A DNA stretch of 64,000 nucleotides from Holtermannia corniformis (taxonomy: Eukaryota; Basidiomycota; Tremellomycetes; Holtermanniales). Below, piece after piece: positions 1 to 64,000 of the stretch (positions within the stretch are counted from its first letter, which is position 1; every line of letters begins with the position of its first letter). The stretch is taken from NCBI GenBank assembly GCA_001599935.1, contig BCIJ01000010.1, forward strand, positions 246,444 through 310,443, in the 5' to 3' direction. The notes beneath the pieces were generated by a model. That model saw only the letters and a list, made by a program, of their open reading frames with translations. It did no database searches and had not been told where the DNA came from. A program made the translations under genes and the position numbers.

Positions 1-64
1 CAGGCGCCGACGGCTGCGACGGGGCGGGTTCGATGGTGGCGGGTTCGACAGACGTGTTGGCCAT
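1..64 (-). CDS. N-terminal fragment of an unidentified protein, cut by the window edge
   Basis: On the minus strand an ATG at 64 opens a frame that stays open to the window edge for 21 codons. It reads MANTSVEPATIEPAPSQPS and onward, a Pro/Ala/Ser-rich stretch typical of a disordered N-terminus. No domain is visible in so short a piece, so no function is assigned. It would be divergent from the gene starting at 782. The call rests only on the open frame and its composition, and it could be chance. Confidence 0.35.
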   Translation of the reverse strand, partial: MANTSVEPATIEPAPSQPSAP

Positions 65-781
65 CTGATAGATATCAGTGTCACGACTCGATCTGCGCCC
101 TTTTCAGGCGAGTAGTGCTCACTTTGCACCAATTGCTTTGCACGACGAGTGGTCGTAGTTGCTGGTCCAAGTTGCTGGTGGGGCTGGTCACTTTGCCGGG
201 CGCTCAAGTGACCGGATGCTCCCGCAGTGACCCTGTTTCTCCCTTCTGTGCTCCGTGCGAGAGACCACGGCCAGCATCACGCCCGGATCGTAATCAGGGG
301 TGCGCGGCGGCGACGCTCGGGCGAGGATAGAGGCTGCGCAGGGTAACCGAGTGATCAAGGCCAAACAGTCTCTCGCACCGAACACTGCAGATGGAATACA
401 GACGAGATGCATCGTCCTTCACGCTCGGGCGCTCAAAGACGCAGTGCACCGCCCTCTGCGGTGCGCACGGTCGCGGCGGGTCGCTGTCGACACGAGTCAA
501 TCGGCCGCAGGGATCGAGGGCCTGCAGCCGTCGACCGTGTGTGCACTGTGAGATGGAGCCTGCGAGGCTTGGCATCTGCGGCCGCGCCCCCGCTGCCCGC
601 GCTCGAGCGCGCACTCCGAGGCTTCTGATCGGCTCGCGCAACTGTCCGAGCCGAATGATCCGAGGCCGCCGCCTCGTTGAGCGTGCACGGTGCCACGGCT
701 CGATCGGGTCCGTGTTATCGGCCCCCCCTTTTTGGGTTGCGGGTTCAAAGCACCGTTCTCGCGCATCCAACAAGCACCGTC
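65..781. other. Intergenic stretch, no supported gene
   Basis: About 700 bp between the edge fragment and the first plus-strand gene. Several overlapping ORFs run across it on both strands, but they are Arg/Ala-rich and repeat-free, as expected for random GC-rich DNA. It presumably holds two divergent promoters. I see no tRNA, repeat or recognisable regulatory motif. Confidence 0.4.
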
Positions 782-1787
782 ATGTCGAGCAAGCCATATC
801 TCGCTCTTCACCCATCGCCTAGCCGGCTGCAGCCTCATCAAGAGTACCCCGCGCTCGCTGCGCTCGCCTCCTTCCTTGGACTCTCGTCCGAGCACCCCGA
901 ACTCGACCATTGCAAGGACTTTGTGGTCGTCCGCCCCGACGGCTCTGTAGACGTCTACCACCGTCGCTTTCTCCACGCCAAGCACAAGCTACTCCTCGAC
1001 GAGTGGATTCGGCGTCACAAGTTCTCTTCGTACATTTTCGACAATCAGAAAGCCAACTTGCACCTGTGGCAAGTGAGTCGATTGCACTCACTCACCCTTG
1101 CCTGCGCCAGTACTGACTCGGGATCGCAGCGTGGCTGTGCTTCCTCGTGCACACTGACCAGATGCGTGGGCATGCATGTTGTCTCTGCAGCTCAAATAGC
1201 TTGGGAACAGCAGGTATGCCGAGCTCGGATCTTGCCACCCCGTTTTGCTGACTCACTAGGCGCGCGAAGCGTATGGTCCGTCTCTGCGAGCTCCACTGCG
1301 CGCACTCATAAGCTGACCGCTTGCAGAGTCGTATACTGCTCTGCTCAACCGTCTTGCCGACCTCGAAAGCAGCCACACGCCGTACGTCATTGTCGCCGAC
1401 ACTGAGAGTCAAGAACCTGTTCCGCCATCAACCGCCAAGATACCAGCATCAGTCTTCGATTTGCCATCGGTGCCAGGGCCGGACCTGTTGCCCGAGCTTG
1501 ATCGCATGCGGCCGAATTACTCGCGAAAATTCTTCATCAACGTTTGCTGCCCCTCTAGCTCACGCATCGCTCAACTCAAGGCACTATGTCAGACCTATCC
1601 TGCGCGCCGCGACTGGCACCACGATGACAGCGACCGCCAATCGACCTACTCGGAACACCAGCCGCTTCTCAGCTCAGTCGCTGACCTCTGCGACCAATCC
1701 CAGCGCGGCCAGCCCTCGGGGCTTGAACTCGCCGAGCACAGCGGCCTGCGCTTGCGTGTGCCTCGCGGTGCGATCCAGAGCCAGTGA
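782..1787 (+). CDS. Unrecognised protein with apparent micro-exons
   Basis: The first exon starts at ATG 782 and reads MSSKPYLALHPSPSRLQP, followed by a convincing globular stretch (FVVVRPDGSVDVYHRRF, then KLLLDEWIRRHKFSSYIF). It ends at a GTGAGT donor at 1072. The last exon starts at 1327 and reads SYTALLNRLADLESSH through to a stop at 1785-1787. Between them, exons 1200-1213 (14 nt) and 1260-1270 (11 nt) restore the frame exactly and give LGNSRRAKQSYT. The first intron would then be about 128 nt, longer than its neighbours, so a further small exon is possible. I do not recognise the family. The C-terminal 60 residues are polar and less certain than the rest. Confidence 0.5.
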
Positions 1788-2127
1788 GCTAGCTGGTGCC
1801 GGTCAGTCATCCGCTTTGATCAAGCTGTCGATCTCAGATTTGACTCGGCTCAGAACCGACTGCGACCGACTGTGTACAAAGAGCTATGACTGTGATCTAT
1901 TTGTATGATCTATCTGCGATGAATTGACGACCTTGTCCATTGACCACACTGGCAATCTGGCACTGGCACCACCGGCTGTTCCTATGGTGTCTTGCCTCGC
2001 GCTAGCTACAATGACGTGCAACACGGCTCGACCGCCGCATCTGCCATTTGAACAGGGCGATCCGACTCGCTAGACGGACCCTCATCACAACTGAGGCATT
2101 GACGAGCACTCGTTTGGCTCGTGCACC
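1788..2127. other. Intergenic stretch, nothing recognised
   Basis: 340 bp between two plus-strand genes. It presumably holds the 3' end of the upstream gene and the promoter of the TMEM70-like gene. No coding potential, repeat or motif stands out. Confidence 0.4.
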
Positions 2128-2930
2128 ATGTCTCTCTCTCTCGGCCTCGGTCTTGGCTGCACGCGGCGGTCCATCGTTCGGCGTCTACCTCTACTTGCTG
2201 GGGTGCGATGCGGCGCCATCCGGCTAGCGTCGACTTCAACGTTGACGAGGACAATCTACCGTGGCCCGCTCACCAACACTTTCAAGTACTTGAAGTGAGC
2301 TGGGCAGCTCCATTAGCATCGTGCTGATCCCAACTCTACCTCTTAGGATGTTTTCACTCTCGTCCCTCGTCCTCTCGTCTGCTCTCTCACCCTTCATCTT
2401 CATCCTCGAGAGCAGTTTGCCGCTGTCGGGTCGGATCGTCTTGGCGTTCACGGCCATCTCGGTTCGTCTAGCTAGCTGGTACGGCTCTGACGAGCGATCG
2501 CGCAGACTACAACCATCTCCACCGCCTTGATCTCGACGTTTACAGCTCCCTACGTGACCTCGATCCAGGCGCACCCAACGGGCGCAACACCCTCGCATAC
2601 CCTGCACACGACAGACATCTTCCTGCGTCCGCTCAAGACTAGCATCGTATCGCCCGAGGCTCTGGTATCGTCAGACAGGCCGTTGACGACGTGGAAACTG
2701 GTCGAAGACGTCGACGAGTCTGAAGCTGGCCACCGCCGAATCGCGGCGTGGACTGAAGGGCGAGGGCGCTGGGTGATTGATGAGAACGGGGTCGGAAAGC
2801 CCGAGGGCGAAGTCGTTCGGTCAGTGTGTGCTCTGGCTCAAACAAACGTTGCTGACCGGCTAGGTACTTTAATGTCCATCCCGAGCTGCTCGGCGAGCCA
2901 ATGGTCATTGGATCCAGTACCTCGACGTAA
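2128..2930 (+). CDS. TMEM70/TMEM186-like mitochondrial inner-membrane protein
   Basis: Four exons (2128-2294, 2347-2461, 2506-2819, 2864-2930) join in frame to give 220 residues. The N-terminus MSLSLGLGLGCTRRSIVRR is Arg-rich and lacks acidic residues, as in a mitochondrial presequence. The motif YRGPLTNTFKYLKMFSLSS, followed by two hydrophobic segments (about residues 75-95 and 100-120), matches the TMEM70/TMEM186/TMEM223 group, whose members help assemble respiratory complexes. The C-terminal part is soluble and ends PMVIGSSTST. Introns are 52, 44 and 44 nt with GT-AG ends. Which member of the group this is cannot be told by eye. It is convergent with the THOC1 gene, with 54 bp between stop codons. 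Confidence 0.75.
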
Positions 2931-2984
2931 AACAATGCATGCACTGGGTACAACAGTTCAAGAAAGCATGTCATGGTCGTCGGC

Positions 2985-5512
2985 TCAAGCCGTTGCGACC
3001 TCGGTCTTGCCATTGACCGCCTCAGCCTTGGGCTCGATCTCTTCAATCCCCTCCATGGCCGCAGCCGCCGGCTGCGAGCCGCCCTCGGTCTCGACCGCTT
3101 CATCCTTGGCCGCCTTGGGGTCCTTGTCCGTCTCGTCGATCAATCGGACGAGATCATGCAAGTTGCGCGACTCTTTGAGAGATTTAAAGTGACTCATGTT
3201 CGAGTGCGCGGCGAGACGAACACCTCGCCAATTGAGCGTGTTCTGCAGCTAGCGGCACGTCAGCACGGTCAATAACCGGAGTCATACACATACCTCCTCC
3301 AACCGAGCAGTCTTGTCGGCTTTCAACGGGTCATCGTCGCCAATGGCCGCCAGATCCTCTTGCGCCTTTTTCAGATCCTGGTCGAGGCTATGCACGGTCG
3401 GTTGCCTGGATCCCGTCAGCTCACTGTATACAGCACCGCACCCTCACGGACCTATCCCACTGCTTGAGCTGCTCGGCGTTCTCGACCGAATTGCGCCAGA
3501 CGGCCGTCAACGACTCGGTCCCAAGTTTGTGCCACCACGGCTGCGTCGGTTGCACTTTACGCCGCCAGAGTCGGCCGACTTCACCCACGCGCTGCTCGCT
3601 CATCGGAGGTTTCGTGAATGGCTCGCTTGGACATCCCGCGCTCTTCCATTTCGCCTGCGCCGGTCAGCGTCATCCGCGCAGGATGTCTTGAAGCGACGCA
3701 CATAGTGCCCCTCGCTCCGCAGAACAGCAGCCATCGTAGCTCGCAACTTCGGACCGCCCGGTCCAGAGTTTTGCACAGCGAGCCGGATTTTGGTCAACGT
3801 ATCTCTCAGCCAGCTCTCCTAAGCGGTTCATCAGCCGAGCCTCGCGCAATCCTACACGAAGCACGACTCACATCATCCTTGCCGAGCACAAAGTGCGACT
3901 TTGGCCCGTCGCCACCGACACCGCCCGTATTCTTGTGGACCTTGTACATTGCTTGTGCCTTTTCTGCCGATGGGACAAAGTTGAGCAGGAAGCGGATGAT
4001 GATGAGGTACTGGATGAAGATTTGGCGACGGAACGTTGGATCGGCGAGCTGCGTGCTGTCAGCTCTGCAGCGTGGCACCGGTGGCTGGTGACGGACCTGA
4101 TGCTCGAACAAGCGCTTTTCAGGCAAGAACCGGGGGAAGAACCATTCGCTGAGAGACGCAACGCCTTTTTTCGCCGCGGGCTCGTCACCCGTCACATCAC
4201 TCTCGCGAGTCCGCTTGCCCAAGATAATCTGCTCGTCCTCGGGTCGTGGCGGGTTGTACAAGTGTGCCAGCACAAAGTCGGTCTTGGCTCTAAACGTCTC
4301 GAACGCCGTCCGCTCGGGACTGTTGAGTGTAGCTTTGGTTTTGATAGTGGAGGTTAGAGTGGGTGGTTGAGTGAGGTATGTTTGAAGAGACCAGAGGGTT
4401 TGGTACAAATCGAAGACTTCTGCGCCGGGTGCTGGTGCTGGTGCCGAGGTTGAGTCTGCCGATGTATCGGCTTTGGCTGCCTCCGCCGTCTTTTGAGACT
4501 CTGCCTCGCCATCCACGGCCATTGTGTCGGCCTCGACCGCTGTATTCTCTTGTAGATTCTCGTTCGCCTCGACCGCCGCATTCGCATCCTCAGCCTCGAC
4601 CTCTTGACCACCCGCGTCACCCATCTCCACATCAACAACCTCTTCGTGCTCCCACACAAGCCGCGTCAACGGAAAGTCGCCTCTAAAGTTGACCGAGCTC
4701 TTGTCCGAGATTTCGAACGCTCGTGTCGCCCACTCGTGCACTCTTGCGCGAAAGGGGAGGTATGCCGGTGTGCGCGGTAGGTAGCGGTAAAAGTTGTTAA
4801 GAAACTTCAAGAGCGGCAGAGCTTTGCCTCGTGATGCTGGCATGTCCTGCACGGGTGAGTAATGGAGAGAAGGGTGCAAAGTGGACTTGCGTTTGTGAAT
4901 CTTGGCCCTCTGGTTTCAAAGTAGGTCCACAGTGTCTGCCAGGCGTCGACGGAGAGCAAGTCGGCGAGGTCATCGAAGATGGGGATGAGCAGAGCTCCGG
5001 GCTCGAGGGCAGGTATTTCTACATGGCAGCGCCATCAGCCGTAGGTCTTCAACTGTGCAAAGAGACATACCGGGTATCGAGCCGTGGACGACCTCATACA
5101 GTGTCAGAACGATATCAAGTCGGTCTTGCAAATTCGTCTGGAAGATACACCGAGCTGCATCAGGAGCATCAGGTTCTGGCTCGTTGACCTGATCGTATGC
5201 CAAGTCAGTGAATGTGCGTACCAAATCGTCTCAACATACCGGTACAGCCATGATCAGTTCGCGACCCACGAGCTCTAGCACGCTCTTGACCACCTCGGCA
5301 CTCTTCGAGCCTGACGAGGTCTCGCCGACCTGTTCATGGTCTTTGCAGCCGGTCCACACGCCCTTGACCTGCGACTCGAGCTCTGCAGCCGGTAAAGGTT
5401 CACGGACGGCGGGTACAGGATCAAGAAGCGGCTGCTGGGCTCGTTCCGACTCGACGGCTTGGCCGAGCTGTGCAAGAGACGACCGCAGGGCCGTGTAGAG
5501 AGCGGGAGGCAT
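2985..5512 (-). CDS. HPR1: THO complex subunit 1 (HPR1/THOC1)
   Basis: THOC1/Hpr1 is part of the nuclear THO/TREX complex that couples transcription to mRNA packaging and export. Recognisable blocks are ALPLLKFLNNFYRYLPRTP with ARVHEWATRAFEISDKSSVN, the segment RRQIFIQYLIIIRFLLNFVP, and near the C-terminus LGTESLTAVWRNSVENAEQL and HFKSLKESRNLHDLVRLID. An acidic Ala/Glu-rich insert lies between the first two blocks. I start at ATG 5512 (MPPALYTALRSSLAQLGQA); an in-frame ATG at 5599 is possible but its extra residues are less convincing. The first exon is 5240-5512 and the second begins at 5188, with further short introns towards the 3' end. It is divergent from GUF1 with 162 bp between start codons. 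Confidence 0.88.
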
Positions 5513-5674
5513 GACAAGAAGGCTCTGGGGATGGTATAGACACTCGCAAGCGAGAGCCGCAGCAAGAGTGCATTCGCGAGGTCGCTTACGTAACGCCATC
5601 TTTCCGATCGACCATGTTCTGGTGCTGCCTTGTCGTGTAGAACGGAGGACCAGAGGGGATATCGAGCACTAGAC

Positions 5675-8613
5675 ATGCTCAGGATAGTCTGTAGTGCATG
5701 CACGAGCCGGCAGCTGGGGCGCAGTGACGTTGGCCGGTCGGTCCATCGCGCATCGTTGGGCCAAGCTCGAGCGCTGTGGACGGCGCCCGTGCTTCATGCA
5801 GCCGCCAAGGGGACAATGACAGCTAGCAGTAATGCAACAGTGGACATGGAGCAGTTCCCACCAGAGCGGATACGGTGTGTCAGGCGTTTCGGTAGCTGAT
5901 CTGAAGTCTGGGGTGCTGACAACCTTAGTAACCTGTCCATCATTGCGCACATTGATCACGGGAAGAGCACGCTGGCCGACAGGCTACTCGAGGTGAGAAC
6001 ATGACTGCTTTGCGGAAAACGTCACTGACTCGTGCAGATGACCGGTACTATCACCGCAAGCGCTGGTGGGAATCAGCAAGTGCTGGACAAAGTCAGTGGC
6101 ACGCCGCACGAGTAGCCCTACCTATGCTGAACCGAGCTATAGCTCAAGGTCGAGAGAGAACGCGGGATCACTGTCAAAGCGCAAACGGTCTCGCTCCTGC
6201 ACAAGCACAAAGACGGTCATACGTACCTGCTCAACCTGATCGATACCCCGGGCCATGTCGACTTTTCATACGAAGTGTCGCGTTCGCTCGGGGCGTGCGA
6301 GGGTGCGCTGCTGTTGGTAGACTGTACCCGTATGTGCAAACCGAGCGCAGTGTGCGGTAATGCTCACTCGAACCAGAGGGCATCCAAGCGCAGACCCTGT
6401 CAGTCTTTCACGTCGCACAAGAGTCCAAGCTCGTCATCATCCCTGTCATCAACAAGGTTGATCTGCCACACGCCTCGCCAGAAGCTACCTCGACGCAGAT
6501 TGCCCAGTCTCTCTTCCTGCCCGAGACAGGCCATCTCAAGATCTCGGCAAAGTCGGGGTTGGGGGTCCAGCAGGTTTTGGACGCGATTGTGGATGCGCTG
6601 CCTGCGCCGCCAAAATGGCAGCCAAGAGAGAGGGAGGAAGCGACGGTAGTGGAGATTGGGAGGGGTAAGAGCAAGCTCGTGGTCGAGAGCGCAGACGATG
6701 GCAAGCTGCGTGCTCTCGTCTTTGACACTTAGTGAGTGCCCGTAGTCGGCGCCATCTCGGTACTGAGCAGAGAGAAGCTATGACCGCTTTCGAGGTGTCA
6801 TTTCGCTTGTGCGGCTTTTCACTGGTAGTATAAAGAAGGGTCAGTGTATGGATTGCACTGTTCGGCAAACGGGCTGACGGGATCCTAGGCGATAGGATCC
6901 ACTTTCTACAGTCGGACAAGAAATACGACGTGCTCGACGTCGGGATCCTGCACCCTGAAGAAGTCTCGGTCGACGTGCTCAAAGAAGGTCAAGTCGGGTC
7001 CGTCTCTCACTTACCCCGGCCAACATACGCTGACCGTTGCCCAGCTATGTTGTGTGCAACATGAAAAACTCGGATGAAGCGTTCATCGGCGATACCATTG
7101 CGCACAATGGCAAGGCTGTCAATCCATTGCCTGGGTTCAAACCTATGAAGGCCATGGTCTACGCTGGCGTCTTTCCGATTGAGACGTCGGATTTCCCAAA
7201 GCTCGAGGAATCGATCGGCAGGGTATGTGACTGGGCTGGTACGCGGACAAGACTGACGCTAAACGTAGCTGACGTTGAACGATCGAAGTGGTCAGTCCTC
7301 CGATGTCAACGTGTTCAGGCATACTGATGGTCTCTATCAGTTTCCGTACAACGCGAATCCTCCGCGGCGCTGGGACAAGGCTGCCGTCTTGGCTTTCTCG
7401 GCACCCTGCACATGGATGTATTGTGCGTGTCGATTTTCATCCATGGTCTGGCATCTGACATCCGCTTAGCCGCCAACGCCTTGAAGATGAGTACGCTTCC
7501 AGCGTCATCGTCACGGCCCCAACTGTCCCGTACAAGGGTGAGTCTTGACATAGTCAATAACACTCGGCTCACGGCAATCAGTCACGTACAAAAAGGGGCA
7601 TGAGGAGTTTGTCTCGAACCCAGCAGAGTTCCCCGATGTCAATGATCCTCGCGCTCGCGTGTTGAAAGTCGAGGAGCCGACAGGTGAGCGTCGAGTCTGA
7701 CTTGCTCAGTACCGCGCTGACACCGTCAGTGCACGCCACTATCATTGTACCGTCTGGTAGGTAACCTGTAGCTGATTGTGCAAGCTGAACAAGGATAGAG
7801 TACATTGGTGCGATGATGGACCTCTGCGCTTCGTATCGCGGCACGCAGCTCGAATACCGCTTCCTTGATGCGACGGATCGAGCTATTCTCAGATACTCTC
7901 TGCCGCTATCAGGTCAGTCATGCTGTCTGGCAGATTGTATGTGGTAGCTGATCTCGTCGTAGAAATCGTCACAGACTTCTTCTCAGAGCTCAAGAGCGCG
8001 AGCTCGGGCTTTGCGAGCTTTGACTACGAAGAGGCCGAATATGTCCAATCTGACCTCGTAAAGGTGCGTCACTCTACGTGAATATGTGGTCTAGGCTGAC
8101 GATGACAGCTCAATCTACTGCTCAACTCGAAACCAATCGACGCGCTCGCCATGATCGTACATCGATCGGCTGCACAGTCTGTCGGCCGCGTGTGGACCAA
8201 GAAGCTCAGTGCGTCATACGGGGCGGGCGGAAGCGCTTTGCTGACTGTGAGCAGAGGAGGTGCTGCCTAAACAGCTGTTCGAGCTGTCGATCCAGGCAGC
8301 GATCGGCGGTAAAGTCATTGCTCGTGAGAGGTGAGTTGACTTGGACTTTGACCGTGCAGCCCTTGCACTCCACTGACATGACCTTAGCTTGTCTGCGATG
8401 CGCAAGGATGTCACGGCTGGACTGTACGGAGGTAAGTCTGATGTCGGTCGTGTGCGGAGCACCAGTCGCTGACACGTTCAAGGCCACTACGAGCGCAAGC
8501 TTAAACATCTCAACAAGCAAAAAGAGGGCAAGAAGCGACTCAAGAACCTGGCGGGCAACATCTCGATCCCTACAGAAGCGTTCTACAGTGTCCTCTCGAC
8601 CCGCTCGAAATGA
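5675..8613 (+). CDS. GUF1: GUF1, mitochondrial LepA/EF4-type translation GTPase
   Basis: GUF1 is the mitochondrial homologue of bacterial LepA/EF4, a ribosome-dependent GTPase. The P-loop region [20 protein letters not shown], the switch II motif [16 protein letters not shown] and the G4 motif NKVDLPHA are all present. They are followed by [14 protein letters not shown] (domain 2) and the C-terminal domain with [14 protein letters not shown] start at ATG 5675, which gives [18 protein letters not shown], an Arg-rich presequence without acidic residues nearby; the downstream ATG at 5816 would lose it. The gene is split by about a dozen short introns; one donor directly follows FDT at about 6732 and its acceptor restores YDRFRGV. 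It ends VLSTRSK at 8613. It is convergent with TLG2, 121 bp between stops. Confidence 0.93.
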
Positions 8614-8734
8614 TCCCGGGCATCCGCATCATTGTATACCACCACGTTGTAGCCATAGCCCCCATGCATACAAACATCTAGATCTACCCGCTGCGTCTCG
8701 TCATATGATACAATTATACCCAGCTTGCGCTATC

Positions 8735-10216
8735 TCAATCAAGTTCTTTGAGTGTCCGCTCGTCGATTTCTGGCAGTGGTATGACGGATGGGCGGGGTCT
8801 TTGTCGGCTGCGTGTGTGGGACGGGAGGACGCCGGCGTTGGGAACACTCGGAGGCCTGATGATGTGGTGTTTTGGCCGACCGGACGTTGTCGCTAAAGCT
8901 GATGATTGGCCGTGATCGGAAGCTACTGCAGAGGGCGATGCAGCGTCCAATACTGGTTTTGGCTCCTTGCCGTGACCTCTAGGCTTGTAGATCAAGATGA
9001 TGATCAGAGCCAAGATCATGAGCAGCAGCAGCAAGATGCACTTGCGCCGCCCAGTATTGCGTTGATATCTATCGCGCATCAGCCCGATCACAGTGATAGC
9101 CAGAGAGCGCACCTCGTCGCGACTTTGAGCTCTTCCACCGCCCCTCTCGCATGTTCCGCTGTCTGCTGCACGTTGTACTCGACCGAGTCGAGCACGGTGC
9201 CCTGTTCAACCACCATGTTACCCAGATCTCGAAACAGCTCTGCCAGCTCGGAGATGGACGATGCGATCTGGGTCAGCTCGTGTGTCCGCTGATCAATGTC
9301 GACATCTGCCGTGCGCGACGTTTGGGCTTGAGACTGTGATTGGAGCTGGCTTTGCGACTTGAGGATTGTCAGCCCTGATGGGAACAAGATAGATGATCTA
9401 CGCACGGCCGCCTCGTCTGCGGCGAGGTCGTCGAATCGCTCGGCGCCTTTGAGCGTGACCGCTCCGCTTGCAGCCAGTAGGTCGGCGTTTTTGATAGCGT
9501 GCCCTTGTAGCTCTGTCGCACGCCTGGTCAGCTTCTTTCGCCGGGCCTGAAGAACGCAACCCACTTTGCATGTAGACCCTCTGCTTCTTCCTGAAAAGCG
9601 CCGACACCTCCTGCACTTTACTCGCCAAACCCCTCTGTGCATTCTTCGTCGTCATCACCTCTACCCGCAGAGCGCCTGGAGAAGGTCTGATAGCAGCGAT
9701 AAGGTTGGCGGCTTTGCGCAAGTCCTGTCAACCGCCATGTCAGCTTTGGGGTGCGGGGACGATCTGATGCAACTAACGCGAGTGATATCGGAAGTTTGCC
9801 GCTCGATCTCTCGTTCTTCTGCAGTACGATCTACAAAGCCTGGCAGGACATGTTTTGCGTGTAGCTTGTCGAGTTTGGCAACTGCAGCTGCGTTAGTACC
9901 TCGACGTTGCCATCGGCCATGGGTCGTACTCTTCAGCTTGACGCCAGATAGCAGTCGCTCGACTTCGTCTGTCGTGTCCACCCTACAGTTTTCAGCGATG
10001 ATTGACGTTGCAGCTACCCAAGTGAGCTCACCATCTCGGCGGTAAACCCTGCACATCAACCCGCGTGCCATGGATCAAGCCCTCGCTCTCCGAGTCCCCG
10101 TAGCTCGGATGTGGACCTCGCGAGACACTCGAGTCACGGATAGAGAGGTAGAAGAGTGTTCGACTGCGTGTGATCGGCTGGCTTGATGATGCTGTTGGCT
10201 GAGGCGAGTAGGACAT
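8735..10216 (-). CDS. TLG2: Qa-SNARE TLG2 (syntaxin-16 family)
   Basis: TLG2/syntaxin-16 is the t-SNARE for fusion at the trans-Golgi network and endosomes. The N-terminus contains ITRSRTLFYLSIRDSS, like the short N-peptide of Tlg2 that binds the SM protein Vps45. The Habc region carries LHAKHVLPGFVDRTAEE, characteristic of this family. The SNARE motif runs through HELTQIASSISELAELFRDL and VVEQGTVLDSVEYN, with the zero-layer Gln in VEQG. The tail anchor is CILLLLLMILALIIILIY, followed unusually by about 60 polar residues after the membrane segment. The first exon (from 10216) joins WVDTTDEVERLL through a 46-50 nt intron. The start ATG gives MSYSPQPTASSSQ. Confidence 0.9.
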
Positions 10217-10501
10217 TGTGAAGGGCCTGTAGCTCGTCTCGCGCGGAGACGGTTCACTAAATTTCGTAGCACGCCACTACCGCCCAGATGCTACAAACTC
10301 TAGCAGTGAGCTAGCAAGGATGTACTAGGAGTGTTGCCACCCACCTTTGTCGCTCAGGGATGCTGCTGTTTGAGATGGCGATGCAGAACATGCACACGGA
10401 CCTCGTGTGGACTCAATACACCTCATCTCAATCGCTCAGAAAACGCCAATTCGGTACCCCAAACTGCCTGTGGTCTGTGCCGAGTCACGCACGGACTTGA
10501 C
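10217..10501. promoter_or_regulatory. Divergent intergenic region between TLG2 and the F-box-like gene
   Basis: 285 bp separating two divergent start codons, so it must contain both promoters. I see no clear TATA box or repeat. Confidence 0.35.
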
Positions 10502-12338
10502 ATGTCGTCTTCCCGTCGAGGCGTAAAGCGTTCAGTTGCGGACGCCAGTCTGGAAGAAGGACCGTCTCGAAGTCGGCCTTTGAATACTGAACGTAGCTCT
10601 GCGGGTCTTAGGTGAGTCTGCTAGGACTGCAGCAAGTACGATGGCTAACCGGACTTCAGTGAGAATGCTAGCAACCCCGAACCAAGTGGCGCGAATGCAG
10701 CGGCTCATCAGCAGAAACGGCGACGGCGGATTTGCATCGTGGAGATACCAGTCCGTGGTCCATGTCGCGACTTGCTAGACATGACCACTTGCAACCGACT
10801 TGACAGGTCAGTGCGCAGGCCTAAACCTCAGAAACCCTGCTGATGATGAGTGAAGCGTCCCGGTCGCTAGTGTATCGGAGCCTCAGTCGGTGCCATCGCA
10901 AGTGCATGACGCGGACGTCCTGGGCAGAGCTACGCATTCGGCGCCAGAAGCGCCGACCTCCTCCGAGGCTGATGCGAGAGCGTTAAGTTCTTCGCCAGCT
11001 CTGGCCGATCATGCTCCCAGCATCGCAGAGGCTGCCTTGCTCACACTTCCGCAACCGTCGCAGGCTTGTTCACTGGAGGTTCAGGTCACAACCTGTACGG
11101 AGGCGGTAGCACTGCCAGCACCTTCACCTACGGGGTCAATAATAGCAGATATCCGTGCACCAAGTGTAGCACTTGCGCTTGCACCTGCTCCAGTGCCTCC
11201 GGTCGTCGAGCCGATTCTCAATGTCCCAGAGGTCGACGCGAATCCACCTCTGCCGCCCTCACTGCTGATGGGTCCTCAAGAGCTGCACGCGCTAGAAGCC
11301 GGACCGGCAGAGTCTGAACCACCGTTGCGGCCGGCCCCACCATCCCCCGCTCGACCCACTCGACTCAATCGTGAGATCCTCGACATCATCATCCGGAGAT
11401 CTCCTGATCAACGCATGCTACACGTCTGGCAGCAAGTCGACTATGCTTGCTACGCCTCTGCGACGCCGCTGTTATACGCCCGCGGTGTTACATTATCCAC
11501 GGCGCGAGGCTACGTTAGCTTTCTCGCTGGTCTGGGGCGGGATCCCAGACCCTGTGCCAACCTATTGGACAAGGCGGACCTGATTCGCAGAGTGCGCACT
11601 CTCCGGCTCACAAGTGACATCCATCTGTCATCCGAGATCGCTTTTCGGGTCATGAACATCTCCCCGCATTTGCTGGAGAACCTGCGCACGCTTCACCTAG
11701 CCTCGCCGTGCGTCTCGCGAACCGAGGAAGAGTGGCGATCGCTCAATGGCGAGTTTGTGCGGGGCAAAGACCTCATGCGAATGGCCGGTCAGTGGCTGCG
11801 CGGTCTGCACATCAATCGACTTTACTTCGGTGGTAACGAGACGATACCACCTCATGCCGAGACTCCGGGCAATGCAATGCGACTGCCTGCTCGCATATCG
11901 CTGCTACACAGGTTCAGGTGGCTTTACCGAGAATTGGCCGTCTGCGTTCACGAACGCCAGCTGTTGCAGTCGGCGTACGCCTTCCACGAAAGCGCGATGG
12001 AGTGGCATATGGGGCCGACGGCAACCCAGGAAACGTTGACAAGGCGCTTCATCGGCATCCTCGGCGTCATACTGCGATCTACACCCCTGCCAAAACGCTC
12101 GTTGATGGTATATGGAATCGGTACTCCGGCACCAGGCAAGGCACTTCATCGCGCGTTGGAACGCGCGCCGGCGGGGACAGCCGTCATGGCTCTGCCAGAG
12201 TACATTCAGGACATCCAGGGCGATGAGCAACACTGTCAGGACGTCGTGCGTGCTATGATCGATCTGTTTATTCGCGAGTATGGCCAAAAAACATACTGTT
12301 CGGTAGCTTTCAAGTTAAGGGCTCAGGCGGTCACGTAG
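10502..12338 (+). CDS. F-box-like protein with a long disordered N-terminus
   Basis: Exon 1 (10502-10611) reads MSSSRRGVKRSVADASLEEG and joins ENASNPEPSGAN after a GTGAGT intron; a second intron ends just before 10860 and the last exon runs to the stop at 12338. Total length is roughly 560 residues. After about 210 low-complexity Pro/Ala/Ser-rich residues comes LNREILDIIIRRSPDQRML, then WQQVDYACYASATPLLYARG. This has the spacing of an F-box-like helix bundle (LPxEILxxI, then LLYxxVxL) as found in many basidiomycete proteins. The rest has leucine-rich character (RRVRTLRLTSDIHLSSE) but no countable repeats. The likely role is substrate recognition for an SCF-type ubiquitin ligase, inferred from the fold only. 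The specific target is unknown. Confidence 0.65.
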
Positions 12339-12760
12339 CTGTGGTCAGCGCTTGGGGTGTATGGGTGTGACGTACATGCTTGTTGTACTCATTGCCAATA
12401 TACTGCATGCTGCCACGACCCTTGGCATTCTGCGGCTAGGGGATTGATCGCGTCCGCAGCCGGATCATCCCGCCACGCCTGATCGCCACTCGCTCCTCTT
12501 ATCCTGCACATCCCACCGTTCCACGGTCCGGTCGAGATGACGGAGACGGTGAGCTCTGACTTGCTTCATTGGTAGTCCGCGGGGCTGCCGCCAGTGCTTT
12601 GTTCTCCGCCATCAGTGATTTCATATTGGCACAAAGGTTGTTGAGGATAGCGTCATCCCGCCCGCCCCCCTCCCGCGGAGTGTCAACCGTGAAATGAAGT
12701 CATCGAAAACGCATATAAGTGCTTTAGTATCGAGCGCACAAGCGTACTCAAGTCGCGCAA
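12339..12760. other. Intergenic stretch upstream of an orphan gene
   Basis: 420 bp without a supported gene. The sequence catataagt at about 12713-12721, some 40 bp before the ATG at 12761, resembles a TATA element. A run of C and G residues lies near 12660-12675. Nothing else is recognised. Confidence 0.35.
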
Positions 12761-13093
12761 ATGACTACCACTGACCTCGAATCTGCTCTTACCGCACACA
12801 GGTCTGCTAGGAAGATCTACCTTCAAAGACTCGAGGATTACCAGACACATTTGACCAACCCATACCTCGCCTCAGCGGCGGAAACGTTGTACTACGAAGC
12901 GGGACGAACGTATGACGATACCTTTTCCAAACTGCAAGACATCTTGACGGCTTGCCAGGGGTCAGAAGTCCTTGTTGACGAACAAGTACTGAGCGACGCG
13001 AAGACGGCGGTGACAGTACATGAAGCGAATGACGAGATCTTCAAAAAACGTGTATCGAACGCACTGCACCGGAAGTACCGGGGGCGTTTCTGA
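12761..13093 (+). CDS. Small orphan helical protein
   Basis: An intronless ORF of 110 residues starting MTTTDLESALTAHRSARK and ending HRKYRGRF. Composition is typical of a soluble helical protein, with LEDYQTHL, YYEAGRTYDDTFSKLQDIL and EQVLSDAKTAV segments and no signal peptide or membrane segment. I do not recognise a family. A TATA-like element lies just upstream, and codon use does not obviously differ from the neighbours. Its second half can be aligned by eye with the orphan protein at 14029-14454, suggesting a local duplication, although that similarity is weak. Confidence 0.5.
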   Translation: MTTTDLESALTAHRSARKIYLQRLEDYQTHLTNPYLASAAETLYYEAGRTYDDTFSKLQDILTACQGSEVLVDEQVLSDAKTAVTVHEANDEIFKKRVSNALHRKYRGRF

Positions 13094-14028
13094 TTAATCG
13101 CCTGGTAGTACTGACAGAGATGCAAGTACTCAGTCCGTTCGAGGCTTTCGGTTATTGCTCTATAGACTACACGTTGAAGTTCGCTCGTATCTGGGGGCGG
13201 GCCACGAGGTATATCAGCCATCTATCGTTGTGGCAGTCAAGCAAACAGAAGCCAAGGCTTATTGCGCCATCTGAGGATAACAAAAAGGTGTTACGGTGGC
13301 CTTCTCTCGTAGTGTCCCAGCACCGATTACAAGTCGTGGCTCAGGCGGCCCTCGTCGCAATAGGGTAATATCGCAAGCGTCATGGCATCGATACCCAGGG
13401 CCATGGGAAGAAGCCAGTAAAGCCCTAGAGATATGTCATGCTCGGCGAGATGACTTCCTCATATAAAGCAAAAGGTGACGCAGCAAAGGATGGCTTGAGT
13501 AAATCTTTGGCGAGCGCCAATGACCGATTAGATTCAGCCCTCACAGCACTCAATAGAGCGGCCGCGTGGCAGGCCTTGGAGCGACACCGGGTGGATGACT
13601 CAAGTCAATGGTCCTCGTAATTCTCGTTGAAGTGCAAGGTTCCAATGATCTAGATTGACGGGCTAGTCGAGTATGCAGATTCTCACCGTCGCTTGCCACT
13701 CCAAACAAAGGTAGAATCATCAAAGAAGAGTCCTAACTGTATTGTGCGGAGAGAGAATATTGAACACTGCACGGCTACGTCAGGCGGTTTCCCTTGTGTT
13801 CAGCAAAGGAAGCAGGCCCATCGCCGGTGATGGACCGTGTGCAGCCCGAGTAGAAGACCCTAGCGCTGAGTCCTTTGAGATGGGAAGAAAGGGATACTCC
13901 CTTATCACTGATTCAAGCGCAACTGAAAGGATGACAGGAAGGCTCAGTGGCCGCAGCTGCTATACTGCCTTCACGTTGGTGCATACAAGGCGGCGACTAT
14001 ACAGAAACTCGAAAAGCCATTCGCAACG
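13094..14028. other. Gene-poor stretch with weak ORFs
   Basis: About 935 bp between two orphan ORFs. A 60-codon frame at 13438-13620 (+) reads SYKAKGDAAKDGLSKSL and DRLDSALTALNRAA. It is helical and polar like the neighbours, so it could be an exon or a remnant, but no conserved splice-linked partner is clear. Another frame at 13742-14110 looks random. No repeats or terminal inverted repeats were found by eye. Confidence 0.3.
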
Positions 14029-14454
14029 ATGGAGGGCTCCAGTGAGACCGATCACTGGTTATTACTCCACAACGCTTGGAACGGAGCATCTATGGGATGG
14101 CAGGAGCTAGGAGTGGAACAGTGGCAGGAATATCAGTCTTCGGGCTTGCTAAGCAAAGACGAAAGAAGCCGGCGGATCCACGCAGCAGAGTCCAACTTGA
14201 GCAACTGGGTCAACGTGCTTGAGCAGGCAGTAAGTGCTGTCACCCCCACCGGTTCAAACGTCTCAGCTACACAACAAGATCTGCTGGATAAAGCAAGGAT
14301 CGTGATTCCGTTGTATCGGCTACATTTGAAACTCAGCACTGGAGACCCATGTAGCCTGGCAAGCGATTCTCCAGCAAGCGCATCGCCCTCGAACACAGCG
14401 GATGGACAACAGCTGGTCGATCACTGGTGGCCGCGGTCTAGCGCAGTGTGCTGA
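14029..14454 (+). CDS. Orphan protein, possibly related to the one at 12761
   Basis: An intronless 141-residue frame starting MEGSSETDHWLLLHNAWNG. The middle (WQEYQSSGLLSKDERSRR, SNWVNVLEQAVSAV, QQDLLDKARIVIPLYRLHL) is helical, and the tail is Ser/Pro/Ala-rich. No family is recognised. Shared spacing with the 110-residue protein upstream includes a YQ pair, a helical block of about 30 residues, and GSxV followed by QxxLxxA. The start is not certain because an upstream exon could exist. It is convergent with the histidine-phosphatase gene, with 24 bp between the stop codons. Confidence 0.42.
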   Translation: MEGSSETDHWLLLHNAWNGASMGWQELGVEQWQEYQSSGLLSKDERSRRIHAAESNLSNWVNVLEQAVSAVTPTGSNVSATQQDLLDKARIVIPLYRLHLKLSTGDPCSLASDSPASASPSNTADGQQLVDHWWPRSSAVC

Positions 14455-14478
14455 AATGTATTCGCATTCTCCACAATA

Positions 14479-15454
14479 CTAGAAAGATGTGACCACCTGC
14501 TTCTGAGAGCTCCACATCGACCATAGCCATGAAGCGATGGACTGTGCTGGCTTTTCGACCTCGAGATCCGGATCGCCCTCGTCCACACGACCGTCGTCCA
14601 GCCCGGGACAATGCATTGATCGCTTCTCGACGATCGCGCCATCCTGCATGATCCAGATCACGTCGTTCCTGCAGTTACGTCAGCGACGGTCACGACCAGC
14701 AGCAATCGACAGACCTCTCATCGGGGTAGATCCGGTGTGCGTTGGGTGCGCCAAGCGCCGTGGCGATAGTGCTCAGATCGCGGTGTTTCTAACGCTCTGG
14801 TCAGCAAAGTCGTCCTTGTCCCGCTCAAAGGGAAAACGTACCCAGCTGATCAAGATATCGGCGTCTGACGATTCAGCAAACTCTTGAACCTTGCGCACGA
14901 TGCAGCTCGCTTCCGAATTGGCGCTAGTAGCTGTCAGAACTAATGTCGCGATCATGGCCAATCACTGACCATTCAATATCAACTTGGAGTCCGAGGTCTT
15001 GAGCTAGCGGCGCAACGGTCGCATACGTTCGTTCTGTATCCTTCTTGTCGGCATCCCAAGGGGCCGCAAAGATCATACCGAATCGGTACTCGGACTCGTT
15101 TCCGAACAACTGCGATAGCGTGCGTCAGCCGCGCCGATAACAGGGTCAGTCATAAAGCCTACTCACAGTCCGGATGTACTGAGCCCGCTCACGTCCTTTA
15201 TCGCTCAAACCATTTGGAAACTTTCCGCGTGGACCACGACCACGACCTGGCGGCCAAGGCCACCAAGTCGACGGTACTGTCCGTTTACCGACGACCTGAC
15301 CTTGATCGGGCGTGAACCCCTTCTCAGCGTGTCGGATAAAGATGATCCTGTTGCTGTATGACGTCGTGACCGAGTTGGCCGCCACCGTGGTATTGGATGC
15401 CACCAGCATCAAAGCCAACACGATCGCCACAGACGTCTTCAAGACGGCGCCCAT
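14479..15454 (-). CDS. Secreted histidine-phosphatase-superfamily protein (phosphoglycerate-mutase fold)
   Basis: The start at 15454 gives MGAVLKTSVAIVLALMLVAS, a clear hydrophobic signal sequence or signal anchor. It is followed by RIIFIRHAEKG, the phospho-accepting His motif of the histidine phosphatase superfamily. A Pro/Trp/Gly-rich insert is followed by NGLSDKGRERAQYIRT. Later exons give GNESEYRFGMIFAAPWD, AESSDADILISW followed by a HRDL segment (candidate second His), LGAPNAHRIYPDE and DVIWIMQDG. Introns are short with GT-AG ends, for example the GTGAGT donor just after the IRT codons. The protein ends KQVVTSF at 14479. The substrate is not predictable; fungal relatives are mostly annotated only as phosphoglycerate mutase family proteins. 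An in-frame ATG at 15532 would put residues before the signal and is less likely. Confidence 0.7.
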
Positions 15455-15787
15455 GATCCAAGCGTGCTGTCTAGGGGTTGGTGGAAAGTGAAGACATACG
15501 CCTCTATATATCTGACCAAGCGTGCGCAGCACCGATAATCTGATAAAGACTGCGGGTGGCGGTTCGGCCGAGGGCTGTGTTGATCATAACGATCACTCCA
15601 CAGCTGCAGTCGTGAGCCATGGCCTATCAACTTGCGCCCCGCGACCACGACGCAAACGCCGAGTCGCTACCGCGCAACACACCTAGATAGCACAACATCA
15701 TGATGCAATGCATAGTAAACTACAAGATCCCATCGTGCGCGCGCACCACCTCCACAAGCAATATATACAAGCACCATCTCCATCGCC
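15455..15787. other. Intergenic stretch, tandem minus-strand genes
   Basis: 333 bp upstream of the histidine-phosphatase start and downstream of the next minus-strand gene. It should contain the promoter of the former and the 3' end of the latter. Nothing else is recognised. Confidence 0.35.
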
Positions 15788-16931
15788 CTACAGCCGATCG
15801 CCCATCAGGCCCTTTAGCCTCTTTGGCGTCCCGCCAAACTCGTCCCGGTCCTCGGCGACGCGTTTGAGCCCAAACAACCTCTTTGGAGTCGCTGGAGCGC
15901 CTTGCTCATCATCGTCATCTTCATCTTCGCTGAAGGCCGAGGCCGAGGCTGGCCTGGGAGCATGTGGGAATAAGAGCCGGGGAACTGGGTTCGGGTGGGG
16001 TGAATAGTTGGGATCGTCTTCGGAAAGGGACGATTGGGCGTGTGGGATCTTTGAAGGGTGAAAGGGGTTTGCAAAGATGCGCTTGGAGCCGCGGCTGGAT
16101 GGACAGAGTCAGTGACTGATGAGAAAAGTGGATTGAACTGACTGGACATAGGTAATCGTCTCGCTCTCTTCTCGCCTCCGCCGCGCCTCTTGGCGTTCTC
16201 TCATCTCGGCGCTCGAGATCGTGCGCGTGACCTTGCCTGGTGGGCAATATAACGGGTTGGCGGCCTCGTCGGCTATCAGGGACGGTTGCGGGTGCTTGCC
16301 CTTGCCTTGCGATTGCGGTTTCGACCGGACGCGATGGACCGTCGGTGGCGGCGAGAGCAGACCCTGCGGTGGCGTCTGTGCGAGTTTCTCGGATGCCGAA
16401 GCTGAAGCTGCCGATGGCGAGAGCGCGGGCAAGTCGATCGGCCTGTCTTCTGGCGAGACCGAGACGGTGGGTGGCGCGAGGAAGGGGTTGGTGTCGGAGA
16501 CGTCGGCGATGGGTGCGGAAGGGTAGAGAGTCGTCTTTGAGGATGATGCAGCCGTCGCGCGCATGAAACCACCCATGCCGATGCCGGGACCATGGTGGAC
16601 GGGCGCGTGGGCACTGCCGAGTGCCATTTGCTGAGCAAATGTGAGGCCTGGTCGACGACGAACGGCAGCGGGCTTGGTCGGCGCTGTTCGCTCTGGTGTC
16701 GGTCCATGGCGTGTGTCCTTTGTCCGCGGCGGGGTCGGCAGGCTGCACCGTCTGTGCTTTAGCGTTTGATCGGAAGCAAGTACGTTGATGGACTATCCAC
16801 CCTGACGACAAGACTTACAATGAGACGACATCGACCATCCTGCCCCTCCGCTTCCTCTCTGCCGTCCGAGGCTCATCACGAACGCCTTGTCGAACGATCG
16901 AAGCCGGAGGCGAGAGCATGTGCGCGTCCAT
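15788..16931 (-). CDS. Unrecognised basic, Ser/Pro-rich protein with TPKRL motifs
   Basis: Three exons fit: 16819-16931, then from 16751 to about 16146, then a last exon ending at 15788. Exon 1 starts MDAHMLSPPASIVRQGV and joins RCSLPTPPRTKDTRHGP. The following KPAAVRRRPGLTFAQQMALG is the most distinctive segment. Exon 2 ends ESETITYV and joins HRGSKRIFANPFHPSK. Near the end there is an acidic run (SEDEDDDEQG) and two similar motifs, TPKRLFGLKR and TPKRLKGLMG, that look like CDK-type sites overlapping basic nuclear signals. There is no catalytic domain. A cell-cycle or nuclear role would fit these motifs but is speculation. The start could be the second Met, four codons downstream. Confidence 0.6.
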
Positions 16932-17269
16932 CGCGAGTGAAATCTGCGAGACCGGCTCGATGGGTGACTGTCGTGGGCGATGCTTGACTCGGGTGCCAGT
17001 CTCGAGGTGCAAGCAGCCAGTGTTGAAGATGGTGTTGTCGTTGAAGCTCGTGCAGGGATGCAATGTGCAAGAGGGACGCACCAGCACGGTGACAAGAGTG
17101 AGCACCGACGCGGACAATACGAGACCGACGCGCAGTGGCTGGCAGGAGGGGGTTATGGACTATCGGCGTTATGGCAATAACGCCGACAGTGCGCAACGCC
17201 GCCAACCCGTCTCAGCTTAGCACAAGTTGAAGTCGACCAAGTACAGACAGCGGCACCGCACCGCCCACC
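16932..17269. promoter_or_regulatory. Divergent intergenic region before mS33
   Basis: 338 bp between the divergent starts at 16931 and 17270. The imperfect inverted repeat around 17160-17183 (tatcggcgttatggcaataacgccgac, cited in parts: ggcgttat / ataacgcc) could form a hairpin of 8 bp stem. Its meaning is unknown. Confidence 0.35.
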
Positions 17270-17724
17270 ATGTCACGACCCTTCCAAACACAGCTCAAGC
17301 AGCTGCACGCGCTCCAATCTGAAATCTTCCAAACGACCCACAACCCGGCCAATCTCCGCCTAGGGACCAAATACCTTCGACGAGCGCTACGCGGTCCCGC
17401 CGTCGTCGCCTACTACCCTACGAAACCCAACGTGCCACTGTTGAACCGGCAACCGGCGTTTGCGAGCTTCCAGACGCCACAGCGCGAGCTGGATGGCGGT
17501 ACGGTCGCGCTCGTCGAGGATGGGTTCACAGAGTGTGAACGGATAGAGGGCGCTGGCTGGCTGGATGACGCCAAGGAGAGGGTCAGGACGATCGAGGTTG
17601 CCGAGCGGAAAAAGGCAGGACGAGGACCGCCAAAGAAGGGTCAGTACGCTTGCTGTCTCCCAGTTGTGACTTGCTGACCAGCGGCTCAGGCGAGGGCAAG
17701 CGTTCACAAATGAAGAAAAAGTAG
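17270..17724 (+). CDS. RSM27: Mitochondrial small ribosomal subunit protein mS33
   Basis: mS33 (yeast Rsm27, human MRPS33) is a small structural protein of the mitochondrial 30S-like subunit. The family signature is clear: IFQTTHNPANLRLGTKYLRR followed by LRGPAVVAYYP near the N-terminus. The rest is basic and ends KRSQMKKK. Exon 1 (17270-17639) joins exon 2 (17690-17724) through a 50-nt GTCAGT-CAG intron, giving about 134 residues, close to the family's usual size. No cleavable presequence is obvious, as in other mS33 proteins. Confidence 0.9.
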
Positions 17725-18064
17725 AGTGGCTCGGCGTGTCGAGTGGAGATTGTACGAGCGGAGAGAGCATTGCATGCATCATTGTATCATTCCGCTACAA
17801 CTCGGGGACAATCAGCGCTCTGCCATTGCCAAGCATAGTTTGCACCCAGCACCGCGCTGCATCCTGACAGTCCCATGATTGCTCTCTTCGCCGTATACAA
17901 TCCCTCTTGTCACTGTACAAGACCTTGCGCCTGATCGCCCGACCACATCTTGTCGATGCGCCACTCCCAAGCGACCAACGGCATTACATCCTGCAAACCA
18001 CCATCAAGTGTCCACCACCGTTTGATGCCTATGCCTATACACAGCTTGGTCGCCGATACATACA
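17725..18064. other. Intergenic stretch between convergent genes
   Basis: 340 bp between the stop codons of mS33 and LSG1, the only convergent gap in the window that is longer than about 125 bp. It shows no coding potential, and no small RNA could be recognised by eye. Confidence 0.35.
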
Positions 18065-20562
18065 CTACAGATCATAGCCTCGACCACTGCGCTGCTTGCC
18101 CTCCTTGCCTTTGTAATGCCTCTTGCTCGGCTTGCCTACCTGCGCCTCGGCCTTGCGCTGCTCGCGCGACGTCAACGGCAAACCATCGGGCCCGAGCATC
18201 CGTTGGTGAGGATACATTGTCGATCGACTGTACCCACCCAGATCATCAGCCTGCTTACCGCCCTTGAGCGCGCCGAGCACTTGAGGGCGCGCAGCGGGCC
18301 CAGCTTCGGTGAAAAAGGAGCCGTCGAGCGCTTTGGCCGTTGCGGACGCTGAGCGCTCCGGTGCGGATGCAGCGTTTGCGCGTACAGACTTGGAAGTCGC
18401 TTGACGACCAGTCGGTTCGTCGAGCGCTAGTGGGTCGGCCGGTGCGGCGGCCACAAACGTGTCGGCGCCTTTGCCGACACGAGTGACGGGTGCTTTCTTC
18501 TTGCCGGCCGCTTGGGCTGCTTCGAGCAGCTGGCGCGCTTGCTCGCGTGACGTCGACATGTACTCGTCGGCTTCGAGACCCGGTGGAGGGTGGCAGTAGA
18601 GCAGGCGGGCGTTGACATAGTCTTTGAGCACGTAGCGTGCCGCTCGTGACGTGTCGGGCATACCGAACGAGGCGCGGGTGAGACCACGGGCAACTAGAAT
18701 GAATCAGCTCACGGCTCGATGATCACAGGGGACGCGACTCACTGGCATACGCCGACAGCAGATCCTCCCACCCGACCCGACCCGTCCCGCCATCCTCCAC
18801 CTCCCTCACATCGATCCGGATCCCATACGTGCCCTCGAGGATATCCCTCTCGATCCGTTGACAGATCAATTCCGCCGGCGCAGAGTACTCGCGCATCTGA
18901 TCGATCGGCAGCACGCCATCGACGACCATGTCGGCTTGGGTGTTTGCAAACTGCGGGAACACGAGACCGGGACAGTCGCACAGCGTGATCTTGGGTGAGA
19001 ACACGAGCGTCTGAAAGTGCTTCGTCTTGCCGGGCGTGGACGAGACCGACACCTTTTTCGAGCCGAGGAGGGCGTTGATGGTACTGGACTTGCCCACGTT
19101 GGGGTAGCCGACGAGACCGACGATCAGTTTCTCGGGATGAGGGTTGCGCTCGTTGGCAAAGTCTAAGCCGGTCAGCTATGGTTGCAACTCGAGATCCAAG
19201 ACTGACCTGCTAGGTTGGGTGCACTGCGCTCAAACAGCTCCTCGAGCTCGGTCACACTGATCACGCGCGTCCGATCACTCTCGGGCTCCTCGTCTTCTTG
19301 CGCCTCGGCAATCGCCACCCAAGCCCCCTTGCGCGCCTTGGTCTTGACTTCGGCCTCCTCGTCCTCGTCATCGGTATCCTCGAGCTCTTCGTCGCTCAAC
19401 GTAGTCTCGTCAAGCTGCTGCTCGAGCGCCTCTTGCTCACTGGGCAGGTCGGCCGCCGCGTTCAATGTCGACTTGGCCGATTCCACCTGGGCTTCCGTCA
19501 CTGTCACCTCTTCCTCTTCCTCCTCTTCTTCCTCGTCACTCTCCTCGTCACTCTCCTCGACATCCGAGACATCCTCACCCGCCTCTCTCCGCCTCTGCCT
19601 CTCTGCCTGTTCCTGCAACGCCGCCGCATTCGCCGCCGAGAAGAACGCATACTCTACACCCTGACTTTCAAAGTAGCTCGCCCAAGCCTCGCGCTGCTCG
19701 CGGGTCAACAAGTCGGCCTTGTTGACCAAAAGCAGGCTCTTGCGCTTGCCCTGGGTTTCAAACTCGGCGCCAACTTCTTGCACATAGCGCTCCAGATCGA
19801 CACAGCGGAACCCGGCTGGGTTACGCGCGTCGACAATCTGGACGACCAGGTGCGAGCGCTCGAGCACACGCCAAAGCTGGCGCCACAGCTGGAGGTTGCG
19901 TTCGAATGGCGTCAAGAGCAATGACGAGGATGACGCGAGCCTGTGCAGGGGTTAGCTCTGTGCAGGATACAGAGTGAATCGACGCACTCGGCAAGACCTC
20001 TTCGCCAGTCGAGGAAGGACGTGCGTTCTTGAGCTTCCAGTTCGAGTCGAGTCGTCTTGCTTGTCCATCCTGGTCGTCTTGGGACACGCAGGCCGTCCAC
20101 CAACGCCGACTGCTTCTTCTTGACCTCCTTCTCCTCCTCGCGCGACAGCAGGAACTGGTTGTGCTGTTGCGTCGGCAGATGGGGGGTCGAGATGATCTTG
20201 GTGTTGTTCCGTTCTACCGTAAGGTTAGCTCTGCGCTCTCTCTCTCAGTGCGATGGCAACGCACCGGCTGTAAAGTCCGTGTCGGCCAGTGCAGCGCTAC
20301 TCAGGAACTCGTCGAGGTCCTTCTCGTGCGTCACGGATTGCAGAGGGTTGTCGTCCGTCATGTACTACAAGTCAAACAGTCAATACGACAATGCATGGGC
20401 CTCTGCGTGACTTGCCAACTTGGACTCTGGGACCGCCTGCGCTTCCTTGGCTCGGCGGTTCAGCAACGCCTTGCCGAGCCCCGACGTCTGTGCTTTTGTC
20501 CGTCCTTTTGCCTGGACACGATATCAGTCTGTGTAATATCAGATGGTGCACGTTCGTACCAT
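18065..20562 (-). CDS. LSG1: LSG1, cytoplasmic 60S-maturation GTPase
   Basis: LSG1 is a circularly permuted GTPase that releases the export adaptor Nmd3 from 60S subunits. In permuted order the sequence shows the G4 motif VNKADLLTREQ first, then the G1 motif GYPNVGKSSTINALLG and the G3 motif DCPGLVFPQFANTQ. The upstream block FERNLQLWRQLWRVLERSHL and VQIVDARNP are also family hallmarks. A long acidic Glu/Ser insert follows the G4 region. The C-terminus is Lys/Arg-rich. The start codon at 20560-20562 appears to be a whole coding exon: GTACGA follows it at once, and the next exon begins AKGRTKAQTSGLGKALLNRR after an acceptor at CCAG. The exon ending ESKL is followed by GCAAGT and the next begins YMTDDNPLQS, so this intron seems to be of GC-AG type. 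Confidence 0.92.
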
Positions 20563-20799
20563 TATGAAGCCGGGAAGATTGGTCTATGCTCTTGTCGAGC
20601 TTGCTGCAGCTGGCTCACCGGGGTGGACTGGAAATTCTAAGTGGCGACAAACTTAACGTCAAATTCCCGCGCCTATCTTTGCTGGCTGCGCGCCTATTAC
20701 GTTGTTTCTTGCTCACTAGCAACAAGTCTTCCTCGACCACACCGCTCTTAACCAGTCTACGTGAACGGTCAGGGCTCAGCGCGAAATACAGAATCCACC

Positions 20800-23700
20800 A
20801 TGGTGTCCGCGTCCGACTCGTCCTCGCTCGTAACAACCCTCACCGCCCACTTCCCGCTCACTTTCCCCGTCCCGACACCTCTGTCCCATCCACACCTGAT
20901 CCGCGCGGCCGACCTCGCTGTCGAGGAAGACTTGCTGCACAACCCAGACAACCTCCGGCCATGGCTCGCTCACATCCAAGCGATCAAAGACCGGATCGTC
21001 AAAGCGCTGCCGAGCAAGTCGGAGGCCGCGGCCGCAGCGGAGCAGTCGATCCAGGTCCGCCTACTGGGCCCTCTGGCGACACAGGCGGCGAGGGATGGCT
21101 TGCAAGAGCTCACAAGTATCTATGAGCGCGCACTCGCAGTGTTCCCGACAAACTTCAAGCTGTGGAAGGGCTATCATCTCGCCAGGCAGAGCTTTGTGCT
21201 TGGCTTCCCGACGGCTGCTGCCCAAAAGGCTCGCAAGTTTGCATCAAAACGAGGCGCGCTGTACAAGACCAACGTCGCCGAACTCTTGGATGCGGCTGCG
21301 ACAGAGCACGAGTGGGACGGTGGGTTGGACGGCGTGATCGGGTTCGAAGAGTGGAAGAGCTTGATTGCGACGGGTGAGCGTATGATTGGTTGGCAGAGCA
21401 CTGTACGTGCGGTGACGGCTGGAACGCAACCATCTGACTTGTATAGCTTCCCGTTCCATGGCTCATGCACCTCGGCGTGCTCCTACACCCCAAGTGCCCA
21501 GCACCGTTCAAACGGACATATGCCCGACGGACATTCGACCGCGCCCTGCGGACACTGCCAGGCAGTCTGCACGGGCGGATCTGGGGTTTGTATCTTCGTT
21601 GGGCCGAGGTGAATGGAGGCGAGGCCGCGGCACGCGTATGGAAGCGGTATCTTGATGTGCGTACCAAGCATTGATTGCAGACGAATCCATATTGACTTTT
21701 CCAGGTTGATCCATCACTCACCGAGCGTCACATCAAGCTCTTGCTAGAGTCAACCCCAGCGCGGCCTCTCGCAGCTGCCAAATATCTATTGGCGCTTGCT
21801 CGCCAGTCGAGACAAGGCACATATACGCCGCTCGAGGGCAAGTCACCCTATCAGCTCTTTGTCGACTTCCTCGAGCTCGCAGAGCAGTATGCCGAGGAGA
21901 TCGGGTTGACGCTGGAAGAAGTCGAGGAGCTGCAGCAAAAGGCAGCTGCCGAGACATCAGCTGCCAAGGGTACCAATGGCGAGGAGCAAAAGGACGAAGC
22001 GGCGAGCATCTCGGGCAAGCTGATTCGGATCCCGGGCAAGCCTGTCCCTGCGTCCGAAGCGGCGGCGGCGGGTCAAAAGGAGGAAAAGCGGGATCCGAAC
22101 ACGGATCCAACGGATACATCGCGCCTCCATGTCGAAGCGATCGTCCTCAAGGACGGATTGGAGGTGTACAAGGATCAAGGCGGGCGGCTGTGGACAGGCT
22201 TGGCGACCTACTGGATCAAGCGTGGCGAGTTTGATCGGGCTCAAGAGACGTTTGAGCGCGGCATCTCGACCGTCGTCACGATCCGTGACTTTACGCAAAT
22301 CTTCGATGCGTACACCGAGTTCTCCGAGACCATGATCTCGTCCCTCATGGATGCGATTGCGGACGAAGACCCAGATGACGACGAGGAGCTCGATATAGCC
22401 GAGACCGAGGCCGAACTGGACGAGCGCATGAAGAAGTTTGAAGAGTTGATGGACCGCCGGCCGTTCTTGGTCAACGACGTACTGCTGCGCCGGAACCCGA
22501 ACGAAGTGGTGGAATGGGAGAAACGCGTAGCTCTCCACGGTGATGACGACGAAAAGGTATGACAATGAAGCTGTGCTGTCTCGCTACCTGCTCACATATG
22601 CCAGGTTGTCGAAATGTACACTCGCGCTCTGGAGACGATCAGCCCGAAAAAGGCGACCGGGCCGCTCTACCCACTCTATGTCAACTTTGCCAAGTTTTAC
22701 GAAGAGGGCGGAAGCAAGGACCCGGAAACGGGAGAGCCGCGCAACGAGCCGGACCTCGACGCCGCCCGCAAGATCTTTGAAAAGGCTTCGCGTGTGCATT
22801 TCAAGACTGTCGACGAGCTCGCCGAAATTTGGTGCGAGTGGGCAGAGATGGAGTTGCGGAATGAGTGAGTGCTTGGCGTGGAGAGGGACAGCAGGTACTC
22901 ATACATGGCAGAAACTATGACGAGGCTATTCGGCTCATGCAGCGTGCTACGGCGGTGCCGAAGCAGACCAAGGTTGACTTTTACGACGATGTACGTCGCC
23001 ACTGAGCCTCTTTGTGGACGAGCTGACCTCGTGGATAGTCCATCACCCCGCAATCGCGACTGTTCAAGTCGCTCAAGCTGTGGTCATACTACTCTGATCT
23101 GGAAGAATCCATCGGCACGATCGACTCGACAAAGGCCGTGTATGACAAGATCCTCGAACTCAAGATTGCAAACGCGCAAACGATTGTCAACTATGCGGCG
23201 TTCCTCGAGGAGAACAAGTACTTTGAGGAGAGCTTCAAGGTGTACGAGCGGGGCATCGAGCTGTTCAACTTCCCCATTGCATTCGAGATCTGGAACATCT
23301 ACTTGTCCAAGTTTGTCAAGCGCTACGTGAGTTACTGCTCTCTGCCTGTGCAGCCTGGCTGACGATAGCGCAGGGCGGCAAGAAGCTCGAGCGCGCACGC
23401 GACCTGTTCGAGCAGGCACTGGAGAACTGCCCGGAAAAGTTTTGCAAGCCACTGTACCTCATGTACGCTCAGCTCGAAGAAGAGCATGGTCTCGCCAAGC
23501 GTGCGATGGGAATCTACGACCGGGCAGCTACGACTGTCCAAGACTCGGACCGCTTCGACGTGCGTGTCCGGTCATTCATTCATTGCGCCCTGCTCACTCT
23601 CCATAGATGTACACGGTCTACATCGCCAAGGCCACTGCCAACTTTGGCCTGCCAGCCACTCGACCCATCTACGAGCGCGCAATCGAAAAGCTTCCCGACA

Positions 23701-24272
23701 GGCAGACGGCTGAAATGTGTCGCCGCTTCGCCGCGCTCGAGCGCAAGCTGGGTGAGATTGATCGTGCGCGCGCAATCTACGCGCACGCCAGCCAGTTTTG
23801 CGATCCACGATCGCATGCGGAGTTCTGGTCTGAGTGGAACCAGTTTGAGAGTACGTCTTGGTGATTGACAGTGCTGGGACGGCAAGCTCATGATGCACAG
23901 TCGATACCGGGTCGGAAGATACATTCAGAGAGATGTTGCGGATCAAGCGTGCGGTGCAAGCGGCGTTCAACACCGAGTACGTGTATACGCTGTGTTTCGC
24001 CGGGCTCCTTGACTGACTTGCTCAGGGCGTCGTTCATTGCTGCGCAAGCCAGTGCTGCCCTCACGGGCGCGACCAAGCCTACGACTCAGGCCGCCGACGA
24101 GGCCGCCGATGCCGCCGACCCAATGGCCGCGATGGAGCGCGACATGGCACGCAACGGCGCGCCCGCCTTTGTATCTTCAACCCAAAAGGCCGCCAACCCA
24201 GACGCGACCGACGCACCCGCCGCTGCCGCTGCCAACCCAGACGCAATCAACATTGATGATGAAGAGTTTTAG
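20800..24272 (+). CDS. SYF1: SYF1/XAB2 pre-mRNA splicing factor (HAT-repeat protein)
   Basis: SYF1 is a scaffold of the Prp19/NTC complex in the spliceosome, built of HAT (half-TPR) repeats. Repeats are plain through the sequence, for example LTSIYERALAVFPTNFKLWK, VYDKILELKIANAQTIVNYA, KVYERGIELFNFPIAFEIWN and YERAIEKLPDRQTAEMCRRF. The start at 20800 gives MVSASDSSSLVTTLT, and the stop at 24270-24272 follows NIDDEEF. Several GT-AG introns of 45-60 nt interrupt the gene, including ones at about 21373, 22557, 22867, 22991, 23325 and 23560. The middle contains an acidic linker (DPDDDEELDIAETEAELDER). The length, roughly 970 residues, is normal for fungal SYF1. It is divergent from LSG1 (237 bp) and convergent with SKT5 (72 bp). 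Confidence 0.93.
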
Positions 24273-24308
24273 GTTGGCGTGAGCGTGATGCATCCCTGGG
24301 CCGTCTAC

Positions 24309-24330
24309 GTGTGTCTGTGTCTGTGTCTGT
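24309..24330. repeat. Short (GTGTCT)n tandem repeat
   Basis: Between the stop codons of SYF1 and SKT5 the unit gtgtct is repeated about three and a half times. It is a minor microsatellite without visible function and lies in the 3' UTR zone of both genes. Confidence 0.7.
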
Positions 24331-24344
24331 ATACAACCCGGCCG

Positions 24345-25877
24345 CTACATTATCGTGCACCCGTCCTTTGACTTGTTCTGGTCCGCTTCGGCCTTCATCG
24401 ACTCCATCTCTTGTCGTCGGTCGAGCGCGCTCCGGGCAGCACCGCCAGCGGATGAAGAGTTGAGGCGCTTGGTCGCGCGCTTGTCTCCGCCATCAGCGGC
24501 GAGCTTGTACCAGTGCATGGCCGCTTCGGCCGATTGCGGTGTTCCGATCCCAGTCTGTTACACGCCGGATCAGCGTCGACGATGGGATGATCAGCGGGGT
24601 GGATATCACCTCTGTAAAGTAGCCGACGGCGTATTGGGCCTTTGCCAAGCCCGCTTCGGCCGCTTTCCGTGCCCAGAGATAGGCTTCCGTATCGGATTGC
24701 GGGAGGACGCCGGGGGATCCGACGAGATACCACGCTGTCAGGGCAAAGCAGGCGTCGCGGTGGCCTTGCTCTGCGGCAATGTTCTGGAATCGTCAGCTGC
24801 GTAGCTGTGTTGGCGATGTGACCCACGTAGTAGTGGATACTGAGAGCCGGGTCGGCCGGACAGCCCATCTTGCCGTACTCGTAGCATTCGCCCAGCTTGA
24901 ACGCCGAGGGCGCGTAGCCGAGCTCTGCTGCCTGTGCGAGCAGTTCGGCCGCATATTCGAGGTCGAGGAACAGGACGTTTTCAATACCGCGCTCGTGTAG
25001 GAGCGCGAGCTCGTGCAGTGCATGTGGGAACTCTTCGGTGGCGTGCTCGGCGGAGCGCTTGAGCCACTTGACACCTTCTTTCGGTGAGCGCGAGAGCCCG
25101 AGCGAGCCGTTGAGCTCGGCCGTGCCGAGACGGTACATTGCGCCTGGATGCAGTGCGGCGGCGGCTTTGCTAAAGACCCAAGGTAAGCACCGTTTGCGCG
25201 GCAGTGCGGAGACCGACGAACCGGTAGAACTGAACCGCCTTGGCACTCTCTCGTCTACATCCCCAGCCGTGCTCGCAGCACGTTCCGGCACGGTAGCATG
25301 CGTCCGGGTGACCGTGCTTTGCCGCGAGGACAAAGAGTGGGAACGCCCGGTCAAAGTCTTGACGATTCCGCACGGTCCCGATCCCGTTCGCATAGCAGTC
25401 GGCGAGAAAGTACTGCGCATCAGGGTGACCGCGGTCTGCAATCTTCTTGAGCAGAGTCGTGGCCTCTTTGATCAGGTCGTCGCGCTTATCGCTCAGTACG
25501 TGGTTCGCTTGAGGTTGGGTCGGGTCGGTCGGGTCGCCGGGCGAAGGCGATGGCGTGCCGTCGCCCATGGATTTGGCAGCGTCAATCATGAACACTGCAA
25601 ACTCGAAGATGAGTTCTGGGTCATTTGTCTTTTTCGCATTGGCGCGGTAGAGCTCGAGCGTCTTGTCGTGTGAAAGGAGGGCCGCTTGCTTGCCGGGTCG
25701 GAGGTGGGCTAGCAACGCGTCAGTGATCTATCTAGAGTCTTCACATGCTAGATGACATGTTTCACACTAGCGACACGTACAGTTGTCAAGCAGGGGTTGC
25801 GGAGCCGTCGGCAGCGGCGGCAGCCGTTGCTTGCCGCCACCATACTCTGAAGGCTCGTAGACTGACATTGTGGCCAT
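24345..25877 (-). CDS. SKT5: SKT5/CHS4-type chitin synthase activator with SEL1 repeats and CaaX box
   Basis: SKT5/CHS4 proteins activate and localise chitin synthase III at the plasma membrane. Exon 1 (25781-25877) starts MATMSVYEPSEYGGGKQRLP and contains PPLPTAPQPLLDN, then joins SHLRPGKQAALLSHDKTLEL at 25708. SEL1-like repeats follow: HPDAQYFLADCYANGIG, HPDACYRAGTCCEHGWG, HPGAMYRLGTAELNG, YAPSAFKLGECYEYGKMG and so on. The C-terminus ends in Cys-Thr-Ile-Met and a stop at 24345-24347, a textbook CaaX box for farnesylation, which yeast Skt5 also has. The tail before it is Lys/Gln/Asp-rich. It is about 440 residues, shorter than yeast Skt5 (which has a long N-terminal extension). Confidence 0.88.
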
Positions 25878-26337
25878 GTTGCTCTGGTCACTGATTTACT
25901 CTTGGTCGTATCTCGAAATTGGTCAACCGTGTCGGTGCCAGAGTGTGCGATTGACGGCACGAGGGGCGTGATGCGGTGTGAGCCGAAAGGGTGCAAGTCA
26001 AAGGCGTGATCTAGTGCGCCGTGGCCATGCTCGATGCGTGGTGGGTTCTGGTCTGCTTGGCCACTGCGGACTGTGCTGCCGCTTGTACCGTGTTGCTGGC
26101 GATCTCTGCTGCTGACTTTGCGCTCGTCGACGTCGCCGAGGTTGAGCTCGGACGCCGGTCGATCGCTTGGGTTAGGCCCGCGAACCTTGTGCAATAACAC
26201 CCCCAATCGCAGGCCTTAAGTTGGCGCTCGGCGATATACCGCGCTACTAAAATTGCAACCCCCAGCCTGATCAGCCGAGATTTCGACCATGTCCTCACCG
26301 CCAGTCAACTCGAGATCACCTCACTCGCCGCCGCACC
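25878..26337. promoter_or_regulatory. Divergent intergenic region, SKT5 and uL3m
   Basis: 460 bp separate the start codons of SKT5 and uL3m. An antisense ORF at 26011-26298 has a random-looking composition, lacks support from splicing or homology, and is not called. Two promoters are expected here. No TATA element is obvious. Confidence 0.4.
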
Positions 26338-27407
26338 ATGGCCATCTCACTCTTACGACGGCTAGCACTGAGCAGCACCTCGCCAGCTGCAATCTCATCC
26401 ACCGTCACACGTACCCTCGCAACGGCCATCCTCCCACACGACGTCCCATCGTCCGAACCTTCAACCTCCAAGCTGCCAGCGGGGAAATGGACGCCGTATA
26501 CGCAACGGACAGGCGTACTGGCACGCAAGAGGGGGATGACAGCGCTGTGGGACCAGCAAGGAAACCGATGGCCAGTCACCGTGCTTCAAGTCGGTTCAAT
26601 CGATCCCGCCTGCAACGAGTCACTGACGTGCCACCGCTCAGCTCGACAATGTCCAGGTCACCCGGCATTCCCCTCCACGCCCAACATCCCCAACACTTCA
26701 CAGTCTCCAACTCGGTATCTCTGATCGGCCAGCAAAGTCGACCCCGGCCCAACAGCTCGGTCACTTTGCAGCCGCCGGCGTCAAGCCGAAATACCACGTC
26801 AAAGAGTTTCGCGTGACAGAAGACGCCGTTCTGCCTGTTGGCACGACGCTGAGTGCGGCGCACTTTGTGCCAGGCCAATACGTCGATGTGACGGCGACTT
26901 CGTGCGTGCTCTGTGCCGCTGGGCTTGCTATCACCGCTGACGTGGTGCAGGATCGGCAAGGGTTTCGCCGGTGTCATGAAGCGCCACGGTTTCCACGGCC
27001 TCAAAGCTTCACACGGTGTCTCCTTGACTCACCGTAGTGCCGGTTCAACAGGCCAGCACCAGGACCCCGGCCGTGTCCTGCCCGGCAAGAAGATGGGAGG
27101 GCACATGGGCGTTCGCCAACGCACCACCCAAAACCTGCTCGTCCACCGGATCGATACCGCCCTCAACCTCGTCTACCTCCGCGGCAGTGTGCCAGGCGTG
27201 GACGATGCGTTTGTGAGCGTGCGTGACGCAAAGAAAAAGGTCGGTTACCGAGGCTTGGCCGGGTTGCGGAAGGGTAAAGAGGAGAATGAGTGGTTAGGCA
27301 ACGGCGTGCTGGAACTGCCCGTACCGGCGGGCACGGTCGAGCGCGCGCGGGACGAGGGCTGGCCACAGGTCGTAGAGTTTGTGGGCAAGCCCAAGGCTGA
27401 GGCCTAG
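26338..27407 (+). CDS. MRPL9: Mitochondrial large ribosomal subunit protein uL3m
   Basis: uL3m (yeast Mrpl9, human MRPL3) is a core protein of the mitochondrial large subunit near the peptidyl transferase centre. The start at 26338 gives [20 protein letters not shown], a strong mitochondrial presequence. The conserved L3 loop reads [20 protein letters not shown] and [20 protein letters not shown], and the C-terminal part continues [19 protein letters not shown]. At least two introns are needed: one after VTVLQ at about 26589 (next exon [10 protein letters not shown]) and one before IGKGF at about 26950. The stop at 27405-27407 lies only 18 bp from the stop of the convergent TRM5. Confidence 0.92.
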
Positions 27408-27425
27408 ATGCATACCACTAGCACA

Positions 27426-29315
27426 CTATTGATTATTGCTGAACGCTACGGCTCGTGGCAGCCGGAACGACAGACAGTACATGTCCTTGTTCGGCGCCAC
27501 TCGTCGCACGTAGTGTAGGTGATAACCGTCCGTCTCGGGCGTCACCGCATGTCCAAGGGTACTGCTCGCCCGCTACAGCACCCATCAGCTGCAAGTGACA
27601 GTCTCATTCGCGCACGCACCTGACAGATATCCCGCGTCGCGCCCTCGAGCTCCAGCTCGCGCGTAAAGCAATGTACATGCACAAGCGGCATCGTGGCACG
27701 CTCCCCTCGATCCCCATATTTCACCTTGAAGCCATCGAGTCCCAAGAGCGCGTCGTAACATCCAGTGTAGGCATCCAAGAATTCCAACGCAGAATCAGGG
27801 AGGTTCATGACGTAGTGATCGACCAGCTGCGGTTCCAGTACGACCGGAGCGGGGATTGGGTTTGGACATAAGTCCGGAGGAGCGGCTTTGGCAGCTTCGC
27901 GGGCCCGACGAGCGAGCTTTTCGGCTTGACTGCGGGAAAGGCGAGGAGAGGGGGGAGGGAAGGGGTGTTGCCATGCTTCGACTGGCGCGGTGGAGATGAA
28001 CGCACGACCGTCGGTACACGACACCCGCAGCGTGTCTTGAACCTACACGTACTCAGTAATCACTCGAAAAGCGTCCGAGTGCGACCGACCCGGTTATCCA
28101 CCCGGTTTTTCTCCATCCATCGCGCGCTCTCTGGATTCAGATCGTTCCCGAGAACCAAGCAGCCCTTCTTGGCGGCTGGGACCGCGAACGGCCCGACGCC
28201 TGCCATGACGTCCGCCACGACTTGGCCAGGTTGGAACAAGTTGACGAGGCGTTCATGCTCGGAAGAGAGCCGAGAGTTCCAGTACACGCTCGAGAAATCA
28301 AACGTGAACCTGCACCCAGACTCGTGCTGTGCTGCATCAGCGTCAGGCCCGGGCGCGAGATGGAGGACTGACCACTTCGGCTGTGAGATCTCGCTCGCCA
28401 GCAATGACCTCCATGTCGAAGAAGCGAAACTGGGCGTGGATCGTTGAAAGCTTGTTAACGACTGTTCGGATGTTCTTGTTTTTCTACAGCATCGTTAGGC
28501 GACCAACTACTGGAGGCTAAGAGGATAGGAAGACCGACATCCATGATGAGCTGCCCGATGAGATGCTTGTAGGGTAGATAATCGTCTCGTAGATTGACGT
28601 GTGCTGATGCGGATCAGTAGCTTGCTCGTCCTGAGTAGATGCCGCACCAATATGACCCGTGGCAGTAAACGATGATGGTGCTTCATCCACTAGATCCTCG
28701 GGCAAGACTGCGTCCATGATCTCCACTGGTGATGGCGTGAGCGATGGTAACGTGAAGTCCTTGACTAACCTAGCCCCCAGTGATCATATCCAAGTTTGAT
28801 AATCCAGGGCACCAGTCCGTGCCCGTATTGCACCAACACCTCCCTCAGCTCAGGTGTGATCTCCTCTGCGAATGTTCAGGCCCGGCATCCTCTGTACGCT
28901 ACCACAGGCTCACCTTCTGATCGCGCTCGCAACAGCATCACCTTGCCTTCGAACCCATCGCCACCGACATACGATTCGACGCTCCGCACCTTTTCCAGTG
29001 CAAGCAGTTCGCTTGACGACATCAGTTCAGCGACATTGGAGGCGAATGTACGACGTACCCCCGCCGTGTCAGCTCCCTCTTGAGCTCTCCGAGCTCCTGG
29101 CCCTTGACCTTGACTCCCAAGATATGCACCTCTGTCTTAAACGCATCCCGGTTCAACTCGGTCATGCCGCGATGTACCGGCGGCAAGACGGTCTCATAAC
29201 GCGGCTTTGAAGAGGAAGCGGTCGACGACATGCTCGCAAACGATCTCCTTGCGCAACGCAGATATGGTCGTAGTGCTTGTGGGTGTCGGAAGCCAAGCAG
29301 CGCCCTGTTGTACAT
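27426..29315 (-). CDS. TRM5: TRM5, tRNA (guanine-37-N1)-methyltransferase
   Basis: TRM5 uses S-adenosylmethionine to make m1G37, preventing frameshifting. The SAM-binding block VVADVMAGVGPFAVPAAKKG followed by LGNDLNPESARWMEKN is diagnostic, with FDFSSVYWNSRLSSEHERLV just before it. The C-terminal exon carries VHCFTRELELEG, then after a 45-50 nt intron APNKDMYCLSFRLP and the stop at 27426-27428. The first exon, from 29315, starts MYNRALLGFRHPQALRPYLR and is rich in Arg/Ser with no acid, like a presequence. A second in-frame ATG at 29231 (MSSTASSSKPR) would make a form without it. Yeast Trm5 is dual-localised by such alternative starts, so the same may hold here. A cytosolic Trm5 also supplies wyosine precursors. 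Confidence 0.92.
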
Positions 29316-29456
29316 GCAATCGCTGCTTCACAAACCCGAAAGGCTCGACAGACTTTTCGGCACGTGCAGCCACGTGGCAGGGTCCTTTCACGATGTCTTA
29401 TTAGGACTTTGGGCATGTCGGGATGCAACACATTGCTCACCACTCGCAAAGCTACC
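29316..29456. promoter_or_regulatory. Bidirectional promoter region of TRM5 and TPT1-HIS2
   Basis: Only 141 bp separate the outermost start codons of two divergent genes that both act on tRNA. Both promoters must fit here or extend into coding sequence. No conserved box is evident by eye. Confidence 0.55.
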
Positions 29457-31540
29457 ATGAGCAGACCACCGCGTGTAGAGGACCCAGATGTGGTCAAGTC
29501 AAAGGTGCTAGCGTACATCTTGCGGCACGGCGCCGAGAAGGAACAGTTGTACGTCCGGGGTGATGGGTTCATCAAGGTTACAGATATGGTGTGTCGTGTT
29601 TGTGCCCCAAGCATGGTGCAGTCAAGTTGACATTGTGTTTGTTTAGCTTGCTCGTCCGAAATGCAAAGGCATAGACGTGCCCGAGCTGAAACGTTTGGTC
29701 AAGGAGAATGCAAAGCAGCGCTTTGTGCTGTTCTACGGCCATGACCCTTCGCCGCCCCGGCCCAAGGGTAAGAAGAAGGGCGAGGAGCTCCCGTTGGTGG
29801 CTATGGAGGCGCCAGACGAGTCGGCATCCTCATCGCAGGGCGAATACTTCATTCGTGCTTCTCAAGGTCATTCCCTTGCCCTGGCCGAATCTTCGGATCA
29901 TTTGAAACCAATATTGCTTGCCGATGAGGCAGGCTTGGCTGCAGTTGGAGAGCTAGTCCATGGGACAACCTTCAGTGTTTGGGACCAAATACGTCAGTCC
30001 GTCCCAGACCTCGGGTAAAAAGTGACAGAAGTGGACAGGGAGAACGGGTCTGTCGCGGATGGAACGCCAGCATATCCATCTAGCTCCGGCCAGGACCAAT
30101 GGTCCTATCAGTCAGTCTCAGTCAGTAGGAGGGATTGACAGCTTACAAAGCTGCAGCGCCTCGGGCTGCGTCCAATATCTTCATCTACCTCTCGTTGCCG
30201 TCGCTTCTCACGGCGGACCCGCCAATCCCAGTCTTCACAGCCGAAAACGGTGTAATCCTTTCCCCAGGCGACTCGACAGGTCACATCCCTCCTACTCTCT
30301 TCCACAAAGTCGTGCGAGTACTGCACAAACAAGACATTGTTCTGTGGCATGACGGCAGACCGACCGACGCGGGTTTGGAGCTGATCCGAATCGAAGATGA
30401 GAAGCGCAAGCGCATGCCGCACAGCCTGCACAGTCATTCGGGACAATTCTGCCGACACGCCAAGGACACCCTCGAAGATGTCGTCAAGGAGGCGATCAGG
30501 AAGGGGTTCCGGACGTTCGGTCTGAGCGAGCATGCGCCGCGGTATCGACTAGAGGATCTGTATCCAGAAGAAGTAAGCGGACTGCGCTGATGTACCCGTA
30601 CTCACATATCATCAGGATGACCTCAAGCCCGAGCACCTGCTCGAGACTTACTACGCCTTCCTGGCCGAGGCAACGCGCCTCAAGAGGGCTTATGTGGACG
30701 AGATCGAGCTATTCATCGGGATCGAAACGGACCATATCACTCCGTTGGACTCCACGGGTCTCACAAAGGTCTTAAAGGAGAAGGCGGCGGACATCGACTA
30801 CATGGTCGGTAGTGTGCACCACGTCAATGGTGTCCCAATAGACTTTGATCGACCAACGTGGCTGCGCGCGGTTCGGGAGGCGACTAATTCGCAACCCGGG
30901 CGCACAATGATTGCGCCTGATGACCCAGCCGACAAACCTAGGCTCGTTCCCTTGCCTGAAGGTCAAGCAGACAATGACATCCCGACCAACGCCGAACTCC
31001 TGCCATTCCTCAATGCGTACTTTGATGCCCAATACCAGCTCATATCGAGTCAACGGCCGGAAGTCATCGGCCACTTTGATCTCTGCCGGCTTTACCTACC
31101 CGATCTGGACCTCAAGCATGCTGAACTTCCTGGCGTTTGGGGCAAGATCCAGCGCAACGTCAAATTCGCTACAGGATACGGTGCGCTCTTCGAACTCAAC
31201 GCTGCCGCGTTCCGAAAGGGATGGAGTTCGGCTTATCCCGGACGGGACATTGTCGAAGTGAGTGCCTACAACAGATGTATCACTGGTACTGACCGGTTGG
31301 TAGTTGATCGCAGCCTGCAACGGCCGCTTCTGCCTATCGGATGACTCGCACGGAGTGCATGCGGTTGGGCTCAACTATCACCGTTTGCGTGAATATGTCC
31401 GAGAGGTTGGCATCAAACAACTCTGGTGCCTCGCTAAAGACCCAGGCGGACCAAGGGGCAAGGGCAGACCGAAGCGCAGAACAATCCCAGTGCTGGTCAC
31501 TGGAGACCTCGAGGATGACGCCTCCTGGCCGAAGATGTAG
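29457..31540 (+). CDS. TPT1-HIS2 fusion: tRNA 2'-phosphotransferase joined to histidinol phosphatase
   Basis: Six exons (29457-29588, 29647-29992, 30039-30110, 30157-30572, 30616-31257, 31304-31540) join in frame to give 614 residues. Residues 1 to about 255 are a complete Tpt1, which removes the splice-junction 2'-phosphate from ligated tRNA using NAD+. Its Arg-His-Arg-Arg catalytic set is visible in YILRHG, YFIRASQGHS and GLSRMERQHIHLA, and it also has ENGVILSPGDSTG and the C-terminal VLWHDGR. With no stop, residue 270 begins MPHSLHSHSGQFC, the normal N-terminus of the PHP-type histidinol phosphatase HIS2 (histidine biosynthesis). TFGLSEHAPR, FIGIETDHITP, MVGSVHHVNG and LSDDSHGVHAVG supply metal-binding residues. 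The linker is only about 20 residues. A separate HIS2 transcript starting inside exon 4 remains possible, but TPT1 would still lack its own stop. Confidence 0.85.
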
Positions 31541-31728
31541 CGAAAGGAGCCACGCCGAGCATGCAACAGGCGATCTCCTTGCTTCTGTCATCCTTTGAGA
31601 TCGATGCACCCACGTTTCGGATCGACGTTGGGACCCTGCTACCCTGTTACTAACCTGCTCTGTGCGCAACTGACATTCTCACGTACTCAGCACTGCAGAT
31701 CTGGACTTAGCCGGCCTCAATCTCCGCC

Positions 31729-33542
31729 ATGGCCGAGGAGCTCGCCACGACTCTGGGGCCAGGCGCCTTGGATGATCCCACGAGTACGACGACAACACCT
31801 CCAGCCGTCAAGACGACGACCACGCCGGTCGTGCAGACTACGACAGCAACCACGACTACGACGCCCGAGGTCGCCACTCGCACAGAGACCGTCGTAGACC
31901 CTCCGAAGACAGAGACAATTCCACCTTCCAATACTGACAGACCAACATCGACGCGTGTAACATCCACTGTGCCGCCCCCGGAGACTAGCACAGAGACGAA
32001 AGAGACGGAAACACAGACGACAACGACCGCGCCATCGACCTTTACACCTCCGCCGAGCTCAACAACAAGCACCCGGTCGACGACGACGGTGACGCCTCCT
32101 GCTGCCCTCACGAATGCGCAGTCGACGAGGACAACGGTGACAACGACACCGAGAGTGAGTACGACCACAAGTACTACCGCCACTCGAACACGCACGACTG
32201 CAACGTCAACCTCGACGACGTTGTCAGACGTGGAGCATCAGGTCGGGTCTTCGCTGTCTTTTGGTGGGTGCTAGATGATTGCTGAGAACGCTACTTGACG
32301 TTGTAGCGACGAACACGGATGCCCCGAGCGACGGCGCTGGTGCCGCCGCAGATGGTACAAGTACCGGTGCGAGTTCGGCAACGTCAACGTCGACCAAAGG
32401 CAAGAACGGCAAAGACAGCGCTGAGAGTGGGGATGACGAGGTTGGACATAGATCAGCGGGGGGCAGCATGAATATTGGGGTCATAATTGGTCAGTTTTCT
32501 ACAGGTCGCAAGTCGGGGCCCTTCGTTGACAATGCTGTAGGTATAGTGGCGGCGGTTCTGGTGGTTCTAGGCTTGGCGTTCTTCTTCTGGTCAAGATGGG
32601 TTCGTGGTTTCACAATCGTTTTGGTTGAAGTTGACACGCCTGTAGCGCAAGCAAAAGCAGCGTAAAGAAGAGCTGCAAATGCTCAATGACGAAGATGACC
32701 TCGACGATACCAAGTCCGAGTTCTCCTCTGGCCGGCCACTGAGCGATCGTCAAACGTACATGTCGGGCATGACGACTGCTGATCCTCGCGGTCGAGATAC
32801 AATGTACACCGAGTTCGACCGGCGTGGTGACCGCAAATCTTACATGACCAGCGCTGAAACCGACTACATGGACGAGTTTGACGGCAAGAGTTACCGCTAC
32901 GACATTGACAAGGATACGCTCGTGACCAAAGGACCGCGATCGACCTACTTTGCCGGCCCGCAGACGGGTCGGACAATGACGACGGCGTACACGCCATGGC
33001 ACGAACCGGATACAGCAGCACCGCCCGTGCCACAGCTACCGTCTGCGTTCATGAAGAAGAACGCCAAGGAACCGCCGATACCGACACCTGCGCCGCCCGA
33101 GCGAGCGCAAACAAGGCCGCAGACACAAATGACATCGTACAATGGGTTGCTAAGCGCATACGACAGTGATGACGCATACGGCGGGCAGGCACTGCCATCA
33201 GCTCGACCTTCGTTGCCCTCAACGCGGCCGCCCGAATCGCGCCCAACATCAACCTTCTCGACAATGACTGAGAATCTCCTCCCGTGGCTCAAGAAGAGTG
33301 GCAGAGATAGCTCGCCACCCCTACCGACGGCACAGAACGATCCTTTCACGCCTCAAGGCCGCTCACACAAGCCGCCAAGCAGACCAATCTCTTTCCGACG
33401 ACTGACAGGGGAGAAAGTCTCCCAGCCACCGACTGCACCGCCAATGGCTCGTCCCCCGCCTGTGCCATTGTATGCACAGACGCCGACAGCTGTGGCGACT
33501 CAGCAAGGTGGCTATGACGGACCGATCCCCGCGTTCCGGTAG
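31729..33542 (+). CDS. Single-pass membrane protein with Thr/Ser-rich ectodomain and long cytoplasmic tail
   Basis: The N-terminal 180 residues are mucin-like, dominated by Thr, Ser and Pro, and should be heavily O-glycosylated if extracellular. After splicing, NIGVIIGIVAAVLVVLGLAF plus FFW forms one transmembrane segment; the intron at about 32490-32540 splits it and restores the frame. A basic stop-transfer (RWRKQKQRKEE) follows, then an acidic Asp/Tyr-rich tail (LNDEDDLDDTKSEF, KSYMTSAETDYMDEF) with several Pro-rich stretches near the end (PPTAPPMARPPPVPLY) that could bind SH3 domains. No signal peptide is seen, so either an upstream exon is missing or the segment acts as a reverse signal anchor. 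It has the architecture of fungal wall or osmosensors such as Mid2/Wsc/Opy2, without recognisable homology. Convergent with COG3 by 18 bp. Confidence 0.72.
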
Positions 33543-33560
33543 CACATCATATGCAATGCA

Positions 33561-36523
33561 TCATTGAGGCTGTTCCAACAATGTGTAGATGGCAGACGGC
33601 GTCGCGATCGCAGCCGCCGTCGTGAAATCGAACTCTGCGCGCACAAAGTCATGGAATTGTCGATACGCATCGACGATGCTCGACTGAGATGATGAGCTTT
33701 GCCCAATGCTCGCAGAGCACACTCACGCGCATGGGCGGCAGCAAAACCTGTACCGTCTCCTCGTCTTGCAGATATAGCAACAACTTTTCCTGCCACGACG
33801 TGATCGCTGTGCTCGCCGTGTTTTTGAATTCGTCTTGTACGGCCATGACTTTGCCGGCCGTTGCCCATTCCTGGCCTGAGAGATCGCGGCCGCCACGCGA
33901 TGCGAGGAACGCTGTAGACCGATCGAGGAAGGCTTTGAGCGGCGCTGTGGCCGTGCTGGAGCACTGAGCGATGAGGTCTTCGCAGACGCGCTTGAGCTCG
34001 CGATCGACGTCCTGCACGCGTCAGCGTGAGAGCATCGCACATTCTCGATCCTACCATCTTAGCGTCTGATAAATGCTCCATGCCTTGTGGTGCACTCGGT
34101 CCATAGCCTAGCATCGACGACGCATTAGCCAACAAGCTCCGCAGAGCATCTGCCAATGCAGGTCAGCACCGCCGCCCAGTAGCTTGACTGCACCCGCACG
34201 TACCCGTGATCCCCGACCAGTCCCTGCCACGATCCCGGCGGACCATATCGACGCTCGCCGTCATCTCCTTCAGAATGAGCAAGTGGCGAACGAGGAAGAG
34301 CTGGCCGTCCGTCTTTGACGTTTCTGGGCGTGCTGCGACCAGATCCGACGCGGAGGACAGAGATTGTCGGCACGCTGTGACGGCTTCTTGGGCGAGATCG
34401 TCGAACACGGCAGGCTATGGACACTGTCAGCGCAAAGTGTGATGGGCGGTGTCGAGAGACGCACGTCGATATAGTCGTGCAGGCATGAGAGCAGCCACAG
34501 CGTCGTCTTCAAAGTCGGATACCACCCCTTTTGAGCGTCGGCGGACGGTAGTGACAAGAAAGCAGGTGCGTCGTCGTCCTCCTCGTCCAGCGACACCTCC
34601 AACGTCCTCGCAATCAATGGCCCAGTCGTATCGGCTGAGTGATACGTTGTCAACTCGACGACTGCACGCCGCGGTACAGAACATACCCAATCTATTCGGA
34701 TAGTCGAGATCATCCGGCTTGGCAACATAGTACGACACGTCGGCCTGCACGAGCGCCTGGGCGCGAAACACGAGCCGAGTCTGCGCATCCTGCAGCACCA
34801 TGCGCAAGAGCTGATCGATATGCAGCTTGCTGAGTGGCTTGGGCTGTCCTACCGTCTCGTCATCTTCGTCCGATGATTCTGAAAAAACGTCGTCGACAAT
34901 GTCTTGGACCATGAGCGCTTGCAATACGGTACAGACTTGGCACAGGGTCTCGATCGAGGGCTCGTGTAGGATCCGAGGGCGGAGATGGTCGTATAGGTGA
35001 TCGCAGAGGCCTTCGAGGAATCCACTTTAGATGGGTCAGCACTGTATGCGCGGGAACGCAAGATGGACGTACTACAGAGGCTCTTCACCTGTCGAAAAAA
35101 AGTGCTTGTAGAGGTTGAACTCGTCCAAGCAAGTCTGTTTCAGGTAGCTACAGCCTGCTCGCGTCTGTCGATTGTCAGTCAAAGTCGCCAGCGCCTCGTT
35201 GACGCACCAACTCGACAATCTCGCAGCGATCCGGGTCCATCCGCAAGATCTCTTGGTTGACCCGAGTCCCGAGCAGGCTTTGCCGCACGCCGATCCACGC
35301 CGTCTGGCAGTCCGATAGCAATGACGCTAGCTCGTCCTCATTGCTTGCCGTACGGTGCTCAAGTTCGGCGATGAGTGGCCGCAGCGGCAAAGCAAGAGAC
35401 GCAAATTTGACATAGAGCAGGGCTGTGGTAGCCGTTTCGGAAAGGGTCTGTTGACCCAGTCAGCACACGTCGTTTACCGGGGCAGACACACCTTGTCTGT
35501 CATGCGCTTGACTACCTCGTGCCCCATGGCTCGGATCGCACTGACGACATATAGCTTGATGAGGGTCATGCTGCGCGTCATGCATTGCTGGTACCGGATC
35601 AGGTAGAGTTCGGCGTCCTTAAAGTCGCGCTAGTTGTTGTCAGCAAATGCAGTGCTGGCGTACGGGTGCGACTTGCGTTCTCGGCAAGGTAGCTCAGACA
35701 CTCGTCGAGTCTCTGCACCATTGGCAGGAAGCTGTCCGAGAGGACGAGGTCATCGCCAGGGTTATGCAGCACGCGTTGCGCCTGCTCGAGGAAGGTAAAG
35801 TAGCCCAAGCGATGGTTGAGGTGTGACGTGTGCTCGAGCAGTTGCGTCTATGTTCGTGTCAGCGTCCGTGCAGGTGCATCACGACGACCCACCTGCTCCT
35901 CCAACAAGTTCTCACACGCCCCACGCAGACTCTCGCTCCGTTCCTCGACATACGCCAGATTGCCCTTCATCTCCTTGACTAGCCGCTCGCTCTCCAGCAA
36001 GCTCTCGACAAGACCATCACAGGCCTCACGATAGCCCGAGATCTCGGCGTGATGGTCACGATAAAGCGAGTCTTGCTCGTGCTCGGTCGAGATGGTCAGA
36101 TGGGCAAACCAGTCGTGGAATTGTTGCGGTGTGAAGATTTGCGAGGAGTTGCCGTTGGCGGATGGTGGGCGCGAGGGTCCGGGCTGTGTCAAGGTCTGTT
36201 GGAGGAGGGAGGGATGGGCCTTGCGCGGCTGGATGGGTGTGCTGGGTCGTGAGGGTGTTGCGTAGCCGTTGGCGGCTGATGATGATTCGGCAAACTGGAT
36301 TAAATGAGCGTTGTACAAAGTGGTAATGCACTGTACCAACCTTGGATGGCAGCGGTCTGTGAGCGCAGGCGTCACGAACCACGGCGATGCTACCGAGCTG
36401 CTCATCCGACAGTGGTGCGTTGGACTCCCAGTCTTCGAGTGAGATGACCTTTGGACCTCGCAGCGTCTGTAGGCCATGCACGCCTGGTCTCCGTACCCCT
36501 GCTGGCGTGTGCGGCCTGCTCAT
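33561..36523 (-). CDS. COG3: COG3, conserved oligomeric Golgi complex subunit 3
   Basis: COG3/Sec34 belongs to lobe A of the COG tethering complex for retrograde transport within the Golgi. The family's N-terminal helical block is visible (IFTPQQFHDWFAHLTISTEH, SGYREACDGLVESLLES, and GACENLLEEQ followed by LLEHTSHLNHRLGYF). The conserved middle includes YLIRYQQCMTRSMTLIKLYV and VVKRMTDKTLSETATTALLY, then PLIAELEHR. The start at 36523 gives MSRPHTPAGVRRPGVHG, after an upstream stretch in the same frame that looks noncoding. The C-terminal exon ends AIYTLLEQPQ with the stop at 33561-33563. Numerous short introns are present. It is divergent from RRP1, 179 bp between starts. Confidence 0.9.
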
Positions 36524-36702
36524 GTTGCTTTCGACTGTCGATGAGCGCGACCTCGCTGTCTTTGTGCGTTGCGGCAATTGCTAGCGTGCTGCTAGCTGGT
36601 CTAGCAAGGCGCGTTGACGATCCGCGGATGCGCGCCAAAAGTCAGAATTGCCGCCCGCTGTAACGACTGTAGTTGTCCACTCTGGCCTGTCAACACTGCA
36701 CA

Positions 36703-37938
36703 ATGCCAGCAGCCACAAAGTCAAACAGCAAGGGCAAAGCACGCGCAACACCGCTCAAGACGGACGGGTCGCTGCCGATGGGCAAGCAGCTCGCGTCGGT
36801 CGGTCAGTTGAAAACTTGTACATTGTCGTTGATGCAGGACTGATCTCGGCAACAGACAAGCGCGTACGCGATAATGCGATTGCCAACTTGGCCGCCTTCC
36901 TCTCGAGGAGCAACGAACCCGAGGGATCTTCGTCTGCCGTGTTGCTGTCGGAATCCGAGATGGCCAAGCTCTGGAAAGGCGTCTTCTACTGTCCGTCTTG
37001 GTGGTGCACAGCGAATATACGCACTGCTGATAGACTGTGTAGGCTTCTGGATGTCAGACAAACCTCTTGTACAACAAGCTCTCGCGGCCGAGCTCGCAAA
37101 CCTCGTTCTCATCATCGACCCCATCCCATCCACCACCACGCTGTCGACTGCCGAAGCCGAGGCCGAGCGGACAAAAGCTGCCTTGAGCTTCCTCGATGGG
37201 TTCTGGAAGGCCATGGTCCGGGAATGGAGTGGGATCGATAGACTACGGTGGGTCTGATGATAAACTGATGAGCAGGAAGCGTGACTGACAGCAGTCAGGA
37301 TGGACAAGTATTACATGTTGATTCGAAAATACGTCAATGCGACGTTTCGGCTGCTTGCGCGCGGTGGGTGGAAGAAGCAGGATGTGGACAGTCTCAACGA
37401 CATCATGCTGGCTGAAGGCGGAGTCATGACGTGCGTGGTAGCGGTACAGGGACAATGACTGATCAACTGAACAGGTACCAAAACCCGAGGGTGCCAGCGT
37501 CACTGGCATACCACTTGTCCGATGTCGTACTAGACGAGCTCGACAAGGTTCTTGGCTTACCCGAGGTCGAACAAGGCGTGCGTATCCAACGCTTGACGAC
37601 GTGCTGCCCGCTGACGCTTTCAGCCTGCCTGCCCCGTCGCTGACATCCTGTACCCATTCACCGTACTTGCCGCACGGACAACCAACACCATCTCACACAA
37701 ACGCTTGCTCTCGTCTGTGCACACGCCGCTTCTTTTCTCCCTCTCTGCCGCGACCGCAATGTCTGATTCCAGCTCGGCCGTAGACTACCCACACATTGGC
37801 TCCGCAGACGCCAGCACGACGCGCAAACAGCTGCTCGGATCAATCTTCAACACGGCCGCCGACGCACGGGCGACAGAAGTCAACCGTCGAAGACTGTATC
37901 AGTTCTGGAAGGAGCACGGGGGTGAAGACGACGAGTAG
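36703..37938 (+). CDS. RRP1: RRP1/NOP52-family rRNA processing protein
   Basis: RRP1 (human RRP1/NOP52) is a nucleolar factor for processing of the 27S precursor of the large-subunit rRNAs. Exon 1 starts at ATG 36703 (MPAATKSNSKGKARATPL) and reaches LASV; after an intron with GTCAGT donor the frame continues DKRVRDNAIANLAAFLSR. Next come KLWKGVFYC and FWMSDKPLVQQALAAELA, then FLDGFWKAMVREWSGIDRLR and MDKYYMLIRKYVNATFRLL, all typical of the family. The C-terminal exon ends RLYQFWKEHGGEDDE. Five introns of about 45-55 nt are needed. The protein is about 310 residues, close to yeast Rrp1 (278). Confidence 0.92.
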
Positions 37939-38030
37939 TTGAAGGGATGCATGGTGATACAGGGTGTGCTACAGTGTTTGCGCATCTTGTTACGTTTCTT
38001 GTTGCCGAGATTGAGTGCGCTGCGCGGAGC

Positions 38031-38514
38031 CTACAGGGGCTGAGGCTGGCCTGCACCGAGCGCACCGCGCTCGCGCGTAACGCGAGCGACGTAGGATCGA
38101 GACGTTTGGTCGAAAGCGGCCATGTAGAGCGTCAAACACCGTGAGAGGCAGCCCTGGGCAGTGTCAACAGCACGATTCCCTGATGACCCGTTGGTCAGAC
38201 GCACCTCCTCGGATGAGCCGAGCGAAGTGCCAGGCTTGGTGACACACTTTTCAAAGCACTGCATGGCAAGCGTCAGCGCTCTTGCCGACGAGGAAAAGCT
38301 GCGAGGCTCACATTCTCGTTGATCTTGTTGATGAGCTGCTGAGCGTTGGCGACGGCGAGCTCTTGAGCAATCTGTTGCTTCATCTGCTCCTTGCGAGCGT
38401 TCATGTCTGTGCGGAGCGGCATCAGCCATGCCGACGCGAGCTCGTTTGATCAACGCGATCAGAGGATAACTCACCGTTGGCTGCAGCTGCACCACCACCG
38501 AAAAGACTCGACAT
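38031..38514 (-). CDS. TIM13: TIM13, small Tim chaperone of the mitochondrial intermembrane space
   Basis: Tim13 forms the hexameric Tim8-Tim13 chaperone that escorts hydrophobic precursors across the intermembrane space. Exon 1 reads MSSLFGGGAAAANG; later exons give MNARKEQMKQQIAQELAVAN and QQLINKINEN. The twin CX3C motifs are CFEKC and CLSRC, split over different exons, and the sequence after the second (LTLYMAAFDQTSRSYVARV) matches Tim13 rather than Tim8. Four exons with 50-75 nt introns give about 100 residues, the usual size. It is convergent with RRP1 (92 bp) and divergent from LTV1 (180 bp). Confidence 0.92.
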
Positions 38515-38694
38515 GTTGTATAGACGGTTGAAGTGAAGGACGTGATCCAAGGACAGCATGCAGTCGAAAAGCGAGTTTCGGTGGTGGCTTGTTTGCGCCA
38601 CCCACTTTGCGAGATTTCTGAAATGATCACGTCCACCTTGGCCACCGTTTGGCGTACCCACTGATTCTACCGTCGACAGAGCGACTGAAGCACA

Positions 38695-40813
38695 ATGGCA
38701 CCCCCGAACAAGTCGATCTATCGTAAACCCGGTGCACAGCACTTTCAGCTGGTGCACCGGTCGCAGCGGGACCCGTTGATCAATGATCCCGAGGCGAGCC
38801 AGCGAGTGTTCAAGAGTATTGGACGGGCGAACGATGCGCAAAAGGTGGGTGGATTGTTGAGATCATGCATAGATGGCTAAGCGCTCGTGGTATAGCCTGG
38901 GTTCGACCACCATGGCGTTACCCTGGCCGAACTCGAAGCCAGTGTCAGCACAGCCGACATGCGCGAGAACGAGGGCGAAGCAGCGCTCTACGGGATCCAC
39001 TACGACGACTCGGCGTACGACTACATGGCGCATCTGAGGACCGTCGGCGCCGGCGATGGCGAGGGGTTCAGCTCGGTCCTGCTGGAAGCGCCCAAAGGCT
39101 CTGCAAGTGCCACAGCGATGGGCCGTAAAGGCTACAAGGGCAAGGGCAAGGCGCGCGACGACGAGCTCGCCAACGGCCTGTTTCCCGAATCCGTGCTGCC
39201 GAGTAAAGACGAACTGAGCAAGGAGCAAGCGTACGCTGCTCAAGCGGCGATCCCGTTGGAGTTGCAGGGCTTGCAGCCGGACATGGACCCTCATCTCCGT
39301 CAGGTGCTCGAGGCGCTCGAGGACGATGCGTTTGTCGATGACGAGGCCGAGGACGAAGGGTGGTTTGACGAGCTGCTGGGTGAGGGCGAGCGAGACGAGG
39401 ACGATGAGGACGTCGAGCACTTTCCGTTTGCCGAGTGGGGTGTGCAAGCCCAGGTGGATGGGAACGAGGATGAGCAAGCACCACCTGCCGAGTCGCAGAC
39501 GTGGGAGGAACGCTTTGCCGCGTTCAAGCAGGCTAGCAAGGCCAATGTCCAGCCATCCGAGATGGACCCCAACGACCCAGAAGCGTACGAGGCGGCCGAT
39601 ACCGTTGGCTCGCTCAACTCCAAGTTTGGCACCATGACGGTCATTGGCGGCAAGAAGCGACGGAGCAAACGCGACGCGAGTGATGCCAGTGGGTACAGTA
39701 TGAGCAGCTCGAGCATGTTTCGCAACCAAGGCCTGTCGACGCTCGACGAGCGCTTTGACAAGGTGAGCCCGCACCCATCTGTGGCGATGCACATTCGTTG
39801 ACGTGGCATCCAGATCGAGGCAGAGTACGACGAAGACGATTTCCCCGAGGATGAAGACGACTACGAGCCCTCAGAGTTTGATGACGGCGCCTCGCACGCC
39901 GGCTCAACCTTTTCCCACTCGTCGCAATTCCCTCCACGGCGCTCGGGCTCGTCCCCGCCCCCGATCGATCGCGAAGACTTTGAAACCATCCTAGACGACT
40001 TTTTGGACAACTATGAAGTTGTTGGGAACCGGATGCAGCCCGTGCTTGGTGGGTTCGGGCTGACCGGCGCTGAGAAGCTCCGGATCTTGCGTGAGAACAT
40101 GTTGGAGGGGGATGAAGAGGCCGTTGGGCGCGCGAGGGAGGATCTGCGAAGGCAGATCAAGGAGGGCGAGGGGAGGAAGGAGAAGAAGGAACCAATCTTG
40201 ATGCCGGCCCTTGCGGGTGATAAGGAATCCAAGTGGGATGTGGAGACTATCCTGTGTAAGCCTTGGGTACGGTTGTCGTCATCTTGCCGTGCTGATACGG
40301 CGACAGCGACGTACACGAATACAGAGAATCATCCAGCGATGATCCGGTCGCGATCTGCGGCGCAGGCAAAAGCCAAGGCCGAGGCGCGGGCAAGGGCTCA
40401 AGCCGAGACCGAGGCGGCAGATGAGGATGAGGACGAGGAGGACTCGGGGTCCGAGACGGAGCGTGAAGACGACTACCGGACGAGTGCGTCGATCTCTGAT
40501 CTTGTACAAGGTATCCTGACACCATCTTAGCGCACGTCACCGTGTCTCGACCCAAGGGCGAGACGAAAGAGGAGCGCAAAGCGCGTAAAGCGGCCGTCAA
40601 GGTTGACCGGACTGTGCGTCACTTCCGACTGTTGGCTCGTGCACCGCTGACCGCGCATAGAACCGGCGCAAGGAGAAAAAGGCGCACAAGGACACGTTCC
40701 AGCATGAACGCCGCAAGCAGCTCGCGACCCATACCAAGACGGTCGCCGACGGTCGTGCGGCCGATTTGAATGTGGCAGCCAAGGATCGTGTTGGGATCAT
40801 GCGGTTGAACTGA
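38695..40813 (+). CDS. LTV1: LTV1, 40S ribosome assembly factor
   Basis: LTV1 is a late cytoplasmic and nuclear 40S biogenesis factor. The N-terminus MAPPNKSIYRKPGAQHFQLV followed by HRSQRDPLINDPEASQRVF, and after a short intron PGFDHHGVTLAELEASVS, is conserved. Further landmarks are ALEDDAFVDDEAEDEGWFDE, STLDERFDK followed by IEAEYDEDDFPEDEDDYEPS, and ETILDDFLDNYEVVGNRM. The C-terminal basic region has RPKGETKEERKARKAAVK and NRRKEKKAHKDTFQHE, ending RVGIMRLN at 40813. Five or more introns are required. Total length is about 600 residues, as in other fungi. The long acidic stretches are typical of the family. Confidence 0.93.
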
Positions 40814-40870
40814 TGCATATGCTACATTGATGACACGTCGGCTAGCTCGAGACGAGGTGCAAGCCGAGGC

Positions 40871-41450
40871 TCAGCCGAGCACTTCAAGCTCGTAAATGGT
40901 GACGCGGCCCCATGGGTCTGAACTCTTGTCGAATTCGAGCTTGAGCTCCGCTAGGAGTCCTTTGGTGCTGCCATCCGGGTAAGGGATCCTGACGCATACG
41001 GTTCAGTGCTGTTCCGTCGTGACCGGCATGTACAGTTGCTCACTCGAAGACTTGGCGTCGATTCCGGTCTTCAGGGTACAATCTTGCTCCAAGTGATAAT
41101 CGACCTTGTTCGGAAGCGACAAAGACATTCATAGCTGTCCCGGCGAAGCCGCCTTGGAACGTCAGAGCAAAGTGGGTTGCGCCTTGGATGGCTTCCGAAA
41201 AGGTGAGATGGATGTGTTGTGGCAGTCCCTACGTTGCAAGCGATGTGAGACAGGTAGCATACCCTTATCAGACAAGGTCATACTTGGTCTGACGTCCAGC
41301 AAGTCTCTGCCGAACCATCAATCGCGTTCTTCTTCTTGGTCGAGGAATCTAGCGTGGAGGACACCCTAGAGGATGGTCAGCAACGCGAAACCGGCTGCAT
41401 CAAGTCCTGACGTACTGAACCCTTGTACTGTCCGGGATCAGGTTGCGCAT
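40871..41450 (-). CDS. NR2C2AP-like F5/8 type C (galactose-binding fold) domain protein
   Basis: A 35-nt first exon starts at 41450 (MRNLIPDSTRVQ) and joins VSSTLDSSTKKKNAIDGSA then ETCWTSDQ. After another intron come LPQHIHLTFSEAIQGATHFA, LTFQGGFAGTAMNVF and ARLYPEDRNRRQVFE, and the last exon gives LAELKLEFDKSSDPWGRVTI ending YELEVLG at 40871. This is the discoidin-like beta-sandwich of human NR2C2AP (TRA16), which is nearly all domain: the Cys-Trp-x-Ser-Asp-Gln motif, the FQGGF motif, YPED and the closing GRV-x-IYxLxVLG all match. Length (about 140 residues) also matches. The role in fungi is unknown; in mammals it binds an orphan nuclear receptor, which fungi lack. Convergent with LTV1 (57 bp). 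Confidence 0.85.
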
Positions 41451-41785
41451 CTTGCCAAGCGACGTGACACAGCAGATGAGGATAGCAACCTGGATCAGCA
41501 CAGACGTCGGATCCCGTTCGGGTGTCCGAGTCGGCTGATCGGAGCTGAAATGTCCGATCGTCGTTCCTTGCCGCCGTGTGAAGATCACAGCGGGCACTTG
41601 GGAAGCAGGCATTGATAACGACAGCAACCACAGGCGTGAACAGTGTATCTTAGCGAGTATAGGGATCATACGAGGACTCGGCAGAACTCGGGACGGAGCT
41701 TGGACCGGACTTTGAAATAGCTGTCGAAGGCCGATAACCGTGTGTGCTGCGGCCAGATTGACAGTAACAATCGACGGTCACCACC

Positions 41786-44700
41786 ATGGGACCGGTCTCA
41801 GACGAGAGAGCAAATTCAACACCGCCTATCAACGCCCTTGTGAGCAAGCTACAGTCGACGCTCGGATCACCACCGGGCCGTCCGAGCTCGACCCAGCCAC
41901 AGCCGCAGACGCCGAGAGTAGACGGGGCGGGAGATGGTCGAGCGAAGGGAAGAGCTCTGGGAATCAAGGATAAGCTTGTGAAAGAAGCGGCAGGCGTCGT
42001 CAAGCGACGAGATGGCGGTGTACTGGCTCGAGGGTGAGTGCAACTACCAGGACAGGCTTGAACGTGGGCGAAGCTGACTTCGGATAGTTTCATTCTTAAG
42101 ACTGGTGAGAATTGTTATTGAAGATCCTGAGTGTGAGAATTGACATCATCTGTCAGATCACTACCCGACGGGACGTGCGCTTGATCTGGACATTACCATC
42201 CAAGGTTGGTCCGTTTCGGTCAATTGCATTATAGGTTAACCTAACGTAAATGACTCAGGCGCTCCCAATTTCCGATGCCCCGATGAGGAGTCTCTCAACG
42301 TGTTTGGTGTCGCACAGCCAACGTTGCCAGGCCTCAAGTCGATCTTGACCATGCTACAATGCCAGCCCCCGGCCGTAGCCGGTTCGGGTATGCTGTCGCC
42401 GTCGACATCAGGCGAGCGTATGACGCCCAATCCAAGCTTCTCGCTTTCGCGCGAGGGTAGCAAGCCAAGGCGGACAAGTGTCATTGAGAGCGCTGTTCCT
42501 TCGATCGAGGAGCAAGGCCGGGTCATCTGGTTCAGTACTCGCGAAGAAACACTGAGTCAGTCTCCCATCACATACACAGGCTTGACCAAGGTTGACGACG
42601 ATAGTCTACTGCAACGGCCGACCCTATGTCCTCCGTGACGCCTCGGCAGCCCGCAACTCACTAGCGCTATCTGACAGAGCAGACAACCTGGAAGACATTG
42701 AGCGCCGTTTGAAGATTGACATCCTGCGCGAGGCAAGGCGTTACGGCGGCCTCATCCTTACGCACGACGAGCTTCAAGAGGGCGATATCATTGCGACTTG
42801 GGTCAGCGTCGATGAGCATAGCGTGCAGACGCCGCGAGAGCTGTACGAGAGCGTCAAGGCTGAAGGGTGGAATGTCGAATACCACCGAATCCCGATTGGC
42901 CCGGATCGCCCCATCGAGGTCTGTATCGCCGCTTTGGTCTGGTATCACTGAGAGCGCCGTGCTGACCATGCCTATAGGACAACTACCTCGATGCGTACGT
43001 CTCGGTCCTCAAGGATGTTGATCCCTTCAACTCGTCATTGGTGTTCAACTGTGGCATGGGTGTCGTGCGGAGTCAGTCTGCGTCTCATTCATCTGCCAAT
43101 GCTGATCATCTCGTAGCTACTTTTGCAATGGTCGCCGCGCTCCTCGTTCGGCGCAAGCAATACTTGATCAACGGCCTGGAGGACCCTTTCCCGTCAACAC
43201 AGGGTGCATCGGGACTAGCGACTGTAAGCGGTCATTGCCGCAGCTTCTCATCGTACTGATGACGGCGATAGCCACACCTCGGTGGGAGCCAGGCTGCGCA
43301 CTACCTCGAGCAAGCGACGCACCAGCAGGCACTCAACAAGAGTCTGCTGCGCGTCACAAGAGTGCTTGAGCGCAGTACGTCTACGATGTTGCTGCTACAT
43401 GCGCAGTACATGCTGAGCACATCATAGATCTCCATTCAAAGCACCCCTCATCCGCGACTGATCTGCTGTCTCGCTCGCCCCCACTTCTCGAATCCCTCCG
43501 GAAAGCGCATATGGGTAATTACTCGGTCGTGTTGTCTCTCCTCTCGAGTTTGGATAACGGACGTGAAGTGAAGCGCTTGGTCGACGCTTTGATCGATACC
43601 TGTGAGTTGACGCACTTCCTACGGTCATTGTGGCTGACGTGGTTCAGGCGACTCGGTCGTCAACCTCCGCGAAGCGGTCGTAGAACACCGTATCAAGTAT
43701 AGCGTGTCAACGATGGATGACAGGGATCGGCAGGTGTGGCTCGAGCGTGCATTGAGATCGGTTCGTGAACACCTGTCGACTGTTTCACTGTCACTAACCT
43801 TGGTTCAGCTCGAGCTCTATTTTGACCTGATTGTGTTCGCGAGCTACGTTGAGGAGGAGCAAGGTGGTAACACCGGCAAACGCTTCTCATCGTGGCTCAA
43901 GGCGAGGCCGGAGATCTACAAGTGAGTCAGCACCTCCTGGCGGTCACCCCTGACATGCATAGCCAAATCAAAGTCATGCGCCGACACGGGGGTGCTCGCT
44001 TGCACGTCTTTGCGCCAGTCAGTGATTTGTCCGCAATCTCACGAACGACGGGTACAGAGCTAGGTATGGGCACGCGATTCAAGGACGTGGATCTGCAAGG
44101 AGGAAAGGTGCTTGGCGATGAGTGGGCGGAGCACGTAGTGCGCGAGCGTGCTGGTATCATGTTGCGGGCATCGTACGTAGGACGCTTACGTATCGGTCAA
44201 TGCTGACAATTCGCCGACAGGACATTACTTGCAAGTACCCTTGTCTCTGATCTAGGGATCGTACTGACAGTATTTCACCGTAGAAATCTGATTTGTGGCT
44301 CGCCAAGAGTGCCTCATCTTCCGATGGTGTGCGCGGGGCTATTGGTTTCCGCCAGATCCCGGATGCGCCCATCTTTGCCACTGGACAGCCTACGCAGGAT
44401 GCAATCGGTCGTATCCTTAACGCAGTCAAGTCTCGTTCGCCGGCATCAAGTAAGGTCATCTGGGTCTGCCTGCGTGAAGAGCCGTTGGTGATGATCAACG
44501 GTGAGTTGTCCTAGTCTATGCCGCCTTTTGAGACTATCAATTGACAAGTTGCCGACAGGGTCACCATACTGCTTGCGGCGTGACAGCACCGCACTGAGAA
44601 ACTTGCGGGACTACTCTGGTGTTTCATCATCACGGCTTGAAGTGCTGGAGGACAGACTGAAGAGTGACGTTTTGAGCGAGATCAAGGCATTCCAGGGCAG

Positions 44701-47687
44701 GTTCGTGTCGTACACGCCTCGGGCCGCACAGCTGACGAGTAATGCAGGCTACTCCTGCACACGGAGACCGCGGATGGTTACGTCGCGCCAGTATGGGAGA
44801 GCGTCGACGATGACGAAGTCTCCTCATTGCGTGAAGTCATGGACAAGGTCAAGACGGTCTCCAAGGACGTTGATCTGTCATTCGTGCGCCTCCCAATCAC
44901 CTCAGAGTCGTCACCAGACGTGAGTCATAATGAATTCCGCCAATATTAAAGCTGAGTATGCCAGTTCCATGACATCACCGAGCTGCTCGAACTGTGCATC
45001 AACAACGACTTGGATCACACCGCCATGGTACTGAACGATCAACTCGGTCGCGGTCGCAGCACCAACGCTGCCGTCATCATCCTCTTGATCCAACGCTGGT
45101 TGACAAAGGGTCGCTGTACGGCCGAAGAGTTCCAAGCCTACGATCAGAAGCGGCGGAAGAGCGATGGTTGGAAGATCAGTTGGCAGATCATCAACAGCTG
45201 CTTGCGAGTGATCCGGAACGGGCTGGAAGTGAAGAGGGTACGTCTACCCCATTCATACCTTTGGACGCGCGGACTGATACGCTTCAGGTGGTAGACGAGG
45301 CCATTGATCGCAATGGCGATCACTTCAATCTACGAGACGCAATCGACGATATGCGCACACGGATAGACGAGGCCAAGGATGCAGAGACTAAGCGCAAGCT
45401 CACTAAAGAAGGTATGCGGCGACACCTTGCTCCACCAATCAGCACTAACGTTCGCAGGCCACAACTACTTGCGCAAGTACTTCCGACTGATTGTCTTCCA
45501 AGCCTACCTCGACGACACATCGCCCGATTCATTCGAGGACTCGTATACTTTTGAAGAGTTTGTCAAACATAGGCCAGGTAAGGCGCGTTCTCGACACGGC
45601 CGCAGTGCTTACTCTACTCGAAGTGTTCAAGACGCTGGAGAAAGAGCTGGACGAAGGTGGCGCCGCTGCCCTCAACCCTCTTGAGCGCATCGATCCTGCC
45701 GATGGCATGGCTGTGAGCATAGATGAGATACGGAAGTTCAATATTGGCTGACTCGGCCAGCTGCCCGATGAAGTCGACACAGTCGTTGCCAACCGAACAG
45801 GTGGCATTCTCTCTGCGCAGACTGTTTGTTTGGCCTTAGGATACCGTTCGCCGACTGACAAACCTATCAAAGATTCTCAAATCCGACTTCTTCTCTGGGC
45901 TTCAAAAACTCAGCTTACCAGAGTGCGTCACATAATGGGCGGCGAAAGTGACTCACTCGAATCAGACGTGTTGACGGCGCTGCCAACTATCGCCGTGCCC
46001 CACTTCTGCTACATCAGCGTGTGCCCACGTCATCGGTGGCATCTACTGGCGGGTCATATGCCGACGAAGCGGAAGATTCCGGTTATATTTACGGCACAGG
46101 GTGAGCCGGCAGACTGTTCGAGATATTCCCAGGCTGAACCAGATTTCAGTATGCCAAGCGCACAAGGGTCAGACTTTATGAGCTATGGCTAGGCCGGGGC
46201 TGAGGATGACGCAGGTTGCGCAATGCGCTGTCCAAGATGGGCGCTGACCAGAACGGGAAGCGCCGTATCACTTGGACATCTCTCCGTGAGGTAAGCAACA
46301 AGTATTAAAGTAAGAATGCCGCTGATATGTGGTCAGGAACCGGTTCTCGTCAGTGGATATATGAATACATAGAAGCAACAGCTGACAGGATGCGTAGTAT
46401 GTCAAGTCTCGTCCTCACGTGCTGCGCTTGGTGGACCGACCCTTGACAAACGTCGAGTGAGTGTTGTCGCTTCTTGAAAAGCTCAGCTGACCCTTTGACA
46501 GGACGACGGGTGTGAACGCAGCGGTCGTCGAGCGCATGGAAGAACAGCTCAAAGCGGATGTTCTGGCCGAGATGCGCCAAGACAATGGCCGCATCTTGCT
46601 ACATGACGAAATCGAGGTGAAGCCAGGGCACTACGAGATTGTCCCGATCTGGGAGACTATCAAGGAGACCGAGGTGATGACGCCCAAGGAGCTCTACAAG
46701 CAAGTACAAGCCGAGGGCTACCACGTTGACTATCGGCGAATTGCCATCGTAAGTTTGTTTGTCATTTATGGCCACAACTGAGCCCGTATCGTCAAGACGG
46801 ATGAGCAGGCTCCGCTTCCGGCAGCGCTTGCACAGGTCGTGTCACGCGTTGCGGGCGGTCTTCGTGAAAAGTCCGACTTCGTGTAAGTCAGGGAGCCGAG
46901 GTGTTATTGCTACTGACGGGCAACTGCAGCTTCAATTGTCAGGTGAGCACGCTAGAAAACATAGCGTCTGCGCCCTAACTTGACGCAGATGGGACGTGGT
47001 CGGACTACGACGGGTATGGCGGCGGCGTCACTGATTGCTACCATCGCATCAGAAGACATGGAGCAGATGGCCGGAGATGACGACGACGAGAAGTTCGCTC
47101 AGGAAGACGAGGAAGATCACGAGGCGGCTGTCTATCTGCGCGGTAAGGTCATCGTTTCTGATTGTTCCCAAAGGCTCAGAAGATCCTGCAGGCGACTACA
47201 AGCTTATCCTTCAGCTTGTTTCGGTCTTGTCCCATGGCAAGTGTAAGTTCGAATGGGGGCACATTGTTTGTCTTGTGCTAAAACGTCTCAGTGGCGAAAC
47301 GCTTGACTGATAAAGCTATCGATTCGATGGAGGGCGTACAGAACTTGCGAAAGGCCATTCACTCGTAAGCGGCCGTGATACGTGCCTCACATTGCTAACC
47401 GTGCTCCTAGCTTCAAGCTGCAGCTGGATGCGGCAGATCCATTGTCCGCCAAGTACAAGTCGACGCTCAAGACTGGGGTGAACTATTTGTATAGATGTGA
47501 GTCATCACCCCCTCCGCGCTCGACTGGGCCATTGACGTATTCGACAGACGGTACATTGGTGGTACTGGCAAACTTCCTGCTTGAAACCAAGGAGAGCGGC
47601 GTACCTGTCGAACAGACGGATTTCCCGGCGTGGATGACGGAACATCGCGAAATCCGATCAATCCTGAGCCGACGAACACTGGACTAG
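41786..47687 (+). CDS. Paladin-like phosphatase-domain protein with three repeats
   Basis: The protein is recognised as paladin-like (PALD1 and its fungal relatives, often labelled inositol hexakisphosphate-domain proteins) by three tandem units. Each has the pattern of a GxPxF-type entry region, ERLKxDxLxEA, LLxHxE and IWETV, and a CX5R-like loop. Unit 1 has YPTGRALDLDITIQGAPNF, VAQPTLPGLKSIL and the loop NCGMGVVRTT. Unit 2 has the loop NDQLGRGRSTN, where Asp replaces Cys (codon 45037-45039). Unit 3 has EEQLKADVLAEM, ETEVMTPKELYKQVQAEGYH and the loop NCQMGRGRTTTG. About 25 introns, most 45-50 nt, break the gene, including micro-exons at 42088-42104 and 46930-46942. It ends RSILSRRTLD. Whether it is catalytically active is unknown; animal paladin has been described as a phosphoinositide phosphatase. 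Confidence 0.82.
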
Positions 47688-47734
47688 CGCACCATCGCAT
47701 GGTAAACATAGAGTCTGTACATATGCATACAACA

Positions 47735-49911
47735 TCACGCCGGATACGCGTCTTTTGCTCGAAATACGAAAATCGTCTGACCCTCGCCGACTCCGACAAT
47801 CCATTTTGCGCCTCTTGGGCTGATGGCGCAAAAGCGGACGAACGCCTGTCCGCGGGCGACCGCCGTTTCTTTCAAAGACGGGCTGGCCCTCACTGCGGGC
47901 AACCAATTCGCAACCGTTAGGTTCCACGGCGTACGAGACACCTTCGCCTTGCGCGCAACCTCGGCTTCAACTTGCGTCAACTTGCGTTCCTTTTCCGGAC
48001 TGCTCTGGGGCGTTTCCGAGGATCCACCATCTTCGTCGTCCGAGCTGCAACCATCGTTGGTCCGTGGGCGAAGTGCCGTGATCGGCTGTGGTGGTAGCGC
48101 TTCCTCTGCCAATAGCAGATTGAACAGCAGGATTGATGGGCTGGGACCGTGCGGGCCACCGATGGCGATCAACGGTGCGTTGATAGCAGATGGCGATTCA
48201 ATCACATCAGGCGCGTAGATGTGATGCACGCCGAAGCGATGGTACCAGTGTGAGACTTTGGTGACGTAGGTTGCAATCTCCCGGAATGAGTCTACGTCAA
48301 GTCAGCGATTGCAGGAGCGACTGGTAACATGACAAACGTGAGCGATCATAGTCTGATCGAGGAGTCATGCCTGGAACAGCAAGTAACTGGCCCGGGACAA
48401 AGTATCGTGCTAGTCCTAGCCACTGCCATGTCTTGATGCTACTCAAGCCGCGACTGACTAGCACATCATCGCTAACCCTGCAACAGCGTCATCAGCGCGC
48501 CTCCCAAATCTTCGCGGCAAGCCCACTTACCAGGCAATACAATCCACAACGTCGGCGTGAATACGGTTGGTAGAGAAGCAGGGATACGGGACCAGGTGTG
48601 GCCGGTGGCCAGGTGGTGTCGGCGTGGGATCGGGTACGGGGTCAGGAAACGCAGGGAGCGACCAGATCTTGACAAAGTAGTCGGTTCCGCACGTCGCGAT
48701 TGCCTGGTGCGAGGGGTGCCATGCCTGGCAGAAGTGTCAATGACCAGCCACGTTCGTGACGGTGACACTGACCAGTCCCACAACCTTGCCTTGGTGACCA
48801 CCAACGCCCTCACCTATCAAGACGGCAACCACGACGCGGCCCTCATCCGCCAAGCCCATCGGGTAATTCTTGCTGTATTGGACCCCAGCAGGCGGCGCTA
48901 CCACCTCACTACCAAGAATGTTCCAGATCCGGACGGTCTTGTCGCCGCTCGCCGAAGCGAGGATATGTGGCGAGTGAGGTGAAAACTCCAAGCAGAGGAT
49001 CTCCTGCGATGGGAGTTGATAACTTCTTCCTTCCGTGGCTAGCATGAGGAACAGCTTACGTCGCCGTGACCTGCCATCACACGGATAATCTCGTTTGTCA
49101 CGACATCTACCAGGTAGATGAGTCCTTTTTGACCGCCGACAGCGACCAGAGGATGTCGCGTTTGAGGATTGATCGTCCAAGCTAGGTGGTACAGATCTTC
49201 GTCCTGCCCAGATGAGTCGAGTTTCTGTTCCGAGTGGTTCACAGACACACCTCGGGGACTTTGTACTCTGCAATGACCTGCCAGATATCATCATCGCTAA
49301 CACGAGCGACGAGCAGCTTGGCAGTCAGTACGTGAGCACCGACGCACAATATTAGTCAACGGACCCTTGTTCCGCCACATATCGCTACACAGTTCTCCCA
49401 TTCGTACGTCTCGTCGATGCTTTTGGGACCAGTGAAGGGGAAGAAGGCAACGCATCGGTAGGGGTTGAATGGCTGCTTGGACCTCGCTTTGCTGACATCT
49501 GTGTCCTGGCCAGCTTTGAGCCTCAACGAAGCAGTCGACAATCCTGACACGGTGACTGACCAGTGTCGTCGCAACATGCTCGTACCCATGCGGCGCCTTC
49601 TTGTTCTTCTTGTGCGCCCGTGGTGGTCGCTCCCACCACTTTGCTGGTTCAACGCCTTCTTCCGGCGAGTTCGAGCGTGTCGTAGTACTATGAGGTGACG
49701 CTGCCGAGACTGAAGACGTCGAGGCAGCCTCGTTGAGCCTCGAAGCGTGACTACGCATCTTTGGCGGAAGACGCGACGTCGAAGCGAGCGAAGTGGTTGC
49801 ATTCTCACACGTGCTGTTCACGTGTGCTGTTGGGATGTCCGTCGGGCGAACAAGCTGGTCCACTTCCTCCTCGTCCTCGCGCGAAGCGATCGGTTTAGCC
49901 ATCTCAAGCAA
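47735..49911 (-). CDS. EED/ESC-like WD40 protein, putative Polycomb PRC2 subunit
   Basis: The order of blocks follows EED: PFNPYRCVAFFPFTGPKSID with WENCVAICGG, then GQDEDLYHLAWTINPQTRHP and LVAVGGQKGLIYLVDVVTNE, then RVMAGHGD, LEFSPHSPHILASASGDKTV with RIWN, AWHPSHQAIATCGTDYFVKI, and FSTNRIHADVVDC. EED has matching [20 protein letters not shown]-type and FSTRDIH-type segments, as I recall the family. The last exon carries AFVRFCAISPRGAKWIVGVG and ends FRAKDAYPA. A low-complexity, Ser-rich N-terminal part with KWWERPPRAHKKNKKAPHGY precedes the WD40 core. The 5' exons are not resolved: ATG 49911 is one option, and an acidic frame up to 50066 could also belong. PRC2 writes H3K27 methylation in fungi that retain it. 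Another nuclear WD40 family cannot be excluded. Confidence 0.6.
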
Positions 49912-50465
49912 GCCGTTTCAAACAGATAGGGGTCGTCCCAGTCCGAATCGACGTCTGAGTCGTTTGCGGTTGAACGTCGTTGTTGTTCATCATCAGACTG
50001 CTCATCGTACCGACGGATCTCGTGTGCCGCACTGGTACACGCACTAGTCATAGCTCTCGACCGCAACAGACAGCCACATACGTCCTCGCCCGTGTTGTGC
50101 CCATCACACCCCAGAACCCAATCTCGACGCGTGAAACGCGTCGTGCACTTTGAAACACGGGGTAGCGTGACTGTCTTTTCGAACGCGCGTTTCGGGCCTC
50201 ACAGGCACCGTTCGATCGCCATGGCGTCCGGCACTCTTTGAGTCTGTAAACCAGCTTCAACGACGGTACCCTCAAACCCGTCGACGCGACTAATAGGGCA
50301 GTGCCCGGCACATACGCGGCTGTTGACTTTCCACCACCCCCTTCGATTTCGCTGTTGTTCAGCATATTCAGCATAGCTCAACCCTGGTGGTAGGAGCCAG
50401 CATTCACACTCATTGTCCCCTACACTCCTTGAATTTCATTCTTGATCATTACGAGCATTACTATC
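49912..50465. promoter_or_regulatory. Divergent region between the EED-like and CAP genes
   Basis: About 550 bp. An acidic minus-strand frame (DEQSDDEQQRRSTANDSDVD) at 49930-50066 could be a 5' exon of the EED-like gene. The rest, 50067-50465, shows only unconvincing minus-strand frames (for example from 50381). Both promoters should lie here. A CTCC/CATT-rich segment sits just before the CAP gene ATG. Confidence 0.35.
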
Positions 50466-51974
50466 ATGCGTTGGATATCGTTGATGGCTCTCACCTCGGC
50501 GACTGGAGCGCTCGCGGCGACGATCTCAGTCAACAGTCTCATCGGCATGGAGCGGCGCGCAGATGGCCACAGCTGTCTTCGTCGTAGAGGTGGCGGGCAT
50601 GCAGTCGTTAGCTCGCTAGACGAGTGTACAACAGTTTGCGTCAGTGCGGACGGGTGGTAGCTTCGATGGCGGATAACTAAGTGCTTGTAGAACGACTGGT
50701 TTGCGTCAAGTGCAACTAGTGTCAAGAGACGGCGCGGGACGACCGTCATCGACTTGGATGGCTGTCTTGGCCTTTGCGTCAGTGTTGGAAGATGCAGCGA
50801 CGAGCTGACGTGTGCAGAACGAATACTTTGTCGTCGAACCGAGCAGCTCGTCTGCACTCGCGGGACCGACTACTACCGAGGTCGTGACGACTACGACGGA
50901 ACAGGCTGCTACCGCAACTACAGGCATGTTTGGAGAAAGGCCGCAAGCATACACTGAGTACTTGAACTCAAGACCCAGAATCTCCAGCTAGCGCTACCTC
51001 TGCAAGCACGGACGCGCCCTCTACGTCAGAAGAGGCAGCACCGGTCACTGCGGTTGAGGAAGCTAGCTCGACAGCCGATGCCTTGCCGACGAATGTGTTT
51101 GCGCAAGACTTGGCCTCAAGCACAGCCGAAGAATTGAGCGCTGCTGGAGTGACCAGTACGGCTGAAGCGGCTCCAACGAGCGACGCCGCAACGACGACTG
51201 AGCCATCGACGACCTCATCAGCCGAGCCAGCTCAGTCATCGGCTGCTTCAGGTGGCGATGCTCCGGACGCGCTGGCGCAACAGTTTGTCGACTTGCACAA
51301 CCAGGCACGGGCAGAATACGGTGAGTGTTGCAGAGTGGGGGAGCCGCTTCCTAATTGACGGCTACAACTATACAGGTGCCGGTCCTGTCACTTGGAACGC
51401 CGAGCTGGCCGCATACGCTGCCAACGCTGCTACGAGCTGCAAAATGGAGCATACGTGAGTAACGTCACACCCTTTTGCATGTAAGATGGCTGAGCTTTGC
51501 AGCGGAGGCCCGTACGGGGAGAACCTAGCAGGGGGCTCCGGCACCTACGGAGCTCAGAATGCCATGAACGGCTGGATGGGTGAAGCCGGTGAGCATACAC
51601 CCAGCCCGCAGCCTCAGGCGGCTTCTAAAATTGCCCACGCAGGGAGCTACAACTACGCTGCTGCAGCATTCACGAGCGGTGCTGGCCACTTTACGCAGGT
51701 CGTGTGGAAGGAGACTACCGGTCAGTCGATTTCCTGACAGTCGTAGCCGAGGCAGTCAACTGATCAATCTGATAGAAATTGGCTGTGCCATACAGGAATG
51801 TGCAGCCGGTACTCTATTCGAAGCCGGATTCGGCTCTTCACAATATGTCGTTTGTGAGTGGATCTGGGCTTCATGGTATGAGGTGTAGCAAACGCTGACG
51901 TCCGTTCAGGCGAGTACAAGGTCGCTGGCAACTTGGCCGGCGCCTTTACGGCTAACGTTGGCGTGAAAATTTAG
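50466..51974 (+). CDS. Secreted CAP-superfamily protein (PRY1/PR-1-like)
   Basis: CAP proteins (yeast Pry1-3) bind sterols and lipids outside the cell. The start at 50466 gives MRWISLMALTSATGALAATI, a signal peptide. A long Ser/Thr/Ala-rich linker follows (STADALPTNVFAQDLASSTA, TSDAATTTEPSTTSSAEPAQ), presumably O-glycosylated. The CAP domain begins DALAQQFVDLHNQARAEY and continues GPVTWNAELAAYAANAATSC, GGPYGENLAGGSGTYG, GHFTQVVWKETT and CAIQECAAGTLF, with the family's His/Glu cavity residues (H in HNQAR-type position replaced context noted by eye, E in YGENL, H in GHFTQ). The last exon ends FTANVGVKI at 51974. Introns near 51319, 51453, 51588, 51719 and 51854 are short. The first 250 bp are less certain in frame. 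Candidates for effector or sterol-export roles are inference. Confidence 0.82.
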
Positions 51975-52195
51975 CACATCTCATGGATCCTCTTCTTCAC
52001 TGAGCCTTGAAGGCTGGGTTGCGTTCACAGGCTTGATGCATCCTATCGTCGTATACTGCAGCATCAGGCACAAAGGCTTTCCCACACTAATCGTAGTGCA
52101 TGGGGTTTGCGGTGCTACTTGGGAGCGAATGTCTTGCTTGTTTGGCTGTACTGTCAGGCGTCACTACAAGTCTACAATAACACCAAGTAGGCAAG
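51975..52195. other. Short intergenic region before WDR70
   Basis: 221 bp between tandem plus-strand genes. It holds the CAP gene 3' end and the WDR70 promoter. Nothing else is seen. Confidence 0.35.
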
Positions 52196-54322
52196 ATGGA
52201 CGGGTTTGGATTGCCTATGAGCTTTGGCAAGTCGACCAAAGTAAAAAAGGTCGACGTCGCCGCTAAAGTCGAAAAGACGAAGCGAGAGGTCGTGAGTGAC
52301 ACCCCTGGTCACGGCAAGAAGCTGATGGTATCAGCCTGCTTCTGCTCTGCCAAAGCCGGACAATGAATCACAAGATACGAGGCCAGAGGCTGGACCGTCT
52401 ATGCCTCCGCCCGAAGTGCCTAGCAAGCGAAAAGCGGAAGACTTGGAGGAAGAGGATGAGGATGAACCAGATTACGAAGAGGAGCCGGATCGGTTCCCCA
52501 TCAGCCATGAGATTGTCATGAAGGATCATACAAAGGTGGGCTACCAAGCTTCAGGATTGCTGAGCGAGGCTGAGCTGGGCTGACCGCGTATAGGTCACGA
52601 CGAGTATAGCCATTGACAATGCCGGTGCAAGAGTTGCGACAGGATCGCACGACTACGATGTCAAGCTGTGGGACTTTGCCGGTATGGATGCTAGATTGAA
52701 GCCCTTCAAATCGTTCGAGCCGAACGAGAGCTATCATGTGAGTGCCTGCGTCCCGTGGCAACCGTTGCCAGGCAAGCTCAAACCAGCACAGGTTCACGAC
52801 CTTGCATTTTCTCCGAGCTCAAAGCACTTGCTGGTGATTTCCGGAACGACACAGCCCAAGGTGTACGATAGGGATGGCCAGAACGAGTGAGTTCGTGAAG
52901 AGAAGCACACCGATAGCCGACGCCCTCAGCGTAACGTACAATAAGGGAGATCCGTACCTTCGGGATATGAAGAACACCAAGTCAGTCCAGCAAATTCATT
53001 GTGCATCAAGCTGATTAGATTGCAGTGGCCATGTGTCGGAAATCACCTCAGGCTCGTGGCATCCCACCGATTCGGGGCAATTCTTGACATCTGCCAACGA
53101 CTCGACTATTCGGTGGGTGGCTCGCATCGCACGACGGTTCCCGCTGACAATCATCAGGATATGGGATGTCGAGAAGAAGACCAAACAGAAGCAAGTCATC
53201 GTGATCAGGTCGAAAGAGCGGGGCGGACGGACTAAGGTTACAGCAAGTGCTTGGAGCGCAGACGGCTCGATGATCGCAGGCGGTACGTCTTTCCGGTCAT
53301 CGTCCATTCAAATAGCAGCTCACACATGTAACAGCCTGTACAGATGGCAGCTTGCACCTATGGCACACAAAATCAAACTTTGCACGCTCGGCATTGCAGA
53401 ATGATGCAGCCCACGAAAAGGGGACCGAGACATCGAGTGTCGTGTTCGCAAAGGATGGACGGCAACTTGCAACACGAGGAGGCGATGACACTGTCAAGCG
53501 TATGTAGGAGAAATCACTTGGCTGCACGCGCCGTCACTAACATCGTCTAGTTTGGGACATTCGGTCTCTCAAGGCTCCACTCTTCACCGCCACAGGTCTC
53601 AGCAACATCTACCCGGAGACAAACATCATCTTCTCACCGGATGAGCGGACCTTGCTAACGGGCACGGCGGTGCGAAAGGGCTCGGAAGAGTTTGGCGAGA
53701 TTGTGTGTCTGTCGCGCGACGGTCTTGGGATCGAGCGCAAGATTCCAATCGCGAAAGGCAGCAGTGTGGTCAGGGTTGTTTGGCACTCGAAGATCAACCA
53801 GGTAAGCTCACGCCCTGTGCCCGGATTTATCGCTCACATAAGCAGATTCTGGCATCCACGTCGAGCGGCGCAGTCCATGTACTCTATTCTCCTCGCTCGT
53901 CGATCCACGGCGCGCTGCTTCCACTGCAAAAGATGCCCAAGTCGGCGCCGCGCGAGCTCTCGTACTCGTCAACGTCGGGCCAACCGGTCATCATGACACC
54001 ACACGCATTGCCAATGTTCCAAGACGAAGACTATCAGGCTTCAAAGCGGAGCAAGAACAAGGAGAGCAAAGCACGCAAGCCCATGCCGCCCATTGTCGGC
54101 GCTGGCAAGGGAGGTCGAGTGGGCGCCAGTGCCACACAACACCTGGTTTCGCACATGTATCGAGATACATCGCGCGATATGGACGTGAGTCGGGTGCAAT
54201 GGCTGCGATGTCCAATCGACTGACGATTGCCATAGCCTCGCGAGGCGCTCCTGCGATACGCGACGGACGAGGAAAAGCAGCGAGCGAAAGAGTTGGCCGA
54301 CAAGGCGGCAGCGGAACAGTAG
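52196..54322 (+). CDS. WDR70-like WD40-repeat nuclear protein
   Basis: Exon 1 starts MDGFGLPMSFGKSTKVKKVD at 52196. A second part is acidic (PEVPSKRKAEDLEEEDEDEP) and leads into RFPISHEIVMKDHTK. The propeller includes ARVATGSHDYDVKLWDFAGM, FKSFEPNESYHVHDLAFSPS, HLLVISGTTQPKVYDRDG, ITSGSWHPTDSGQFLTSAND followed by STIR, and later IIFSPDERTLLTGTAVRKGS. The GSHDYDVKLWDF and SYHVHDLAFSP blocks identify the WDR70/GAD-1 family, linked in other organisms to DNA double-strand break responses through H2B ubiquitination. The C-terminus is basic (KRSKNKESKARKPMPP, LLRYATDEEKQRAKELADKA). It ends AAAEQ at 54322. About eight introns are present. Confidence 0.86.
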
Positions 54323-54405
54323 TCGTGCCTCGGTCATGCAGCTCATTACGCAATTTAACGCTATCGTCGACTCCTCAGCGTCGGGATACTTCCATCAGCA
54401 TTACC

Positions 54406-55224
54406 ATGACAACGCCAGTACCCATCACACTTGCAGGCGCCACAGGCCTCACAGGCTCTGCGACACTCAAAGCGCTGCTTGCCGCCACGGCGCCGAGCAG
54501 CATCACGACGCTGACGCGGCGTCCGCTTGCTGCACCGTCGGCGCCAGTGTCGACCTCGACAACATATGAGAACCGCGTGCTTGATCTTGTGCACGACAAG
54601 GTCGAAACATGGGGCACTATTGCTCAGCCGCGGGGAGTCTACATCTCGGCGCTAGGGACGACCAAAGCGACCGCAGGCAGTCTCGCGAACCAAGAGAAGA
54701 TTGATGTGTTCTTAAACAAGGCGCTGGCGGAGAAGGCCAAGGCGGATGGCGCTGAGACTGTGAGTCTGGTACGTAAAGCGCTCATCTACTGATACGCTTG
54801 CCACCCAGGCGATCATCGTCTCATCCGGCGCCGCCTCATCATCAAGCTACTCACCTTACCTACGGTTCAAAGGCGCGTTCGAGGATGCAGTGAAAAGCTA
54901 CGGTTTCAAGAACGTCATCATACTACAACCTGGTCTTCTCCTCGGCGAGCGGTCCGTTTGATCCATACCCCTATCTTTCTAGGATCGGCGCTAACCCAGT
55001 TTGAAAGCTCCGAAACGAGACTAGCCGAAGGCCTACTGCGTACGACTTTTCGCGCGCTCGGAGCCGTCGGTCTCCCAATGCACAGACTACAGATCGACGT
55101 CGACGACATCGGCCTCGCCATCAGCTATCTAGTCCACCATCCGCCCGCCGAGCCCGTCTCTGTGATCGGTAACCTTGGGTTGTTGGAGTATGCAAAGAAG
55201 GAGCGCGAGGCGCGCACGGCATGA
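54406..55224 (+). CDS. FMP52: FMP52-like atypical short-chain dehydrogenase/reductase
   Basis: An NAD(P)-binding Rossmann protein with ITLAGATGLTGSATLKALLA at the N-terminus (GxxGxxG). It continues with SALGTTKATAGSLANQEKID, IIVSSGAASSSSYSPYLRFK and VIILQPGLLLGE, then IDVDDIGLAISYLVHHPPAE, ending KKEREARTA. The YxxxK-type pair appears as Tyr and Lys in SPYLRFKG. Yeast Fmp52 is found at the mitochondrial outer membrane and ER, with an unknown substrate. The mitochondrial location is inferred from the family only. Three exons fit, with introns at about 54770 and 54950. It starts 83 bp after the WDR70 stop. Confidence 0.8.
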
Positions 55225-55269
55225 TGGATAGTGCAATGCATGACCTTTTGCTTTGTGTGCTATGGGCGC

Positions 55270-57271
55270 TCAGGCGCCATCCTCCTTCAATGCCTCCAGT
55301 TCGGAATCGACCTTTTTCAACGGCTCGCTCGAGTCGTCATCAATCGTCGGCAACTGCTCCGTGCTGATCAGCATCCAGCGGCCTCAAAAGATCCAAGGTA
55401 TCACCTGCGAACCGTGCGTCAAAACCTTATCCTCGCCCGTTGCTTCGCCCTCGATCGCGACAGCTACATGGGCAAGTCAGCGATGGATCTATCGCCTCTT
55501 CGTCGCATCGCGGGTGTGTGGGAAGTGTTCAAGAGAAACTAACTATGTGTCGGCTCGGTGACGCCGTTGATGCCGGCCTCTGGCAACACTTCGGCTTGAT
55601 CGACGTCGGTCTCGGCCTCGGCATCCACCCCCTTGTTCTTCTTCAAGATCTTTGCCACCTCTTTCTCCACGCGCTCAATCTCGGCCTGTACGACGATCAT
55701 TAGCACTTAGCCGTTCACGCCTTAGCGCGGAGAGATGACGGACCTTGGTCTTGGCCGCCGAGTTGGCCTCGAACCAAGCCTTTTTAGTCTCCAAGTCGCC
55801 AATCGTCCGGGCCACGTCCTCCTTGTTGCTAGGCGGGGGGATCGACAAGCTCAAAAGAGCCGTCAAGAGGTGCATTGGCAAGTTTACGGCGGCGCTCGAG
55901 GCGTCGGGCGTGACCGTGCCGGAGCCAGCAGCACTCGAAGCGCCGCCTCGCTTGCCTTTACCCTTGCCCTTCTTGCCTGCGAGCCCGCCCCAAGACTCTT
56001 CCTCTTCTTCCGACTTTTTCTTGAGCTGGACCCCGAGCAGGTCTGAATCGACTTTACGAATGTCAAGTGTCTTGACCTGAGGGATGTCAAGTTGCCTTCT
56101 CGGAACCACCTTGACCGACTTACACCCGCAATTGTCTTTTCGGTCGCCTGTCGGCTCGCCGTCGTCTCTGGCACACTGCCTCCACCGTACCGACCGGTGA
56201 ACCATCCGACCAAGACGCTGCAGTCCTCAATCTCTGCAGCATAGGCCGGCGCTTGGGCTTCCTCGCGCAGCTGAGCGATCTGCTCTTCGCGCCGAGCCGC
56301 ATCCTCTTTGGCCTTTTCGGCCTTGAACCGGTCCTGTTTGGCCTGACGCTCTTCCTGCACTTTGGCATAGTACTTGTCGTTGGCCTCACGGTGAGCTTGG
56401 GCCGACTCGCGCTTTTTGGCGTACAGAGCATCCTGGCGGGTGTGAGCGCTGCGTAGCTGCGTGAGATACCACATACCAACTCTGTCGAGAGCGCGTTGCG
56501 CTGCTCGAACAGCTTGTTCTTCTCCTCCCAAGCCTTGTTGCCCTCATCGCGTAGACTATCGAGCTCCTTCTTGAGCTCATCAAAGCGCTCGCTGACCTTC
56601 TTGCTCTCTGGGTCATCCAGCTGCTTGCGTAGCTCATCGACCTTTGCTCGATCGGCCGCAATCGCGCGGTCTGCATCCTGCGACTGTTCAACCTGCTTGC
56701 GGGCGCGCTTCAAGTTGGTGATCTCGGCCAAAGCCTTCTTCTCGTTCAACAGGGTCAACTTGCCGCTCTCAATCTCGCGATCGAGCTGGCTGATCCGGCT
56801 CTCAATCTCCTCGGACGACTTGTACGGCAGCTTGGCACGCTGCGCTTGGACGTCCTTGATCTTCTTCTGGATGACCTCGTTCAAGCGCTTGACTTCGTCG
56901 AGGACTTTTGAGCGCTCGCCCTTGAACTTGCCCTGATCCCCGCGAAGAGAGTCGAGCTCGGCCTTGAGGACGGACCGGCGGTCGTTTTCCGACGTCGGCG
57001 CGCGCGTCAAGTCGAGCCGAGCACGGACGTCGTTCTAAGAGGCCGTCAGCTCCGTCACAGCGCTTGGCGTCCCCGCAGCCTGATTCACCAGCTTGGCCTT
57101 GACGACCTCGATCTCCTTGTTCCACCCATCCTGCTCAGCGTTGTACTGTGCCTGGTCCGGCTTGCTGATGAATCCAGCAGCCTTCTTGTCAGTGGCTGCC
57201 GCTGACTTGGCGGTGCCATTGATCGCTGTAGCAGCAGCTGTTGGCTTGAGGGAGGCGGTGGGAGGCGGCAT
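55270..57271 (-). CDS. BFR1: BFR1, coiled-coil mRNP/nuclear segregation protein
   Basis: Bfr1 is an ER- and polysome-associated mRNP protein. Exon 1 starts MPPPTASLKPTAAATAING at 57271 and ends VVKAKL; a 48-nt intron leads to NDVRARLDLTRAPTSENDRR. The long coiled coil follows (DEVKRLNEVIQKKIKDVQAQ, LPYKSSEEIESRISQLDREI, ERFDELKKELDSLRDEGNKA), then DALYAKKRESAQAHREANDK and AAEIEDCSVLVGWFTGRYGG, which are family marks. The C-terminal part has LPMHLLTALLSLSIPPPSNK and ETKKAWFEANSAAKTK. Near the end, a GTTAGT intron joins EPTHT to VAIEGEATGEDKVLTHGSQ. A further 48-nt GTGATA-GAG intron then removes an in-frame TGA at 55384-55386 and yields QLPTIDDDSSEPLKKVDSE, with the stop at 55270-55272. That last intron is my inference. 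Confidence 0.86.
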
Positions 57272-57522
57272 GGCTGCTGAACGGCTGGTGCGGGCCTTTT
57301 GGAGTGATGACTGGTGAGACGTGGCGACGTGATCGGCTCTGGGCGGGAAGCGGGGTTAACCGGGGAATCGGCGTTTCGGCGTTTCATGACTCATAGGGGC
57401 TCACACGTGCGACGGCTCTAGCAGCGCGGATTGCTTGCAATGCTAGCAACCGCATAGCAGTACTGTATCCAACTGGCCAGCTGGCGCACACTGCCAAGTG
57501 TCTGCACCTCATCCGACGCACA

Positions 57523-58767
57523 ATGGTGTACGATGCACTGCCATCACCCTCGCCAACCGTCTGGCTGGCTGCATCTGCCCTTGGCCTCATCGCACTGGCC
57601 TTCATCGTCGTGAGCTACCTCGCTCTACAGCACCTGCCCGTATACTGACTGGTCTATAGGGCTACATCCTCTTGCTAGCCTTTACACCGATCCCAATACC
57701 CGCCACGTCCTCAGAGCAGCATTACACCTCGGCAACACACCCTGATGACCCTCAATCCCTCCCAAGTCTAGCCGACGAGCCGAGCATAGCGCTCAGCGTC
57801 ATCATACCAGCGTACAACGAGTACGACCGGCTCGGGGCAATGGTGGACGAGGCAGTAGAGTTCTTGACGGATGATACCGTCTCCGTGCAGGCTAGACTTG
57901 GAGCCGTTCAGAAGGACAAGAACAAGCACATAGTCGAGCTGCTGGTCGTAGACGATGGCAGTCAAGATGGGACGAGTGCAAAGGCGCTCGAGCTGGCGCA
58001 ATCTTGGCGAAAGAGAGCGATGCAGGGCACGGTCGAGGTTGAGATTCGGGTCGTGACACTTGCGCGGAATCGAGGCAAGGGCGGTGCCGTGCAACATGTG
58101 AGTTGCACCTCGACAGCATCGTCGTGCCTGGCTCATGTTGGTTTACAGGGAATGAAGCACGCTCGAGGCGAGCGGTTGCTATTTGCTGATGCGGATGGCG
58201 CATCGCGCTTTGCCGACTTGGCGCTGCTGCAGGCGGCAACGGACGAGGCTGTCGACCGTGACGGCTACGCCTTGGTTGTCGGCAGTCGGGCGCACCTCGT
58301 CAAGAGCGATGCGGTCGTCAAGGTGGGTGTAACCACATCACAGACTCCTAGTCTTCTTCTGATCTCCTGCTAGCGCAGCATCCTCCGTAACGCGCTCATG
58401 CACGGCTTTCATCTCTTTCTCCGCACGCTAGGCGTAGATGGCATCAGAGACACCCAATGCGGGTTCAAGGTGAGTTGCTCCCATTCACCGCTCATCCCCT
58501 CGCTCACACCACCAGCTCTTCACCCGGCCAACCGCACGGCTCCTCTTCCCACCCCTCCATCTGCCCCACTGGTCCTTTGACGTCGAGCTCCTTCTGCTCG
58601 CCTCCCTCTGCACCCCCACCATCCCCGTGCGCGAGATTGCCATCCAATGGCACGAAGTGGGCGGGAGCAAGATCCGCTTAGGGTGGGATAGTATCGGCAT
58701 GGCGAGGGATTTGTTAGTTCTGAGAGCCAACCTAGCTTTGGGCAGGTGGAAGGTGCCGAGTCGATAG
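57523..58767 (+). CDS. ALG5: ALG5, dolichyl-phosphate beta-glucosyltransferase
   Basis: ALG5 makes dolichyl-P-glucose from UDP-glucose at the cytosolic face of the ER for N-glycan precursor assembly. The N-terminal membrane anchor is split by an intron ([13 protein letters not shown] then [11 protein letters not shown]). The GT2 domain has [51 protein letters not shown] (the DxD) and [10 protein letters not shown]. The last exon reads [20 protein letters not shown] followed by [15 protein letters not shown], typical of ALG5, and ends RWKVPSR. The start at 57523 gives [14 protein letters not shown]. Four introns of about 50 nt are needed. It is divergent from BFR1 and lies 112 bp upstream of TSC13. 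Confidence 0.93.
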
Positions 58768-58879
58768 ATGCATTCGCAGGTGCCACTTGATGACGGCAGC
58801 GCACGGACGATCCAAGTTGCGAGCCGACTACTAGTAGGACTGACCTTGACGACGACCACAAGCAGCGCCGCAACCCACA

Positions 58880-60128
58880 ATGGTCTCGATCGCAGTCCAC
58901 ACCTCGGGCAAGCCCTCGATCCTGATCGAGTTTCCAGAGCAGCACCCGTCGAAAATCACTGTCAAAGACTTGAAAAAGGCCGTGCATGCCAAATTCCCAA
59001 AGGTGTGACCGCTCTTGTGCACACCATCACATACGTCCAATCGCTGATGCTGGTCGACTGCAGATCCCAGCAGCACGCCAACGCCTCACCATCCCGCCTT
59101 CTGTCGTCACGTCATCGCCTGACAGTAAACCTATCGTACTCAATGTTGACGGCAAGACTTTGGCAGACTATGATCTGCCGGCCAGTGGCGGTCAGCTGCG
59201 GCTCAAGGACCTTGGACCGCAGATTGGGTACCGGACCGTGTTCTATATCGAATATGTGCGTGGGCAGGGCAAGTGCTTGAAGGCAGGCATGAGCTGACGC
59301 TAGATGGACAACAGCTCGGACCCCTGCTGATCCATCCGCTCGTATACTGGCTTGCTCCAAAACTGTACAAAGTCCCGTTTGAAAAGTCTGCACTGCAAAA
59401 GTGAGTCTGCTTCGCACTGACGACCCGCTGTATCTGAGCTGACGCTTGTTTACAATAGCACGGCATACGCGCTCATCCTACTGCACTTCACCAAGCGCGA
59501 ACTCGAGTCGGCTTTCGTGCACAAGTTTTCGCATGCAACAATGCCAGTCTCCAACGTGTTCCGCAAGTGCGTAACAGCTTCTACGAAAGCTCAGAACTCT
59601 GAGCTTCGTGCTGACATGTCACACCAGCTCGGCCCACTACTGGTTCCTCTCTGGTCTTCTGTCAGCTTTGACCCTTTACCGCCCCGCCAACTCGCGCCTC
59701 GCCCTCGCGTCCACAAAGTACGCTTCACCTTCCTGGATCGCGGGCTGGACGGCTCTCTGGGCGTTTGCGCAGCTCTCAAACCTCACGACGCACATCAACC
59801 TGCGTAACATCCGGACCCCGCCAGGCGAGCCTCGCAACTACCCGAGGGGCTATGGCTTCAACCTCGCGACGTGCGCAAACTACTTTTTCGAGATCCTGGG
59901 CTGGGTCGCGCTGATTGGCATGACGGGTGGTGATCTTGGACGTGCGTGCGGCGGCGCAACACTTGCACATCGTGACGCTGACATTGTTCCCTCGCAGTCG
60001 TCGTCTTCCTTGCGTTCTCAGCCTCGACCATGGCAATCTGGGCAAAGCAAAAGCACAGGCGCTACCGCAAAGAGCACGGCGACAAGTACCCGCGTGGGCG
60101 CAAGATCCTCATTCCGTTCGTGTGGTAA
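58880..60128 (+). CDS. TSC13: TSC13, very-long-chain enoyl-CoA reductase
   Basis: Tsc13 catalyses the last reduction step of each fatty acid elongation cycle in the ER, feeding sphingolipid synthesis. The N-terminal ubiquitin-like part (VSIAVHTSGKPSILIEFPEQ, ITVKDLKKAVHAKFPK) is as in the family. Then come DLGPQIGYRTVFYIEY, GPLLIHPLVYW, LHFTKRELESAFVHKFSHAT and SAHYWFLSGLL. The steroid-5-alpha-reductase-type C-terminus has HINLRNIRTPPGEPRNYPRG with YGFNLATCANYFFEILGWVA, and the end HGDKYPRGRKILIPFVW. Several membrane segments are evident. Six exons fit with short introns. The stop at 60126-60128 is 44 bp from the convergent WDR7-like gene. Confidence 0.93.
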
Positions 60129-60172
60129 AGCCGGGCGCACGAGCATATAGATACATGTGAAGGATGCAGTCG

Positions 60173-63100
60173 TTACGTTGCGAATGTCAACTGTGTCTCT
60201 TCAATCTCGACTTTGGCGGTCCGGAGCGCTGGCCACGAGATCTTGATGACTTTGAGAGCGGCCGTGGCGTCTAATGGGGCTGGGTCTGGTCAGTAGGCCG
60301 AGCGGGGTATGATCGAGGTCAACTGACTATCGCTGACTCTGGCAAACTCGATCCGTTTGAACGGCTCGCCTTTGCCGCCGCCCTGCCTTGGCGGTCCGCC
60401 GACGTTGAAAAAGCCAGAGATACTACTGCCAATCTTCCAGACCGTAACCACGCCTTCGTCCAGCGACACGGTGACCAGCCGTCGACCGTCCGTCGAGAAC
60501 GACACGGCCGAGACCGGATGTGCATGCGGCTCGAGTACGTATAGTCGCGATGCCGTCTTCAACTCGTACATGATGACGGCGCCCTCGTGTGTGCCGACTG
60601 CAAGCTTCTGCGTCCCACTGAAAAAGTCGATTGCGGGAAACCTATCATATTCAGTGGGAACGCCAGGAGATTGCAACGGATACTCACGCTGACACGAGCT
60701 CGTTCAGGATGACTGTTGCCGCTTGCCATACCTCCTCGCGCATGCTCGCAATGTTCGGGTCGAGACTCTTGACCACAGCCTCGGCGATCCGCGGCAGACC
60801 ATGCTCGAGGATTTCAGGCCGTTTGCGTGCCATGAACACACAAAGCTTCATGATGCTCGTCCGGTGCTCGGCTGATTTGGCATCGAGGATATCCATGGAA
60901 AGCGTCGTCATGAACAATGGCGTGTTAGAAGTGGCGATGTGCAGTACGGCAATGCGAGCTTGAGCAGCTAGCCCAGCGCCTGTTGTTGCCGACGATGTTT
61001 GCGCCTCCTTGCGTGTCGCGAGTTGGAAGAGTCGACGCAGTAGGTCCATCGGGTCGGTGTACGCTTGCCATGTCTGGAAACCTTTGGAGCAGAGCTCGAT
61101 AGCAAGCGCCTTGTGAGGTGATTGATCATCGTCGAGATACAGCAGGATCGAGAGCGCAGTATCCTTAAGCACGCTGTAGCAGTGTCAATCCAGGCATGTC
61201 TCAACCCGTGTCACTTACGAAGAGCTCATAGAGGTGTAGCGCTCCAGAGCAATGCCACCAACCAAAGTCAGCGCCTCCGCCGCCTCGTCGCTGTCCCGCA
61301 TGGCCGCCTTGCGATTGATCGGCACTGTTCCAGGTCAGTTATGCACACCGTCAACACCTGACGCACATTTTCCTTGCGCCGCGACCACAATTGCCTCGAT
61401 CTCCGCCTCCTGCATCCGTCCTATCCGACTTGCAAACAGCAACCTGGCTGCCTGGTGGACGTTCACTGCCGTGTCGTCAGCTTCGCTCGGACTTTCGGTG
61501 GCCTAGACGCACCCGCCGAATCCAGATAGTGGTCCGCGAAAAACGACAATGGCGGCTCTTCGAAGGCTTCTCCAATTGTCTCTGCCAGGGTGGTCGAATA
61601 GAAAGCGATCGCCTCCGCAGCCCACCGCTCGCAGTCTACGTCGATGTCAGACATCTGCCCTGGTACCAAACATTGCCACGGACCTGCATCGTCCAGGAAC
61701 GGCCGAAGCAACGAGACAATGGCAAGTTGCCTAACGGCTGTAGCGTGGGCAGACTGAGTCCACGCTGACCGAGCAGTTGTGTGCAACATCGACATTGCGC
61801 AGAGGTTGCTGCAAGGATTAGTATCATGAGCGAAGCACGCGCTAGATTGTGCACGCACCCAGCTTCTCCAAAGGCTACATTCACAGCAGACTTCACCAAG
61901 CCCAGACCAGTCTCGCAGGCAGTATCGCAGCATTTGTCGAGGCCGAATGTAAGCACTGCGGGTAGAAGCTCACGGAGAATTGCGAAGGATTCCGTCACAG
62001 CTGAGGCCGAGCTGTTGTACTGCAGTCGGCGGCCTAGCTGTCTCAGGTCCAGCCGGGTCACACGCGCTACGACAAGTGAGCAATGCCAAACTCATTGTAT
62101 TTACTAACCAGCATCCGCGTTCGGACGCAAAGGCTGCTGCAGAGCGGATAGCGCGGTTTCGCTAGCAGGTAGTCCACTGCGAGCCTCAATCAAGCTGCCA
62201 TAACGTCAGTGCCTAGGCAGCTTCCCCTTGTCACCAACATTTCTTCCCATTCCCCTTCATTGAGCATCTCCTCTGCCGCATCCAAGCCGGTTGAACGCCG
62301 GAATTCACCTGTATCAACATTCCATACCCGAGCCTTGCCATTCGTATAAGTCACGAGCAGGTTGTGGTTGCCAAGGAAGATTCGGTGCAAACGAGCGCGG
62401 GACGCAGGTAAGGTGTGCAAGCTGCGAAACGTCAGCCACGCCATCGCCTCGGCCACAAACTCACATATCCATGGTGTCGACTGAGATAGTCGCAAGTGTT
62501 CCCTCCTCGGAGACGCACAGCAAGCATCCCCGGAGCTTGCCGGCAATACGACTCTCGAGGACGGTGACCGCTCGTACCGGATCGGCAAAGAGCGTCCAGG
62601 ATCCCTGCAGACGTAGGGGTCTGCGCAAGTCAGCGCAATGCAAATCAATAATGGCCACTCACTCTGCCGTCCAAACGCGCACGACGCCATCCTCGTCACC
62701 CGCCGCAAGCAAGGCGCCCGCTGCTTTCTCATCGCTGCCAAATGGTCTTGTCACGGTCGCTAAACATGTCACGGAACACGGCAAGCGGTCGATCTCTGTC
62801 TCGGTGTCTCCGGCATCAGGCAGTGGAGACCCAAGCAATCCAGCAAATCCGGTACGACGGACCACACCATCGGCTGTGAACGTCAGACGTGCATTCTCAG
62901 TGTGAGCATCAGCACCTACAGTCGCACACAAAGGCTACCTCGTTGGTTAGATGGGCAAGGATACTGACATCTAGGTAAGGCCGTTCCGCAACAAATTTGT
63001 AGGTTGCCAACGTCTCCTGGGGGCCGGCGGCGCTGACCGCCACGAAGTTGCCCGTGTTGCCGACGATCAGGCATTGCTCGTCCAAATCGAGCGGTGATGC

Positions 63101-64000
63101 ATTGGGTGACAGCGTCGTTTCGTGTCGATATCTGTGGTGTGAGCCACATGAAGCAGATGAACACACTTACTCTGGTCGGCGACCTGGAACAACACACTCG
63201 GTCTCCGCCTTGTACTTGCATACAGAGGTCTACAAGTCATCAGCCTTGGCAGTACACAACCGCGTGGGCATACTCTTGTAGCTATGAAAAGACTTTCGAG
63301 GTGCTCGTCCGCACGGACGTCGGTCAAAATATCCTCTGGTAGATGAACGCTACCAATGACACGCAATGTGGTCAAATCGACCTTGAACAGCTACCGAACA
63401 TGATCAGTATATCATTCATGAAGCCGCGCATACGTACATCGACTGCAGTGTCTGTCCACCCGAAGCCAGACCCTTGCTCGTTGAGACGGAGTCGCGTCCA
63501 GCCTCCACCTCCGTCTCGCTCAACCTCGACCCCTTCTGCGACAACAAGCTGCGTTGCGACGTTTGACGCCGGTTTGAGTTCTGTCTTGCCGAGCTTTCGT
63601 GACGCAAGCAGCTTGCTGAGGTTTTTGCCACCCAGCGAATCGGTGAAAGCATCAAACCGGCTGGTGTGGGCTTCGGGAGCGTCGTCACGCGCAGCGGGTC
63701 CACTATGCGATGATCTACGAGCAAGCAGGTGCTTACGGCTGTCGTTTGTGGGTTCGGCCACTGATAGTTTGTCGGATGAGGGACCTGATGTGGCATTGGC
63801 GGGCATGTTTGCGATTGACTGTGATTTATGCAGTGTTGGTCTGCTATCAGAGCCTCGCGGAGTATGTGCGGATGAAGGGAAAATGACAGGGTAGGCCATG
63901 AGCGAGGTAGGTGTCGAGTGGAGAAGGAAGGGAACACCTACGAGACATGAGTTAGCGTCCGATAAAAGAGGTCCGATCGGTTGGTACCTTGCTTGGTCTT
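60173..64000 (-). CDS. WDR7/rabconnectin-3-beta-like WD40 protein, 5' part beyond the window
   Basis: The gene enters from beyond position 64000. The first exon fully inside the window reads VPFLLHSTPTSLMAYPVIFP after an acceptor at about 63935. Blocks follow: LARRSSHSGPAARDDAPEAH, TSRFDAFTDSLGGKNLSKLL and, further, FLGNHNLLVTYTNGKARVWN followed by VDTGEFRRSTGLDAAEEMLN, typical of the rabconnectin-3 beta family. A long helical (HEAT-like) section contains IAVLHIATSNTPLFMTTLSM and REEVWQAATVILNELVSA. The C-terminal propeller blades are IDFFSGTQKLAVGTHEGAVI and VSAVSFSTDGRRLVTVSLDE, ending in a domain of about 30 residues and QLTFAT at 60173. Animal WDR7 works with DMXL/rabconnectin-3-alpha to assemble the vacuolar ATPase; yeast lacks an obvious WDR7. 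Many short introns occur and not all were placed. Confidence 0.78.

What the first reader, a model, noticed from the sequence alone, without database searches (positions are those of the whole stretch)
29457..31540. TPT1 (tRNA 2'-phosphotransferase) and HIS2 (histidinol phosphatase) are fused in one reading frame
Seen in sequence: exons 29457-29588, 29647-29992, 30039-30110 and 30157-30572 join in phase, and the fourth exon runs from the Tpt1 catalytic domain (ENGVILSPG, then VLWHDGR) straight into MPHSLHSHSGQFC of HIS2 without a stop. Introns of 58, 46, 46, 43 and 46 nt are all GT-AG. Known: Tpt1 heals the 2'-phosphate left by tRNA splicing; PHP-type HIS2 does the penultimate-stage dephosphorylation to histidinol. 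They are normally separate proteins. Inference: a 614-residue bifunctional protein, or a locus where HIS2 is also made from an internal start at 30414. Both halves keep their active-site motifs. A fusion would tie tRNA healing to amino acid supply, either by chance or as a useful co-expression. I know of no description of such a fusion.
Basis: partly seen in the sequence, partly recalled or inferred. Interest (0 to 1): 0.88.

Follow-up and report, generated by a model that had tools for sequence, protein, structure and literature searches.

The report
Fused TPT1–HIS2 gene in a yeast
In one basidiomycete yeast genome, the only gene found for a tRNA-repair enzyme (Tpt1) runs without a stop codon straight into the only gene found for a histidine-synthesis enzyme (His2), apparently making one two-headed protein; it looks real, but probably arose by chance and not for a shared purpose.

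Summary
Six exons (29457-31540, +) join through five GT-AG introns into one 614-codon frame: complete Tpt1 (PF01885) followed directly by complete PHP-type HIS2 (PF02811, TIGR01856). The junction lies inside one exon; Tpt1's tail meets HIS2's own start Met with no clear intergenic remnant. Each gene was found once in the 20.2-Mb genome. Both halves keep most family-invariant residues and place independently at a similar deep position in Tremellomycetes, so neither looks foreign. No protein listed in three database searches holds both domains, and in 13 of 13 comparable related assemblies the genes lie on different contigs, so the fusion looks derived in this lineage. With no in-frame stop before 31538, ordinary splicing can only give Tpt1 joined to His2. 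A poor start context and 13 intervening AUGs argue against scanning to the HIS2 Met, but a HIS2-only transcript is not excluded. A one-base sequence error hiding a TPT1 stop is possible; the genes would still abut. Best reading: a genuine lineage-specific fusion through loss of the intergenic region. No RNA or protein data were available, and nothing supports functional coupling. New architecture of a known kind.

The parts
29457..29588 (+). exon 1, TPT1 N-terminus (R23-H24 of the catalytic tetrad)
   Evidence: PF01885 hit
29647..29992 (+). exon 2, TPT1 (K67/R69, HGT motif)
30039..30110 (+). exon 3, TPT1 (GLSRMERQHIHLAP, R169)
30157..30572 (+). exon 4, the fusion exon: end of TPT1, its tail, and the first 53 residues of HIS2 in one open frame
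30345..30413 (+). junction segment: codons 247-269, from the last conserved Trp of Tpt1 to the HIS2 Met; length like relatives' Tpt1 tails
30414..30416 (+). former HIS2 initiator Met, now codon 270; -3 base is C
30616..31257 (+). exon 5, HIS2 PHP domain
31304..31540 (+). exon 6, HIS2 C-terminus and stop codon (31538-31540)
29232..29456 (.). presumed shared promoter region between divergent TRM5 (minus strand, ATG at 29315 or 29231) and TPT1-HIS2
   Evidence: promoter role inferred

Best explanation
This is a genuine gene fusion in a deep-branching tremellomycete yeast. HIS2, unlinked to TPT1 in the related assemblies that could be compared, was brought next to TPT1, and the TPT1 stop, its 3' end, the intergenic DNA and the HIS2 promoter and leader were lost, so that the Tpt1 tail abuts the HIS2 Met in frame. 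One transcript, started from the short region shared with divergent TRM5, is spliced and translated into a 614-residue protein. Its N-terminal Tpt1 half removes the 2'-phosphate left by tRNA ligase and its C-terminal PHP half dephosphorylates histidinol phosphate. Shown: gene structure, one copy found, conservation of both halves, absence of a stop, absence of linkage in relatives. Inferred: the order of events, transcription and translation as one unit, activity of both halves, and that the fusion is neutral or merely co-expressing.
For: One 614-codon frame through six exons. PF01885 at 147.2 bits and PF02811 at 61.4 bits, both over cut-off; TIGR01856 at 204.9 bits against 90.2. The window keeps 69 of 77 columns invariant in 12 Tpt1 relatives and 93 of 99 invariant in 12 HIS2 relatives. 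Each gene is found once in the own genome. Matches to the tRNA ligase CPD domain, histidinol dehydrogenase and IGP dehydratase lie elsewhere in the genome. Relatives' Tpt1 ends 12-35 residues from and including the last conserved Trp; here 23 codons from that Trp reach the HIS2 Met, so little or no old intergenic DNA is left. Both halves take a similar place in separate trees. The genes are on different contigs in 13 of 13 comparable related assemblies. The HIS2 AUG has C at -3 and lies behind 13 other AUGs after the TPT1 start.
Against: No transcript, peptide, read set or second isolate was available. No other listed protein has this architecture, so conservation of the fusion cannot be shown. 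The HIS2 Met is retained, which would also fit continued use as a start. Six columns invariant in the HIS2 relatives are changed, four of them at the C-terminus, and eight in the Tpt1 relatives. Of 17 long or multidomain HIS2 models that I looked at, 12 have HIS2 at the N-terminus and only 5 have other sequence before it. The trees are quick ones without bootstrap, and Naganishia moves between them.
Confidence: 0.7

Rival explanations
1. Overlapping transcription units: the long transcript gives Tpt1 as a fusion, but most His2 comes from a second transcript that starts inside TPT1 and uses the AUG at 30414.
For: The HIS2 Met is kept, and 12 of 12 aligned HIS2 relatives start at it.
Against: No TATA tetramer in 30200-30700, and the AUG has C at -3, though such motifs are weak predictors. 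Any transcript start would lie in Tpt1 coding sequence or one of its introns.
Confidence: 0.16
2. A one-base error in the assembly hides a TPT1 stop. The true arrangement is two separate genes in tandem with at most some tens of bases between stop and start.
For: TGA codons lie in both other frames of the junction segment (30382; 30350 and 30398), and a stop there would give a Tpt1 tail of ordinary length. No reads or second genome were available.
Against: The junction has no homopolymer longer than three (sequence), and GC at third codon positions is 0.61, 0.74 and 0.65 across TPT1, junction and HIS2. Even if true, there is no room for a normal intergenic region, so the locus would still be unusual.
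Confidence: 0.1
3. A splice variant separates the products: alternative splicing or retention of intron 4 gives Tpt1 without His2 activity beside the fusion.
For: Retention of intron 4 ends the frame at 30588-30590, giving Tpt1 plus 53 HIS2 residues and five more. Intron retention is common in fungi (recalled). A branch-like CTNAY is no strict guide, since introns 1 and 2 of the accepted model lack it too.
Against: Of 145 GT-AG pairs enumerated with donors in 30300-30572, those giving products under 330 residues were printed; they use 13 donors, and none fits GT[ACG][AT]G[CT], which all five accepted introns fit.
Confidence: 0.04

Closest known systems
Fungal Tpt1/KptA tRNA 2'-phosphotransferase (TPT1; solved relatives 7yw2, 7yw3, 7yw4, 7kw8)
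   Same: Full-length domain with conserved R23, H24, K67, R69 and R169; 46-52% BLASTP identity over the aligned part for the five best rows.
   Different: No stop of its own; it runs into HIS2.
PHP-type histidinol-phosphatase HIS2 / HisJ family (TIGR01856; solved relatives 3dcp, 2yxo)
   Same: Full-length domain, up to 59% identical to the HIS2 of a Cryptococcus species, with the HSHSG, SEHAP, GIETD, GSVHH, GHFDL and SDDSHG motifs.
   Different: Its start Met is internal; a 269-residue Tpt1 precedes it.
Multifunctional enzymes made by gene fusion (e.g. G6PD-6PGL fusions, PMC3148214, start of abstract in a search listing)
   Same: Two complete enzymes in one frame.
   Different: That example joins successive steps of one pathway; Tpt1 and HIS2 share no pathway known to me.
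Polycistronic read-through transcripts of mushroom-forming fungi (PMC4503453, passages read)
   Same: Two genes on one presumed transcript.
   Different: There, stop codons in all frames separate the ORFs; here the frame is continuous.

Membership tests
Tpt1/KptA | PF01885 match over curated cut-off | tested here: met
   147.2 bits against 26, profile positions 2-177 of 177
[quoted passage not shown] PMC6333775, passages) | tested here: met
   R23, H24, R69 and R169 are invariant in alignment A1; matched to the tetrad by motif and by the 7kw8 alignment, not by superposition on CthTpt1
Tpt1/KptA | 2'-phosphate removal with NAD+ | not testable with these tools
   needs an assay or complementation
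PHP histidinol-phosphatase | TIGR01856 (hisJ_fam) and PF02811 over cut-off | tested here: met
   204.9 against 90.2; 61.4 against 26.4
PHP histidinol-phosphatase | conserved His/Asp/Glu motifs of the metal site | tested here: met
   H6, H8, H15, H40, E90, H121, H206, D281, H283 (HIS2 numbering) are invariant in alignment A2, whose profile aligns to 3dcp and 2yxo; which of them bind metal is recalled
Polycistronic two-ORF transcript | stop codons between the ORFs in all frames (PMC4503453) | tested here: not met
   the frame of both halves has no stop between 30345 and 30414
Expressed gene fusion | transcript and protein span the junction | not testable with these tools
   no RNA or peptide data
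Conserved fusion family | same architecture in another species | tested here: not met
   0 of 258 fetched proteins match both halves; 43 of 163 hits and 98 of 218 hits were not listed, and no close relative is in the database

The most novel reading that the evidence does not exclude
The fusion is a selected bifunctional enzyme that ties tRNA splicing to histidine synthesis by co-expression and co-localisation under a promoter shared with another tRNA gene, TRM5, and is fixed in a whole unsampled lineage of Tremellomycetes.
Probability: 0.08. Interest if true: 0.65.

Novelty: new variant of a known kind. Interest (0 to 1): 0.42.

Why it matters
If real, an essential fungal tRNA-splicing enzyme can carry a 345-residue unrelated enzyme at its C-terminus, and HIS2 can work behind another domain and without its own promoter. 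It would be a clean example of a fusion of two enzymes of unrelated pathways, useful for gene annotation (a pipeline guided by relatives might split it) and directly testable by complementation.

Tried and rejected
Horizontal transfer of either half: rejected, because both halves take a similar deep tremellomycete place. A second, separate copy of either gene: not found. Pseudogene: rejected, because the frame is open over 614 codons and most invariant columns are kept. Assembly misjoin: judged unlikely, because a misjoin would not be expected to meet at the end of one protein and the Met of the next, in frame; not tested with reads. Ancestral linkage in Tremellomycetes: not seen in 13 of 13 comparable assemblies. 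Gcn4-type control: no TGASTCA in 28800-31600; TGACTC at 29111 lies in the TRM5 reading frame, and TGACTC at 31342 and GAGTCA at 31047 lie in HIS2 exons. Upstream ORF pieces gave no Pfam hit; the neighbour was then named TRM5 by PF02475 on a downstream exon and by recalled motifs in its sequence. Literature: searches (3 papers, 3 listed; 1, 1 listed; 22, 12 listed; 32, 8 listed) listed no paper whose title or abstract start describes a Tpt1-HIS2 fusion; I opened none of them for this beyond PMC6333775 (passages), and the library lacks most subscription journals.

Full report
Observation. All five introns are GT-AG and 43-58 nt long. For the last intron other GT-AG pairs also leave a frame open; 31258-31303 was chosen because it fits relatives without an insertion. 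The domain scan finds Tpt1 (PF01885, residues 10-221) and PHP (PF02811, residues 274-518), both over the curated cut-offs, and the hisJ_fam model TIGR01856 at 204.9 bits. Codon 270 is the Met that starts HIS2 in 12 of 12 aligned relatives. The junction lies inside exon 4, so it does not depend on a splice prediction.

Gene model. I aligned the Tpt1 half with 12 of the 14 PF01885 rows listed, and the HIS2 half with 12 of the other 106 listed rows. Of columns invariant among those relatives, the window keeps 69 of 77 in Tpt1 and 93 of 99 in HIS2. Changed in Tpt1: Y76, a Lys near 90 (gap here), E154, L155, L191, Y192, S212, V253. Changed in HIS2: H5 (Leu here), L86, R323, V327, W336, F341; four of these six are in the C-terminal tail. 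[quoted passage not shown] Tpt1 of relatives ends 12-35 residues from and including the last conserved Trp; here 23 codons from that Trp (30345) reach the HIS2 Met. The tail thus has the length of a native Tpt1 tail, with little or nothing left of an intergenic region.

Copy number and need. PF01885, PF02811 and both halves as protein queries each find only this locus in the 20.2-Mb, 55-contig genome. The genome also has matches to the tRNA ligase CPD domain, histidinol dehydrogenase and IGP dehydratase elsewhere, so ligation that leaves a 2'-phosphate and histidine synthesis both seem to be kept. I did not check that those genes are intact; one matched piece of the dehydrogenase and two of the dehydratase lie in frames with stops, which may be introns. 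That Tpt1 is essential in fungal tRNA splicing is in the abstract of PMC6333775. Since no in-frame stop occurs before 31538, a fully spliced TPT1 message can only give Tpt1 joined to His2.

Relatives. Three searches of about 5.8 billion proteins were made: the whole fusion (163 hits, 120 listed, only the 7994 candidates sharing most words scored), the Tpt1 part with candidates of about 338-1075 residues (80 hits, all listed), and exons 1-4 (218 hits, 120 listed). No listed row carries both PF01885 and PF02811. By BLASTP, 125 of the 258 fetched proteins match the HIS2 half, 133 the Tpt1 half and none both. The best HIS2 relative is 59% identical, so no close relative of this yeast is in that database.

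Linkage. For 13 strains with both proteins listed, each on one contig, the contig lengths differ, so the genes are unlinked if both records come from the same assembly: Cryptococcus sp. DSM 104548 and DSM 104549, C. wingfieldii, Kwoniella shandongensis, K. sp. CBS 6097, K. bestiolae, K. newhampshirensis, K. dendrophila, K. dejecticola, K. shivajii, K. heveanensis BCC8398, Naematelia encephala and Cryptotrichosporon argae. Left out because clusters mix strains, span several contigs, lack a contig length or are fragments: Tremella mesenterica, Cutaneotrichosporon oleaginosum, C. neoformans, C. depauperatus, K. pini, Mixia osmundae and Tremellales sp. Uapishka_1. The agaricomycete Mycena chlorophos also has the two on different contigs. 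So adjacency and fusion look derived.

Origin. Quick trees with SH-aLRT support only (32 HIS2 and 25 TPT1 relatives that I picked from those fetched) put HIS2 beside 18 Tremellales and Trichosporonales rows (94 for the joint branch, 97 for those 18), and TPT1 in the 19-row tremellomycete branch (100), outside the 16-row group (97) at an open fork with Naganishia. In the HIS2 tree Naganishia falls elsewhere, so those trees are not fully consistent. Both halves of the window nevertheless fit descent in one deep tremellomycete lineage. Species and order are unresolved; Holtermanniales or another early order would fit, which is inference.

Expression. TRM5 (PF02475, window 28084-28329, minus strand) lies head to head with TPT1, with its ATG at 29315 or 29231, leaving about 140-225 bp as a presumed shared promoter. 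The TPT1 AUG has A at -3 and the HIS2 AUG has C; 13 other AUGs lie between them in the spliced message. A purine at -3 marks well-translated Cryptococcus genes (PMC7049704, passages). Scanning to the HIS2 AUG is therefore unlikely, but a separate transcript from inside TPT1 is not excluded. Of 145 GT-AG pairs around the junction, those with products under 330 residues were printed; none of their 13 donors fits the pattern shared by the five accepted introns. Retention of intron 4 would give Tpt1 plus 53 HIS2 residues and five more.

Caveats. One-base errors could hide a TGA in either other frame. An open 23-codon stretch alone is common, 58% of those sampled. Fusion-like HIS2 and TPT1 gene models occur elsewhere, for example HIS2 with an ABC transporter in Rhizoctonia and Ceratobasidium, and Tpt1 with WD40 repeats in the same two genera. 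Whether those are real or annotation merges was not tested. Of 17 such long HIS2 models that I looked at, 12 have HIS2 at the N-terminus and 5 have other sequence before it. A PHP domain behind another domain is known from bacterial PolX (PMC7893174, start of abstract in a search listing), so the order Tpt1-HIS2 is not implausible structurally; no structure was predicted.

Verdict. A genuine lineage-specific fusion is most likely. The architecture is new as far as these searches reach, but it belongs to the known kind 'fusion of adjacent genes', and a functional link between the two enzymes is unsupported.

Noticed in passing
29231-29330 (-): TRM5 has a weak-context AUG (T at -3, 29315) followed in frame by an Arg-rich stretch without acidic residues (MYNRALLGFRHPQALRPYLRCARRSFAS) and then an AUG with A at -3 (29231). 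This fits the leaky-scanning dual localisation (mitochondria and cytosol) described for Cryptococcus mRNAs in PMC7049704.
   Followed up: partly
28084-29456: Two tRNA-processing genes, TRM5 and TPT1, are divergent with a short shared upstream region. Whether this pair is conserved in relatives was not tested.
   Followed up: no
30402-30413: The codons just before the HIS2 Met encode a basic run, KRKR, that could be nuclear-localisation-like or merely a charged linker.
   Followed up: no
31729-33542: About 190 bp downstream of HIS2 begins a Thr/Pro-rich mucin-like reading frame, with a hydrophobic stretch in the frame at 32279-32665 and a long frame without Pfam match at 32646-33542.
   Followed up: no
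29415-29456: An in-frame upstream ATG (29415) would add MSGCNTLLTTRKAT to the TPT1 N-terminus; the aligned relatives start at or near the position of 29457.
   Followed up: partly
database proteins P0037, P0038, P0039, P0065 (not in window): Several Rhizoctonia and Ceratobasidium gene models join HIS2 (N-terminal) to an ABC-transporter region; a merge by annotation or a real fusion.
   Followed up: no
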